Source: Brachybacterium squillarum M-6-3 | GTDB taxonomy: Bacteria > Actinomycetota > Actinomycetes > Actinomycetales > Dermabacteraceae | DNA length: 64,000 nucleotides | Assembly: GCF_000225825.1 (NCBI RefSeq) | Contig: NZ_AGBX01000001.1 | Span: 372,001 to 436,000 of the forward strand | Direction of reading: 5' to 3' | Shown here: in pieces, positions 1 to 64,000 of the stretch | Layout: every line of letters begins with the position of its first letter | How positions within the stretch are numbered: the stretch's first letter is position 1 | Notes under the pieces: model-generated | What the model saw: the letters and a program-made list of their open reading frames with translations, nothing else | Told to the model about the DNA's origin: nothing | The model's database searches: none | Made by a program: the position numbers and the translations under genes

Positions 1-1727
1 TGACGCTCGGTCTCGGCGGCCTCCACCTGCTCGGGGGTGACGGCGTCCTCGGCGGCGCCCGCCGGGCGGGGGTGCTCGGCGGCACCGCAGACGGGGCAGG
101 GTGTCCCCTCCTCCAGGCCGGTGGCGAGCTCCGCGGCGATGCCCGCGAAGCGGCGGCGGCGCAGCGCGGCCTCCGTCTCGGCGGCGGTGCGGGCGGTGGA
201 CACCGCGGTGCGCAGGGCATCCTCGGCGGCGGTCACGGCCTGCTGCTGGCGGGCGGCGGCGAGGGCGGCCTGGTGGCGGGTGCGGGCGGTGGTCTCGCCG
301 AGCACGGCATCAGGGAGGGCGGCGGCCTCGGCGCGGGCGGCATCCCGCGCCGCCACCAGGGCCTCGCGCGCGGCGGGACGCGCGGCGGCGGCCTCGTCGC
401 GCTCCTGCAGGGCGGTGCGTGCCTGCTGCTGCTCGGTGCCGCGGGCGGCGAGGGCCCGCTCCCGCTCGGGCAGCTCGGCCTCGAGGCGGGCGAGATCGGC
501 GAGTCGGCCGGCGGCGGCGGTGGCCTCTTCGGCGGCGGCGTCGAGGGCGGTGGCGGCGGCGTGCGGGTCGGCGGGTCCGTGCTCGCCGGCGCAGGCTTCG
601 GCGAGGTCGGCCTGAGTGGGCCGCGCGAGCTCTACCTGCTCCGCGAGCGCACTCCGCGCGGTGTCACGGCCGGTCAGGGACGCCCCGCGGCGGCGGAGGG
701 CGGCGGCCAGGGGGCGCACGGCCTCGTCGCGGCGCAGCTCCCGCCGGGCGGACTCCACCTCGGGGCGCTCCTCGGCGAGCCGGGCGCGCAGCGCATCGAG
801 CTCGCGGCGGCGGGCGATGAGGGCGCTCGCCGCGCGGGCGGTCTCGACGGCGGCGGCCGCGACGGTCTCGGCCTCGCGGGCCCCGATGGCAGCCTCGCGC
901 GTGGCCTCGGCCTGTGCGGTGACCTCGGCCAGCAGCGCCTCGGCCTGTTCGGCGAGACCGTCCAGGCGCAGCGCCTCGGCCTGCGCGGCCAGGGTCTCCC
1001 GCGCCTCCTGCTCGGCGCCGGTGGCCTCGGCGAACCGCGCCAGGGCCTCTCCGAGGGCGGCGCGGGCGGCGTCGACCTCGCGCTTGGCGGCCTTGCGCAT
1101 CTCCTCGAGCTGCTTCTCGACGGCCTCGTAGATCTCGGTGCCGAAGACGCGCTGCAGCACCTGCTGGCGCTCGGTGGTGCCGGCGCGCAGGAAGCGGGCG
1201 AACTCGTTCTGGGGCAGCAGCACGGTCTGGGTGAACTGCTCGCGGCTGAGCCCCACGGCGCGCTGGACCTCCCGGCCCACCTCGTCCAGGCGGGTGGCCA
1301 GGGGCTCGATGCCGTCGCCGTCCCCGTGGTGGTCGGCGATCGCGGCCGGGATCAGCTCCGGGGAGCCGATGCGCCAGAGGATCGCGCGGGCCTGCTGGCG
1401 GGTGGTGCCGGAGCCGCGCTTCTTGGCGCGCTGGTACTCGGGCTCGCGGCGGATCCGGTAGATCCCGGCGCCGGTCTCGAAGACGAGGTCCACGACGCTG
1501 GCGGCGGTGGGGTCGGCGAACTGGGAGCGGATGCGGTCGCCGCTGGTGTCGCTGCCGGCGACGGATCCGTACAGCGCGTAGACGATCGCGTCGAGCAGGG
1601 TGGACTTGCCGGAGCCGGTGGGGCCCTCCAGCAGGAAGATTCCGCCGGCGCCGAGGGCGGCGAGGTCCACCTCGACCTGTCCCGCGAAGGGTCCGATACC
1701 GGTCAGCCGCAGGTGATGGAGCTTCAC
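1..1727 (-). CDS. sbcC: SbcC exonuclease subunit (3' end outside window)
   Basis: SbcC is the ABC-type ATPase subunit of the SbcCD nuclease, which cuts hairpins and protein-blocked DNA ends. The GTG start is at 1727 and overlaps the sbcD stop (GTGA). The first about 575 residues are visible; the family is about 1000 residues, so the C-terminal ATPase half lies left of the window. Walker A (GPTGSGKST) sits at residues 35-43 after the usual N-terminal strand with GIGPF. Further on come the family-typical stretch on QFTQTVLLPQNEFARFL and then a long Ala/Glu/Arg-rich region, the first arm of the coiled coil. I did not check every codon of the coiled coil for stops. Identity is secure from the Walker motif, the linked sbcD and the coiled-coil composition. 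Confidence 0.93.
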   Translation of the reverse strand, partial: MKLHHLRLTGIGPFAGQVEVDLAALGAGGIFLLEGPTGSGKSTLLDAIVYALYGSVAGSDTSGDRIRSQFADPTAASVVDLVFETGAGIYRIRREPEYQRAKKRGSGTTRQQARAILWRIGSPELIPAAIADHHGDGDGIEPLATRLDEVGREVQRAVGLSREQFTQTVLLPQNEFARFLRAGTTERQQVLQRVFGTEIYEAVEKQLEEMRKAAKREVDAARAALGEALARFAEATGAEQEARETLAAQAEALRLDGLAEQAEALLAEVTAQAEATREAAIGAREAETVAAAAVETARAASALIARRRELDALRARLAEERPEVESARRELRRDEAVRPLAAALRRRGASLTGRDTARSALAEQVELARPTQADLAEACAGEHGPADPHAAATALDAAAEEATAAAGRLADLARLEAELPERERALAARGTEQQQARTALQERDEAAAARPAAREALVAARDAARAEAAALPDAVLGETTARTRHQAALAAARQQQAVTAAEDALRTAVSTARTAAETEAALRRRRFAGIAAELATGLEEGTPCPVCGAAEHPRPAGAAEDAVTPEQVEAAETER

Positions 1728-2884
1728 GAGGCCTCCTCCCGTCGGCCGCGGACGGCGCCGAGGGCGTCCTGCAGCACCCGGTGCTCGGCGGCGGTGGGCT
1801 CGGCGGCGGTGACGTACTGGACGAAGTCGTCCATCACGGCGAGCGGGTCGGCCTCGCGGCGCACCTCGGGGGTGGCCTCGGCGGGGCGACGACCTTCGGG
1901 GGCGTAGACCGTCTCCAGCAGCTGCGGGAAGGATTCGCGCAGCCGTTCCTGCAGGTGGGCGGGACGGGCGGTGTCGGTGACGACGGCTTTCAGCCAGTCC
2001 TCGCCGTGCTCGGGGGCGCGGGCGAGGATCTCCTCGAGGGGGCCGCGCAGCTCGGTGAGGGCCCGCGGCACGGGGGCGGGCAGGCGCTCGACGGTGACCT
2101 CCCCGGGCGCGCCGAGCTCGACCAGCAGCACGGCCTTGCGGTGGGAGCGCTCGGAGAAGGAGAAGGCCAGCGGGGAGCCGGAGTACCAGGCGGGTGCGCC
2201 GACGGTGCGGCTGAGGTCCTGGCAGCCGTGGAGGTGTCCGAGGGCGAGGTAGTCGATGCCGCCGAGCACCCCGGCGGGCACGGAGTCGACGCCGCCCACC
2301 GAGAGGTCCCGTTCGGAGTCGCTGCCCTCGCCGCCGGTGACGAAGGTGTGGGCGAGCACCACCACGCGGGCTCCGGGATGCTCGGCGGCGCGGGCCCGGA
2401 CCCGGTCCAGGGCGGCGCGGGTGACGGCCTCGTGGCTGCGCGCGAGCGGCTCCTCCCCGTCCGCGGCGAGCCGGTGGCGGTAGCGGTCGGGGTCGAGGTA
2501 GGGCAGGCCGAAGAACAGCACCTCACCGTGCTCATCGTCGACGGAGACGGGATGGTCGATCGCGGGCAGGTCCGTCAGCAGGTGGATGCCGGGGCGCATC
2601 AGCTCGCGGCCGAAGCCGAGTCGGTCGGCGGAGTCGTGGTTGCCGGGGGTGATGACCACGGTGGCGAGCTCGGCGAGCGCCGCGAGGGTGCGGCCCAGCA
2701 GCCGCACCGCCTGGATGGGCGGCACCGCCCGGTCGTACACGTCCCCCGGGATCACGACCACGTCCACCCCGTGCTCGCGCACCTGCTGCAGCAGCCAGTC
2801 GTGGAAGGCGGCCTGGTGCTCCTCCAGCTCGGCGCCGTGCAGGGTGCGCCCGAGGTGCCAGTCCGAGGTGTGCAGGATCTTCAT
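1724..2884 (-). CDS. sbcD: SbcD exonuclease subunit
   Basis: The metallophosphoesterase nuclease subunit of SbcCD; it pairs with the downstream SbcC ATPase. The ATG at 2884 gives 386 residues, normal for the family; the open frame extends upstream but the family N-terminus begins MKILHTSDWHLGR, which carries the first metal ligands (D, H). Other phosphoesterase motifs follow in order: GDVYDRA, GNHDSADRLGFG and a C-terminal GHLHG. The stop overlaps the sbcC GTG start, so the two subunits are translationally coupled. It is divergent from the oxidoreductase gene at 2994, leaving about 110 bases for both promoters. Confidence 0.95.
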   Translation of the reverse strand: MKILHTSDWHLGRTLHGAELEEHQAAFHDWLLQQVREHGVDVVVIPGDVYDRAVPPIQAVRLLGRTLAALAELATVVITPGNHDSADRLGFGRELMRPGIHLLTDLPAIDHPVSVDDEHGEVLFFGLPYLDPDRYRHRLAADGEEPLARSHEAVTRAALDRVRARAAEHPGARVVVLAHTFVTGGEGSDSERDLSVGGVDSVPAGVLGGIDYLALGHLHGCQDLSRTVGAPAWYSGSPLAFSFSERSHRKAVLLVELGAPGEVTVERLPAPVPRALTELRGPLEEILARAPEHGEDWLKAVVTDTARPAHLQERLRESFPQLLETVYAPEGRRPAEATPEVRREADPLAVMDDFVQYVTAAEPTAAEHRVLQDALGAVRGRREEAS

Positions 2885-2993
2885 GGTCCTGACCCTATGC
2901 AGATCCCCCGACAATCGAATCGCACGAGCCCTCTCCCGACCGTGTGCGCGGCGCGGCTGTCGCGTGTCGGAGGGCGCGCGTAGCGTGTCCGCA

Positions 2994-4451
2994 ATGAGCA
3001 CCGACGCCGCAGCCCCCGCCCCGCACCCCGCCGATGTCGAGCAGGTCACCGTCGACGTGGTGGTGATCGGCGGTGGCCCCGTCGGCGAGAACATCGCCCA
3101 GTACGCCACCGAGGGCACCGAGCTGACCGCCGCGATCGTCGAGGGCGAGCTGATGGGCGGTGAGTGCTCCTACTACGCCTGCATCCCCTCGAAAGCGCTG
3201 CTGCGTCCCCTCGCGCTCGCCGAGGCCTCCGCCCACATGGAGGGCGTCGCGCCCGGCTCCCTGCGCGCCGCGGAGCTGCTGCGCCGCCGCGACGAGTGGG
3301 TGCACCAGTACGACGACTCCAGCCAGGCCGACTGGGCCGAGGGCGCCGGGATCCGGGTGCTGCGCGGCCACGGCCGACTCAGCGGCGAGCGGGAGGTGAC
3401 CGTCGCGGGCGAGCGCCCCGTCCGCGTCACCGCCCGGCACGCGGTGGTGCTCGCCACCGGCTCCACCCCCACGATCCCGCCGGCGCTGCAGGGCCTGGAC
3501 GCGTGGACCTCCCGGGACGCCACCGGGGTGCGGGAGGTGCCCGAGCGCCTCGCGATCGTCGGCGGCGGCGTCGTCGCCACCGAGGCCGCCACCTGGATGG
3601 CGGCACTCGGCAGCACCGTGACCCTGCTGGTGCGCGGCGACCGGCTGCTGCCCGGCACCGAGCCCGCCGCCGGCCGCATCGTGCTCGACGCCCTGCGGGA
3701 GCGCGGCGTCACCGTCCACCTGGGCACCGAGGTCACCGCCGCCACCCGGGACGACGTCCAGGACACCGGGCTCGGCCGGCGCCATGGGGGCCCGCTCGCT
3801 CTGGGACTCTCCGGGGACGGCCCGGCCCGGCTGGAGGTCGACGAGCTGCTGGTCGCCACCGGCCGCCGCCCCCGCCTGGACGACCTGGCGCTGGAGACCG
3901 TGGGCCTCACCCCCGCGCAGGTGCTCGGCGGCGACCTGCCCGCGTGGCTGCTGACCGTGGGCGACGCCAGCGGCGAGGCCCCGCTGACCCACTGGGGCAA
4001 GTACCGCGCCCGCGTGCTCGGCGACCGGGTCCGCGCCGAGGCCACCGGGCAGATCCCGGAGCCGGAGCCGTCCGTGGTGCCGGTGCCGCAGGTGGTGTTC
4101 ACCGAGCCACAGGTCGCCGCCGTCGGCATGACCGCCGCGCAGGCCGAGAAGGCCGGGCACCGGGTCGCCACCGCGGAGGTCGGCTACGGATCCGCGGCCG
4201 GCACCGCCCTGATCCGCGACGACGCCGACGGCACCGCGATCCTGGTGGTCGACGCCGACACCGGTATCCCCCTCGGCGCCACCCTGGTGGGCCCCGAGGC
4301 GGCCGAGCTGATCCACCCGGCGACCGTCGCGATCGTCGGCCAGGTGCCGGTGTCCGTGCTGCGCCACGCGGTGCCGAGCTTCCCCACCGCCTCCGAGCTC
4401 TGGCTGCGCCTGCTCGAGGAGCTGCCACGGGAGCTGCGCCACCGGCTCTGA
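2994..4451 (+). CDS. FAD-dependent pyridine nucleotide-disulfide oxidoreductase
   Basis: A 485-residue flavoprotein of the dihydrolipoamide dehydrogenase/mercuric reductase superfamily; the substrate is unknown. The order of motifs is classical: N-terminal FAD GGGPVGE (GxGxxG type), a redox-active CxxxxC in GGECSYYACIPSKALL, a second nucleotide-binding IVGGGVVATE, FAD site TVGDAS, and a C-terminal dimerisation domain. In the C-terminal domain the usual HPT of the catalytic His-Glu dyad reads FPT (AVPSFPTASE), so the proton-relay histidine is replaced by phenylalanine while the Glu is kept. This is the pattern of an actinobacterial subfamily rather than of authentic Lpd or glutathione reductase. 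The start at 2994 (ATGAGCACC) fits the protein; the frame is open further upstream over sbcD and that part is not coding. Confidence 0.88.
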   Translation: MSTDAAAPAPHPADVEQVTVDVVVIGGGPVGENIAQYATEGTELTAAIVEGELMGGECSYYACIPSKALLRPLALAEASAHMEGVAPGSLRAAELLRRRDEWVHQYDDSSQADWAEGAGIRVLRGHGRLSGEREVTVAGERPVRVTARHAVVLATGSTPTIPPALQGLDAWTSRDATGVREVPERLAIVGGGVVATEAATWMAALGSTVTLLVRGDRLLPGTEPAAGRIVLDALRERGVTVHLGTEVTAATRDDVQDTGLGRRHGGPLALGLSGDGPARLEVDELLVATGRRPRLDDLALETVGLTPAQVLGGDLPAWLLTVGDASGEAPLTHWGKYRARVLGDRVRAEATGQIPEPEPSVVPVPQVVFTEPQVAAVGMTAAQAEKAGHRVATAEVGYGSAAGTALIRDDADGTAILVVDADTGIPLGATLVGPEAAELIHPATVAIVGQVPVSVLRHAVPSFPTASELWLRLLEELPRELRHRL

Positions 4452-4468
4452 GTCACGTGAGCACGACG

Positions 4469-4505
4469 GAGCGGGACGGCCGGGGTATGCCCGACCGTCC
4501 CGCTC
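4469..4505. terminator. Hairpin between convergent genes
   Basis: Perfect 11-bp stem (GAGCGGGACGG at 4469-4479 with its complement at 4495-4505), loop 15 bases. It lies just after the oxidoreductase stop and just before the end of the convergent 5'-nucleotidase remnant, so it can terminate both strands. No strong T-run is seen, which is common in this kind of genome. Confidence 0.65.
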
Positions 4506-4524
4506 TGCTGTGGAGGTGCGGTGG

Positions 4525-5346
4525 TCAGTTGTCGACGAACGCGATGCCCTCGTGGTCCGTGCGGTACATGAAGGCGGCCATCGCGTCGCGGTCCAGCAGA
4601 CCGGTGTCGGTGACGTCGCTGCCCTCGGTGAAGACGTGGAAGTTGTCGCCGCCGGCCACGAGGAAGCTCGCGGCGACCACGGTGTAGGTGGCCTCCGGGT
4701 CGATGGCCTCGCCGTCGACGGTCACCGAGGTGATCCGCTCGCCCTCGGGAAGGGACTCGTCGAAGGTGTAGGAGACGTTGTCGGACAGGCCCAGCTGCAG
4801 GTAGGGCCGCGAGGGGACGGTGCCCTCGGCGGTGCGCTGCCACTGCTGCTCGAGCAGCGTGGTGACCTGCTCACCGGTGAGGTCGACCGTGGAGAGGTTG
4901 TCGACGAAGGGGACGATGTCGTTGGCCTCCTTGTAGGTGACCACGCCGTCGCCCTCCCCCGCGGTCTCCTCGTAGGAGAGGTTCGAGCGGACGCCACCCG
5001 GGTTCATCACGCCGATGGTGGCGCGGGTGCCGCCGTAGGAGTCCTGCTGGGTGGCCCAGACCATCGACTCGGCGAGCTCGTCGGAGAGGGCGGAGGAGCT
5101 GGCGCGGTCGTCGCCGCGGCCGTCGTACTCGTCGCTGACGGATCAGACGCCGTCCACGTACTCGGCGGAGTCCGGGGCGTAGGCGGTGGTGATGTCGGTG
5201 TCGATGTCGCCGACGGCCTCCTGCGCGGCCTCCTCGCCGGCGGCCGCGGGGGCGGCGAGGCCGGCGCCGGGCAGGCCCAGCAGCAGGCTCGAGGCACCGA
5301 GGCCGACGGCGCCTCGACACCAGGAGGAACGGGAGGAAGGCGACAT
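4525..5346 (-). pseudogene. 5'-nucleotidase/UshA-type remnant without catalytic domain
   Basis: One frame from the ATG at 5346 to the stop at 4525, interrupted by an in-frame TGA at 5143-5145. Before the stop are 67 residues with a twin-Ser/Arg N-terminus, hydrophobic core and Ala-rich cleavage region, a plausible signal peptide. After the stop comes a good 5'-nucleotidase C-terminal domain: GDDRASSSALSDELAESM, MNPGGVRSNL, PFVDNLSTVDLTG and AGGDNFHVF. Family members have about 300 residues of metallophosphoesterase domain (DxH, GNHD, GHxH motifs) between signal peptide and this linker; none is present. So the gene has lost its catalytic half by an apparently frame-preserving deletion and also carries a nonsense codon. 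The C-terminal part alone could start at ATG 5064 but would lack a signal peptide. An assembly error is an alternative. Confidence 0.8.
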
Positions 5347-5698
5347 GACGGGCGAACTCCAGCGTCGGGGAACGGGCGGGGGATGTGTCCTGGATCATCC
5401 AAGCCCAGGGCACCGACACACCAGCACCCTTCGCCGACCTGTTTCCCGGATCGACGCCGAACGTTCCTCGGCGATCGCCGAGCCGTCGGCGTCTGCTGCC
5501 CCACATCGTGGCGCGCACCCGCGGCCCGTCGCGCCCGATTCGATACCATCGGCACCGACCTCCCGCGGACGGGTGTCCCGCGCCCCGGTGCGGGTCCACC
5601 GTCCGCTCCGCCCCGCGCCGTCTCTCCCCCGGCGAGGGCGCCACCCGACGTGGACCGCGTCGGGTCGACGCTCGTCGTCCCCCGAAGGAGTCCCCCTC
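5347..5698. promoter_or_regulatory. Divergent intergenic region upstream of ndh
   Basis: About 350 bases with no gene. It separates the 5'-nucleotidase remnant (minus) from ndh (plus). It contains TACCAT at 5544-5549, a possible -10 element, followed by a nested hairpin with outer arms GCGGACGG at 5565-5572 and its complement at 5599-5606, which would lie in the ndh leader. A good ribosome-binding site (AAGGAG) precedes the ATG at 5699. Promoter assignment is tentative. Confidence 0.4.
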
Positions 5699-7081
5699 AT
5701 GGTGATGCCGTTCCTGCACCGTCGACCCACCGTCCCCGCCACCGACGGCGAGAGCTGGCCGCACGTCGTGATCATCGGCGGCGGCTTCGCGGGCGCCCAG
5801 GCCGTGATGGGGCTGCGCGACACCCGGGTGCGGGTCACCCTGATCGACCGCAACGTCTACAAGACCTTCCAGCCGCTGCTGTACCAGGTGGCCACGGCCG
5901 GCCTGAACCCCGGGGACGTCACCATGTTCCTGCGCGGTCTGTCGCTGAAGGTGCCCAACATGCGCTACCGCCAGGGCGAAGTGGTGGGCGTGGACCCGGA
6001 GGAGAAGGTCGTCACCCTCGACGAGGGCCAGCGCGGCGCGCACCACCTGTCCTACGACTACCTGGTGCTCGCCAACGGCGCGACCACCAACTTCTTCGGC
6101 ACCCCCGGCGCCGAGGAGCACGCGATGCCGATGTACACCCGCTCCCAGGCCCTGGCCATCCGCGAGCGGGTGTTCTCCGAGCTGGAGCGCTCCTCCCGCG
6201 ACTCCACGGGCGACAAGCTGCACGTCTCCATCGTCGGCGGCGGCCCCACCGGCGTGGAGATCGCCGGGGCGCTCGCCGACTTCCGCGAGCAGGAGCTGGA
6301 CATCCTCTACCCGGAGATGGACCCGGGCACCCTGCAGATCACGCTGATCCAGCGCGGCAAGGACCTGATCAAGGAGTTCCGCGAGGAGTACCGCGAGTAC
6401 GCCGCCGAGGAGCTGCAGGACCGCGGCGTGGAGCTGTGCCTGGGGCACGGCGTGGACGCCGTGGGCTACGACCACGTCGAGCTCGACGGCGGCCGCATCC
6501 TCGAATCCGACATCACCATCTGGGCGGCCGGCGTCGGCATCGCCGAGACCGTCGCCGACTGGGGGCTGCCGCAGGACGACCGCGGCCGCCTCGTGGTCGA
6601 CGAGACCCTGCAGGTGGAGGGCTTCCCGGGCGTCTACGCCGCCGGGGACATCGCGGGCGGCGAGCACGCTCTGCCGCAGCTGGCCCAGCCCGCCATCCAG
6701 ACCGGCCAGGCCGTGGCGAAGATGATCGACGCCGACGTCACCGGCGCCACCAAAAAGCCGTTCAGCTACCTGGACTTCGGCACCATGGCGACCATCGGCC
6801 GCCACGCCGCGATCACCCAGCTGCCCGAGGTGCCCGGCCTCGGCTCCCACGGCCTGACCGGCACCGTCGGCTGGTTCTCCTGGCTCGGCGTGCACGTGGC
6901 CAAGATGATCGGCCACCGCAACCAGCGCGCCGTGGCGATGAACCTGCTGTCGCTGTACGGCGGCACCCGACGCACCCACCAGCCGAATCCGGTGGTCGGC
7001 GAGGTCGACTCGATCGCCGCGGCCCGCGAGTTCGAGAAGCAGGCGCCGCACCGCAAGTTCGGCGTCAACGCCCAGGGCTGA
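5699..7081 (+). CDS. ndh: Type II NADH:quinone oxidoreductase (NDH-2)
   Basis: A single-subunit, non-proton-pumping NADH dehydrogenase that feeds electrons to menaquinone at the inner membrane face. The 460-residue length is typical. It has an N-terminal FAD fold (VVIIGGGFAGAQ), the quinone-side motif FQPLLYQVATAGL, a central NADH-binding fold (SIVGGGPTGVEIAG), the FAD site VYAAGDIAGG and the motif AQPAIQTGQAV. The C-terminal amphipathic region around GWFSWLGVHVAKMIG fits membrane attachment. AAGGAG eight bases upstream supports the ATG at 5699; an ATG two codons later is possible. The next gene starts two bases after the stop. Confidence 0.93.
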   Translation: MVMPFLHRRPTVPATDGESWPHVVIIGGGFAGAQAVMGLRDTRVRVTLIDRNVYKTFQPLLYQVATAGLNPGDVTMFLRGLSLKVPNMRYRQGEVVGVDPEEKVVTLDEGQRGAHHLSYDYLVLANGATTNFFGTPGAEEHAMPMYTRSQALAIRERVFSELERSSRDSTGDKLHVSIVGGGPTGVEIAGALADFREQELDILYPEMDPGTLQITLIQRGKDLIKEFREEYREYAAEELQDRGVELCLGHGVDAVGYDHVELDGGRILESDITIWAAGVGIAETVADWGLPQDDRGRLVVDETLQVEGFPGVYAAGDIAGGEHALPQLAQPAIQTGQAVAKMIDADVTGATKKPFSYLDFGTMATIGRHAAITQLPEVPGLGSHGLTGTVGWFSWLGVHVAKMIGHRNQRAVAMNLLSLYGGTRRTHQPNPVVGEVDSIAAAREFEKQAPHRKFGVNAQG

Positions 7082-7083
7082 GC

Positions 7084-7911
7084 GTGGGCGAGCAGGGACG
7101 GCTGAGCGACACCCTGGCGGGACGCCGGGTGGCGGTCGCCGCCGAGCGCAAGGCCGAGGAGGCCATCGCGTCCCTGCAGCGCCACGGCGCCGAGGTCGTC
7201 CAGGCGGCGCCGCTGTCGGTGGTGCCGCACGCGGACGACGCCGAGCTGCTGGCGCGCACCCGGGAGCTGCTGGCGGCTCCCCCGCAGGTCGTGGTCGCGA
7301 CCACCGGGGTGGGCTTCCGCGGCTGGCTGGCCGCGGCCGACGCCGCCGGGCTGGGCGAGTCCCTGCGCGAGGCGCTCGCCGGGGCGACGCTGCTGGCCCG
7401 CGGCACCAAGGCTCGCGGCGCGATCCGGCAGGCGGGGCTCACCACCGCCTGGGTCGCGGAGTCGGAGACCGCCGCGGAGGTCGGAGAGCACCTGCGCACC
7501 CTGGACCTCGCCGGGCAACGGGTCGCGATCCAGCACCACGGCTCCGGCGCCGACGGCCTCGACGAGCTCTGCGCGGAGCTGGGTGCCGAGGTCACCAGCC
7601 TGACCATCTACCGCTGGGGGCCTCCCGCCAACCCGGCCGCCCTGGAGCGCGCCGTGCGCGAGGCGGGCGAGGGCACCGTGGACGCGGTGCTGTTCACCTC
7701 CGCGCCCGGGGTCGTCTCCTGGCTGGAGGCCTCCCGCACCGCCGGCACCGCCGACGCCCAGCGCGAGCGCGCCGCCACGGGGTGCCTGCTGCTGGCCGCG
7801 GTCGGCCCCGTCACCGCGGCCCCCCTGCAGGAGGAGGGCTTCGCCGTGATGGTCGCCGAGCGCAGCCGCCTGGGGGCACTGCTGCGCGACGTGGTCGCCC
7901 ACTACGCCTGA
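7084..7911 (+). CDS. hemD: Uroporphyrinogen-III synthase family protein
   Basis: HemD closes and isomerises hydroxymethylbilane to uroporphyrinogen III in tetrapyrrole synthesis. The 275-residue product has the two-domain layout of the family: [16 protein letters not shown] at the start, a mid-protein [31 protein letters not shown] at the domain junction, and [18 protein letters not shown] followed by [12 protein letters not shown] near the end. The family is poorly conserved, and copies outside the hem cluster may be paralogues; the standalone location after ndh makes the function likely but not certain. GTG start at 7084, two bases after ndh. Its 3' end overlaps the convergent ribH by 10 bases. 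Sirohaem for the nearby NirB would come from this pathway. Confidence 0.8.
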
Positions 7912-8383
7912 CCGGGCAGGTCTTCCAGCGCGTCCAGCGCCTGCAGGGTCGCGACGACAGCCTCCGCCGCCTCCGCCCCCTTGTCCTCCACCGAGCCGGG
8001 CAGCCCGGCGCGGTCCCGCGCCTGCTGCTCGGTGTCGCAGGTCAGCAGCCCGAAGCCGACGGGCAGCCCGGTGCGGACGGACACCTCGGTCAGGCCCGTG
8101 GTGGCGGCCTGGCAGACGTAGTCGAAGTGCGGGGTGCCGCCGCGGATGACGACGCCCAGCGCGACCACGCCGTCAGCCACGGCGGCGGCGCGGGCTGCGG
8201 CGACGGGCAGCTCGAAGGAGCCGGGCACGCGGAGCACGGTCGGTGCGGGGGCGCCGAGCTCGGCCAGGCGGCGACGGGCCCCGGCCAGCAGGCCGTCCAT
8301 CACCTCGGTGTGCCAGCTGGCGGCGACGATCACCAGGCGGCGGCCGGTGGCGTCGGGGGTCAGGGTGGGGGCGCCGTGCGCGC

Positions 8384-8387
<4 letters not shown>
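7902..8387 (-). CDS. ribH: 6,7-dimethyl-8-ribityllumazine synthase
   Basis: Catalyses the penultimate riboflavin step, condensing the 5-amino-ribitylaminouracil with dihydroxybutanone phosphate. The 161 residues show family motifs in order: [45 protein letters not shown] (with the catalytic His region) and GFGLLTCDT. The ATG overlaps the ribBA stop (ATGA), so it is the last gene of the rib operon. Because ribBA already supplies both substrates' precursors, the operon is complete. Confidence 0.95.
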
Positions 8388-9510
<1,123 letters not shown>

Positions 9511-9514
<4 letters not shown>

Positions 9515-10146
9515 CGCGCCAGCTCCCGCACGCGGCCGGTCTCGCTCCAGCGGGCGGCGTAGCGGGCCATCACGTCGACCTCGACGTTCACCCGGTCGCG
9601 CGCGGCGAGCTCCCCGAGGGTGGTGGCTGCGAGCGTGGCGGGGATGAGGGCGACGGAGAGGGTGTCCGCGGTGACCGCGGTGACGGTGAGGGAGACGCCG
9701 TCCAGAGTGATCGCGCCCTTCTCGGCGATCAGCGGGGCGAGGCTCTGATGGTCGGCCTCCCCGGGGTCGAGGGCGAACGTCAGCTCCCGCCAGCGGCCGC
9801 CGTCGACGCGGCGGACCAGGCCGGCGGTGCCGTCCACGTGGCCCTGGACGACGTGCCCGCCGAGCCGCTGGTCGGCGCGAACGGAGCGTTCGAGGTTCAC
9901 CCGGACGCCGGGGGCGGCGGCGCCGAGGGTGGTGCGGCGCAGGGTCTCGGGGATGGCCTCGACGGCGAAGCGGCCCTCGCCGGGCAGCTCCACCACGGTG
10001 AGGCAGACGCCGTCCACGGCGATCGAGTCGCCGAGCCCGGCATCGGAGGCGGCGCGGGGGCCGTGCAGGACGAGGCGGGTCTCGCCGCCGGGGAGGGGGT
10101 CGAGGCGGTCGATCGTGCCGATCTCCTCGACGATGCCGGTGAACAT
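9511..10146 (-). CDS. ribE: Riboflavin synthase alpha subunit
   Basis: Dismutates two lumazines to riboflavin. The 211-residue protein begins with the invariant [10 protein letters not shown] and has the two homologous barrels expected: [11 protein letters not shown] with [19 protein letters not shown] in the first, [11 protein letters not shown] in the second. GGAGCTCCC precedes the ATG at 10146, so independent initiation is plausible. Because of the frameshift in ribD the open frame also runs without a stop from ribD straight through this gene, giving a possible RibD-RibE fusion. The stop overlaps the ribBA start. Confidence 0.93.
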
Positions 10147-10183
10147 GGGAGCTCCTTCTGGGCGGTGTGCGGAGGGTGCAGGG

Positions 10184-11205
10184 TCAGGCTGGGATGGCGA
10201 TGAGCAGCAGGTCCTCGCCGAGCCGGCGGAGCTCGCGGGTCCGCCAGCGGGGGGCGCCGGCGAGGCCGGGGATGGCGGGGCGGCGAGCACGGGGGTGCCG
10301 GCGCCGAGGTGGAGCGGGGCGAGGTAGGCGTGCAGCTCATCGATCAGGCCCGCGGCGAGGGCGGCGGCGGACAGGCGCGGCCCGCCCTCGAGCACCGCGT
10401 GCCGCACGCCGCGGGAGGCGAGTTCGGCGAGCACGGTGGCGGGGTCGTGGGTGGGCAGGGCCAGGAAACGGCCGTCGGTTCCGCGCACGGCCGCGGCCGC
10501 GGGGAGGGGGCGGTGGCCGACGACGACGCGCCAGGGCGGGCTGCCGTCGGCGCCGGGGGTGCGGACGGTGAGGGCGGGGTCGTCGGCGAGCGCCGTGCCG
10601 GTGCCCAGGATCAGGGCGTCGGCGCGGGCGCGGACCTGGTGGGCGTGGGCGCGGGCCTCGGGGCCGGTGATCCAGCGGCTGGCCCCGTCGGCGGCGGCGA
10701 CCTGCCCGTCCAGGCTGGTGGCGGTTTTCCAGACCAGGTGCACGCCCCGCGCGGCGGCGCGGGTGTACCAGGGGCGGATCAGGTCGAGGGCTGCGGCGCG
10801 CTCCAGTCCGGTGTGCACCGCGATCCCGGCCTCCCGCAGCCGCGCGGCCCCGCCGCCGCTGTCCCGGCCGGGCTCGGGCAGGGCGTGGACCACACGGGCC
10901 ACGCCCGCCGCGATGAGGGCCTCGGCGCAGGGGCCGGTGCGGCCGGTGTGGGCGCAGGGTTCGAGGGTGACGACGGCGGTGGCGCCCCGGGGGTCGTGGC
11001 CGCGGGCACGGACGTCGGCGAGGGCGGCGACCTCGGCGTGGGCGGTGCCGGCGCCGCGGTGGTGCCCCTCTCCCAGGGTGCGCCCGTCGGCATCGAGGAT
11101 GACGCAGCCGACCTGCGGGTTCGCATCCTGGGCGGGGCCGTGGGCGGCGAGGGTGAGGGCGTGGAGCATGGCGGCGCGCTCGGCGGGGGTGGGGTGCTCC
11201 TGCAC
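10184..11205 (-). CDS. ribD: Pyrimidine deaminase/reductase RibD, frameshifted near its 3' end
   Basis: RibD deaminates and then reduces the GTP cyclohydrolase product. The deaminase half has the zinc motifs HAEVAAL and PCAHTGRTGPCAEAL; the reductase half has WKTATSLDGQVA, ITGPEAR, LGTGTALADDPALTVR and VLEGGPRLSAA. After GAGTPVLAAP the frame goes wrong: the expected ending (GLAGAPRWRTRELRRLGEDL then a stop at 10184) lies in another frame. Adding one base to the run of four G on the plus strand at 10277-10280 restores it. As written, the frame misses that stop and continues in frame into ribE, predicting a 564-residue RibD-RibE fusion ending at 9511. The GTG at 11205 with GGGAG upstream is the likely start; ATG 11169 is an alternative. 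Sequencing error in a G-run is quite possible. Confidence 0.85.
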
Positions 11206-11310
11206 GGTCGGCTCCCGGTGGACGGACTCGTCCCGGGGCGATGGCGCGGCGCGCACGACGTCGGGCGCGCAGACGTCGACGGATCGACGCCGCGCACGGC
11301 GACGCCACAT

Positions 11311-11429
11311 CTCCTCCCATCCGGACTATTACCGTCGGCCCTGGAGTTCCACCAGGTCAACCGACTCCCGAGGGAGCCGGGTCGCGGACTGTCACCGCCG
11401 GTTCAGACTTTCACTGACCCCGGAGAATG
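11311..11429 (-). promoter_or_regulatory. FMN riboswitch (RFN element)
   Basis: Read on the minus strand, the leader of ribD contains the conserved blocks of the FMN aptamer: a closing stem start CTCCGGGGTCAGTGAAAGTC, then AACCGGCGGTGACAGTCCGC, a variable stem, TTGACCTGGTGGAACTCCAG, and GGCCGACGGTAATAGTCCGG followed by ATGGGAGGAG. These match the known RFN consensus block by block. The 3' closing strand contains GGGAGGAG, so ligand binding may control translation by hiding a Shine-Dalgarno-like element, although the chosen ribD start is about 105 bases further down. It would repress the whole ribD-ribE-ribBA-ribH operon when FMN is plentiful. Confidence 0.95.
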
Positions 11430-11477
11430 TGGTTCATTCGCGGCCACCGTAGCACTGCGGTGCGAGGGCGCGGCGGC

Positions 11478-11837
11478 TCAGGCCGGCCCGCCGCCTAGGA
11501 TCAGGTACCCGGCGCAGAGGGCCCCGACGGCGAGCACCGCGCCCGTGGCCAGCAGCATCGGCCAACCGCCGCGGGAGAGCACCCCCTGGCCGCGCAGGGA
11601 GCGGTGCGCCTGCCGGTAGCCGGTGGCTGCGAGCGCGTAGGCGAGCACCGCGAGGGCGGCCCCGACCACGCCGACCACGACCGCCGCGGGGCCCAGCTCG
11701 CTCATGGAGAACCGCATCGCGAGCAGGGAGGACACCCCGAAGGCGAGGCAGGTGCGGCGCCAGGCCAGCAGGGTCCGCTCGGGCTGCAGGCCGGGGTCGT
11801 AGACGGCATCGGGCTCGGGCCGCGGGGGCTGACTCAC
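11478..11837 (-). CDS. DUF202 membrane protein (second of pair)
   Basis: A 119-residue membrane protein of the DUF202 family. It has the family signature ERTLLAWRRTCLAFGVSSLL, then three predicted membrane segments (around FGVSSLLAMRF, AAVVVGVVGAALAVLAYAL and MLLATGAVLAVGALCAGYL). The GTG at 11837 overlaps the stop of the preceding DUF202 gene (GTGA). The family's biochemical role is not known. Operon with another DUF202 protein and the formylglycine-generating enzyme. Confidence 0.82.
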   Translation of the reverse strand: MSQPPRPEPDAVYDPGLQPERTLLAWRRTCLAFGVSSLLAMRFSMSELGPAAVVVGVVGAALAVLAYALAATGYRQAHRSLRGQGVLSRGGWPMLLATGAVLAVGALCAGYLILGGGPA

Positions 11838-12196
11838 AGGTACAGGCCGATCCCGAGCAGCACCGCCGCGAGCACCACCCCGACGACCAGGATCCCGCCG
11901 ACGGCCAGGCCCGGCAGCGGGGTGCCGCGGCGCAGGGACGTCTCGGTGGCCTTCCACCCCAGCCACGCCTGCACGGCGGCGAGGGTGCCGAGCACCATGA
12001 ACACGATCGCCGCGGCGATGCGCCAGCCGGGCTCGGCGGAGATCGGCAGGGCCTCCAGCGCGAAGGCGCCCGCGTACATCGCCAGGGCGGTGCGCAGCCA
12101 GGCCAGGAAGGTGCGCTCGTTGGCGAGACTGAAACGGGGGTCGGGCTCCTCGCCCTCGCGGTAGACGGAGGCGGGGAAGCGGCGGGGCGCGCTCAT
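11834..12196 (-). CDS. DUF202/YidH-type membrane protein (first of pair)
   Basis: A 120-residue protein with the DUF202 signature SLANERTFLAWLRTALAMYA and three membrane segments (AGAFALEALPI, IAAAIVFMVLGTLAAVQAW, LAVGGILVVGVVLAAVLLG). Its ATG overlaps the stop of the FGE gene and its stop overlaps the next DUF202 gene, so all three are made from one message. Paired DUF202 genes are common in actinobacteria; the link with FGE is suggestive of a membrane-side partner but function is unknown. Confidence 0.85.
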   Translation of the reverse strand: MSAPRRFPASVYREGEEPDPRFSLANERTFLAWLRTALAMYAGAFALEALPISAEPGWRIAAAIVFMVLGTLAAVQAWLGWKATETSLRRGTPLPGLAVGGILVVGVVLAAVLLGIGLYL

Positions 12197-13221
12197 GGGG
12201 TGCTCCTTCGCGGGGAGACGGTGCGGAAGCCGGCGTTGCCCATCGAGGAGTCCGGGGTGTTCCGGGACCTCGCGGCGTTGCGGTAGCGGTTGCAGTAGGA
12301 GGCGTGGCAGAGATAGCTGCCGCCCCGCAGCACCCGGGTACCGCCGCCCTCGGGACCGGTGGGATCGGTGATGGTGGTGCGCGCGGCGGCGGTGGTGCCG
12401 CGACGATAGGACTTGGGGTGGAAGCCGTCCTCGCACCACTCCCAGACGTTGCCCACGCTCTGCCACAGCCCATATCCGTTCGTCGCGAAGCTGCGCACGG
12501 GCGCGGTGGTGAGGTACCCGTCCGCGCCGGTGTCGCGACGGGGGAACTCGCCCTGCCAGACGTCGACCCGGTAGGGCGGCTGGTCGATGGGCTCCTCGCC
12601 CCAGGGGAAGGTGGCGCCCTCGATCCCACCACGGGCGGTGTACTCCCCTTCGGCCTCGGTGGGCAGGCGACGTCCCGCCCAGGAACAATAGGACTGCGCG
12701 TCGTGCCAGCTCATGTGCACGACGGGATGGTCGTCGAGACCGTCGAGGTCGGAGCGGCGACAGCCGGAATGGCGCCAGTCGGCGCCGCGGACGCCGCGCC
12801 ACCAGGGGGTGCCGGCGGCGGGGCCCCTCACGTCGGCCTCCTCGGCGGCGAGCGCCAGGTGGAAGACGGCGGAGAAGCCGAAGCGCTCGGCCTCGGTGCG
12901 GTAGCCGGTGTCCTCCACGAAGCGGGCGAAGTCGGCGTTGGTGACGGTGGTGACGTCCACGTCCAGGGCGCTGATGGCGACCCGGTGCAGGGGCGTCTCC
13001 CCGTCCCCGCGGTTGCGGTGCCCGGTGGCGTCGCCCATCGTGAACTCCCCGCCCGGCACGTGCGCCTGCTCGATCCGGCGGCGCTCGGCGGTGTCGGTGG
13101 GAGGGGCGTCGTTCGGCGCAGGCGAGGCATCCCCACCGAGCGCGGAGGCGGGTGCGGCGGAAAGCTCCAGCGACTGCCGGTCGGGCGTCCCGCAGCCGCA
13201 GCCGGTCCCCTGCTCCTGCAC
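12193..13221 (-). CDS. Formylglycine-generating enzyme (sulfatase-activating)
   Basis: FGE oxidises the cysteine of the CxPxR motif of sulfatases to formylglycine using copper and oxygen. The 342-residue protein has VPGGEFTMGD near the start, MSWHDAQSYCSWAGRRLPTE, FPWGEE, GNVWEWCEDGF and VLRGGSYLC. The two active-site cysteines are present at residues 305 and 310 (SYLCHASYCNRYR), the arrangement of bona fide FGE, unlike the many FGE-sulfatase-fold proteins without them. GTG start at 13221 with AGGAGG five bases upstream. The N-terminus has a GCGCG stretch and no signal peptide, so it acts in the cytoplasm. No sulfatase gene is in the window. Confidence 0.92.
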   Translation of the reverse strand: MQEQGTGCGCGTPDRQSLELSAAPASALGGDASPAPNDAPPTDTAERRRIEQAHVPGGEFTMGDATGHRNRGDGETPLHRVAISALDVDVTTVTNADFARFVEDTGYRTEAERFGFSAVFHLALAAEEADVRGPAAGTPWWRGVRGADWRHSGCRRSDLDGLDDHPVVHMSWHDAQSYCSWAGRRLPTEAEGEYTARGGIEGATFPWGEEPIDQPPYRVDVWQGEFPRRDTGADGYLTTAPVRSFATNGYGLWQSVGNVWEWCEDGFHPKSYRRGTTAAARTTITDPTGPEGGGTRVLRGGSYLCHASYCNRYRNAARSRNTPDSSMGNAGFRTVSPRRSTP

Positions 13222-13531
13222 GTCGCCTCCTGCATCCTCGCCGCGGCCCGGCGACCTCCCCGGGCGCCCTGCTCAGCCTATCCAGCAACGGGCCCCGTCA
13301 CGTTCGTGCGGGTATGGGACGGGGGCGGCGGGGGCGAGGCCGGCGGCGGGGGCTCCTCGCGTATCCGCCCGCGCCGCGAGGAGGCCCACCCCTCCACGGA
13401 TGGGACGGAAGGTCACGGAGAGGTCACGGCGCATCTCGGACGTAGGCACCCCGCGGCCCCGCTCCTACCGTTCCGGACAACCCGTGCGACGGAGGACGGG
13501 CTCATCCCACCCACCCCGCGAGGGAGTCTGC
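13222..13531. promoter_or_regulatory. Divergent intergenic region, FGE / focA
   Basis: About 310 bases with no gene between the FGE operon (minus) and the nitrite operon (plus). At 13297-13308 lies GTCACGTTCGTG, the core of the repeat found again at 17659 and, inverted, at 17692, bracketing the nitrite genes. The rest is GC-rich without a clear promoter. A GAGGGAG ribosome-binding site precedes focA. Confidence 0.4.
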
Positions 13532-14440
13532 ATGAGCTACGTCCCGCCCGCCGACCTCACCACCCGCATGATCGACGCCGGTCAGAAGAAGGTGCTGCTG
13601 CCCGCCCGGGACACCGTGATCCGGGCGATCATGGCCGGCGGCATCCTCGCCCTGGCCGCGGCCTTCGCCATCACGGTGACCACCCAGACCGGGCAGCCCC
13701 TGGCCGGGGCACTGCTGTTCCCCTGCGGCTTCGTGCTGCTGTACCTGATGGGCTTCGACCTGCTCACCGGCGTGTTCACCCTGACCCCGCTGGCGCTGCT
13801 GGACAGGCGCCCGGGCGTGACCTTCGGCGGGGTGATGCGTACCTGGGGCCTGGTGTTCCTCGGCAACCTGATCGGCGCGATCATCGTCGCGGTGCTGATG
13901 GCCATCTACGTCACCTACGGCTTCTCCACGGAGCCGAGCCCCGTCGGCCAGGCGATCGGGGAGATCGGCCACGGCCGCACCGTCGGCTACGCCGAGCACG
14001 GCGCCGCCGGGATGCTCACCCTGTTCGTGCGTGGCGTGCTGTGCAACTGGATGGTCTCCACCGGCGTGGTCGCCGCGATGATGTCGGACTCCGTGACCGG
14101 CAAGGTCATCGCGATGTGGTTGCCCATCATGCTGTTCTTCTACATGGGCTTCGAGCACTCCATCGTCAACATGTTCCTGTTCCCCTCCGGCCTGATGCTC
14201 GGCGCCGACTTCACGCTCGGCGACTACCTGGTCTGGAACGAGATCCCCACCGTGCTGGGCAACCTCGTGGGCGGCCTCGTCTTCGTCGGCCTGCCGATGT
14301 ACCTCACCCACCGCCGCCGCGAGCCCGTCGCCCCGGCCGGCACCCCGGATGCGCCCGCCGCCTCCCGTCCGGCACCCGCCCCGCGCCCCGCCGAGCCGGC
14401 CCTGGCCCGCACCGCCGACGCCGCCCCCGCCGGCGCCTGA
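13532..14440 (+). CDS. Formate/nitrite transporter family channel
   Basis: A 302-residue FocA/NirC-type pentameric channel; next to nirBD it most likely carries nitrite. It shows six membrane segments and the family motifs: the first helix AIMAGGILALAAAFAITV, the Omega-loop region LTGVFTLTPLALLD, central histidine motif GMLTLFVRGVLCNWMV, and FMGFEHSIVNMFLFPSGLM (seen as FYMGFEHSIVNMF). The last about 45 residues are Pro/Ala-rich and presumably cytoplasmic tail. ATG at 13532; 48 bases separate it from nirB, same operon. Confidence 0.9.
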   Translation: MSYVPPADLTTRMIDAGQKKVLLPARDTVIRAIMAGGILALAAAFAITVTTQTGQPLAGALLFPCGFVLLYLMGFDLLTGVFTLTPLALLDRRPGVTFGGVMRTWGLVFLGNLIGAIIVAVLMAIYVTYGFSTEPSPVGQAIGEIGHGRTVGYAEHGAAGMLTLFVRGVLCNWMVSTGVVAAMMSDSVTGKVIAMWLPIMLFFYMGFEHSIVNMFLFPSGLMLGADFTLGDYLVWNEIPTVLGNLVGGLVFVGLPMYLTHRRREPVAPAGTPDAPAASRPAPAPRPAEPALARTADAAPAGA

Positions 14441-14488
14441 GCCCGGCCCGACACCGACCCGCACCACCGCACCGAACCCGGAGCACCC

Positions 14489-17098
14489 ATGCCTGAGACC
14501 CTGCCCCCGCCCTACCCCTCCTCCCTGCCCGTCCCCTCCGATCGGCGGATCGTCGTGATCGGCGCCGGAATGGTCGCCCACCGCTTCGTGGAGAGCCTGA
14601 CCAGCAGCAGCGAGGAGTCCTTCATCCTCACCGTGCTGGGCGAGGAGGGCCGCCACCCCTACGACCGGGTGGGCCTGACCGGCTTCTTCGAGGGCAAGGA
14701 CCACGAGGAGCTGGGCCTGGACACGGCGCCCTTCGCCGACCCCCGGGTGCGCTTTCTGGCCGGCGACCCGGCCGTGCACATCGACCGCGAGGCCCGCCGC
14801 GTCACCACCGCCACCGGGCAGAGCCTCCCCTACGACACGCTCGTGCTGGCCACCGGCACCTCCGCCGTGCGCCTCAAGCTCACGGGCGCGGACCTGCCCG
14901 GCTCCTTCGTCTACCGCACCCTGGGCGACCTCGAGGAGATGCGCGCCTTCGTCGTACGCCGCAGCGCCGAGCTCGGCCGCCCCCTGGTCGGGCACGTCGT
15001 CGGCGGCGGCCTGCTGGGGCTGGAGGCCGCGGGAGCCCTACAGGGCCTCGGGGTGGATGCCACCGTGGTGCAGTCCAGCGACCGCCTGATGTCCGCGCAG
15101 CTCGACCTGCCCGCCGGGCAGGCACTCGGCCGCCTGATCGGGGCGAAGGGGATGCGGGTGCGCACCCAGTCGCGCACCTCGGCGCTGACGGCCGCGACGG
15201 ACGGCGCGGTCAGCGGGATCTCCTTCCGCGGCGGCGAGCACGAGGCCAGCGACGTCGTCGTCTTCACCGTCGGAGTCTCCCCCCGCGACGAACTGGCCCG
15301 GGACGCGGGACTGGTGTGCGGGGAGCGGGGCGGCGTCGAGATCAACGCCCGCTGCCGCACCAGCGACCCGGCGATCCTCGCGATCGGCGAGGTGGCCAGC
15401 TTCGAGGGGCAGTGGGTCGGCCTGGTCGCCCCCGGCTACGCGATGGCCGAGGTCGCCGCGACCGGCCTGCTGGGCGGCGAGGGCACCTTCGACGGCTTCG
15501 ACTCCTCCACCAAGCTCAAGCTGCGCGGCGTGGACGTCGCGAGCTTCGGCGACGCCTTCGCCACCACCCCGGGCGCCCTGGACGTGGTCTACTCCGACCC
15601 CGTCGCCGGGGTCTACAAGAAGCTCGTGCTCTCCGACGACGCCCAGACGCTGCTCGGCGGCATGCTGGTGGGCGACGCCTCCGCCTACGGGGCGCTGCGG
15701 CCGCTGGTCGGCGGGAGCCTCGGCGGGGACCCCGCTGCCTACCTGATGCCCGAGGGCGGGCTCGCGGCGCCCAGCGGGGACCTGCCCGACGAGGCGATCG
15801 TCTGCTCCTGCTCCTCGGTGAGCGCCGGCACCATCCGCCACGCCGTCCGCGAGGGCGGCTGCGAGGACGCGGGCGCCGTCAAGGCCTGCACGAAGGCGGG
15901 CGCCACCTGCGGCTCCTGCACCGTCATGGTCAAGGGCCTGGTCACCAAGGAGCTCGCGGCGATGGGACGCACTGTCTCCGACGCCCTCTGCGAACACTTC
16001 CCGATGTCCCGCCGCCAGCTCTACGACGCCGTGCAGGTCTCGGGCCTGGACACCTTCTCCGCCGTGTTGGAGCGCTTCGGCCGCGGGCGCGGCTGCGACA
16101 CCTGCAAGCCGGCCCTGGCCAGCATCCTCGCCCTGCTCGGCGGGAAGCACGTGCTCGACGGCGGGAACGCCGCCCTGCAGGACACCAACGACCACGTGAT
16201 GGCGAACCTGCAGAAGGACGGCACCTATTCGGTGGTGCCGCGGATGGCGGGCGGCGAGGTCACCCCCGCGGGCCTGATCGCCATCGGCCGCATCGCCGAG
16301 GACTACGGGCTGTACACCAAGCTCACCGGCGGCCAGCGGATCGACATGTTCGGCGCCCGCCTGGAGCAGCTGCCCGAGATCTGGGGCCGCCTGGTCGAGG
16401 CGGGCTTCGAGTCCGGCCAGGCCTACGGCAAGGCACTGCGGACCGTGAAGTCCTGCGTCGGCTCCACCTGGTGCCGCTACGGCGTGCTGGACTCGGTGGG
16501 CATGGCGGTGCGCCTCGAGCTGCGCTACCGCGGCCTGCGCTCCCCCCACAAGCTCAAGGTCGGCGTCTCCGGCTGCGCCCGCGAGTGCGCCGAGGCCCGC
16601 TCGAAGGACGTCGGCGTGATCGCCACCGAGAAGGGCTGGAACATGTACGTCGGAGGCAACGGCGGCTTCACCCCGCGCCACGCCGAGCTGCTGGCCGAGG
16701 GACTGGACGACGAGAGCCTGATCCGCGCCATCGACCGCTACTTCATGTATTACATCCGCACGGCGGACCGGCTGCAGCGGACCGCTCCCTGGTTGCAGGC
16801 CCTCGACGGCGGCATCGAGGGTCTGCGGGAGGTGGTCTTCGAGGACTCCCTGGGGATCTGCGCCGATCTGGACGCCCAGATGGCCACCCACGTGGAGGGC
16901 TACGAGGACGAATGGGCGGCCACGCTCAAGGACCCGGAGAAGCTGCGCCGCTTCGGCTCCTTCGTCAACGCCCCCACCACCCCCGACCCGACTCTCGCCT
17001 ACGTCCCCGAGCGCGGCCAGGTCCGCCCCGCGAGCGCCGCCGAGCGTGCCGACGGGGGCGTCCTGATCGCCGGCACCACCCTGGAGGTCCGCCGTTGA
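14489..17098 (+). CDS. nirB: NAD(P)H-dependent nitrite reductase large subunit
   Basis: Cytoplasmic assimilatory (or detoxifying) six-electron reduction of nitrite to ammonium. 869 residues with all expected parts in order: FAD fold (VVIGAGMVAHRF), NAD(P)H fold (HVVGGGLLGLEAAG), a BFD-like [2Fe-2S] domain with CSCSSVS at about residue 438 and CGSC further on plus a second cysteine pair (GCDTCKPALA), a ferredoxin-like half domain, and the sirohaem/[4Fe-4S] site (KSCVGSTWCRYG at about 654 and SGCARECAEA at about 694). All cluster cysteines are present. Its stop overlaps the nirD start. It needs sirohaem made elsewhere. Confidence 0.96.
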   Translation: MPETLPPPYPSSLPVPSDRRIVVIGAGMVAHRFVESLTSSSEESFILTVLGEEGRHPYDRVGLTGFFEGKDHEELGLDTAPFADPRVRFLAGDPAVHIDREARRVTTATGQSLPYDTLVLATGTSAVRLKLTGADLPGSFVYRTLGDLEEMRAFVVRRSAELGRPLVGHVVGGGLLGLEAAGALQGLGVDATVVQSSDRLMSAQLDLPAGQALGRLIGAKGMRVRTQSRTSALTAATDGAVSGISFRGGEHEASDVVVFTVGVSPRDELARDAGLVCGERGGVEINARCRTSDPAILAIGEVASFEGQWVGLVAPGYAMAEVAATGLLGGEGTFDGFDSSTKLKLRGVDVASFGDAFATTPGALDVVYSDPVAGVYKKLVLSDDAQTLLGGMLVGDASAYGALRPLVGGSLGGDPAAYLMPEGGLAAPSGDLPDEAIVCSCSSVSAGTIRHAVREGGCEDAGAVKACTKAGATCGSCTVMVKGLVTKELAAMGRTVSDALCEHFPMSRRQLYDAVQVSGLDTFSAVLERFGRGRGCDTCKPALASILALLGGKHVLDGGNAALQDTNDHVMANLQKDGTYSVVPRMAGGEVTPAGLIAIGRIAEDYGLYTKLTGGQRIDMFGARLEQLPEIWGRLVEAGFESGQAYGKALRTVKSCVGSTWCRYGVLDSVGMAVRLELRYRGLRSPHKLKVGVSGCARECAEARSKDVGVIATEKGWNMYVGGNGGFTPRHAELLAEGLDDESLIRAIDRYFMYYIRTADRLQRTAPWLQALDGGIEGLREVVFEDSLGICADLDAQMATHVEGYEDEWAATLKDPEKLRRFGSFVNAPTTPDPTLAYVPERGQVRPASAAERADGGVLIAGTTLEVRR

Positions 17099-17544
17099 GC
17101 ACCACCGACCTGTCCCCCACCGTCGGCGCCGCCGAGGCCGCAAGGGCCACCGGCACCGAGAGGGCCGTGTTCTCCTCCCCCGGCCGAGCCCCCTCCACCG
17201 ACGCCGTGGTGCGTTGGCTGCGGGTGTGCGAGCTGGGCGACCTGGAGGTGGAGCGCGGTCGCGCCGCCCTGCTGGACGACGCCCAGGTGGCACTGTTCCT
17301 GCTGGTCGACGGCACCGTGCGGGCCGTCGCGAACCTCGACCCCTTCAGCGGGGCGCAGGTGATCTCCCGCGGGATCGTCGGCAGCCGCGGGGCCGCCACC
17401 ACCATCGCCTCCCCGATGTACAAGCAGATCTTCGACCTGCGCACCGGGCACTGCCTCGACGCCCAGGGCAAGGACCCCGTGCATCTGCGGGTGTGGCCGG
17501 TGCGCATCGAGGGCGAGGACGTGATGCTGGGCCTCGAGGCCTGA
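17095..17544 (+). CDS. nirD: Nitrite reductase small subunit
   Basis: The Rieske-fold small subunit of NirBD. The likely start is a TTG at 17095 overlapping the nirB stop (TTGA), with GGAGG seven bases upstream inside nirB; this gives 149 residues. A GTG nine codons later is possible. The domain runs from about residue 35: VRWLRVCELGDLEVERG, ALFLLVDGTVRAVANLDPFS, ISRGIVGSRG, SPMYKQIFDLRTGHCL and a final VWPVRIEGEDV. It lacks the Cys/His ligands of true Rieske proteins, as expected for NirD. Confidence 0.93.
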   Translation: MSTTDLSPTVGAAEAARATGTERAVFSSPGRAPSTDAVVRWLRVCELGDLEVERGRAALLDDAQVALFLLVDGTVRAVANLDPFSGAQVISRGIVGSRGAATTIASPMYKQIFDLRTGHCLDAQGKDPVHLRVWPVRIEGEDVMLGLEA

Positions 17545-17588
17545 CCCCGGCTCGCCCACCCGACGCCGCGCACGCTCCACCTCCTCAC

Positions 17589-17616
17589 GCCCCTCGCCCC
17601 TCGCCCCTCGCCCCTC
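17589..17616. repeat. Four perfect tandem copies of a heptamer
   Basis: GCCCCTC is repeated four times without change at 17589-17595, 17596-17602, 17603-17609 and 17610-17616, just downstream of nirD. No coding function; may be slippage-prone. Confidence 0.9.
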
Positions 17617-17624
17617 GCCAACGA

Positions 17625-17706
17625 GCGTCACGTCTGTGTCGCTGTTCCGGAGGAAGCGTCACGTTCGTGTCGGATAGGGCTTCTCCATCCGACACGAACG
17701 TGACGC
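17625..17706. repeat. 20-bp perfect inverted repeat plus a direct copy
   Basis: GCGTCACGTTCGTGTCGGAT at 17656-17675 is followed, after an 11-base loop, by its exact reverse complement at 17687-17706. A diverged direct copy (GCGTCACGTCTGTGTC) starts at 17625. As RNA it makes a very stable hairpin after nirD and so may terminate transcription, also for the converging MoxR-TgpA frame. The core GTCACGTTCGTG also occurs at 13297, upstream of focA, so it may instead be a dispersed element or a protein-binding site. Confidence 0.85.
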
Positions 17707-17767
17707 ACCCCCGCTGGCGCGGGCCGAGTGGGGGTGCGAGCGGGTTCGCGGGCGGCGCGGGAACGCC

Positions 17768-19252
<1,485 letters not shown>

Positions 19253-19533
19253 GCCGTCCGGTGGGGGTCTCGGTCAGGGGGTGGGCTACCTGCGGCTCCT
19301 CGGGGTCGGGGACGAAACGGCCGGGCGGAGGGCCCCGGGACCCGCGGCCGCCCGACCCGGTCAGGGTACGGCGTGCCCGGGCTCGTCCTGCGCCCCGCCC
19401 GCAGGCTCCTCCGGGGCCCCGGTGCGGATCCCGGCACCGCTCGTCCCGGGACAGGAGCGTCCCCGTACCTATGCTGAGGTCGACGGCGGTCTCCCGCCGT
19501 TCCCTTCCTGGTCCTCGTCAGAAAGCTCCTGAC

Positions 19534-20115
19534 ATGTCCTCCTTCGTCACCTTCGAGAAGTCGGCGCTTCGCGCGATCCGCACCATCCTCGGTGTGACCG
19601 GCGCCTTCGCCCTGATCATCGGCCTGCTGATCCTGATCTGGCCGGGCAAGACCGCCGGGGTCGTGGCCGGCATCGTCGCCGTCTACGCGGTCATCACCGG
19701 TCTGCTCTACATCACCGCCGGAGTGTTCTCCAAGGGCGCCGGCGGCTGGTCCCGCGTGGGCCACGTGGCCCTCGGCGTGCTGTTCGTGGTGGCCGGCATC
19801 CTCGCCTTCTCCAACCTCACCCTCACCACCGCGAGCCTGGCGATCTTCGTCGGCATCTTGGTCGGCCTGCTGTGGATCTTCGAGGGCGTCGTCGCCCTGA
19901 CCACCGTGGGCGACTCCTCCTCCAAGGTCGTCTCGACCCTGTTCGCGATCGTGAGCATCCTGGCCGGCGTGCTGCTGCTGTTCTCCCCGCTGTTCGGCGC
20001 GGTCATCCTCTGGTGGCTGCTGGGCGTGGCCCTGGTCGTGCTCGGCGTCGTGAACATCGTGCGCGCCCTCGCCTTCGGGCGCGGCGCGGCCCGGAGCAGC
20101 CGCAACCTCTCCTGA
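19534..20115 (+). CDS. HdeD-like (DUF308) membrane protein
   Basis: A 193-residue membrane protein with six hydrophobic segments in three pairs, the layout of the HdeD/DUF308 family (named after an E. coli acid-resistance protein). Typical parts are GLLILIWPGKTAGVVAGIVA, GHVALGVLFVVAGILAF and GVLLLFSPLFGAVILWWLLG. ATG at 19534. A TATGCT about 60 bases upstream may be a -10 element. It is followed by a strong hairpin, so it is probably transcribed alone. Its role in this organism is unknown; general envelope or acid stress is the family guess. Confidence 0.85.
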   Translation: MSSFVTFEKSALRAIRTILGVTGAFALIIGLLILIWPGKTAGVVAGIVAVYAVITGLLYITAGVFSKGAGGWSRVGHVALGVLFVVAGILAFSNLTLTTASLAIFVGILVGLLWIFEGVVALTTVGDSSSKVVSTLFAIVSILAGVLLLFSPLFGAVILWWLLGVALVVLGVVNIVRALAFGRGAARSSRNLS

Positions 20116-20146
20116 CCCCCCGGGGCCCTCGTGGCCCCTCGCACCC

Positions 20147-20188
20147 GACGGGGCGGCGATCCCGCAGCGGCCGGGTCGCCGCCCCGTC
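20147..20188 (+). terminator. Hairpin terminator after the HdeD-like gene
   Basis: Perfect 13-bp stem (GACGGGGCGGCGA at 20147-20159, complement at 20176-20188) with a 16-base loop, 31 bases after the stop. No T-run. Confidence 0.7.
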
Positions 20189-20235
20189 CGCGTCGTACCC
20201 TGATCCCGTCCCCGCCCGAGCGCGAAGGAGCCCCC

Positions 20236-20787
20236 ATGCCGTCCCGCACCGCCGCCCCGGCCACCGTGCCCGTCCGCGCCGTTGCGCGTGAGGTCGAGGG
20301 GCGCCTGATCGCCCCACTGCCGGAGGAGTCCAGCGCCGCGCTGCCCTCGCGCGGCCAGGTCGCCGTCACCGCCGCCGTCGACGGCACCGTGCGGACCCTG
20401 GTGGTGGAGCCCGACGGCCGCAAGGGGCACTGGCTGGAGCTCGGCGCCGGGCCGCTGGCCGCCCTGGGCCTGGAGGCCGGGGACACGCTGGAGCTGGAGC
20501 TGACAACCGGGGCGGACTGGCCCGAACCGGAGGTGCCCGCGGACCTCGCCGCCGCCCTCGAGTGCGCTGAGGACGTGCAGGACACCTGGGCGGACATCAC
20601 CCCGATGGCCCGCTGGGAGTGGGTGCGCTGGGTCGGCGCCACCCGCAGCGAGGACACCCGGGCCCGCCGGGTCGAGGTCTCCCTGGACAAGATGCGCCAC
20701 GGGAAGCGCCGCCCCTGCTGCTTCGACCTGGCCTCCTGCACCGACCCGGAGCTGGCCCGCAGCGGGAAGCTCATCGACCCGTCCTGA
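20236..20787 (+). CDS. DUF1905/YdeI-family protein
   Basis: A 183-residue cytoplasmic protein with two parts: a DUF1905 beta-barrel (about residues 10-100: REVEGRLIAPLPEESSAALP, GRKGHWLELGAG, LEAGDTLELEL) and a helical YdeI-type tail (DVQDTWADITPMARWEWVRW, TRARRVEVSLDKMRHGKRRPCCFD). The two-domain layout is common in actinobacteria; some homologues are called bacteriocin-protection proteins, without firm evidence here. AAGGAG precedes the ATG at 20236. It carries a CC pair in RPCCFD and a final Cys in ASCTD. Confidence 0.75.
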   Translation: MPSRTAAPATVPVRAVAREVEGRLIAPLPEESSAALPSRGQVAVTAAVDGTVRTLVVEPDGRKGHWLELGAGPLAALGLEAGDTLELELTTGADWPEPEVPADLAAALECAEDVQDTWADITPMARWEWVRWVGATRSEDTRARRVEVSLDKMRHGKRRPCCFDLASCTDPELARSGKLIDPS

Positions 20788-21029
20788 GCCCGCCCCGGTC
20801 CCGCCAGGGGTCACGACTCGATCTCTTTCGTGACTTTTCAACAAGATCCGGGCTCGTTCGTCGGTTCCCCGCCCTACGGTGACACCGTCAGCAGCGCGGC
20901 GATCCCGGCTGCGACGTGCAGGTTCCGGCCCACACCATCCCCCTGGTGGGCCTCTGCGGGCGATGACGTCCGCAGTGTCGATCGTGCGTCCTCGCGACGC
21001 CGCAGCCGCTATCCCCCAAGGATTCCGTC

Positions 21030-21875
21030 ATGTCCCAGTCCGATCAGCCCGGCCAGCCCGGCACCCCCGATCCCCAGCTGCCGCAGCACTCCCCACCGCC
21101 CTCCGCCCCGCAGTACGGCACCCCCGAGCAGGGCCAGTTCACCGCCCCGCCCGCCGAGCCCCCGAAGAAGAAGGGCAAGGGCAAGTTCATCGCCGCCGGC
21201 TGTGGTTGCCTGGCCCTGCTTGCCATCGGCATCGCCGGGTGCACCGCCGTGGTCGCGATGAACGGGGACGACGAGACCGATGCGTCCGCGGAGACCACCG
21301 CGGTGAGCGAGGAGGGGACTGAGGAGACCACGGAGGAGGTCACCGAGGAGCAGGCCGCGGAGGAGGACCAGCCGACCGAGGAGGAGGTGACCGAGGAGGA
21401 GGCAGCCGAGGAGGACGTCCCCAGCGACTACGCCTCGGCTCTCACCCAGGCCCAGTCCTACTCGGACACCATGTACATGTCCGAGCAGGGCATCTTCGAC
21501 CAGCTCACCTCCGAGTACGGCGGTCAGTTCTCCGACGAGGCAGCCCAGTACGCGATCGAGAACGTCGACGCGGACTGGAACGCGAATGCCCTCGCCTCCG
21601 CCGAGAGCTACTCGGACACCCTCCACATGTCCCAGGCGGGCATCTTCGACCAGCTGACCTCCGAGTACGGCGAGCAGTTCACCGAGGAGCAGGCCCAGTA
21701 CGCCGTCGACACCATCGATGCCGACTGGAACGCGAACGCCCTGGCGAAGGCCAAGGAGTACCAGGAGACGATGGCGATGTCGCCCGACGCCATCCACGAG
21801 CAGCTCACTTCCGAGTACGGGGAGCAGTTCACCCAGGAGCAGGCCGACTACGCGATCGAGAACCTCGACTCCTGA
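21030..21875 (+). CDS. Membrane-anchored protein with three Ltp repeats
   Basis: 281 residues. The first 50 are Pro/Gln-rich and cytoplasmic, ending in a basic KKKGKGKF; one membrane segment follows (IAAGCGCLALLAIGIAGC; IAGC resembles a lipobox). Then comes an acidic Glu/Thr linker (about residues 85-130) and three repeats of about 48 residues (about 133-180, 181-230, 231-281), each with the pattern ALxxAxxYSxxMxMSxxGIxDQLTSEYG...F..EQAxYAI. This is the Ltp (host cell surface lipoprotein) repeat. The best studied Ltp, from phage TP-J34, blocks DNA injection by other phages; chromosomal copies in Gram-positive bacteria are mostly uncharacterised. ATG at 21030; a hairpin follows the gene. Confidence 0.82.
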   Translation: MSQSDQPGQPGTPDPQLPQHSPPPSAPQYGTPEQGQFTAPPAEPPKKKGKGKFIAAGCGCLALLAIGIAGCTAVVAMNGDDETDASAETTAVSEEGTEETTEEVTEEQAAEEDQPTEEEVTEEEAAEEDVPSDYASALTQAQSYSDTMYMSEQGIFDQLTSEYGGQFSDEAAQYAIENVDADWNANALASAESYSDTLHMSQAGIFDQLTSEYGEQFTEEQAQYAVDTIDADWNANALAKAKEYQETMAMSPDAIHEQLTSEYGEQFTQEQADYAIENLDS

Positions 21876-21909
21876 CGACGGAGCCCTCGGCCCCGCCGAC
21901 GGGACGAGG

Positions 21910-21945
21910 ACGGGGCGGACCGGGAACACTCCGGGTCCGCCCCGT
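21910..21945 (+). terminator. Hairpin terminator after the Ltp gene
   Basis: ACGGGGCGGACC at 21910-21921 pairs with GGTCCGCCCCGT at 21934-21945 (12 bp, loop 12). It is followed by TTTCC. It separates the Ltp gene from the Asp23 operon. Confidence 0.7.
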
Positions 21946-22081
21946 TTCCGCTCCCTACCCCCTGAGGTGATGTGTCTCAGGTCACAGAATCCTCGTGTGA
22001 CGAACCCTCGGGACGCGACGTCCTCATGATGTCCGTACTTCCGATCCGGCAATCCCGCCGGCGCGATTCGAAGGAGTCATC

Positions 22082-22639
22082 ATGGCGAACACTCCCATCC
22101 CCCAGACCGGTTCCCAGCAGGAGCGCGAGGCCGCGAAGCAGCAGGCCGAGCAGGAGAAGGCCCAGCAGCAGGCGCAGCAGGAGCAGAAGCAGGAGCGCAC
22201 GCTCCGCGGCCCGCTGCAGACCGAGCAGGGCATCACCACCCTCGAGGACACCGTGGTCGCGAAGGTCGCCGGCATGGCGGCCCGTGAGGTCCCCGGCGTC
22301 TACGACATGGGCAACGCCGCGCGCCGCGCATTCTCCGCCGTCACCGACCGGATCCCGAACTCGCAGACCAACGTCGCCGGCGGCATCAGCGTCGAGAAGG
22401 GCGAGACCCAGACCGCGATCGACGTGACCGTGGTCGTCGACTACGGCGCCTCCATCGTCGAGGTCGGCAACGCCATCCGTCGCAACGTGATCGACCAGGT
22501 CGAGGGCACCACCGGCCTCGAGGTCATCGAGGTCAACATCAACGTGGTGGACGTCCACCTCCCGCAGGAGGACGAGGGCAGCAGCAACGGCTCCTCCAAC
22601 TCCTCCGCGTCCTCCAGCCGCAACGACAGCCTGAAGTGA
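22082..22639 (+). CDS. Asp23/Gls24 family envelope stress protein
   Basis: 185 residues. A Gln/Glu-rich N-terminal region (about residues 10-45, likely helical) is followed by the Asp23 domain: TTLEDTVVAKVAGMAAREVPGVYDMG, GGISVEKGETQTAIDVTVVVDYG, and VIDQVEGTTGLEVIEVNINVVDVHLP. The tail is Ser/Asn-rich. In Staphylococcus, Asp23 forms a layer at the membrane held by AmaP and its loss triggers a cell-wall stress response. First gene of an eight-gene unit; AAGGAG precedes the ATG. A strong hairpin follows, which could make this gene more abundant than the rest. Confidence 0.9.
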   Translation: MANTPIPQTGSQQEREAAKQQAEQEKAQQQAQQEQKQERTLRGPLQTEQGITTLEDTVVAKVAGMAAREVPGVYDMGNAARRAFSAVTDRIPNSQTNVAGGISVEKGETQTAIDVTVVVDYGASIVEVGNAIRRNVIDQVEGTTGLEVIEVNINVVDVHLPQEDEGSSNGSSNSSASSSRNDSLK

Positions 22640-22646
22640 TCCGTGT

Positions 22647-22682
22647 GATCGGGGCGGGAGCGGCATCGCTCCCGCCCCGATC
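22647..22682 (+). terminator. Perfect 16-bp hairpin inside the Asp23 operon
   Basis: GATCGGGGCGGGAGCG at 22647-22662 and its exact complement at 22667-22682, loop GCAT, eight bases after the Asp23 stop and 20 before the next gene. It fits an attenuator or an RNA-stabilising hairpin that raises the level of the first gene over the downstream ones. Confidence 0.75.
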
Positions 22683-22701
22683 CCTCTGACGAGGAGTTCT
22701 C

Positions 22702-22878
22702 ATGAAGACATCGCACTTCGCCCTGCTGGTCGGCCTCCTCCTGGGTGCCGTCCTCGCTTTCGGCAGCTTCAGCCAGTTCTTCCTGGTCCTGATCTTCGCC
22801 GCCATCGGCCTGGCCGTGGGCATGACGATCGAGGGCCGGATCGAGATCCGTGGCCTGACCGACCGCTGGAGGAACTGA
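22702..22878 (+). CDS. Small DUF2273-like membrane protein
   Basis: A 58-residue protein with two hydrophobic segments (FALLVGLLLGAVLAFGSF and FFLVLIFAAIGLAVGM) and a basic/acidic tail EGRIEIRGLTDRWRN. GAGGAG precedes the ATG. Size, topology and the location between Asp23-family genes match the small DUF2273-type membrane protein found in the staphylococcal and streptococcal asp23/gls24 operons. It is too short for automatic gene finding but the operon fit is convincing. Confidence 0.8.
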   Translation: MKTSHFALLVGLLLGAVLAFGSFSQFFLVLIFAAIGLAVGMTIEGRIEIRGLTDRWRN

Positions 22879-22880
22879 CC

Positions 22881-23297
22881 ATGACCGCCCAGTCGGCTCC
22901 GGCTCCCGTCGCCGGCCGTGCGGGGCATCGTCAGTCCGCCCCCGCCGAGAACCGCGGCACCACCAAGGTGCCCGCCAAGGTGGTCGCCCGTATCGCTGAG
23001 CAGGCCGCCTCCGAGGTCCCCGGCATCGGCGCCGCCGCCGGTGGCATCCTCGGCATCGGGGCCCGCCGTGACTTCGACGCCCGTCCCACCGTGACCTGCG
23101 AGCTGTACGGCCACACCGCGGTGCTGCACCTCGACGTCGGCCTCGGCTTCCCCACCCCGCTCGGTCCCGCCCTGCAGTACCTGCGTAAGCACGTGACCAC
23201 GCGGGTCGAATCCCTCACCGGGCTCCAGGTCGGTCGGCTCGACGTCGACGTGTCCTGGATGCACGCGGAGGAAAACACCAGGAGGCAGCTGCGATGA
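22881..23297 (+). CDS. Asp23/Gls24 family protein, second copy
   Basis: 138 residues, mostly one Asp23 domain: KVPAKVVARIAEQAASEVPGI, then ARPTVTCELYGHTAVLHLDV and a C-terminal VESLTGLQVGRLDVDVSWM. It starts two bases after the small membrane gene and its end overlaps the next ATG. It lacks the Gln-rich N-terminus of the first copy. Probably a second component of the submembrane layer. Confidence 0.85.
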   Translation: MTAQSAPAPVAGRAGHRQSAPAENRGTTKVPAKVVARIAEQAASEVPGIGAAAGGILGIGARRDFDARPTVTCELYGHTAVLHLDVGLGFPTPLGPALQYLRKHVTTRVESLTGLQVGRLDVDVSWMHAEENTRRQLR

Positions 23298-23842
23298 GCT
23301 CCATGCCCGACTCCCTGACCCGGCGCCCGCCGCGCACCGTCCCTGCCCTGGTGACGGGGATCGTGCTGCTGGCGCTCGGCGGCCTGGCCGTCTGGATCCT
23401 CGGCGTGCGCCTGATCGAGGGCACCTGGCCCGAGCAGGTCCGCTCCGGCATCGAGACCCTCGCGGGCGTCCGCATGGACGCCGTCGGCGTACTCGTCACC
23501 GCCGGGGTGATGGCCCTGCTGGGCCTGATCCTGCTGCTGGCCGCCATCGTTCCCGGTGACCCGACCAACCGTCGCGTCCTGGAGGACGAGATCCCCGGCG
23601 AGACCGCGGTCTCCACCCGGGACATCGCCCGCCGCGCCCGCACCCGCATCGAGCGGGTGGACGGCGTGCAGTCGGTGGCCGCCCGCGTGAAGGGCAAGAC
23701 CCTCGACGTGCAGGTGTCCACCCCCATCGACGACGCCGAGGGCGTGCGCCACCGTTCCCTGGCGGCCGCCGACCTCGCCCTCGCCGAGCTGCGACCCACC
23801 AAGACCCTGCGTGCCCGTGTCCGGGTGCGTCGGACCCGCTGA
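23294..23842 (+). CDS. DUF6286-type membrane protein of the Asp23 operon
   Basis: 182 residues: a basic N-terminus, two membrane segments (TGIVLLALGGLAVWILGV and VLVTAGVMALLGLILLLAAI) and a cytoplasmic domain with TRDIARRARTRIERVDGVQSVAARVKGKTLDVQVSTP, which resembles an Asp23-like alpha/beta fold. Its ATG overlaps the previous stop (ATGA). Membrane protein with an Asp23-like domain, likely to anchor or organise the soluble Asp23 proteins. Confidence 0.8.
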   Translation: MSSMPDSLTRRPPRTVPALVTGIVLLALGGLAVWILGVRLIEGTWPEQVRSGIETLAGVRMDAVGVLVTAGVMALLGLILLLAAIVPGDPTNRRVLEDEIPGETAVSTRDIARRARTRIERVDGVQSVAARVKGKTLDVQVSTPIDDAEGVRHRSLAAADLALAELRPTKTLRARVRVRRTR

Positions 23843-23854
23843 GAGGAGACGACC

Positions 23855-24484
23855 ATGCGCACCATCTCCGGTCCCCGCAACCGCGTCGTGCTCGTGCAGC
23901 TGGGCCTGCTGCTCCTGCTCGGAGCGGCCTGGCTGATCTCGGCCTCGACCCCCCTGGCCGAGCAGTGGCCCTGGGCCCAGGACGTGCTGCCGCACGCCAC
24001 CTCGACCCTCGGCCACCTCGCCACCGTGCACCAGGCCTGGCTGCTCCCCGTCGGGGCGGTCCTCGCGGTGCTCGCCGCCCTGCTGGGCATCGCACTGCTG
24101 ATCTCGCAGGTGCCTTCGGCCCCCTCGACGCGCGCCCTGCGCGTCACCGACGAGCAGGACCACCTGCTGGGCACCGTCCAGCCCGAGGTGATCGAGCGGG
24201 CCCTGGTGGACGTCGCCGAGGAGACCGCCGGCGTGCAGTCGGCCACCGTCCGCATCGGCGGCGCGGCCTCCGCCCCCTGGGTGCAGGCCGAGGTCGCCGT
24301 CTCCGAGGAGGCCGAGGCCGGCTGGGCCGCCGAGGCCGTCCGCCGTCGTCTCGCCGAGGACCTGGCCACCGTGCTGGGCACCTCCCCGCAGCGGGTGGAC
24401 CTGCTGGTCCGACTCCGCTCCGGCGGCGCCCCCAGCAGCGCCCGGCTGGACTCCCCGGCCCGGGAGGCGAGCGTCCCGGCATGA
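23855..24484 (+). CDS. AmaP-like membrane anchor
   Basis: 209 residues with two membrane segments (VVLVQLGLLLLLGAAWLIS and LLPVGAVLAVLAALLGIALLI) followed by a cytoplasmic domain (VIERALVDVAEETAGVQSATVRIGG, LRVDLLVRL-like end) like that of AmaP, the protein that tethers Asp23 to the membrane. GAGAGGAGACGACC precedes the ATG at 23855. Its stop overlaps the sigma factor start (ATGA), a tight link between envelope protein and sigma factor. Confidence 0.8.
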   Translation: MRTISGPRNRVVLVQLGLLLLLGAAWLISASTPLAEQWPWAQDVLPHATSTLGHLATVHQAWLLPVGAVLAVLAALLGIALLISQVPSAPSTRALRVTDEQDHLLGTVQPEVIERALVDVAEETAGVQSATVRIGGAASAPWVQAEVAVSEEAEAGWAAEAVRRRLAEDLATVLGTSPQRVDLLVRLRSGGAPSSARLDSPAREASVPA

Positions 24485-25077
24485 CCGATCAGCCCGTCGT
24501 CGACGAGCGCTCGCTGGCGTTGCGGGCACAGGACGGGGACATCGAGGCCTTCGAGAGCCTGGTGGACCGGTCCCAGGGTCGCCTGTTCCGCATCGCCTAC
24601 ATGGTGGTGCACGACCGGGCGGACGCCGAGGACGTGGTGCAGGAGTCGCTGGTGCTGGCCTGGCGCCGGCTCCACCTGCTGGACGACCCGGCCGCGTTCG
24701 GCGGCTGGGTCGCCCGCATCTGCAGCCGCACCGCCACCGACCTGGTGCGCCGCCAGGCGCGCCGGGCCACCGATGCCGCCGAGCACCAGGACCTCGACCT
24801 CGCCGCCGAGCCCGGGGAGGCCACCCTCGGTGGCTCCGCCGGGTCCGGCTCCCGCGATCCGGCCCGCACCGCCGAGGTCAACGCCCAGATGGAAGCCCTC
24901 GCGGGCATCCTCACCACCGTCGACCCCGAGCTACGCGCCTGTTGGGTGCTGCGCGAGATCGACGGCATGGCCTACAGGGACACCGCTCGCGCCCTGGACG
25001 TGAGCGAACAGACCGTCCGCGGACGCATCTCCCGCGCCCGCACCCAGATCGTCGACCGCATGGAGGAATGGAGGTGA
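24481..25077 (+). CDS. ECF-type RNA polymerase sigma factor
   Basis: 198 residues. Sigma region 2 is RLFRIAYMVVHDRADAEDVVQESLVLAWRRL (given as its two ends RLFRIAYMVVHDRADAEDVV and QESLVLAWRRL) and region 4 is DTARALDVSEQTVRGRISRARTQI, with an Ala/Gly/Glu linker between. It belongs to the sigma-70 ECF group. It is translationally coupled to the AmaP-like gene upstream and followed at once by an Asp23-like gene in the place where an anti-sigma factor gene usually sits. It probably controls this operon and other envelope genes, but no promoter consensus could be deduced. Confidence 0.9.
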   Translation: MTDQPVVDERSLALRAQDGDIEAFESLVDRSQGRLFRIAYMVVHDRADAEDVVQESLVLAWRRLHLLDDPAAFGGWVARICSRTATDLVRRQARRATDAAEHQDLDLAAEPGEATLGGSAGSGSRDPARTAEVNAQMEALAGILTTVDPELRACWVLREIDGMAYRDTARALDVSEQTVRGRISRARTQIVDRMEEWR

Positions 25078-25079
25078 GC

Positions 25080-25625
25080 ATGGTGCACAGCGAGCAGAGC
25101 GACCGCAGGCCCGGCACCGGCTCCCCGGAGACCGAGGACGACGTCGCCACGCAGCGTTACCTCGACCTGATCCGCTCGGCCCACCGCGAGTGGGGCGAGC
25201 TCGAGCGCTCGGGGGATGCCTCCGTGCAGCTCTCCGAGCAGGCCCGCAGCACGATCCGCGAATCGGTGCGCGCCGACGTGCGCCACGGGGCGCAGGTGCA
25301 GATGCCGCCGACCGCCTCCGGCCCGTACACGATGTCCGAGTACGCCCTGCGCGGTCTCGTCCGCCGCGCGGTCGACCAAGTGGACGGCGCGTTGGCGCTC
25401 AAGGCCCGGTTCGAGCATGATGACTCGGGTCGGGGCCTCCGCGAACGCGGCCTCCCCACCCGCGTGATCTGCCGGATCTCGGCCTCCATCGAGTGCCGTG
25501 ACCTGCAGGACCTCGCGGACCGCGTACGGACCTCCGTGCGCGAGGCCTTCGCGGAGCAGGTGGAGCTGCGCGATCCCGTCGTCGACATCCACATCGAGGA
25601 TCTGCATGAGCAGCACGTGCGCTGA
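25080..25625 (+). CDS. Asp23-like protein next to the sigma factor (candidate regulator)
   Basis: 181 residues from the ATG at 25080, which has GGAGG at good distance; an ATG at 25068 would add four residues. No membrane segment and no zinc-binding anti-sigma motif (HxxxCxxC) are present. The N-terminal part (DVATQRYLDLIRSAHREWGE) is helical and charged; the rest (TMSEYALRGLVRRAVDQVDG, TRVICRISASIECRDLQDLA, RTSVREAFAEQVELRDPVVD) has the Asp23/Gls24 look. By position it could regulate the sigma factor; that is an inference from order only. Confidence 0.7.
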   Translation: MVHSEQSDRRPGTGSPETEDDVATQRYLDLIRSAHREWGELERSGDASVQLSEQARSTIRESVRADVRHGAQVQMPPTASGPYTMSEYALRGLVRRAVDQVDGALALKARFEHDDSGRGLRERGLPTRVICRISASIECRDLQDLADRVRTSVREAFAEQVELRDPVVDIHIEDLHEQHVR

Positions 25626-25941
25626 GTTCGACGCCGCCGACCTGATCGGCGTCGTCTGCGCGGTCCCGGGAGTGCGGGGCATCGAGGCCGGGGTGGCCTC
25701 GGCCCTGCGCACCCTGGACGCGCGCGTCCGCCGCACCGGGGGCGCCCGCTCCCGATACGGCCTGGTGCTGGATCGTAAGCAGGGAACGGTCACCGTGGAG
25801 GTCTCGCTCCTGGCCGACATCGCCGTGCGGAAGGTCGTGGCGGCGATCCAGCAGGCCGTGCAGCAGGCGCTGGACTCCGAGTCCTCGCAGGTCTGGCAGG
25901 TGCTCGTGCGCGTGCAGTCCATCGCCGCCCCCTCCGCCTGA
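25606..25941 (+). CDS. Small Asp23-like protein, last gene of the operon
   Basis: 111 residues, starting inside the end of the previous gene (20-base overlap). It has an Asp23-like pattern: AADLIGVVCAVPGVRGIEAG, a basic middle, VTVEVSLLADIAVRKVVAAI and VWQVLVRVQSIA. No membrane segment. Function unknown; presumably another part of the same layer or its regulation. About 95 bases separate it from the DUF389 gene. Confidence 0.72.
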   Translation: MSSTCAEFDAADLIGVVCAVPGVRGIEAGVASALRTLDARVRRTGGARSRYGLVLDRKQGTVTVEVSLLADIAVRKVVAAIQQAVQQALDSESSQVWQVLVRVQSIAAPSA

Positions 25942-26036
25942 ACCGTCCGGCTCCGGCCCGCGCGGGGCGCGCACCGGGTGCCCGAGGATCGCTGCTGCGC
26001 GCCGGCCCGGTCGCCACCCGCGACCCAGGAGCGCCC

Positions 26037-26930
26037 GTGGAGACCACCCCTGCCCCCTCCGATGCCGGCGGAGCCACCTCCGCTGCCGGGGTCATCGCCG
26101 ATTCCACGGCGACCGTGATCGGCGCGATGATCGTGGCGCCGATGCTGATGCCGATCCAGGCCACGATGCTCTCCACGGTGCTCGGCGACCGCAGGAACCT
26201 GATGCTCTCCGCCGCGATGGTCGTGGCGGGAGCCGCCACCGCCATCGGTTACCTGCTGGGCATGATCACCCCCACCGACGTCACCTCCGCCACCAGCTCC
26301 CAGGTGGCCGGGCGCACCCGTCCCGAGCTGATCGACCTGCTGGCGGCCCTGGCCACCGGGCTGGTCGGCTCGATCGCCCTGATCCACAAGGACATCGCCG
26401 ACACCCTGCCTAGGGTGGCGATCGCGATCTCCCTGGTGCCGCCGCTGAGCATGGTGGGGCTGACGATGGAGTCCGGCGCCTGGGGTGAGGCCGGTGGCGC
26501 GATGCTGTTGTTCGTCACCAACGTCACCGCGATCATGGCCACCGGCATCGTGCTGATGGCCGCCTACGGCGTCCAGCGGGTGCCGGTCCTGCACCCCACC
26601 GAGCCCGGGGAGCGAGGCGTGAACCGACGCGCCGCCGTGCTCATCGTGGGCGCGATCCTGGTGGCCGTGGGCGTGCCGCTGACCGGCTCCAGCATCGACT
26701 CCACCGCCCGCGCGCTGCGGGAGAACACCCTGCGCAGCGTCGCCGGGGAGTGGGTGGCGGACACCGAGTGGGAGGTGCTGGAGGTGCGGGCCGACTACGG
26801 CGGCTCCACCATCGGGGTGACCGGCGCCGAGCCGGAGCCGGACACGGCGGAGCTGGAGACCCTGCTCGAGGAGGAGGGCGTGGACCCCACCACGGTCGAG
26901 GTGGTCTTCGTCCCCACGGACACGGTGTAA
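26037..26930 (+). CDS. DUF389 (TIGR00341-type) membrane protein, short N-terminus
   Basis: 297 residues from a GTG at 26037 with AGGAG upstream. The family core is clear: GVIADSTATVIGAMIVAPML, LSAAMVVAGAATAIGYLLG, LIDLLAALATGLVGSIALIH, LPRVAIAISLVPPLSMVG and a C-terminal acidic domain with EVLEVRADYGGSTIGVTG. In relatives the first membrane helix precedes the ADSTATVIG motif; here it is replaced by a Pro/Ala/Gly-rich start, so the N-terminus looks truncated. Function of the family is unknown. Confidence 0.78.
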   Translation: METTPAPSDAGGATSAAGVIADSTATVIGAMIVAPMLMPIQATMLSTVLGDRRNLMLSAAMVVAGAATAIGYLLGMITPTDVTSATSSQVAGRTRPELIDLLAALATGLVGSIALIHKDIADTLPRVAIAISLVPPLSMVGLTMESGAWGEAGGAMLLFVTNVTAIMATGIVLMAAYGVQRVPVLHPTEPGERGVNRRAAVLIVGAILVAVGVPLTGSSIDSTARALRENTLRSVAGEWVADTEWEVLEVRADYGGSTIGVTGAEPEPDTAELETLLEEEGVDPTTVEVVFVPTDTV

Positions 26931-26978
26931 CTGGGCGAGGAGTGACTCCTCCCCCGCACCCTGGACGGGCGGAGGGAC

Positions 26979-28394
26979 TCAGGCGCCGGTGCCGGGGGCC
27001 AGGTAGGTACGCAGCGAGTCGAGGTGGTCGGCGGGGGTGAATCCGGTGGCCTCGATCTTCGCGAGGTCCAGCACCGAGTGCCGCGGCCGCGGGGCGATCG
27101 GGGCGTCGGCCTTGTCGCGGTAGTACTCCTCGGTGCTGACGGGGGTGACCCGCTCGGGGTCGTGCCCGCTCAGGCGGAACACCTCGGCGGCGATCTGCGC
27201 CCAGCTCAGCGGCTCTCCGGAGCCGGTGAGGTCGTAGGTGCCCGGTGCCGCGTCGCTGCTCAGCAGGTGATCGATGCCGGCGGCGATCTGCTCGGTGAAG
27301 CTGAGCCGGCCGATCTGGTCGTCCACCACGGAGGGGTCGATGCCGCGGCCGGCAAGGGAGGCCATCGTGCGCACGAAGTTCCCGCCCTCCCCGATCACCC
27401 AGCTGGTGCGGACGATGAAGTGCCGCGGCAGGCTCGCCACCAGGGCGTCCCCGGCGGCCTTGGTCTGGCCGTAGACGCCGAGCGGGCTGGGTGGCTCCTC
27501 TTCCGTGTGGACCTCGGCGGTGCCGTCGAAGACGTAGTCGCTGGAGACGTGCACGAGCCGCGCCCCGGCGGCGCGGGCGGCCTCGACCAGGGCGGCGACG
27601 CCGGTGACGTTCACGGCCCAGGCCTCGCGACGGCCCTCGGGGGTCTCGGCGGCGTCGACCGCGGTGTGGGCGGCGGCGTTGACGATCGTGCCGTAGGGGG
27701 TGAGGTCGAAGGCCGCGAGGCTCGCCGGATCGGCGAGGTCGAGGCGGTCGCGGCCGACCACGTCGACGTCGGCGCGTCCGGCCCAGCGGGCGGCGAGAGC
27801 CCGGCCGAGCTGCCCGTTCCCGCCGATCACGAGGGTGCGGCGGGGGGCGACGGGGGTGACCTCTGCCAGGCGCGGATGGGCGAGGTCCTTGGCGGAGAGC
27901 TCGGCCTGCTCGAGCGGGATCGGCCAGGGGATGGCGGCGGTCTCGTCGGCGAGGTTCAAGAAGGTGTACTGCTCCTGGGCGGCGGCGGACCAGTGGTCGT
28001 TGACCAGGTAGGTGTAGGCGGCGGGGGCCGTGATCGTCTGGAAGGCGTTGCCGACGCCGCGGGGCACGAAGACCGCGACCTCGGGGGTGATCTCGTGCCA
28101 GTAGGTGGCGCCGAAGCTGGGGCCCTCGCGCAGGTCCACCCAGGCGCCGAACACGGCGCCGGTGGCCACGGAGATGTACTTGTCCCAGGGCTCGGCGTGG
28201 ATGCCGCGGGTGACGCCTACGGTCTGGTTGAAGGAGATGTTGTTCTGCACCGGACCGAGGTCCGGCAGTCCGGCGGCGACCATCTTCTCCCGCTGCCAGT
28301 TCTCCTTGAACCAGCCGCGGCCGTCGCCGTGGACGGGCAGGTCGAGGACCAGCAGGCCGGGGATGTCGGTGGTGCGGACGGCGAGCTCGGGCAC
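26979..28394 (-). CDS. Fused dTDP-4-dehydrorhamnose 3,5-epimerase / reductase (RmlC-RmlD)
   Basis: 471 residues; does the last two steps of dTDP-L-rhamnose synthesis in one chain. Residues 1 to about 190 are the RmlC cupin (DIPGLLVLDLPVHGDGRGWF, NNISFNQTVGVTRGIHAEPW, GAVFGAWVDLREGPSFG, VFVPRGVGNAFQT). From about residue 200 it is RmlD: RTLVIGGNGQLGRAL, VNAAAHTAVDAAE, HVSSDYVFDGT, PLGVYGQTKAAGD and RTSWVIGEGGNFVRTM, with the YxxxK pair in VYGQTKAAG. GTG start at 28394 with AAGGAG upstream. Such fusions are known in actinobacteria. Third gene of rfbA-rfbB-rfbCD. Confidence 0.93.
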   Translation of the reverse strand: MPELAVRTTDIPGLLVLDLPVHGDGRGWFKENWQREKMVAAGLPDLGPVQNNISFNQTVGVTRGIHAEPWDKYISVATGAVFGAWVDLREGPSFGATYWHEITPEVAVFVPRGVGNAFQTITAPAAYTYLVNDHWSAAAQEQYTFLNLADETAAIPWPIPLEQAELSAKDLAHPRLAEVTPVAPRRTLVIGGNGQLGRALAARWAGRADVDVVGRDRLDLADPASLAAFDLTPYGTIVNAAAHTAVDAAETPEGRREAWAVNVTGVAALVEAARAAGARLVHVSSDYVFDGTAEVHTEEEPPSPLGVYGQTKAAGDALVASLPRHFIVRTSWVIGEGGNFVRTMASLAGRGIDPSVVDDQIGRLSFTEQIAAGIDHLLSSDAAPGTYDLTGSGEPLSWAQIAAEVFRLSGHDPERVTPVSTEEYYRDKADAPIAPRPRHSVLDLAKIEATGFTPADHLDSLRTYLAPGTGA

Positions 28395-28417
28395 GGGTCG
28401 TCTCCTTCGGGGCGGGC

Positions 28418-30318
<1,901 letters not shown>

Positions 30319-30403
30319 CCCCCCAGTATCACCGGTGCACGGGACCGACATGCGGTCCGTTCTGGGCGATATGGGTGACTTCGGCCATCGCGTCATCGGG
30401 TGT

Positions 30404-31264
30404 TCAGGTCCGCGTCCCCGGCACCTCACCGGGCGTGTCCCCCGCGAGCATCGCGTCGTAGCCGGAGCGGAAGTCAGGGTGATCCAGGTCCCCGAACAGC
30501 GCGGCGAGCCGGGCGCCGGCCAGCACGGTGCCGCCGCCGGGGTCGGGCTCGGCCGCGGGCGGGACGGGCAGGTCCATCCGCCGGGCGAGATGGGTGACGA
30601 CCTCGCCGAGGGTGGCGGGGTGGTCGTCCACGGCGTGCAGCAGCGACGGCGGTGCGGGGTGGGTGAGCAGAAGCTCGAGGGTGCGCACCAGGTCGTCCTG
30701 GTGGATGCGGTTGCTGCGGCGACGGTGCTCGACGGGCCGCCCCTCGCGCACGGTGCGGAGCAGCCGGTCGCGGCCGGGCCCGTAGATCCCGGCGGGGCGC
30801 AGCACGATCGCGTCGAAAAGCTCCCGGGCCTGCTCCTCCCCCGCCACCAGGCTCCGGGCGCGCTCGGTGGCGGGGGTGGGGGGCTCGTCCTCGTCGAGGG
30901 GCCGGGCCTCGGCGTCGGGGCCGCCAAGGCCGTCGAAGACCCGGGTGGAGGAGACGAAGACCGTGCGCGCGGGCACGGCGGGCAGCGCGCCCGCCAGGTG
31001 CTGCAGGCGCTCGCGGTACCCGTCCGGCGCGTCGGTGGGCGGCAGGGTGATGACCATCCCGGCGGCGCGCGGCAAGGTCGCGGGCAACGGCTCGGCGAGG
31101 TCGATCGCGAGGGCCGGCAGGTCCGGGGGCAGACCGCCGACGTCCCGGCGCAGGGCGAGGACGTCGAGGCCGCGGTCCCTCAGCCGCGGGGCCAGGGCGG
31201 TGCCGAGCTTGCCGCAGCCGACCAGCAGGACCGGACCGGTGGCGGGGTCGAGGGCGGCCGTCAC
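30404..31264 (-). CDS. NAD-dependent epimerase/dehydratase family protein
   Basis: 286 residues of an extended SDR/YeeZ-type fold: nucleotide motif [16 protein letters not shown], then [30 protein letters not shown], a deviating catalytic region ([12 protein letters not shown] instead of YxxxK), [16 protein letters not shown] and [15 protein letters not shown]. Lack of a clear YxxxK suggests a role other than classical dehydrogenase. Substrate unknown. Its GTG start overlaps the stop of the DoxX gene (GTGA). Confidence 0.8.
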
Positions 31265-31713
31265 CGCCGCGGCCGGAGGGCGTTCGTCGCCCAGAGGGTG
31301 AGGCCGATCAGCACCGGCTGGAAGAACAGGCGGGCGAAGCGCTTCTGGTCGGTGTCCAGCCCGAAGCCGTCGCGGCGGTGGAGCCACTGGGCGAGGTTCC
31401 CCGGGAACACGGCCACGAAAAACCCGGCGACCACCCAGCCGACGGTGGCCTGGCGGCGTCGCAGCAGCACCAGGGCGCCGCCCAGGATGATCTCGGCGAA
31501 GCCGGAGGCGAGCACGGTGGCATCGGGGTTCAGCGGCACGAACTCGGGCACCTGCGCCTGGAACTCGTCGCGGGCGACCGTGAGGTGGCTGATCCCCGCC
31601 CAGGTGAGGGCCGTTCCGAGGGCGAGGCGCACGGCGGTGCGGGGCAGGGAGCGGCGGCGTCGACGGCGCGTGGGGGGCTCGGGGACGGCGGGGGCGGAGG
31701 ACTGCTCGGGCAC
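31261..31713 (-). CDS. DoxX-family membrane protein
   Basis: 150 residues from a GTG at 31713 with GAGG upstream. After a basic N-terminal RRRRRRSLPR there are four hydrophobic segments (LALGTALTWAGISHLTV, VLASGFAEIILGGALVLL, VGWVVAGFFVAVFPGNLAQW, LFFQPVLIGLTLWATNAL). FPGNLAQW and the size are typical of the DoxX-like/MauE-like family. Physiological role unknown. Coupled to the downstream epimerase. Confidence 0.78.
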   Translation of the reverse strand: MPEQSSAPAVPEPPTRRRRRRSLPRTAVRLALGTALTWAGISHLTVARDEFQAQVPEFVPLNPDATVLASGFAEIILGGALVLLRRRQATVGWVVAGFFVAVFPGNLAQWLHRRDGFGLDTDQKRFARLFFQPVLIGLTLWATNALRPRR

Positions 31714-31838
31714 GGGGCACCTCGGTCTCGGCGGTAATGACGGTGCAGGCAGGCTACTCCAGGGCCCTGCGGGACGCGGTCTGCTCCCGGCCGGGCGCAC
31801 TAGAGTGGCTGGTCACCGCCCCGACCCGAGGAGACCCC

Positions 31839-32933
31839 ATGTCCGCGCCCTCCCCCACCGCCGCGCAGATCCGCTCCCTCCCGAAGGCCGTGCTGCACGA
31901 CCACCTGGACGGCGGGCTGCGACCCTCGACGGTGCGGGAGCTCGGCGAGGAGCTCGGGGTCGAGCCGCCCGCCGCCTCCGACGAGGGGGTGGCGGACTGG
32001 TTCGAGGCGGCCGCGGACTCCGGCTCCCTGCCCCGCTACATCGCGACCTTCGACCGCACCCTCGCCCTGATGCAGATGGCACCGGCGCTGCGCCGCATCG
32101 CCCGGGAGTTCGTGGAGGACATGGTGGCCGACGGCGTCGTGTATGCGGAGACGCGGTGGGCGCCGCAGCAGCACCTGGCCGGGGGCCTGATGATGGGGGA
32201 GGCCGTGGCCGCGGTGCAGGAGGGCCTGGACGAGGGGGTCGCCGCCTCGGAGCGCGCGGGACGGCGGATCGTGGTGGGGCAGATCCTCTCCCACATGCGT
32301 CAGCTCCCGCCGACCCTGGAGCTGGTGGAGCTCGCGGCAGCCCGGCGGGACCGGGGCGTGCTCGGCGTGGACCTGGCCGGGCCGGAGGCGGGCTTCCCCG
32401 CCTCCCGTTTCGCGGAGGTCTTCGAGCGGGCCCGGGAGCTGCAGGTGCCGATCACGATCCATGCCGGGGAAGCCGACGGGGTCGCCTCGATCGCCCAGGC
32501 CCTGGACTGCGGTGCCACCCGCCTCGGCCACGGGGTGCGGCTGGTCGACGACCTGGGCCCGGAGAGTGGAGGACCCGGCGGCGCCGGGGAGCCCGGTCCG
32601 GTGGCGCGCCGGGTGCTGGACGGTGGCGTCTGCCTGGAGGTCTGCCCCCGCTCGAACCTGCAGACCTCCGCCGCCGCCTCGATGGACACCCACCCGGTGG
32701 ACCGGCTGCGCCGCCTCGGCGCCCGGGTCGCCCTGAGCTCGGACAATCGTCTGATGAGCCGCACCTCCACCTCCCGGGAGTGGCAGCGGGTGGTCGACAC
32801 CTTCGCCTGGACCCTGGATGACATGGAGCGGGCCACCCTGGACGCGCTCGCGGCGGGCTTCGCCCCGGCGGCGCAGCGCGCAGCCCTGGGCGAGGACGTG
32901 GTGGTCCCGGCCTACGCGGCGGCGCGGCGATGA
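31839..32933 (+). CDS. add: Adenosine deaminase
   Basis: Converts adenosine and deoxyadenosine to inosine forms (purine salvage). 364 residues, normal length. Metal and catalytic motifs of the TIM barrel in order: HDHLDGG (residues 20-26), GVVYAETRWAPQQHL, GVDLAGPEAGFP, HAGEADG (His/Glu of catalysis at about 208-211), RLGHGVRL, LEVCPRSN and ALSSDNRLMSRTS with the metal Asp. AGGAGA precedes the ATG at 31839. A family member acting on a related base (adenine) cannot be excluded but the motifs fit ADA. Confidence 0.9.
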   Translation: MSAPSPTAAQIRSLPKAVLHDHLDGGLRPSTVRELGEELGVEPPAASDEGVADWFEAAADSGSLPRYIATFDRTLALMQMAPALRRIAREFVEDMVADGVVYAETRWAPQQHLAGGLMMGEAVAAVQEGLDEGVAASERAGRRIVVGQILSHMRQLPPTLELVELAAARRDRGVLGVDLAGPEAGFPASRFAEVFERARELQVPITIHAGEADGVASIAQALDCGATRLGHGVRLVDDLGPESGGPGGAGEPGPVARRVLDGGVCLEVCPRSNLQTSAAASMDTHPVDRLRRLGARVALSSDNRLMSRTSTSREWQRVVDTFAWTLDDMERATLDALAAGFAPAAQRAALGEDVVVPAYAAARR

Positions 32934-33003
32934 ACTCCGCGTCGCGTCTCGCCGCCCCGACCGCCCCTCACGGGACGCCGGTTCCGCCGGAGACGGCCGA
33001 GGC

Positions 33004-33363
33004 TCAGTAGCTGATGACGATGGAGCCGGGGCGGCGCACGTTCGCCCTCGCGGAGCCGTTCCCAGCGGAGGTCACCGTGCCGTTCTGGAGGGAGGAGCCG
33101 AGGTAGCACGCGCCTCCGCCGGTCGCGTTCGGCGGCACCTCCACGCCGGTGATCGTCGGACGGACCCCACCCGCCGCCACGGCGAGGGTGAGGACGTCGC
33201 CCGGGGACACGGTGAGGTTTCCGGTGACCCGGGCGGCGGAACCATCGGTGCTGCCGTTGGAGGCGGCGATCATCTCGTCGGAGCCCCCGATATTCCGGAT
33301 GGTCGGAGCGTCGAATCCCGCACTTCGCCAGAATCCAGCCGGAATCGCAGGGTCACGCCGTGA
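33004..33363 (-). pseudogene. C-terminal remnant of a glycine-rich surface protein
   Basis: An open frame without a proper start, bounded upstream by a TGA at 33364-33366. It reads like the tail of the secreted glycine-rich repeat proteins: AIPAG...GGSDEMIAASNGSTDG, AARVTGNLTVSPGDVLTLAV, and GTVTSAGNGSARANVRRPGS with a final IVISY. No signal peptide is found and the long Gly-rich middle is nearly absent. An ATG at 33273 would give 89 residues, a possible small protein. Local base composition is lower in GC than around it. Probably a decayed gene. Confidence 0.55.
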
Positions 33364-33497
33364 TCAGTGCTGATGCCCACACGTCCGGGAAGGACACCAC
33401 GGCACGGAATCCGTCGGCGACGTCCTGGAATTCCCGATACGCGGCGGGAATCGCGCATTCCCCGACCGAGCTCGGGCCACGGGGATCCGAGAACCGC
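33364..33497. other. Decayed or noncoding patch of lower GC
   Basis: On the minus strand an open frame runs from about 33490 to a TGA at 33361 (ECAIPAAYREFQDVADGF and VVSFPDVWASALITA are parts of its translation) with no start codon near the left end. The codons often end in A or T, unlike the neighbours. I recognise no family. It may be a fragment of a foreign gene. Confidence 0.3.
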
Positions 33498-33893
33498 TCA
33501 GCCCCCGGCGTGCTCCTCGAGGCCGAGCTCCCGGGCGGCGCGCCGCAGCAGCTCCGGATCCGCGTGGGCGGTGACAGCGGGCTCGACGCCGCCGCGGGCG
33601 GTCTCCGCGTCGACCAGCAGGCGGATGGGGGCGGAGTGCTCCCGATGTCCCTGCCGCGGCTCGTCCTCGCGGGGGTCCCCGTCCAGGGCGCGCAGCGTGG
33701 CGAGATCGATCGCCGCGAGGGGCAGCAGCACCGTGCGGGTGCTCAGCCGGTGCCGCGTCACGGCCAGCGCGCACACCTCGCCGGTGCGGTCCACCAGGTA
33801 GACGTCGCGCACCTGGCCCAGGCGACGGTCGTCGGCGCCGACCACGTCCACGCCCGCCAGCTCGGCGGGGTCGCTCATCGCGATCGCATCCAT
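33498..33893 (-). CDS. PRC-barrel domain protein
   Basis: 131 residues. The first 80 form a PRC-barrel: LAGVDVVGADDRRLGQVRDV, YLVDRTGEVCALAVTRHRLS and TVLLPLAAIDLATLRALDG. The tail is charged with VTAHADPELLRRAARELGLE near the end. Such proteins bind RNA or protein partners; function unknown here. ATG at 33893 (ATG 33878 is possible). It lies 23 bases after the TetR gene, at the end of the ask-asd unit. Confidence 0.75.
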   Translation of the reverse strand: MDAIAMSDPAELAGVDVVGADDRRLGQVRDVYLVDRTGEVCALAVTRHRLSTRTVLLPLAAIDLATLRALDGDPREDEPRQGHREHSAPIRLLVDAETARGGVEPAVTAHADPELLRRAARELGLEEHAGG

Positions 33894-33916
33894 GCCCGCA
33901 GCCCCCTTCCCGCGCG

Positions 33917-37370
<3,454 letters not shown>

Positions 37371-37607
37371 CTACGGTCCCGCCTGTGCACTCCGCCCCGG
37401 TGCCCGTCGCAGGGGCACCGGGGCGGAGGGTAAAAGGTGTCGGCCGTGGTGCGCGGCCGGGTCCAGTCCCTCGTGCTCGACGTCGTCGGCGGTGAGGTCG
37501 TAGGGGCGGCGCCATTCGAGCACCACCACGGCCACCAGGAACAGGGCGGACAGCGCCAGCGCGGGCGGCACGACCAGCAGGAAGCCGACCCGCAGCAGCT
37601 GCACCAC
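37371..37607 (-). CDS. Small membrane protein, function unknown
   Basis: 78 residues from a GTG at 37607 (the next codon is also GTG). One long hydrophobic segment or a helical hairpin (LRVGFLLVVPPALALSALFLVAVVVL) is followed by EWRRPYDLTADDVEHEGLD, a conserved-looking cytoplasmic part. The last 20 residues are encoded by a terminator-like hairpin and their sequence (PLRRAPGRSAQAG) looks unconstrained. No family recognised. Confidence 0.5.
   Translation of the reverse strand: MVQLLRVGFLLVVPPALALSALFLVAVVVLEWRRPYDLTADDVEHEGLDPAAHHGRHLLPSAPVPLRRAPGRSAQAGP
37390..37428. terminator. 16-bp perfect hairpin at the end of the small gene
   Basis: CTCCGCCCCGGTGCCC at 37390-37405 and its exact complement at 37413-37428, loop seven bases. 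On the plus strand it is followed by GGTAAAA, on the minus strand preceded by TTTTACC. It lies within the last codons of the small membrane gene, so either the gene ends in its own terminator or the true protein is shorter. Confidence 0.65.
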
Positions 37608-37742
37608 GACGAGCCTGCCGGCGTACCAGCGGACGGCGCGGCCCTCCTCACCGCCGCAGCGGGAGGCGCGCAGCCACGTCCGTCACAGCTCTGCGCAACG
37701 GCCCGGCGCACGTCACGGCCGCAGCCGCCCGGCCGCGGACGC

Positions 37743-39971
<2,229 letters not shown>

Positions 39972-40280
39972 GCCCCGAAGCGTAGTTCAGCAGGCGCGAC
40001 CGACTCGCCCGGCGCCCGGCGCGCCTGGTGCGCGCAGTCTGGGCGCGTCCCTGTCCATCGGATGCACTCAGATGGCAGGTCGCCTGCGATATGCACGCCA
40101 CCTGCCACCTGAGTCCATCGGCCGGACAGGCCTCGCCGGGACCGGGCGGGGCGCGCCCTCCCCGCCGGGCTGTGGTCGCCCGACCGCACGGCGTGGCCTT
40201 CACGTCTCCCGCGCAGGATCTGTGCGGGCCGCCCCCGGAATCCGCCTCGTCGCTGCTCATGAGCACGGCAGGATGGGCCT
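39972..40280. promoter_or_regulatory. Divergent intergenic region nadE / ABC exporter with a dyad
   Basis: About 309 bases, no gene. It contains a 15-bp inverted repeat with one mismatch (ACTCAGATGGCAGGT at 40066-40080, ACCTGCCACCTGAGT at 40100-40114), framed by two direct copies of GTCCATCGG at 40053-40061 and 40113-40121. The arrangement suggests an operator or a small mobile/palindromic element. No clear promoter boxes. The nadE ATG is 81 bases from the nearer end. Confidence 0.6.
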
Positions 40281-41318
40281 ATGAGCCAGGTCACCGTCCC
40301 GTTGCCTCCCGGTCCTCCCCCGGGCCCCGACCCCTCCGGCACCGTCGCCCCCGGCCCTCCGCCGGCAGTGGAGCCGGGGATTCTCGCCGAGCACGTCAGC
40401 CGGGCCTTCGGCCACGTGCAGGCGGTGCACGACCTGAGCTTCACGGCGCCGCCCGGCGCGGTGACCGCCCTGGTGGGCCCGAACGGCTGCGGCAAGTCCA
40501 CGCTGATGCTGGTGCTGGCCTCGCTGCTGGCCCCGGACTCCGGCCGGGTGCTGGTCGAGGGCATGGACCCGGCGGCCGACTCGGCGGCGGTGCGGGCGCG
40601 GGTGGGCTGGATGCCGGATCAGTTCGGCGCCTGGGACTCGCTGCGGGTCACCGAGGTGCTGGAGGTGATGGGCCGTGCCTATGCGCTGCCGCCCGCGCGG
40701 CTGCGGACCCGGGTGGACCACCTGCTGGAGCTGCTGGACCTCGTCTCCCTGGCGCAACAGCCTGCGCACGTGCTCTCCCGGGGGCAGAAGCAGCGCCTCG
40801 GCCTGGCGCGGGCGCTGGTGCACGAGCCCTCGGTGCTGATCCTCGACGAACCGGCCTCCGGCTTGGACCCGGCCTCCCGGCGGCGTCTGCTGCGGGTGGT
40901 GCGTAGCGCGGCCGCAGACGGGGCGACGGTGCTGGTCTCCAGCCACATCCTCGGGGAGCTCGAGGAGATGGCCGATCACGTGGTGGTGATGGACCGCGGC
41001 CGTGCCGTGGAGTCGGCGAGCCTGCGCTCCCTCGCCTCCCGGCCACGGCCCTGGCGCATCGAGTCCCTGGACGATCACGCGCTCGCGGCGGCCCTGGCGG
41101 CGGTGCGCGTCCAGCATGAGCCCCTGCGGCCCCGCGCCGAGACCAGCAGCGGCCACGCGGAGACGACCGTGATGCTGCCGGACGAGGCGACGGCGGCGCG
41201 GCTGCTCGCGGACCTCGCCGCCCACGGCGCCCAGGTGGTGGCCTTCTCCCCCGCGGCGGGACGCCTGGAGACCATCTACCTCGCCTCGGACGCCTCCCGG
41301 CGGGAAGGAGCCCTGTGA
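40281..41318 (+). CDS. ABC transporter ATP-binding protein
   Basis: 345 residues. A Pro/Gly-rich N-terminal stretch of about 35 residues precedes the ATPase: Walker A GPNGCGKST, Q-loop in VGWMPDQFGAWDSL, signature LSRGQKQRLGLAR (the Ser-Gly of LSGGQ reads SRGQ), Walker B VLILDEPASGLD and the His switch SSHILGELEE. Sequence pattern is that of ABC-2 type exporters with a C-terminal regulatory extension (about residues 245-345). Paired with the permease starting at its stop. Substrate unknown. Confidence 0.92.
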   Translation: MSQVTVPLPPGPPPGPDPSGTVAPGPPPAVEPGILAEHVSRAFGHVQAVHDLSFTAPPGAVTALVGPNGCGKSTLMLVLASLLAPDSGRVLVEGMDPAADSAAVRARVGWMPDQFGAWDSLRVTEVLEVMGRAYALPPARLRTRVDHLLELLDLVSLAQQPAHVLSRGQKQRLGLARALVHEPSVLILDEPASGLDPASRRRLLRVVRSAAADGATVLVSSHILGELEEMADHVVVMDRGRAVESASLRSLASRPRPWRIESLDDHALAAALAAVRVQHEPLRPRAETSSGHAETTVMLPDEATAARLLADLAAHGAQVVAFSPAAGRLETIYLASDASRREGAL

Positions 41319-42433
41319 TGGCGACGATGAACGGAGCGCTGCGCCTGCGTCCCCGCGGCACCTGGCTGGTGGCCTCGCTCGAGCTGCGGCAGCGGCTGCG
41401 CTCCCGCGGCTGGATCATCGCCCTGGCGGTGTGGACCGTGGTGCTGCTGGGCCTGGGCTTCCTGGTGCTGGCCCCGACGCTGTACTTCGCCGGCTGGGAC
41501 CACCTGGCCGGCACCGCGCGGGTGGTGCTGAGCCTGCAGATTATCCTGGTGCTGTTCGCCCTGCTCGTCGTGGTGCCGGCCCTCTCGGCCGGCTCGATCA
41601 ACGGCGACCGCAATGCCGGCACCCTGGCGATCCTGCAGGCCAGCCTGCTGAGCTCCGCGGAGATCGTGATGGGCAAACTGCTGGCCGGCTGGCTGACGGG
41701 CCTGGCCTTCCTGGTCCTCGCGCTGCCCTCCACGCTGATCACGGCGGTGCTGGCGCAGACCTCCCCCTGGTACTTCCTGCGGATGGTCGCGATGATCGCC
41801 CTGATCGCGGCGTGCCTGACGGCGCTGGGCCTGGGCCTGTCCTCGATCACGGTGCGGCAGCTCAGCTCCGTGGTGCTGGCCTACGTGGTGGTGTTCGGGG
41901 TGACGGTGGTGCTGCCGGTGGCCTTCGGCGCGGCCGCGACCTTCGTCAGCCAGGAGCGGCAGGTCACCGTCTACGAGTCCCAGCCGCCGCCCGGGTGGAC
42001 CGGGGACGACTGGACCTCGGAGCCCGACCAGTCGACGTGGACCTGCGAGCCCCTGGAGAGCACCCAGACCGTGCTGCGCACCGATCTGGTGCTGCCGCTG
42101 CTGTGGGCGAACCCGGTGGTGATGCTCGCGGAGACGGCCCCGTCCGTCAATCTCCGCGACACCGCCACTGCAGATTTCGGCGACCTCGATGCGCTGTCGG
42201 GGATGAAGCTGCTGCTGCAGTACGCCGCGGCCCCCGCGCATCCCTCGCACTTCGTGTCCTGCGATCCCGGCCAGGAGGGCTACCCGGAGGACCTGGCGAC
42301 GATGCCGCAGCGCCCGGTCGGCTGGATCGGCGTGATGCTCTGGCTGCTGGTCGGCGGCGGCTCGCTCGCGCTGGCCATCCGGCGCCTGGCGGCGCCGATC
42401 CGGCGGCTGGGACGCGGCACCCGCATCGCCTGA
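41318..42433 (+). CDS. ABC-2 type transporter permease
   Basis: 371 residues from the ATG at 41318 (overlapping the previous stop; AAGGAG seven bases upstream); a GTG one codon earlier also works. Six or so membrane segments: IIALAVWTVVLLGLGFLVLA, VVLSLQIILVLFALLVVVPA, LLAGWLTGLAFLVLALPSTL, MVAMIALIAACLTALGLGL, VVLAYVVVFGVTVVLPVAF and a last one near IGVMLWLLVGGGSLALAI. Between segments five and six is an extracytoplasmic loop of about 120 residues with two cysteines. Forms an exporter with the ATPase above. Confidence 0.9.
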   Translation: MATMNGALRLRPRGTWLVASLELRQRLRSRGWIIALAVWTVVLLGLGFLVLAPTLYFAGWDHLAGTARVVLSLQIILVLFALLVVVPALSAGSINGDRNAGTLAILQASLLSSAEIVMGKLLAGWLTGLAFLVLALPSTLITAVLAQTSPWYFLRMVAMIALIAACLTALGLGLSSITVRQLSSVVLAYVVVFGVTVVLPVAFGAAATFVSQERQVTVYESQPPPGWTGDDWTSEPDQSTWTCEPLESTQTVLRTDLVLPLLWANPVVMLAETAPSVNLRDTATADFGDLDALSGMKLLLQYAAAPAHPSHFVSCDPGQEGYPEDLATMPQRPVGWIGVMLWLLVGGGSLALAIRRLAAPIRRLGRGTRIA

Positions 42434-42446
42434 GCGGGCGTCGGTC

Positions 42447-44156
42447 TCAGCGCTCGTGCAGGCCGCTGACGCTGCCGGGGATGCCGTGCCGCTGCTCCGG
42501 TCGTGCCGGCGGGGCGGCGAAGGGCGATCCCTCGGCGCCGAAGTCCGGCAGGTTCCCGGCGGAGACGTCGGCGGCGCGCACGGCGGTGTCCCGGGCACCC
42601 GGCTCGGAGCCGTCCACCCACAGCCGCTCCCCCGCGGTGTCCAGCGCCATCAGGGCCGCGGCGTGCTCGCCGTGCTGCTCCAGCAGGCGACGGCGCTGCG
42701 CGGCGCGGACGGCGGGGTCGGCGGCCCGGTCCGCGCGGGTGCCGAGCTCGGGGGCCACCAGGGCGTACGACGACTCCCGGCGCATGTACCGCCCGGCGGG
42801 GCCGTAGAACACGTCCCGGGCGCCGCGGCGCATCCCGGCGGCCGTCCCGAGGCCGACCAGCGGGGCGAGGACCAGCACGTCCAGCACCAGCCAGGTGGCG
42901 GTGAGGGCATCGCCCTGCTGGGCGATCGCGAGGACGATCCCGGCGGTGGTGGCCCCGAGGGCCACGGCGAGCCCGGCCAGGACGCCGGTCCAGCGCACCA
43001 GGGAGACCTCCCAGGCGTTCACCCGTGCCCGCACCGCCCAGTCGGCGTAGGTGCGCAGGTCCCGCACCTCGGCGCGACGGCGGGCGGAGAGCAGGGCGGC
43101 CACTCCCGGGGAGGCGGCGACGGCCAGCAGCACCAACAGGCCGATCGGAAGGCACACGGCGGCGACGGGCCAGGCCAGCACGTCGGGAGCATCGGCGAGG
43201 GTGCTGGCGCCGGTGCGGGCGAACAGCAGCACGGCATCGGCCGTGCCCATCACCAGCCAGCCCAGCACGAGCACGGGGATCGCGACCCAGGCCACCGAGC
43301 CGGCGGCGATCACCCGCAGCGACCGCAGCAGGCCCACCGGGCTGAGGGCCGCCCGGGACTCGGGGCTGGCGGGGGTGGGCGGCAGGTGGCGGCGGTCCTG
43401 GGCGAGGACCTGCCGGGCGGCCGCGCGGCGGCGGTCGTGGTCGCGGTCCAGCCTGGCGGTGCGCTCGAGGTCGGCGGCGGGCTTCACGCCGAGCACCCGG
43501 GGGGCGCTCCACCAGCGGGCGATGCACGCCCAGGCGAGGAGGATCAGCAGCAGTGCCAGGCAGGTCGCCATCAGGGGGCCGGCACCGAGACGGCCCCAGG
43601 GCATCCGCACCCCGAGCACGACCGCGGCCAGCAGCAGCGGCACCGTGAGCAGCGGCGGGGCGATCATCACGGTGGCCAGGCGGCGGGAGACGGTGCGCTG
43701 GAAGGCCTGCTCGGAGAGGAACGTCCGCGGGGCCAGGGGCGCGATGAGGGCGACCGCGAGGGGGATCAGGGCCAGGCTGAGCGCGGTGGCGCCGATGGGA
43801 AGCAGGGCGTTGGTCAGGGCGAGCTGGTCCCGGTCCAGGCCGATCAGGGCGGCGACGGTGCGCACGCCCATCCCGGAGCCCGCGGAGACCAGCAGCGAGA
43901 GCAGCCAGAAGGTCGGCGCGGCACCCCAGATGTACAGCAGGATCAGCCCGTACCAGAGCGCGAGGAGGATCAGGCAGGGCAGCCAGGCCGTCCGCAGCAG
44001 GCGCCGCCGCAGTGCGGCACGGGACTCGGCGATGATCTCCGCGGGCGGGGCCAGGGAGGTGTCCTCCTCCGGCAGCCGCGACGGGGAGGGCAGGTCCCGC
44101 AGCGGTGGCAGGGCGCGCTCGGTCCCCGAGGGGCCGATCGCGCCGGGCGTGCTCAC
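42447..44156 (-). CDS. Large multi-pass membrane protein, function unknown
   Basis: 569 residues, GTG start overlapping the recR stop (GTGA). About ten membrane segments, for example [75 protein letters not shown] and [19 protein letters not shown], with cytoplasmic charged loops ([20 protein letters not shown]). The last 100 residues are soluble. I do not recognise the family; it resembles permease-like proteins encoded near ABC genes. It is convergent with the permease, with only 13 bases between. Confidence 0.7.
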
Positions 44157-44746
44157 ACGGACCGCCGCCCGGTGAAGGCGCGGCCGAGGGTCATCTCGTC
44201 GGCGTAGTCGAGGTCGCCGCCCACCGGCAGCCCGGAGGCGAGGCGGGTCACGCTGATCTCGAGGGAGCCGAGCAGCCGGGTGAGGTACGCGGCGGTGGCC
44301 TCCCCCTCGATGTTCGGGTCCAACGCGAGGATCACCTCGGTGGTCCCCCCGGAACCGAGACGCGTCATCAGCTCGGTGATGCGCAGGTCATTGGGGCCGA
44401 CACCGCCGATGGGGTCGATCGCGCCGCCGAGCACGTGGTAGCGGCCGCGGAACTCGCGCAGGCGCTCGATGGCGACGATGTCCTTGGACTCCTCCACCAC
44501 GCAGATCACCTCGTCGCTGCGACGCGGGTCGGCGCAGATGCGGCAGGTGGTCTCCGCGGACACGTTCCCGCAGATCTCGCAGAAGCGCACGGTGTCCTTG
44601 ACCGTCACCAGCACCTCGGCGAGACGGCGCACGGAGGCCTCATCCGCGTCGAGCAGATGGAAGGCGATGCGCTGTGCCGACTTCGGGCCGATGCCCGGCA
44701 GCTTGCCGAGCTCGTCGATCAGGTCCTGGACGATTCCTTCGTACAC
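44153..44746 (-). CDS. recR: Recombination mediator RecR
   Basis: 197 residues; works with RecO/RecF to load RecA at gaps. N-terminal helix-hairpin-helix ([20 protein letters not shown]), zinc finger ([16 protein letters not shown]) and a Toprim domain ([53 protein letters not shown]). All four zinc cysteines are present. In many actinobacteria recR lies beside dnaX; here dnaX is 1.5 kb away. Confidence 0.96.
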
Positions 44747-44867
44747 CCTGCAAGTCTAGGGGCCGGGGGCGACGAAGCAGGCCGGGCCGCCCCGGTTCCG
44801 CCCTCGGCGCAGGACGCCGGCACGCGACGAGGGCGGGGGTGGGGGTGGGGGACGACGGTGCGGACCG

Positions 44868-45443
44868 TCAGCGCACGACCTCGTAGATCAGCTTCACGAC
44901 GCCGTTGGGGTAGGCCTCGCTCTCGCGCAGGCGGAGCTGCCCGGAGATCGGCTGCTCCCGGGGGAACAGGTGCTTGCCGGCCCCGCGCAGGACCGGGAAC
45001 TGCAGCAGGTGGTAGCGGTCGATGAGGCCGGCGGCGGCCAGCTCCCGGGCCAGCTCGGCGCTGCCGTGGATGAAGATCGCCCTGCCCTCGGTGTCCTTCA
45101 GGGCGGCGACGTCGGCCAGGGAGCGCAGGATGCGGGTCTCGCCCAAGCCGGCGGTGAGGTCGGCCTCGTCCAGGGTGGTGGAGACGACGAACTTCGGCAG
45201 GTCGCGGTAGGCGGCGTGGTCCTCGGAGTCGCGCCAGATCGGGGCGAAGGCCTGGTAGCTGTTCCGGCCCAGCAGCAGGGCGCCGGTCTCGGCGATCTCA
45301 TCGCCTTTGAGGGCGAAGGCCTCGGGATCGAAGGGCGTGTCCATCACCCAGCCGCCGTAGGGGTGGCCCTCGACGGTGCCGCCCGGGGAGTCGAGCACAC
45401 CGTCGGCGGTAACGAAGCCGGTGTAGACGATCTCGCGGGTCAT
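44868..45443 (-). CDS. DHFR-fold (RibD C-terminal-like) reductase family protein
   Basis: 191 residues. Family pattern: TREIVYTGFVTADGVLDSPG at the start, GGWVMDTPFDPEAFA, ALLLGRNSYQAFAPIW, KFVVSTTLDEADLT, IFIHGSAELARELAAAGLID and YHLLQFPVLRGAGKHLF. These NADPH-binding proteins are widespread in actinobacteria and their substrates are mostly unknown. ATG at 45443. It is divergent from the GyrI-like gene with about 220 bases between. Confidence 0.85.
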   Translation of the reverse strand: MTREIVYTGFVTADGVLDSPGGTVEGHPYGGWVMDTPFDPEAFALKGDEIAETGALLLGRNSYQAFAPIWRDSEDHAAYRDLPKFVVSTTLDEADLTAGLGETRILRSLADVAALKDTEGRAIFIHGSAELARELAAAGLIDRYHLLQFPVLRGAGKHLFPREQPISGQLRLRESEAYPNGVVKLIYEVVR

Positions 45444-45663
45444 GATGATCCTTCCGGGGCCGCGGCGCCGGCGGGGAGGGGCGACGCCGAGGCCGAGCGT
45501 AGCGGCACAGGCCCGTCGCGGCGCCGGCTCCCCTCCCGACGGAGCGCGACTGATGCCCGTGGCACGAGGGGGCGGTGAGTCCTGTCGGGGCGATCGGCTA
45601 GCGTCGGGGCCAGCAGCCCCGCCGCGCCGCGGCCCCGGGGCGTCACCGAGTGGACAGGACCCG

Positions 45664-46203
45664 ATGATGAGTTCCCCCGCCATGCCCTCCCCCTACACGC
45701 CCGCCGAGCCGCTCGGCTCCTGCACCGTGCTCGAGGTGCCGGAGATCCCGACGGCCGTGGTGGTGCGTCGCGACTACCCGATGTACGAGATGCCGTCGCT
45801 GATGGACGGCACCTTCTCGCACCTGGGCGCGGCGCTGGCCGAGGCCGGGGTCTCGCCGATCGGTGCGGCCATGTCCCTGCACCATCGGCGCCCGGTGGAC
45901 ACTGCCGACCTCGAGGTGGGCTTCCCGATCGACCGGCCGCTGCCGGGGCCGATCACCCTGCCGAACGGCTTCGAGGTGGTGGCCTCGGTGCTGCCGGCGG
46001 GCCGGGCGGCGATGATCAGCCACGTGGGCGGCTACGACGGCCTCGCGGAGGCCTGGGGCGCCTTCACCGAGGCCGTCGGGGACAGCGGGGAGCAGATGAC
46101 GTACCCGTTCTGGGAGCTGTACGTCACCGAGCCGTCCCCGCAGGCCGATCCGGCGACGATGCGCACGGACCTGGTGACGCTGCTGGAGCCCCGCGAGAGC
46201 TGA
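45664..46203 (+). CDS. GyrI-like/effector-binding domain protein
   Basis: 179 residues from the ATG at 45664. The domain has the GyrI/BmrR-C pattern: CTVLEVPEIPTAVVVRRDYP, TFSHLGAALAEAGVSPIGAA, DTADLEVGFPIDRPL, VLPAGRAAMISHVGGYDGLA and MTYPFWELYVTEPS. There is no DNA-binding domain, so it is a stand-alone ligand-binding protein. Conserved Glu in DLEVGFPI could bind a cationic ligand. Function unknown. Convergent with dnaX. Confidence 0.85.
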   Translation: MMSSPAMPSPYTPAEPLGSCTVLEVPEIPTAVVVRRDYPMYEMPSLMDGTFSHLGAALAEAGVSPIGAAMSLHHRRPVDTADLEVGFPIDRPLPGPITLPNGFEVVASVLPAGRAAMISHVGGYDGLAEAWGAFTEAVGDSGEQMTYPFWELYVTEPSPQADPATMRTDLVTLLEPRES

Positions 46204-46281
46204 TCACCGCCCCGCGGGCCGTGCCGGGGATCGGTGCGGCCACCGACCCGAGCGGCCCCGGTCGGGGAGCGGGAGCGCTGG

Positions 46282-49200
46282 TCAGCGGTACTGCTCGGGG
46301 GTCTCGTCGATGACCTCGAGCACGCGGCCGCCGAGCACCGACTCGATGACCTCGCGTCCGCTGCGGCTCGCGTAGACGGCGTCCTCGTCGTCGCGGGAGG
46401 CGCCCCCGGTGGGGTCCTCGTCCCGGGCGGGCTCCGTCGCGGGCGACGGCCGCGCCCCGGGGCGGCGGGAGGCCTGGGCCGCCTCGCGGGACTGCTGCGC
46501 GGCCTGCCGGGCGAGCGCCGCACCGCTCCGCGGGGCCGCGGGGGCGGGTCCGGACGGGGCGGGCGCGGACGGGGCGGGCGCCGTCGGAGCACTCGCGGTC
46601 GCGGAGGGGCCGGAGGGCGCGGCGGCGGCCTGCACGGGGTCGTCGCCGCCGGGTCGGCGCGCAGGTTCCCAGGTGGTGGCCGGGGAGCGGGGAGCGTCGC
46701 CGGTGGTCGGCGGAGGCGACGCGGCGCCGTGCGCGCGGGGTTCCCCTGTGCCCTCGGTGCCCGCGGACGTGCCCGCCCCGGAGTCGGGGCCGTCCGGGGA
46801 GCCGGGGCTCAGGACACCCGTCGCGGCCCCGGTGACCGGTGCTGCGGTGTCATCCGCGGTGGTGGAGCCCCGCTGCGCGGCCGGGAGGGAGCGCACCACG
46901 CACCCCTCGGCGATGGCACGGCGGATGGCGGCCTGGCCGTGGGTGCGAGGCTCGCCCTCGGGCACGGAGTCCCGGCCCTCGTCCTCGACCTCGGGCACCT
47001 CGCCGTCCGCCGCGAGGGGGGCGCTGCTGCCGTTCGGGGCGTCATCGGTCCTCGGGGGCCGTCCAACGCCCGGGTCCGCCGCACCGCGGCCGCCGCCGGG
47101 GTGCCCGCCCTGAGCCGGGTCGCCGCCACGGGCGGGCACGGCATCGCCCCAGCGGGAGCCGCTCGCCTGTGCGGGCGCGGCAGGCTGCGGACGCGCCGCG
47201 TAGCGGCCCTCCTCCTGCGGGTCCGGCGGGTAGGGGTCGTCGGGCTCGGGCGGGAACTCGTCGTCGGCCGGCGGGGGTGACATCGTGACGGGACCGGCGG
47301 CGCGGCCGCGGGCGGGCGTCGCCGGGGCCGCGTCACCCCAGGGGCGCCCTCCCCCGCGCGGCGGCGGGGAAGCGGAGCCCGGGCCGCGGCCGGGATCGCT
47401 CGCGGAGCCGGACATCGTCCTGGCATCGGGGGTCGCCGCTGCTCGGGGCCCGCCCGGGCCACCCGGGCCCTGCGGGTCTGCCCCAGCACCCTGCGCGCCG
47501 CGCCCACCGGGGCCGGTCGGTCCGGCCGGAGGTCGGGAGCCCCCGGTGGACGGACCACCGGGTCCGCTCTGCGCCGCGGGACCGCGGGATCCGCCGCCGG
47601 CGCCCGGGCCGCCAGGTCCCGCCGACCCGCCCTGGCCGCCGGGGCCCTCCCCGACGACGGGCTCGATGGTCACGTCCTGGCGGAGGATGCGCCGCACGGC
47701 GTCGGCGAGGTTCTCGGCGGCGGTGCCGCGGCGGAACGCGGCCACCAGGCCCTCGGTGCGGAAGCCGAGCACGAGGATGGAGCCGCGCAGGTCCAGCACG
47801 GTGGCGTTCTGGGAGACCAGCGCCCAGCTCGGACGTCGGATCTGGGAGAGCTCGTCGAGGATCGCGGACCAGTGCGCCTGGACCTCCGCGGCCCCGGCCC
47901 CGGACGACGGCTCCGGGGCTGCTTCCTCCTGCACCGGCGCCTCCGATGCCGGGGCGTCGAGGGCGGGCCTCGAGGGGGCGGTCCCGGAGTGTGCCGGGGC
48001 ACCCTCCGAGGCGGCGGGGACCTGCTCACAGGGAGCGGGCGGGACGGCATCGCCCCAGGAGGCGGCGGCGCGGCTGCGGGAGTCCTCGCGCGCGGCGCCC
48101 GAGGCGGGAGCCGGCGGCACCTCGGCACGCTGCTCGGGGCGGGCGGGCGCCGCCTCGTCCTGCGGCGGAGCCTGGGCCGCGGGCTCCTCGGCCGCGGGCT
48201 CCTCGGCCGCGGACCCCGCGGGCGGGCCGGCGCCGGGAGCGGGCCGGGCCGGCTCCTGGCGGGCCTCGGGCGCCGGTCGGGAGGCGCCACCGCGGGCACG
48301 TCGCGCGGCCTCGGAACGCTCCTGGGCGATGCGCCGGGCCTCCTCGCGGCCCCCTCCACCCCCTGCCGCCGGAGCGGGCGCCCCGCCCGAGGCGGGCTGG
48401 GCGCCGGAGGTCGCGGGAGCACCGCCCTGAGGGGCGGCGCCGGCGCGGGCGTCGCGCAGCACCAGTCGCGCGGCCAGCAGCTCCAGGTGCAGGCGCGGGG
48501 AGGTGGCGCCGCTCATGGTCGAGAGGGTCTCGTGGACCAGGTCGCCGCAGCGGGAGAGGTCCGCGGGGACGAAGCCCGCGGCCTGCTCGCGCATCCGGTC
48601 CAGCTCGTCGGCGGGGACCTGCGGCAGCAGCTCCTGCCCGCGGTCGGGCACGGCGGCCAGGATGATCAGGTCCCGCATCCGCTCCAGCAGGTCCTCGACG
48701 AAGCGGCGCGGCTCGTGGCCGGTGGCGAGCACCTGCTCGACGGCGTCGTACAGACCGGCGGCGTCCCGCGCGGAGACCGCGGTGACGGCCTGGTCCAGCA
48801 GCGCGGTGTCGGTGAAGCCGAGCAGGGCGATGGCGGTCTGGTGGTCCAGGCCGTCCTCGCCGGCCCCGGCCATGAGCTGGTCCAGCACGCTCATCGTGTC
48901 GCGGGCGGAGCCCCCGCCGGCGCGCACCACCAGCGACAGCACGCCCTCGCCGACCTGCACGCCCTCGGCCTGGCAGACCTCCTCCAGGTACGGGGTGAGC
49001 ACCTGCGGGGGGATCAGCCGGAAGGGGTAGTGGTGGGTGCGGGAGCGGATCGTGCCGATCACCTTGTCCGGCTCCGTGGTGGCGAAGACGAACTTCACGT
49101 GCTCGGGCGGCTCCTCCACCAGCTTCAGCAGGGCGTTGAATCCGGCGGACGTGACCATGTGGGCCTCGTCGATGATGAACACCTTGAAGCGGTCACGCAC

Positions 49201-49548
49201 GGGGGCGAAGGAGGCGCGCTCGCGCAGTTCACGGGCGTCGTCCACGCCGCCGTGGCTGGCGGCGTCGATCTCGACCACGTCGAGGCTGCCGGCACCGTCG
49301 CGGGAGAGGTCCCGGCAGGAGTCGCAGACCCCGCAGGGGGTGTCGGTGGGGCCCTCGGCGCAGTTCAGGCAGCGGGCGAGGATGCGCGCGGAGGTGGTCT
49401 TGCCGCAGCCGCGCGGACCCGAGAACAGGTAGGCGTGGCCGATCCGGCCGTTGCGCAGTGCACGCCGCAGGGGCGTGGTGACGTGGTCCTGGCCGATCAC
49501 CTCGGCGAAGGACTCCGGGCGGTATCGACGGTACAGAGCGGTGGCCAC
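46282..49548 (-). CDS. dnaX: DNA polymerase III subunit gamma/tau
   Basis: 1088 residues. The clamp-loader ATPase is in the first about 380: Walker A GPRGCGKT at 44-51, the zinc module with Cys60, 63, 72, 75 and 78, Walker B IIDEAHMVTSAGFNALLKLV, sensor 1 FVFATTEPDKVIGT and the arginine finger IRSRTHHYPF. A second conserved block (about 590-660, WSAILDELSQIRRPSWALVS) is the tau-type domain found in actinobacteria. Between and after these blocks are long Pro/Ala/Gly/Glu-rich stretches, so it is much longer than the usual 600-700 residues. ATG at 49548. Confidence 0.95.
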   Translation of the reverse strand: MATALYRRYRPESFAEVIGQDHVTTPLRRALRNGRIGHAYLFSGPRGCGKTTSARILARCLNCAEGPTDTPCGVCDSCRDLSRDGAGSLDVVEIDAASHGGVDDARELRERASFAPVRDRFKVFIIDEAHMVTSAGFNALLKLVEEPPEHVKFVFATTEPDKVIGTIRSRTHHYPFRLIPPQVLTPYLEEVCQAEGVQVGEGVLSLVVRAGGGSARDTMSVLDQLMAGAGEDGLDHQTAIALLGFTDTALLDQAVTAVSARDAAGLYDAVEQVLATGHEPRRFVEDLLERMRDLIILAAVPDRGQELLPQVPADELDRMREQAAGFVPADLSRCGDLVHETLSTMSGATSPRLHLELLAARLVLRDARAGAAPQGGAPATSGAQPASGGAPAPAAGGGGGREEARRIAQERSEAARRARGGASRPAPEARQEPARPAPGAGPPAGSAAEEPAAEEPAAQAPPQDEAAPARPEQRAEVPPAPASGAAREDSRSRAAASWGDAVPPAPCEQVPAASEGAPAHSGTAPSRPALDAPASEAPVQEEAAPEPSSGAGAAEVQAHWSAILDELSQIRRPSWALVSQNATVLDLRGSILVLGFRTEGLVAAFRRGTAAENLADAVRRILRQDVTIEPVVGEGPGGQGGSAGPGGPGAGGGSRGPAAQSGPGGPSTGGSRPPAGPTGPGGRGAQGAGADPQGPGGPGGPRAAATPDARTMSGSASDPGRGPGSASPPPRGGGRPWGDAAPATPARGRAAGPVTMSPPPADDEFPPEPDDPYPPDPQEEGRYAARPQPAAPAQASGSRWGDAVPARGGDPAQGGHPGGGRGAADPGVGRPPRTDDAPNGSSAPLAADGEVPEVEDEGRDSVPEGEPRTHGQAAIRRAIAEGCVVRSLPAAQRGSTTADDTAAPVTGAATGVLSPGSPDGPDSGAGTSAGTEGTGEPRAHGAASPPPTTGDAPRSPATTWEPARRPGGDDPVQAAAAPSGPSATASAPTAPAPSAPAPSGPAPAAPRSGAALARQAAQQSREAAQASRRPGARPSPATEPARDEDPTGGASRDDEDAVYASRSGREVIESVLGGRVLEVIDETPEQYR

Positions 49549-49580
49549 GCCCCCAGGCTAATCGAGGGGCCCGACAGTTC

Positions 49581-50147
49581 TCACCGCCGCCGGACGCACG
49601 GTGGAGCGACTAGCGGCAGGAAGCGCCGGTCGCCGGAGGCGGCCACCCGGTGCAGGAACCCCCCGGCGACGGTGAGCAGCGCCGCCACCCCGCGCCGCCC
49701 CTGGCGGCGGGCGATCCGGGGACCCAGCGCCTCCAGCAGGCGGGTGGCGGCGGGCAGCGGCCGCAGGAAGATCGTGATGCCCGCGATGTCGCCGTGCTCG
49801 TCGAGGTCCAGCAGCTGCGCCTCGTGCAGGTCGATCCCGCCGAGCCGGGCCCGCGCGGTGAGCAGCGCCCCCGTGGAGGTCTGCTCCACCCGCTCGTACT
49901 CGATCTCCTCCAGGGCGCCCAGCGCCTCCGTGAGGATCTCGACCACTTCGGCCCGACCCTCGAAGCGGAAGGAGTCGGTGAGCGGGGAGACCATCACGAC
50001 GTCCGGGGCGAGCACCGCGGCCGTCGCCGCGCCGTCGCGGGCGCGACCGGCACGCATCCAGGCGGCGAGCGCGGCGGGCAGGCGCTCCGGGTCGTCCGTC
50101 CCGGCGGGGTCGTCGGCGCTGCGGGCGGGAGGCGGGGGCAGGGTCAC
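49581..50147 (-). CDS. NTF2-like (SnoaL-type) protein
   Basis: 188 residues. The first about 135 form a cone-shaped alpha+beta fold: LAAWMRAGRARDGAATAAVL, APDVVMVSPLTDSFRFEGRA, ALEEIEYERVEQTSTGALLT and LLDLDEHGDIAGITIFLRPL. The tail is basic with RRQGRRGVAALLTVAGGFLH. Enzymatic role unknown (isomerase-like or binding). GTG at 50147 overlaps the HxlR stop, so it is probably the gene controlled by HxlR. Confidence 0.8.
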   Translation of the reverse strand: MTLPPPPARSADDPAGTDDPERLPAALAAWMRAGRARDGAATAAVLAPDVVMVSPLTDSFRFEGRAEVVEILTEALGALEEIEYERVEQTSTGALLTARARLGGIDLHEAQLLDLDEHGDIAGITIFLRPLPAATRLLEALGPRIARRQGRRGVAALLTVAGGFLHRVAASGDRRFLPLVAPPCVRRR

Positions 50148-50668
50148 GGGGTCTCCTCGGGCTGGGGGGCAAACTCGGGGACGAGGGCGAGGCGTTCGGC
50201 GATGACGCGGGTGCCGGGGCCGCTGCGCCCGCCGGGGCCGGCCGCGGGGTGCAGCGTCCCGGGGTGCGCGGCGTCCCCGCAGGCGATGCAGACCACGGCG
50301 GTCTCCAGCTGGGCGCCGCAGTCGTGGGTGAACACCAGGGGCGCGCCGTCCGGGCTGCGCCAGCGGTCGCCCCAGCGCATCAGCGCCACCAGCACCGGGA
50401 TCAGCTCGGAGCCCGCCTCGGTGAGCAGGTAGCGACGCCGGACGGGGCGTTCCTGGTACGGCTGCTCGTGCAGGATGCCGCCGGCGACCAGGGTGCGCAG
50501 GCGCGCGGTCAGCAGGGCCCGGGAGATCCCGAGGTCGCGGACCAGCTCGTTGAAGGTGTCGATGCCGAGGTGGACGTCGCGCAGGATCAGCGGCGTCCAG
50601 GCGTCCCCGATGACGTCGGCGGAGCGCGCGATGGAGCAGGCGATCTCGGTGTGCTCGGCGCGGGTCAT
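50144..50668 (-). CDS. HxlR-family transcriptional regulator
   Basis: 174 residues. Winged helix of the HxlR type: CSIARSADVIGDAWTPLILR, DVHLGIDTFNELVRDLGISR, ALLTARLRTLVAGGILHEQP and RRRYLLTEAGSELIPVLVAL, with the N-terminal Cys in the position used as redox or electrophile sensor in many members. Extra C-terminal cysteines (THDCG, VVCIACG) could bind metal. A perfect palindrome 15 bases upstream of the ATG is its likely operator. Confidence 0.9.
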   Translation of the reverse strand: MTRAEHTEIACSIARSADVIGDAWTPLILRDVHLGIDTFNELVRDLGISRALLTARLRTLVAGGILHEQPYQERPVRRRYLLTEAGSELIPVLVALMRWGDRWRSPDGAPLVFTHDCGAQLETAVVCIACGDAAHPGTLHPAAGPGGRSGPGTRVIAERLALVPEFAPQPEETP

Positions 50669-50682
50669 GGCCCCACCGTAGT

Positions 50683-50701
50683 GAGTTCAGAAACTGAACT
50701 C
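50683..50701. promoter_or_regulatory. Palindromic operator of the HxlR regulator
   Basis: GAGTTCAG AAA CTGAACTC: perfect 8-bp arms with a three-base centre, 15 bases upstream of the HxlR ATG. It overlaps the stop codon of the membrane protein gene at 50700. Size and position fit an HxlR binding site with autorepression. Confidence 0.75.
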
Positions 50702-51671
50702 AAGAGGGTGGGCGGGCGCGTCCGCCATCGGAGTCGTCATCGTCCGTGCCGTCATCAGCCGTTCCATCACCGGCCTTGCCGCCGCCGACCGTGCCCCGGC
50801 CGCCGTCCTCGCCCTCCGTCCCCGACGCCGGCGGGTCCCCTCCCCTCCGCGCGGTCTCCATCCGCTGCCGTCGCCCCTGCAGCCGGGCGCGGGTGGAGAC
50901 GAACACCCCGAGCACGACGAGTGCAGGCAGCAGCACCGAGGTCACCCACTCGGGCAGGTGCTCCATCCAGCCGAACAGCCACAGGAACACCCCCGGGATC
51001 CAGCCGAAGAGGGTCTCGATGAGGTCGCCGAGGACGGCCAGCACCGGCTCGGTGACGGCGGCGACGGCCTCCCGGGCCGGGGCCGTCGCCTCCCGCACGG
51101 CGTCCCGGGGCGGCTGCGTGACCCGGTCGAGCCACTCGCGCAGGGGGCGCAGCAGGCCGCTCAGCAGCAGGCCGATGCCCAGCAGCGGCAGCAGGTAGCC
51201 GGCCGCGCGCATCAGGGCGGCGACCAGGGCGAAGCGCGTCGGGTGGGCGGCGCGGCGCTTCTCCCGGGCGGCGGAGGCGCTGCCCGGATCGGGTGCCAGC
51301 GGGGTCGGCTCGAAGCTCCGGCGCACGTCCACCTCGCCGGTGCCGCCGTAGCCCACGGTCCGCACCTCCACGGTGGCCTCGGTGCGCAGCTCGCCGTCGT
51401 CCGAGAGGAACTGCACCGGGCAGGTGAGCCGCCGGAAGCCCTCCTCCCTGCCCACCGCCCAGCCCTGCTCGGCGGCATGGCCCCAGGCCTCCTTCTCGGT
51501 CCTGCTCGCGGGCTCGCACTCGACCCCGTCGACGACGACCACGGCGTCGCACTCGAACAGGCCGTGGACGGCGCGGACCTCGTAGTCGTGCCCGCCCACG
51601 CGGCCGCGATAGCGGACCTCCGGGGACGGGCCGGGGTCGGCGGCGTCGGGCGCTCCGGCGAATGACTCCAT
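50700..51671 (-). CDS. Membrane protein, function unknown
   Basis: 323 residues from the ATG at 51671. The N-terminal half (about 1-150) is soluble and beta-rich (VRYRGRVGGHDYEVRAVHGL, GWAVGREEGFRRLTCPVQFL). Two or three membrane segments follow (AAGYLLPLLGIGLLLSGLL, LGDLIETLFGWIPGVFLWLF, WVTSVLLPALVVLGVFVSTR), separated by an amphipathic stretch. The C-terminal about 50 residues are Gly/Asp-rich. No family recognised. Divergent from the gene at 51755. Confidence 0.7.
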   Translation of the reverse strand: MESFAGAPDAADPGPSPEVRYRGRVGGHDYEVRAVHGLFECDAVVVVDGVECEPASRTEKEAWGHAAEQGWAVGREEGFRRLTCPVQFLSDDGELRTEATVEVRTVGYGGTGEVDVRRSFEPTPLAPDPGSASAAREKRRAAHPTRFALVAALMRAAGYLLPLLGIGLLLSGLLRPLREWLDRVTQPPRDAVREATAPAREAVAAVTEPVLAVLGDLIETLFGWIPGVFLWLFGWMEHLPEWVTSVLLPALVVLGVFVSTRARLQGRRQRMETARRGGDPPASGTEGEDGGRGTVGGGKAGDGTADDGTDDDDSDGGRARPPS

Positions 51672-51754
51672 ATGTCCACCCTGGCGCAGCCGACGCCCTC
51701 CCGCATCCGACGATCGGCGGACCCGCGGCCTCACCCACATGGAACAATGCGCCT

Positions 51755-52732
51755 GTGACCAGCCCTTCCGCCGTGAAGCTCCGGCCCGCCCCCACCTCCG
51801 CGACCACCCTGCTGCTGGCCACCCTGGCGATGCTGCTGCTGCCGCTGGCCACCCTCGGCGCCTGGTCCTGGTGGGGTGCCACCCGGGTCCCGCGGCCGCG
51901 GGATGCGGCACCGCCGATCATGCTCGCGCTCGGGGTCGGCGCCTCGCTGCTGCTGGTCCGGCTGATCGCCGCCCAGCACGGCATCCTCGGCTCGGCCCTG
52001 CCGCGCATCCGCTACGGCGCCCCGATGGCCGTGGACGTGCCCTACCTGGCCTCGATGGGCCTGGGTCTGCTGGCCCTGCTACTCGCCCTGGTCTGGCTCG
52101 CGCTGCTGCCGCTGCGGCGCTCGCCCGGCCGGGGCGCGGGCCGCTCCGAGGGAATCCGGGGTCGGGCGGCGTCCGCTCCCCCGGCGGAGAAGCCCCTGGT
52201 GCTGGGGCCGCCGCGCCCCGTGGTCACCTCCTCCGCCGACGGCCTGCTGCGGCGCGTCTTCTCGCCGCTGGCGCTGGTGCTGCTGGCGCTGGGCATCGCG
52301 GTCTCGGTCGCCGCGCTGCTGCTGTTCTCCCTGGGGTCCCCGACCGAGACCACCGCGGAGCCGCTCACCGTGGTGGTGGCCTTCGCCGCGGCGCCATCGG
52401 CGGCCTGGGCGGTGCTGGCCTCGCTGTGGCGCAAGGACGAGGACTTCGGCATCGTCGTCGCCGCGCTGCTGCGGACCGTGGTGGCCCCGGTGCTCACCGG
52501 GATACTGCTGCTGGTGCCGCTGCTGCTCGCCACCGCGTTCCCGGCGGTGCGGGAGGGATTCCAGGCGCACAGCCTGGCACTGATCGGGGACGACGGGCTG
52601 CTGGAGGCGGGTGCGCCGCTGGTCGGATGGGTGGCGATTTGCGCCCTGGTCACGGTGATGGTCGGCATGCTCGCCGGGCTCGCGCTGAGCGTGGCCGTCG
52701 TCTTCCCGGGCATGGCGACCCTCTTCCCCTAG
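51755..52732 (+). CDS. Membrane protein, function unknown
   Basis: 325 residues from a GTG at 51755. About seven hydrophobic segments: TLLLATLAMLLLPLATLGAW, MLALGVGASLLLVRLIAA, LGLLALLLALVWLALLPL, LALVLLALGIAVSVAALLL, VVAPVLTGILLLVPLLLA and ICALVTVMVGMLAGLALSVA. A cytoplasmic loop (GRGAGRSEGIRGRAASAP) lies after the third. No family recognised. The next small gene starts four bases after its stop. Confidence 0.7.
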   Translation: MTSPSAVKLRPAPTSATTLLLATLAMLLLPLATLGAWSWWGATRVPRPRDAAPPIMLALGVGASLLLVRLIAAQHGILGSALPRIRYGAPMAVDVPYLASMGLGLLALLLALVWLALLPLRRSPGRGAGRSEGIRGRAASAPPAEKPLVLGPPRPVVTSSADGLLRRVFSPLALVLLALGIAVSVAALLLFSLGSPTETTAEPLTVVVAFAAAPSAAWAVLASLWRKDEDFGIVVAALLRTVVAPVLTGILLLVPLLLATAFPAVREGFQAHSLALIGDDGLLEAGAPLVGWVAICALVTVMVGMLAGLALSVAVVFPGMATLFP

Positions 52733-52735
52733 GAG

Positions 52736-53074
52736 GTGGTGGGCGAGAACAACCTCAGCACCCGCCCGGAGGACCTGCGGCGGAACATCGCCGCCGTGCG
52801 CGCCCTGCCCCTGCTGGTGATCCTGATCTTCGTCTTCTCCTGGCTGATCGTGGACGCCCGCGTCGGGGAGGGCCGCTTCTGGCTGGCGATGGCGACCCTC
52901 GCCGTGATGGTGGTGCTGACGGTCCTCATCGTGCGATGGCAGCAGCGCACGCCGACGTCGGAGACCGAGGATGCGCCCGGCACCTCGCCCTCGGCCGAAG
53001 TCTCGGCCGAGGGCGGAATCGGGACGAACGGCCCTGACCTTGCCGACCCTCCGACCACCCCCAAGCAGTGGTGA
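52736..53074 (+). CDS. Small membrane protein, function unknown
   Basis: 112 residues from a GTG at 52736 (a second GTG follows directly; AGGAGG lies immediately before, so the exact start is unsure). Two membrane segments (LPLLVILIFVFSWLIVD and FWLAMATLAVMVVLTVLIV) and an acidic, Pro-rich tail. It is probably co-transcribed with the previous membrane protein. Confidence 0.6.
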   Translation: MVGENNLSTRPEDLRRNIAAVRALPLLVILIFVFSWLIVDARVGEGRFWLAMATLAVMVVLTVLIVRWQQRTPTSETEDAPGTSPSAEVSAEGGIGTNGPDLADPPTTPKQW

Positions 53075-53133
53075 TGTGACTCCATAGGCACCGTATTGCC
53101 CGCCGTGGAGCGCCGGGCGTAGCGTCTCCGCCC

Positions 53134-54555
53134 GTGACCACCTCGGCCCCCTCCTCCCCCACAGCATCGCGCTCGCGCAACCCGCTGCGCGCGATCGCCC
53201 GCATCCCCTTCGGCTGGCAGGTCCTGATCGGCCTGGCCCTCGGCGTGGTCCTCGGCCTGGTGGCCTCCGCGATGGGCCCCGGATCGGGCGAGGACGGCGC
53301 CAACTGGCTCGTCACCGCGCTGGACACCATCGGCACCACCTTCGTGACCCTGCTGAAGGCGCTGGTGCCGCCGCTGATCTTCCTCGCGATCGTCACCTCC
53401 ATCGCGAACCTGCGGCAGGTCACCAATGCGGCCCGACTGGCCTGGAAGACCCTGCTGTGGTTCGCGATCACCTCGCTGATCGCCGTCTCCATCGGCATCG
53501 CGCTGGGTGCGCTCACCAACCCTGGCGAGCGCACCGGCATCGACTCCTCCGCGGCCGAGGCCTCTGAGACCCAGGGCGGCTGGATGGACTTCCTGACCGG
53601 CCTGGTGCCCTCGAACTTCCTGGGCATCACCGGCTCCACCGGGGACGACGGCTCTGTCTCACTGAGCTTCAACGCCCTGCAGATCCTGGTCATCTCCATC
53701 GCCGTGGGCATCGCCGTGCTCAGCGTCGGCGAGAAGGCCGAGCCCTTCCTCCGGTTCACCGGATCCGCGCTGGAGATCGTGCAGAAGCTGCTGTGGTGGG
53801 TCATCCGCCTGGCCCCGATCGGCACTGTCGGCCTGCTCGGCAACGCGGTGGCCAGCTACGGCTGGGACGCCATCGGCCAGCTCGGCGTCTTCGTCGCCGA
53901 CGTCTACATCGGCATGCTCCTGGTGCTGCTGGTGGTCTACCCGATCCTGCTGAAGGTCAACGGCCTCGGCGTCGGCTCCTTCTTCCGCGGTGTGTGGCCG
54001 GCGACCTCGCTGGGCTTCGTCTCCCGCAGCTCGCTGGGCACCATGCCGATGACGCAGACCGTCACCGAGCGCATGGGCGTGCCGCGGCACTACGCCTCCT
54101 TCGCGGTGCCGCTGGGCGCGACCACCAAGATGGACGGCTGCGCCGCGATCTACCCGGCCCTGGCCGCGATCTTCGTGGCGAACTTCTACGGGGTGCCGCT
54201 CGGCGTCACCGACTACCTGCTGATCGTGCTGGTCTCGGTGCTGGGCTCGGCCGCGACCGCCGGCATGACCGGCGCGACCGTGATGCTGACCCTCACCCTG
54301 TCCACCCTGGGCCTGCCCCTGGAGGGCGTCGGCCTGCTGCTGGCGATCGACCCGATCCTGGACATGGGCCGCACCGCCCTGAACGTCACCGGTCAGGCGC
54401 TGGTGCCGGTGATCGTCTCCGCTCGCGAGAAGCTCCTGGACCGCGACGCCTACGACGCGGCCCGCCGCACCTCCTTCGCCGAGATCCAGGCGGAGCAGGC
54501 CCGCGAGGCCGAGGCCACCACGGAGGAGGAGCGGAAGGTCCCCGCGACCGCCTGA
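53134..54555 (+). CDS. Dicarboxylate/amino acid:cation symporter
   Basis: 473 residues of the DAACS (glutamate/aspartate/C4-dicarboxylate) family. GTG start at 53134. Markers: LLKALVPPLIFLAIVTSIAN, the serine-rich re-entrant loop GFVSRSSLGTMPMT, GATTKMDGCAAIYPALAAIF, the second loop GMTGATVMLTLTLSTLGLP and DPILDMGRTALNVTGQALVP (substrate and sodium site NMDGT-like motif reads KMDGC). The C-terminus is charged. Exact substrate not predictable. A hairpin follows the gene. Confidence 0.92.
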   Translation: MTTSAPSSPTASRSRNPLRAIARIPFGWQVLIGLALGVVLGLVASAMGPGSGEDGANWLVTALDTIGTTFVTLLKALVPPLIFLAIVTSIANLRQVTNAARLAWKTLLWFAITSLIAVSIGIALGALTNPGERTGIDSSAAEASETQGGWMDFLTGLVPSNFLGITGSTGDDGSVSLSFNALQILVISIAVGIAVLSVGEKAEPFLRFTGSALEIVQKLLWWVIRLAPIGTVGLLGNAVASYGWDAIGQLGVFVADVYIGMLLVLLVVYPILLKVNGLGVGSFFRGVWPATSLGFVSRSSLGTMPMTQTVTERMGVPRHYASFAVPLGATTKMDGCAAIYPALAAIFVANFYGVPLGVTDYLLIVLVSVLGSAATAGMTGATVMLTLTLSTLGLPLEGVGLLLAIDPILDMGRTALNVTGQALVPVIVSAREKLLDRDAYDAARRTSFAEIQAEQAREAEATTEEERKVPATA

Positions 54556-54584
54556 CCCCTTGTCGGCCCGAGAGGGCAGGACAC

Positions 54585-54622
54585 GAGACGGCGGGGGATG
54601 CCACGGCGTCCCCCGCCGTCTC
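54585..54622. terminator. Hairpin between symporter and DUF4411 gene
   Basis: Perfect 14-bp stem (GAGACGGCGGGGGA at 54585-54598, complement 54609-54622), loop 10. It lies between convergent genes and can serve both. Confidence 0.75.
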
Positions 54623-54687
54623 TGGCATATGTGGCTCCAGAAGCCGCTGTCTCCTGCGAGCGGCCGCTTCTCAGCCGACGTCGGAGA

Positions 54688-55233
54688 TCAATCGAGCCCG
54701 GGGATCGTCTGCGCAGTGGGGGTGGGTACAGACGGCGCGTCGCCTTCGCCCCGGAGGTGCAGCGCCGCTCCCGTGCGACGCAGCACGGAGAAGATATCGA
54801 TGTACTCGACGCCCATGGCTTCACAGGCGTCGGGGATCTTCACCCTCTTGCGGGAGTCCGGACTCGGCTGCTCGTGCGTGACCACGGTGTCCCCGTGCCC
54901 GGCGGCGTGGGCGACAAGCAGGAAGTCAGCCTGATCGTCGGCGAACGCGCGCTGCGCCGCTGTGCTGTAGTTCTGCCGCGCGGCCCACGCGCTGAGCGGC
55001 GCGAGATTCTGCGCCGTCCACTGATCCACCGGGAGGAAGAAATCTCGGTGGGTGCGGGCCCAGTCCGCGAGCTCGTCCTGGACGGCGACGAGCTCATCGC
55101 GGACGGCATCGATGCTGATCAGGAGTCCGGAACGATGTGCCTTCTCGAGCCAGGTCCAGAAGCCGGGGTCGATGTCGAACGCGTAGTACCTGTTCTTCGC
55201 ATCGATCAGGATGTTCGCGTCGACAAGGTGCAT
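54688..55233 (-). CDS. DUF4411 (PIN-like) protein, probable toxin
   Basis: 181 residues. PIN-like acidic residues at the expected spacing: Asp5 in HLVDANILIDAKN, Glu47 in IDAVRDELV, Asp103 in DDQADFLLVAHA and Glu121 in VVTHEQ. The stretch NRYYAFDIDPGFWTWLEKAH is characteristic of DUF4411. PIN proteins cleave RNA; DUF4411 genes commonly pair with an ImmA/IrrE-type regulator as here. ATG overlaps the partner's stop (TGATG). Lower GC than the neighbours. Confidence 0.85.
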   Translation of the reverse strand: MHLVDANILIDAKNRYYAFDIDPGFWTWLEKAHRSGLLISIDAVRDELVAVQDELADWARTHRDFFLPVDQWTAQNLAPLSAWAARQNYSTAAQRAFADDQADFLLVAHAAGHGDTVVTHEQPSPDSRKRVKIPDACEAMGVEYIDIFSVLRRTGAALHLRGEGDAPSVPTPTAQTIPGLD

Positions 55234-56393
55234 CAGGACGTCCCGACCCGATCGGCGAGGCTTTCGAAGGTGCTGTGCTTCTTCGTCCCCAGCAGCTTGT
55301 AGGCGTCCCGGTAGCTGGTCCCGCCCTCACGGGCACTGGCGATGACCGCACGCGTGAACGTCGCGCTGAGGCGACGCGGCTGGATGTTGTAGTAATCGCC
55401 TCCGCCGGGCCGACCCTCTTTCGCGTCGGCGAGGAGCGCGAGGACTCGACGCTCCTCCACCTCGAACCGGTCACGGTACTCATCCCCCGAGAGGTGCCTG
55501 AGGTCCGCGAGGCGCCGCAGCACGACCAGGGTGCTGACGGTGAACCGGCGCGCGAGAGCATCGAGCCCATCCGGGGAGAGATCACCCCGGTACTCCGAAC
55601 TCACGGCGTCACCGGGCATCAGTACTTCCGCAGCGACGGCATTGCACCACCGCTCCTCGGGCGGACCGCCATCCGCCCCGAGGGCGATGTCGGAGAGCGC
55701 GCTTCCTCCCAGCCACACGTGGGCGAACTCGTGGATCACCGTGAAGATCTGTGCGGCCTTGCTGTCGGCGCCGTTGACGAACACGATCGGAGCGAGGTCG
55801 TCGACGAGGGCGAACCCGCGGAACTCCTCGGGGCTCAGGGTTCGATGCGTGTCGGAGCCGACGATCCCGCTCACCATGACGAGGGTCCCGCTGCGCTCGA
55901 TCCGATCACTCAGAAGGCTGAAGGCGGCGCTCCAGCTCGAGGCGAGCGGTCCCACACCGGGGTCGATGCCGAGGACATCCCGAAAGCGCTGCGCGATGAC
56001 TGCAGGATCGTCGTCCCGCGAAGCACTGCCGACGTACGGCACCGGGTCCATGCCGGTCTCGAGCGCATGGTCGCGGTACCAGTTCTGACGCGTCTGGCAC
56101 AGGTAGATGGTTTCGAGGAGGTCAGCGGAGGGCCGGCTGATCGTCGCATCTCCCAGAGTGCGCATGTCCGGCACCGGCAGCGGTTCCTCCGGAGGGGCGG
56201 GCAGGAAGAGCTGACCGAAGGGAGCATGCGTGGCATGCGCGAACTTCTCGAGCTGCTTCACCGTGGGTTTGCGGGTTCCCTCCGTCCACTCGGTGAGCTG
56301 GGGGAACCTCCGCGCCGTCGTCTCCCGGTCCCAACCGGCGCGCTGGACGGCCCAGGTGAGCAGGGAGGGGTCGACATCGACGTGAACCGGCAC
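55233..56393 (-). CDS. HTH + ImmA/IrrE metallopeptidase (COG2856), probable antitoxin/regulator
   Basis: 386 residues. N-terminal helix-turn-helix-like region (TARRFPQLTEWTEGTRKPTV, KQLEKFAHATHAPFGQLFLP), then the zinc-peptidase domain with HEFAH at 221-225 and Glu256 in NAVAAEVLMPGDAV as third ligand. A C-terminal part (FTVSTLVVLRRLADL) is also family-typical. GTG at 56393 with GGAGG seven bases upstream. In ImmA-type systems the peptidase cleaves a repressor; in COG2856-DUF4411 pairs the protein is thought to be the antitoxin. Lower GC content suggests transfer. Confidence 0.88.
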   Translation of the reverse strand: MPVHVDVDPSLLTWAVQRAGWDRETTARRFPQLTEWTEGTRKPTVKQLEKFAHATHAPFGQLFLPAPPEEPLPVPDMRTLGDATISRPSADLLETIYLCQTRQNWYRDHALETGMDPVPYVGSASRDDDPAVIAQRFRDVLGIDPGVGPLASSWSAAFSLLSDRIERSGTLVMVSGIVGSDTHRTLSPEEFRGFALVDDLAPIVFVNGADSKAAQIFTVIHEFAHVWLGGSALSDIALGADGGPPEERWCNAVAAEVLMPGDAVSSEYRGDLSPDGLDALARRFTVSTLVVLRRLADLRHLSGDEYRDRFEVEERRVLALLADAKEGRPGGGDYYNIQPRRLSATFTRAVIASAREGGTSYRDAYKLLGTKKHSTFESLADRVGTS

Positions 56394-56684
56394 GACACGA
56401 CCTCCTTCCGCCGACTGCTCGACCTCGCGTCACCACGATGATAGGCACCGGGAGGCTCGCGGGGCCGCGACTGTGCACAGGGCCGTCCCCGCGTGCGCCC
56501 AGGAGCATCCGCGGCGCGTGGTGACACCGCACACCGGGGGCGGGCCCGTCCCTTCCCTGCTCAACGGGCCCCCGATACGCTGTGACCGTCCCCCGGCGCA
56601 CCCCTGGCGCCATCCCGCAGTGCATCTACCTCGGGTCCACCCTCGGTGGGCCGTCCAAGGCGGCACCCACCGTCCGGAGGTCAC

Positions 56685-57974
56685 ATGAGCACCGCATCCC
56701 CCGCTCCCGCCGCGCAGGCCGCACCGTCGCTGCTGCGCACCGCCGGGGCGAGCTACTTCCCGATCGCCTTCATCGCGCGCTTCCCCTTCGCGATGATCGT
56801 CGTCGGCACCCTCACCCTCGTGGTCGCCGCCCGCGAGTCGATCGCGCTGGGCGGCCTGAACTCGGCCGTCGTCGGCCTCGGCTCCGCACTGGTCGGCCCG
56901 CTGCTGGGGGCCGCCGCCGACCGCATCGGGCAGCGACCCGTGCTGCTGCTCTCCGGCATCGTGAACTCGCTGGGCCTGCTGGCGATGGCCGCCGTCGCCT
57001 TCAGCGACCTGCCAGACTGGACCGTGCTGGTCACCGGTTTCGTCATCGGCGCCTCCAGCCCGCAGATCGGGCCGTTCTCCCGCAGCCGCCTGGTGCAGCT
57101 GATCCTGGCCCGCCCCTCCTCCGCGCAGCGTGCCCGCAGCATGAACGCGACGATGGGCTACGAGTCCGCGGTCGACGAGACCGCCTTCGTCTTCGGTCCC
57201 GTCGTGGTGGGCCTGCTGGCCACCACCCTGAACCCCGCCGCCCCAATGATCGCCGCGGCCGTGCTCACCCTGATCTTCGTGACCGCCTTCGCCCTGCACC
57301 CCACGGCCCGCGCGGCCGCCCCGGAGCGCGGCGCCGAGCAGCCGGTGGCACAGGCCCCCGCCCGTGAGCTCTTCTCCCTGCGGGTGCTGGTGCTGGTGGC
57401 GGGCGCCCTGGGCGTCGGCCTGTTCTTCGGCTCCGTGCTGACCTCGCTGACCGCCTTCCTCTCCGAGTCCGGCCGCGGCGACTCCGCGGGCCTGATCTAC
57501 GGCGTGATGGGGGTCGGCTCGACGATCCTCGCGCTGTCGATGGCGCTGTTCCCCGAGCGCTTCGCCCTGTGGGCCCGCTGGCTCGTCTTCTCCGGCCTGA
57601 TGCTGGCCGCGATGATCGCCTTCGGCGCCGCCGACGGGCTGGGCGGGATCGTCGCCGCGATGGCGGTGGCCGGCATCGGCGTCGGCCCGACGGTCGTGAC
57701 CCTGTTCTCCCTGGCCGCGGAGCGCAGCCCGCTGGGCCGCTCCGCCACCGTGATGACGATGATCGGCTCGGCAACGATCGTCGGCCAGTCCGCCGCCTCG
57801 GCCCTCACCGGCGCGGTCGCCGAGGGCGCGGGCACCTCCGCGGCGATCGCCCTGCCGGCCCTGGCCGCCGCCACCGTCGTGCTCGCGGCGCTGGTCAACG
57901 CGATCGCCTGCCGCCGCCCGACCGTCCCGGCCGAGCCGGAGGCGCTCGCCGAGGTGCCCGCCGTCCAGCACTGA
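56685..57974 (+). CDS. MFS transporter
   Basis: 429 residues with 12 predicted membrane helices. The MFS loop motif is ALVGPLLGAAADRIGQRPVL (DRxGxRP). Helix 5 region FVFGPVVVGLLATTLNPAAP and the central cytoplasmic linker (HPTARAAAPERGAEQPVAQA) split it in two halves. Resembles actinobacterial efflux-type MFS proteins of unknown substrate. ATG at 56685 with GGAGG upstream. Alone in its transcription unit. Confidence 0.88.
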   Translation: MSTASPAPAAQAAPSLLRTAGASYFPIAFIARFPFAMIVVGTLTLVVAARESIALGGLNSAVVGLGSALVGPLLGAAADRIGQRPVLLLSGIVNSLGLLAMAAVAFSDLPDWTVLVTGFVIGASSPQIGPFSRSRLVQLILARPSSAQRARSMNATMGYESAVDETAFVFGPVVVGLLATTLNPAAPMIAAAVLTLIFVTAFALHPTARAAAPERGAEQPVAQAPARELFSLRVLVLVAGALGVGLFFGSVLTSLTAFLSESGRGDSAGLIYGVMGVGSTILALSMALFPERFALWARWLVFSGLMLAAMIAFGAADGLGGIVAAMAVAGIGVGPTVVTLFSLAAERSPLGRSATVMTMIGSATIVGQSAASALTGAVAEGAGTSAAIALPALAAATVVLAALVNAIACRRPTVPAEPEALAEVPAVQH

Positions 57975-57989
57975 GCCGGACGGCCGCCC

Positions 57990-59369
57990 TCAGCGGCGCA
58001 GGACGTGACGCAGCGCCTGCTCCAGCGTCTGCTGGGCGGGCTCGAAGCCGGTCCCGCGCAGGCGGGCGTCCGAGACGTTCTGATCGGCCCGCACCAGCTC
58101 GGAGGCGGCGTCGCTGCCCAGCAGCAGCGCGGGCCCGAACCCGGGCACCGGCACGGCGGCGGGACGGTGCAGCACCCGGCCGAGGGTGCGCGCGAAGTCG
58201 GCGGCGTCCACCGGCTCCGGGCCGACCCCGTTGACCGGGCCCTGGACGCTCTCGGCGAGCGCCGCGTGGGCGAAGACCCGGGTGATGTCGTCCAGGCTGA
58301 TCCAGGAGCACATGGCGGAGGCATCGGCCAGGCGCCCGCCCACGCCGGCCAGGAACATCGGCAGCTGCGGGAGCAGGGAGCCGCCCGCGTCGGAGAGCAC
58401 GATGCCGGTGCGCACCTGCGCGACCCGCAAGCCGGCCTCGGAGGCATGCCGGGTGGCGCCCTCCCATTCCCGGGCCAGCTCCGCGAGGAAGCCCTCGCCG
58501 ACGGCGGAGGACTCGGTGAGCAGCTCCCCCGGACGCCGCGGCCCGTAGTAGCCGATGGCACTGCCGGAGACCAGCACCCGCGGGCCGTCGCTCATCCGGG
58601 CGAGGGTGCGGGCGATGAGGGTGGTGCCGTGGATGCGGGAGGCGCGGATCTCGCGGCGGGCGGCCGAGGTCCAGCGGGTGGCGATGGACTTCCCGGCCAG
58701 GTTCACCACGACGTCCACGCCCTCGAGGTCGGCGGGATCGAGCACCCCGGCCTCGGGGTCCCAGGGGATCTCGCCCTCGCCGGCCTCGCGCCGCACCATC
58801 CTCCGCACCGTGTGCCCGCCGGTCTCCAGCAGGGCGGCGAGCTGGGTGCCGATCAGGCCGGAGGCGCCGGAGATGGCGATGGTCCGTCGTGGGACGTGCG
58901 CGTGGTGGGCGTGGAAGGCGAGGTCCTGCTCGAGCTGGCGGGCGCGGAAGGCCAGCAGGCGGCGGATCTGGTCCTCGACGGCCCCGGAGACGATCCCGCC
59001 CAGACGATCCAGTCCCGCGGGCAGCTCGAGGTCGATGCGGTCGGTGACACGGGTGCCCGATCCCGCGGCGTCGATGGTGTGCTCGTGCTGCCAGGTGCGC
59101 CAGGGCCCGTGCACCTGCCGGTCCACGAAGCGGCCGGCGGGGTCGGCCTCGACGTGGCGCAGCAGCCAGTGGGGCCGCAGCAGCTGCGGCAGGACGGGCG
59201 GGCCGAGCCGCGCCCCGACCACGCGACCGGCGTCGATGCCGCCGCGGGTGGGGTCGTCGGCGCTGGCCATGCCGGGCGGGGTGAGCCGTACCAGGGCCCC
59301 GGGCCGGTCGTACCAGGCCAGCACCTCGGGCTGGGCCTGCGGGACGCGATGGGTGGTCTCGATCCTCAT
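57990..59369 (-). CDS. TIGR01777 family protein (SRPBCC + SDR epimerase + DUF1731)
   Basis: 459 residues in three parts: an N-terminal polyketide-cyclase/SRPBCC ligand-binding domain (about 1-150, YDRPGALVRLTPPGMAS), an SDR domain with AISGASGLIGTQLAALLE, VNLAGKSIATRWT, GSAIGYYGPRRPGE and RTGIVLSDAGGSLLPQL, and a C-terminal DUF1731 (GFGPALLLGSDAASELVRAD). The typical epimerase catalytic residues are poorly conserved, as in the whole family. Homologues fused this way are common in actinobacteria; role unknown. ATG at 59369. Confidence 0.88.
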   Translation of the reverse strand: MRIETTHRVPQAQPEVLAWYDRPGALVRLTPPGMASADDPTRGGIDAGRVVGARLGPPVLPQLLRPHWLLRHVEADPAGRFVDRQVHGPWRTWQHEHTIDAAGSGTRVTDRIDLELPAGLDRLGGIVSGAVEDQIRRLLAFRARQLEQDLAFHAHHAHVPRRTIAISGASGLIGTQLAALLETGGHTVRRMVRREAGEGEIPWDPEAGVLDPADLEGVDVVVNLAGKSIATRWTSAARREIRASRIHGTTLIARTLARMSDGPRVLVSGSAIGYYGPRRPGELLTESSAVGEGFLAELAREWEGATRHASEAGLRVAQVRTGIVLSDAGGSLLPQLPMFLAGVGGRLADASAMCSWISLDDITRVFAHAALAESVQGPVNGVGPEPVDAADFARTLGRVLHRPAAVPVPGFGPALLLGSDAASELVRADQNVSDARLRGTGFEPAQQTLEQALRHVLRR

Positions 59370-59381
59370 GGCGGCTGCCTC

Positions 59382-60221
59382 TCAGGTGGTCGCGATGGTC
59401 GTCGCCCCCGGGCGACGGGACCAACCTACGCGCCGCACCAGCCAGGCCGCGAGCAGCCACAGCACCCAGCCGGCGGCATCGAGAGCCCAGGCCATGCCCG
59501 GTTCGAGGGGACCGATCACGTTCTGGGCGATCGCGACCCGGAGGCTGTTCAGCAGGCCGTGGGCGAACACCGCCACCCAGACCGTGCCGGAGACCTCCCG
59601 CAGGGCCGAGAGCAGCGGGGCGACGGCGACGATGGTGCCGAGGTAGCTCACCACCTCGCGCGGCCCCATCCCCAGGGCCAGCACGACGGGCAGGTGCCAG
59701 GCGGCCCACATCACCCCGATCAGCAGGGACATCGGCCAGAAGCCCAGGTCACCGAGGGTGGACTGCAGCCAGCCGCGCCAGCCCAGCTCCTCCCCGATCG
59801 CGAACACGGCCTGCATCACGAGCACCGCCGGGACGGCCATCAGGATGACCGGCAGACCCGGACCGGACAGTGTCGGCGCCCCGAGGGCGAGCCCCAGGAT
59901 CACCCCCGCGGCGGGCACGAGGGTGAAGGCCAGTAGGGCCAGCAGCGCCGCGAGCCCGAGGCGCCGGGCGGAGGGGACGGCGAGCGCGAAGGAGCCACGG
60001 ACCGATCGGTCCCGCACCAGCAGCGCGGCCACCAGCGGGGCGAGCTGGGCGATCGGCACCACCAGGGCGATCGCGGAGGCGGGGAGCACGCCGAGGGTGA
60101 GGGGCACGGCCAGCGCCGTGGAGATCGCGGTGGCGAGGAGCAGGAAGGCGGCCACGCGGCCGGCGGCGATCGGGGGGTGCGGTCGAGCAGGGGCGGGGAT
60201 CAGGACGGCGGAGGAGGTCAT
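59382..60221 (-). CDS. CPBP-family intramembrane metalloprotease
   Basis: 279 residues, about eight membrane helices. The protease motifs are present: EELGWRGWL (EExxxR), the second motif MWAAWHLP (FxxxH-like) and HGLLNS (third His). In bacteria this family includes CAAX-type proteases and bacteriocin self-immunity proteins; the actual substrate is unknown. GGAGGA precedes the ATG at 60221. It lies 12 bases after (upstream in direction of) the TIGR01777 gene and is probably co-transcribed with it. Confidence 0.88.
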   Translation of the reverse strand: MTSSAVLIPAPARPHPPIAAGRVAAFLLLATAISTALAVPLTLGVLPASAIALVVPIAQLAPLVAALLVRDRSVRGSFALAVPSARRLGLAALLALLAFTLVPAAGVILGLALGAPTLSGPGLPVILMAVPAVLVMQAVFAIGEELGWRGWLQSTLGDLGFWPMSLLIGVMWAAWHLPVVLALGMGPREVVSYLGTIVAVAPLLSALREVSGTVWVAVFAHGLLNSLRVAIAQNVIGPLEPGMAWALDAAGWVLWLLAAWLVRRVGWSRRPGATTIATT

Positions 60222-60380
60222 CGGGGCTCCAGGGGCAGGGACGACGGCACCGGTCGGGCTGTCCCGACCATGCTTGGTCGCCGCGGCGCTCCGTGGTACG
60301 GGGCTAGCGGTCCCTCGAGGCGGGGGTTTCCCCCACCCCGCTGCCCGCTCTTCCCCTTGCCCCGTGCGGGCCCGGGCATG

Positions 60381-60476
60381 GAGCGACCCCTCGCGCACCT
60401 GCCAGAGCCCACCTGCCCTTGCTGCCGTCAGGCCCTGGGGGGGTTCAGCGAGATGACACCGCACGAGGGGTCGCCG
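60381..60476 (-). ncRNA. ffs: Signal recognition particle RNA (small bacterial type)
   Basis: Read on the minus strand: a closing stem GCGACCCCTCG (60464-60474) pairs perfectly with CGAGGGGTCGC (60383-60393). Between them are the Ffh-binding elements: CTGAACCCCCCCAGGGCC, the apical loop TGAC in GCCTGACGGC, and the symmetric-loop strand GGCAGCAAGGGCAGGTGGG. That is helix 8 of SRP RNA; the usual GGAA tetraloop is here UGAC, a URRC-type loop. A TACGAT sits about six bases upstream and may be the -10 box. The RNA binds Ffh to target membrane proteins. Confidence 0.9.
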
Positions 60477-60723
60477 GACATCGTATCGAACCGAGAGGGG
60501 GCCACGCACGGCGGGACGGGCCCGCTGTGACCGGCGGCTCCCCGGGCGTCGGCCGTGCCTGCGGACCCGGACAGCAGGTCTCTCTTGCATAACGGAGTGT
60601 GAACAGCGCCCGACGGGCGGGACCTTTGGCTACAGTTCCCCCCACCGGTCCGTGGGTGACGGCACTCACGTCGCGCTGTCCTCGGAGCCGGTCCTCCCGT
60701 CCCCCTCCCCCGCTGGAGATCGC

Positions 60724-62253
60724 GTGTTCTCAACGATTATCGACACGACGAACAGCCTCGTCTGGGCCGTTCCGCTCGTCATCCTCCTGCTCGGTGCCGG
60801 TCTCTGGTTCACCATCCGCACCGTCGTGCTGCAGGTCCGCTGCATCCCCGACATGCTCAGGCAGCTCGCCCGCGGCGAGGCCTCGCCCGACGGCACCTCC
60901 TCCTTCCAGTCGCTGATGATGTCCCTGGCCGGCCGCGTCGGCATGGGCAACATCGGCGGCGTCGCGAGCGCGATCGCCATCGGCGGCCCCGGCGCCGTGT
61001 TCTGGATGTGGGTGATCGCCTTCCTCGGCGCCGCCACCTCCTTCATCGAGTGCACCCTCGGCCAGATCTACAAGGAGAAGGACCAGGACACCGGCGAGTA
61101 CCGCGGCGGCCCGGCCTACTACATCGAGAAGGCCTACAAGCACACCACCGCCGGACCGTTCTTCCTGGTCTACGCGATCGCCTTTGCCGGCGTGACCGTG
61201 CTCGCGATGTGCTTCTTCCTGCCGGGCGTGCAAGCCAACGGCGTCTCCTCGGCCATCTACGAGGCCTGGAACGTCCCCCACTGGGTCACCGCGGTGGGTC
61301 TCGTGATCGCCCTGGCTTTCATCATCATCGGCGGCGTGAAGCGCATCGCGAGCTTCGCCGTGGTGGTCGTGCCCGTCATGGCGATCCTCTACATCATCGC
61401 CGCGATGATCGTGTTCTTCGTGAACTTCGACCAGATCGGCCACGTGTTCGCCACGATCTTCTCCAGCGCCTTCGGCACCCACGCGGTGTTCGGCGCGATC
61501 ATCGGCCAGGCGATCATGCAGGGCGTCAAGCGCGGCCTGTACTCGAACGAGGCCGGCCAGGGCACCGGCCCCCACGCCGCGGCCGCCGCCGAGGTGTCCC
61601 ACCCCGCGAAGCAGGGCTTCGCCCAGTCCTTCGCGGTCTACATCGACACCCTGTTCGTCTGCACCGCCACCGCGTTCCTGATCATCTCCACCGGGATGTA
61701 CCAGGTGTTCTCCATCGCCCCCGACGGCACCGAGACACCGCTGGCCTTCGGCAGCAACCTGCCGCCGAACACCGAGTACGGCCCCGAGTACGCGCAGAAC
61801 GCCTTCTCGACCGTGTTCGGCGCCGCCGGACCGACCTTCGTGGCGATCGCGCTGTTCTTCTTCGCCTTCACCACGATCGTGGCCTACTACTACATGGCCG
61901 AGGTCAACATGACCTACCTGTCGCGGTGGATCCCGAACCGGACGATCCGTCGCATCGTGCTGCGCTGCCTGCAGGCCCTCACCCTGGTGGCCGTCGTCAT
62001 CGGCGCCACCACCTCCACCGGCTCCGCCTGGGGCCTCGGCGACATCGGCGTGGGCGCGATGGCCTGGCTGAACGTGGTCGCGATCTTGATCCTGCAGGTC
62101 CCGGCCCTGAAGGTGCTCACGGACTACGGCAAGCAGAAGCGCGCCGGCAAGGATCCGCAGTTCGACCCGCGCGAGCTCGGCATCCGCAACGCCACGTTCT
62201 GGGAGGACCGGGCCGACAAGCGCGCCGCCCAGCGGACGGGCGTGGGCTCCTGA
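60724..62253 (+). CDS. Alanine/glycine:cation symporter (AGCS)
   Basis: 509 residues of the AGCS family. GTG start at 60724 with GGAG six bases upstream; the frame is open 72 bases further but the protein begins VFSTIIDTTNSLVWAVPLV. Markers: LAGRVGMGNIGGVASAIAIG, GPGAVFWMWVIAFLGAATSF, FIECTLGQIYKEKD, RGLYSNEAGQGTGPHAAAAA (the family signature NEAGxGTxP) and AEVNMTYLSRW. About ten membrane helices. Probably takes up alanine or glycine with sodium. A terminator hairpin follows. Confidence 0.93.
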   Translation: MFSTIIDTTNSLVWAVPLVILLLGAGLWFTIRTVVLQVRCIPDMLRQLARGEASPDGTSSFQSLMMSLAGRVGMGNIGGVASAIAIGGPGAVFWMWVIAFLGAATSFIECTLGQIYKEKDQDTGEYRGGPAYYIEKAYKHTTAGPFFLVYAIAFAGVTVLAMCFFLPGVQANGVSSAIYEAWNVPHWVTAVGLVIALAFIIIGGVKRIASFAVVVVPVMAILYIIAAMIVFFVNFDQIGHVFATIFSSAFGTHAVFGAIIGQAIMQGVKRGLYSNEAGQGTGPHAAAAAEVSHPAKQGFAQSFAVYIDTLFVCTATAFLIISTGMYQVFSIAPDGTETPLAFGSNLPPNTEYGPEYAQNAFSTVFGAAGPTFVAIALFFFAFTTIVAYYYMAEVNMTYLSRWIPNRTIRRIVLRCLQALTLVAVVIGATTSTGSAWGLGDIGVGAMAWLNVVAILILQVPALKVLTDYGKQKRAGKDPQFDPRELGIRNATFWEDRADKRAAQRTGVGS

Positions 62254-62294
62254 TCCCGGCGATCACCCTGCTGCCTCCCCGCACGGAGGGCTGA

Positions 62295-62340
62295 GCACGA
62301 CGGAGGGGGCGGACCGACAGGTCCGCCCCCTCCGTCGTGC
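62295..62340. terminator. 20-bp perfect hairpin between convergent genes
   Basis: GCACGACGGAGGGGGCGGAC at 62295-62314 and its exact complement at 62321-62340, loop CGACAG. It lies between the AGCS symporter and the aldo/keto reductase and can stop transcription from both sides. Confidence 0.85.
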
Positions 62341-62373
62341 CCGGGCTCGGCACTGCCGTCGTTCGGACGGTGA

Positions 62374-63378
62374 TCAGGCCAGACGGTGCGCCGGGGACCG
62401 GGTCTTGCCGGGGTCGGTCTCCGGCAGGTCGCCGAGCACCTCGTCGACCCGGGCCAGCACCTCGGGCTCGAGCCGGACACCGGCGGCGCGGACGTTCTCG
62501 CGCACCTGCTCGGGCCGGGAGGCGCCGATGATCGCGCCCGCGACGTTGTCGTTGGCGAGCACCCAGGCCACGGCGAGCTGCGCCATGGTCAGGCCCGACT
62601 CCTCGGCGATGGGGCGCAGACCCTGCACGGCCTCCAGGGTGCGGTCCTCCAGGAAGCGCTTGATCATGTCGGCGCCGCCCTTTTCGTCCCGGGCGCGGGA
62701 GCCCTCCGGCGGCTCGGCGCCGGGGGCGTACTTGCCCGAGAGGATGCCCTGCGCGACCGGTGACCAGACGATCTGGGAGATGCCGAGCTCACGGGAGGTC
62801 GGAACCACCCGCTCCTCGATCACGCGCCACAGCATCGAGTACTGCGGCTGGTTGGAGATGAGCTGGATGCCGAGCTCACGGGCCAGCTGGTGGCCGGCGC
62901 GCAGCTGGTCGGCGTTCCACTCGGAGACCCCGATGTACAGGGCCTTCCCGGAGCGGACCACGTCGGCGAAGGCCTGCATGGTCTCCTCCAGCGGGGTCGC
63001 CACGTCGTAGCGGTGCGCCTGGTAGAGGTCGACGTAGTCGGTACCGAGCCTCTGCAGGGAGCCGTCGATGGACTCCATGATGTGCTTGCGGGACAGGCCG
63101 GTGTCGTTGTGCCCCTTGGGGCCGGTGGGGAAGTAGACCTTGGTGAAGATCTCCAGGCCCTCGCGCCGCTCCCCCGCCAGGGCCTTCCCCAGCACCTCCT
63201 CGGCGGCGGTGTTGGCGTAGACATCGGCGGTGTCGAAGGTGGTCACGCCCTCCTCGAGGGCCGCGCGCACGCAGGCGGTGGCGCGCTCGTCCTCGATCTG
63301 GGAGGCATGGGTGAGCCAGTTGCCGTAGATGATCTCGCTGATCTTGAGGCCGCTGCGGCCGAGGTGACGGAAGTCCAT
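62374..63378 (-). CDS. Aldo/keto reductase
   Basis: 334 residues, NADPH-dependent TIM-barrel oxidoreductase of the voltage-gated K+ channel beta-subunit-like branch. Catalytic residues are seen in order: Asp and Tyr in FDTADVYANTAAEEVLGKAL, Lys in EIFTKVYFPTGPKG, His in YVDLYQAHRYDVATP. NADPH-site motifs GVSEWNADQL, QPQYSMLWRVIEE and AIIGASRPEQVREN follow. Start ATG 63378 (MDFRHLGRSGLKISEI). Substrate unknown. Confidence 0.93.
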   Translation of the reverse strand: MDFRHLGRSGLKISEIIYGNWLTHASQIEDERATACVRAALEEGVTTFDTADVYANTAAEEVLGKALAGERREGLEIFTKVYFPTGPKGHNDTGLSRKHIMESIDGSLQRLGTDYVDLYQAHRYDVATPLEETMQAFADVVRSGKALYIGVSEWNADQLRAGHQLARELGIQLISNQPQYSMLWRVIEERVVPTSRELGISQIVWSPVAQGILSGKYAPGAEPPEGSRARDEKGGADMIKRFLEDRTLEAVQGLRPIAEESGLTMAQLAVAWVLANDNVAGAIIGASRPEQVRENVRAAGVRLEPEVLARVDEVLGDLPETDPGKTRSPAHRLA

Positions 63379-63421
63379 GACGCCAGCCTAGGCCCCGACG
63401 CCGACGAAGGACAGCGCTTGC

Positions 63422-64000
63422 CTACGCGGGATCGTCCTCGCCGGTCGCTGCTTCGCCGGAGGGCTGCGCCTGCTGCGCCCCCGGTGCCTGCCGCGTCTCC
63501 TGCGCCTTCTGAGCTGCCCGCATCGAGGCGTAGCCCGCCTCCCGCTGGGCGAGCAGGCGGAGGGAGGCGAGCACGGCATCGCCGAGCACCGTCCCCAGGA
63601 TGACGCGACGCACCGCGGCCTCGGGCTCGCGCGGCACGTGGGCCACGTCGATCCGTGCGATCTCCTCGACGGGGGCGGCGTACTCGTGCAGCAGCTCCGG
63701 GGTCAGCTCCATGCCGGCGTCATCGCACGCGGACCACGCCGCCTCCAGCCGGGCGACGAGCTGGTCATCCGGGGGGATGCTCCAGCCGCGGTCCTCGGCC
63801 CATCGCCGCGCCCGGCTCGGCCCCTCGGCGCCGGGGTCCCCGCCACCGGCCGGGGCGCCGTGATCGCGACCGGAGGCCCCGGATCCCTCCGAGGGCTCGG
63901 GCGGGGCGCCGGTCAGGGCGCGCTGCGCGGTCGCCATCAGCTCGATGGGCGGCGGGGCGGGCGACTCGATGACCTCGACCACGCGTCGCACCTGGGCGAT
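63422..64000 (-). CDS. MerR-like regulator, C-terminal effector part (N-terminus outside window)
   Basis: The frame is open to the window edge; a GTG at 63991 could start it, but the sequence reads as the distal part of a longer protein. DRGWSIPPDDQLVARLEAAW, ELTPELLHEYAAPVEEIARI, and AAVRRVILGTVLGDAVLASL with RLLAQREAG are the pattern of the C-terminal domain of actinobacterial MerR-family regulators, whose winged helix precedes it. So the DNA-binding part is probably to the right of position 64000. The end is Gln/Ala-rich. Confidence 0.65.
   Translation of the reverse strand: MAQVRRVVEVIESPAPPPIELMATAQRALTGAPPEPSEGSGASGRDHGAPAGGGDPGAEGPSRARRWAEDRGWSIPPDDQLVARLEAAWSACDDAGMELTPELLHEYAAPVEEIARIDVAHVPREPEAAVRRVILGTVLGDAVLASLRLLAQREAGYASMRAAQKAQETRQAPGAQQAQPSGEAATGEDDPA

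Follow-up and report, generated by a model that had tools for sequence, protein, structure and literature searches.

The window analysed here is a 64-kb stretch of a Brachybacterium genome of 3.19 Mb, in which a run of eight genes, labelled a, b, c, d, e, s, x and y (Table 1), combines Asp23-type proteins with an ECF sigma factor. The question raised by this locus is what holds the sigma factor in check. A previous, sequence-only reading had found no anti-sigma factor with known motifs, had noted that the protein encoded at 25080 (x) sits in its place, and had proposed that a sigma factor held by a submembrane Asp23 layer and set free when the envelope is damaged would be a new control mechanism.

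Layout and spread of the operon

All eight open reading frames that had been described between 22082 and 25941 were present and intact. The successive gaps from a to y are 62, 2, -4, 12, -4, 2 and -20 nt; the short gaps and overlaps indicate that seven of the genes are tightly coupled, and the gap of 62 nt after a contains a strong hairpin. Genes e and s meet in a 4-nt ATGA overlap. The start of s was placed at the ATG at 24481, and a longer start given by the ORF tool was dropped.

The presence of several Asp23-type proteins could be upheld for a and c, which exceed the Pfam cut-off, whereas x and y fall below the Pfam Asp23 cut-off (x also gives a sub-cut-off match to Pfam DUF6286, 0.013). 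The two membrane proteins with Asp23-like domains correspond to d and e, both of which have predicted transmembrane (TM) segments, DUF6286 and a resemblance to AmaP, but the DUF6286 match of e and the AmaP matches of both proteins are sub-cut-off; with 34-35 bits against the NCBIfam AmaP equivalog, which has a cut-off of 55, d and e are AmaP-like rather than AmaP by this model. A TM segment was also predicted in the 58-aa product of b, and none in x. The product of s (198 aa) is an ECF sigma factor by its domains, with sigma-70 regions 2 and 4 only and a TIGR02937 match over the cut-off.

Table 1. Features of the operon and its upstream region, in window coordinates.
Feature	Description	Position	Strand	Basis or remark
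promoter	predicted sigma-dependent promoter, GTGACG(AACCC)-N11-CGTCCT = GTGACG-N16-CGTCCT	21997..22024	+	57 nt 5' of gene a ATG
a	Asp23 family, 185 aa	22082..22639	+	PF03780 1.8e-26
hairpin	strong hairpin, no T run, in a-b gap	22647..22682	+	RNAfold -42.7 kcal/mol, 65-nt gap
b	58-aa membrane protein, weakly DUF2273-like	22702..22878	+	TM 25-43; Pfam DUF2273 E=0.4; conserved in relatives
c	second Asp23 protein, 138 aa	22881..23297	+	PF03780 2e-6
d	AmaP-like membrane anchor, two TM + DUF6286	23294..23842	+	PF19803 3e-21; NCBIfam AmaP 1e-8, sub-cut-off
e	second AmaP-like anchor, two TM + weak DUF6286	23855..24484	+	PF19803 5e-4, NCBIfam AmaP 2e-8, both sub-cut-off
s	ECF sigma factor, 198 aa	24481..25077	+	Sigma70_r2 1e-13; Sigma70_r4_2 1.5e-9
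x	soluble predicted anti-sigma factor	25080..25625	+	family architecture, AlphaFold, invariable sigma neighbour
y	small Asp23-like protein, 111 aa	25606..25941	+	PF03780 1.2e-3, sub-cut-off; 3' of x in many loci

The order a-b-c-d-e-s-x-y was also found in other Brachybacterium (the nearest named relative carrying the locus being Brachybacterium sp. YJGR34), in three Actinomyces, in one Dietzia and in a further genome of the order, G376; its recurrence in Brachybacterium, Actinomyces and Dietzia excludes chance. The genes on either side, encoding a lipoprotein with three Ltp repeats (PF07553; 21030-21875, directly 5' and outside the conserved module) and a DUF389 membrane protein (26037-26930, directly 3'), were not kept beside the module in the relatives compared. 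Among 24 Brachybacterium genomes, sigma factor and Asp23 were both present in six and both missing from 18; gains and losses affect the module as a whole. One of the six, G016, carries a-b-c-d-e and s-x-y on different contigs (L008/L198, L197). In the sigma tree the Dietzia and Actinomyces sequences (L023-L026) are nested among the Brachybacterium ones, which, with the patchy presence in 6/24 genomes, suggests horizontal transfer of the whole module.

The sigma factor and its neighbour x

Loci were picked from 395 genomes of the class using the profile of x alone, with no sigma factor in the selection, and 60 of them were fetched. An ECF sigma gene lay immediately 5' of x in 48, and in 47 of these 48 the two genes were joined in a GTGA/ATGA-type overlap phase, the lone exception being a mis-called start. 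In the sigma tree the x-adjacent sigma factors formed a single clade, with other ECF sigma factors outside it; the two clade members not labelled as x-adjacent were L096, in which x is unusually long, and L134, in which x was not resolved. As the loci had been chosen by x, neither the adjacency nor the single clade was built into the sample.

The Asp23 genes were less constant in position, lying upstream in line, downstream in line, divergent or elsewhere relative to the s-x pair. This bears on the idea that the direct anti-sigma factor is d, e or y and that x merely serves as an adaptor to the layer. Points in its favour are the 4-nt overlap between e and s in the window, the Asp23-like domains of d and e, and the position of y just 3' of x in many loci. 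Across the class, however, e is not beside s in the divergent and downstream arrangements, y is absent from many other loci and only x constantly adjoins the sigma gene; moreover, the anti-sigma domain seen in relatives is confined to x. We therefore regard a direct role for d, e or y as distinctly improbable.

That domain was found at the N-terminus of x in 29 of the 48 sigma-linked homologues as a zinc segment with the pattern CG...H-x3-C-x2-C, so that x of this zinc type joins a zinc anti-sigma domain at its N-terminus to an Asp23-like domain. As the Pfam model zf-HC2 gave no match at E<=1 in seven chosen x proteins, profile comparisons were needed. A profile of the zinc-type N-terminal domain matched RsrA-type domains with an hhalign probability of 94 (P 1e-7 over 73 columns), whereas the best P in 200 column shuffles was 0.0056. 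Masking Cys and His in both profiles raised P to 1e-3, which was still below all the shuffles but near the reversed control (3e-3); the zinc site thus accounts for most, but not all, of the RsrA signal. Against all PDB sequences, the top match of the same profile was the anti-sigma factor RsiW (E 2.4e-4), the others including a C2H2 zinc finger (1.2e-3), the Mycobacterium tuberculosis protein 3hug (1.8e-3), which we take to be RslA, and the anti-sigma factor DdvA (0.4). The NCBIfam model 'anti-sigma factor' was matched by 8/43 x proteins (best 1.6e-5) and NCBIfam AmaP by 21/43, and Pfam Asp23 was matched by 31. Considered as a whole, therefore, the x family resembles known anti-sigma domains by profile (RsrA, RsiW and NCBIfam). 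An AlphaFold model of one zinc-type x showed four N-terminal helices, with pLDDT mostly 80-97, followed by an Asp23-like domain, the mean pLDDT of the model being 88; the matches listed by Foldseek for this model and that of the window x were to the C-terminal domain only, mostly to the MamM CTD.

In eight large-genome loci that have a homologue of x but no sigma gene (L119, L120, L123-L128), the N-terminal domain was missing in 8/8, although these loci represent one genus-level group and may stand for few events. The remaining Asp23-like x protein of these loci still lies beside a-e genes.

The x protein of the window is of a different type. The zinc ligands C/H...H-x3-C-x2-C were not found in x of Brachybacterium, Actinomyces or Dietzia. 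The window x has helices at residues 16-44 and 53-69, followed at about residues 81-177 by an Asp23-like domain, for which both the profile of the family and the fold predicted by AlphaFold provide support. Its homology to zinc-type x runs from about residue 52 onwards (P 3.5e-6), and profile-search matches begin at about positions 45-62; what is retained is the last anti-sigma helix and the Asp23 domain. The first 50 or so residues showed no anti-sigma likeness in a comparison with RsrA (hhalign P 0.05) or in a search of the PDB, and were poorly modelled by AlphaFold (pLDDT about 57-66). The sigma factors of the window group branch, in their tree, among the partners of zinc-type x, and the loss of the zinc ligands in Brachybacterium, Actinomyces and Dietzia therefore looks like a derived state.

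Conceivably, x here has lost its anti-sigma activity along with the zinc site and is now structural, leaving s under auto-activation alone or under another protein. The unfamiliar N-terminus would fit such a loss, as would the plausible auto-activating promoter of s described below. However, the N-terminus of the window type is strongly conserved across three genera, with Y27, E37, W38, E42, V63, R68 and G70 invariant; the s-x overlap phase is unchanged; and a second zinc-poor branch of the family is clearly homologous overall to the zinc type (P 4e-20). A purely structural x consequently seems to us unlikely.

Thus the statement that no known anti-sigma motif is present is correct for the window, but not for the homologues of x, which have a recognisable zinc anti-sigma domain. 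The placing of x in the anti-sigma position gained support, x being the best candidate on account of the domain fusion in its relatives, its invariable sigma neighbour and the disappearance of the domain where the sigma factor has gone; its coupling to a membrane system of the Asp23 type was likewise upheld. This family evidence makes the case much stronger than gene position alone had done, and x is likely to be the anti-sigma factor of s.

A candidate promoter upstream of the operon

Upstream of a, five other loci shared the motif GTGAGGAWTCC-N11-CGTCYT. A matrix was built from these five, with the window left out, and its top site in the whole 64-kb window, on either strand, was the one at 21997. 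When the consensus was widened to include the window, this site alone in the 3.2-Mb genome matched it without mismatch, a result that the widening itself qualifies. In the split operon of G016, the best site in each piece lay directly before a and directly before s. With both halves preceded by the motif, s probably drives its own operon from 21997-22024, and the split offers a natural test of this regulatory connection.

Across 54 fetched loci scored, motif-like sites before a reached an empirical p<=0.05 in 20, whereas none of the eight sigma-less loci reached this level, and many of the distant loci showed no motif ahead of their Asp23 genes. The one- and two-mismatch matches checked elsewhere in the genome were inside long open frames, and we consequently make no claim for a larger regulon; the simplest reading would be an auto-activating s whose regulon is very small. 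A different ECF-like sequence, GGAAC-N16-GTTT at about 21923, was dropped as a promoter: it lies in an inverted repeat that is the apparent terminator of the upstream lipoprotein gene.

The co-occurrence data and the motif together also speak to whether s is tied to the Asp23 system at all. Genes in an operon often share just broad functions, and s might simply have been carried along with its neighbours. Set against this are the perfect co-occurrence in the 24 congeners, including G016 with the motif before each separated half, and the recurrence of the pairing in many families and several arrangements. Such hitch-hiking is, in our judgement, very improbable.

The hairpin between a and b has a similar counterpart in L022, another Brachybacterium (-40.9), and is absent in Actinomyces. 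It is possibly an attenuator or an RNA-stability element, and through it a could reach a higher abundance than the other genes of the operon.

Proposed mechanism and relation to known systems

By profile, the N-terminal domain of the relatives shares its H-x3-C-x2-C ligands and the following helix with the ZAS factors RsrA, RsiW and RslA. The x family differs from these in its fusion to an Asp23-like domain, and the window x in its lack of the zinc ligands. Anti-sigma factors of the RsiW type are membrane-bound, whereas x has no TM segment.

The asp23 locus of Staphylococcus aureus is dependent on SigB, the general stress factor, and, to our knowledge, encodes neither an ECF sigma factor nor an Asp23-type anti-sigma factor; by contrast, the window operon has an ECF sigma factor of its own together with a predicted anti-sigma factor of the Asp23 type. 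The likeness between the two lies in the combination of Asp23 proteins and AmaP-like membrane anchors in one operon. In S. aureus, AmaP holds Asp23 at the membrane, the loss of either elicits a cell wall stress response, and the pair has a role in envelope homeostasis, although the molecular function of Asp23 is still unclear (PMC6954212).

Starting from the architecture, conservation, family-wide anti-sigma homology and candidate promoter motif that were computed here, we consider it reasonably probable that the operon is a self-regulated envelope module in which x is a soluble anti-sigma factor of s, docked on the Asp23 layer, and s is freed by disturbance. In this model the products of a, b, c, d and e would form a layer of the Asp23/AmaP type that lines the membrane on its cytoplasmic side. 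At rest x would bind s, and we infer that it still inhibits s in the window species even though it has no zinc ligands. Its Asp23-like domain would probably dock it, together with y, onto the layer, and s would come free when the membrane or the layer was disturbed; both steps, docking and release, are proposed by analogy with the biology of Asp23 in S. aureus (PMC6954212). Once freed, s would transcribe from 21997-22024 and so raise expression of the whole operon, its inhibitor x included. A more specific version, which we put forward only tentatively, is that the Asp23 layer is itself the sensor: the zinc-free anti-sigma factor would park s on the layer, and disassembly of the layer would release it with no need for proteolysis or thiol chemistry.

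How far this is new depends on two ECF groups, ECF286 and ECF292, which were reportedly defined by Casas-Pastor et al. 2021. According to the summary in PMC8999054, these are actinobacterial groups (reference sequences WP_003983642.1 and WP_036395736.1) encoded beside soluble Asp23-family proteins predicted as anti-sigma factors; Streptomyces rimosus and Mycolicibacterium cosmeticum are among the species that have such sigma factors. Compared by the description of the gene neighbourhood in that summary, s is similar in being adjoined by the soluble Asp23-like proteins x and y. The arrangement of an Asp23-type anti-sigma factor had thus already been predicted, and the claim of a new control mechanism does not stand in that form. 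Relative to the same summary, the present analysis adds the zinc anti-sigma domain, its loss in one clade and its absence where there is no sigma factor, the eight-gene in-line order and the autoregulatory motif.

The pairing of a sigma factor with an anti-sigma/Asp23 fusion offers a direct readout on Asp23 function, through one promoter and one pair of proteins (s and x). The x family also provides a natural series from zinc-bearing to zinc-free anti-sigma domains on one scaffold. If the proposed model is true, the Asp23 layer would be tied to transcriptional control of envelope stress across the Actinobacteria.
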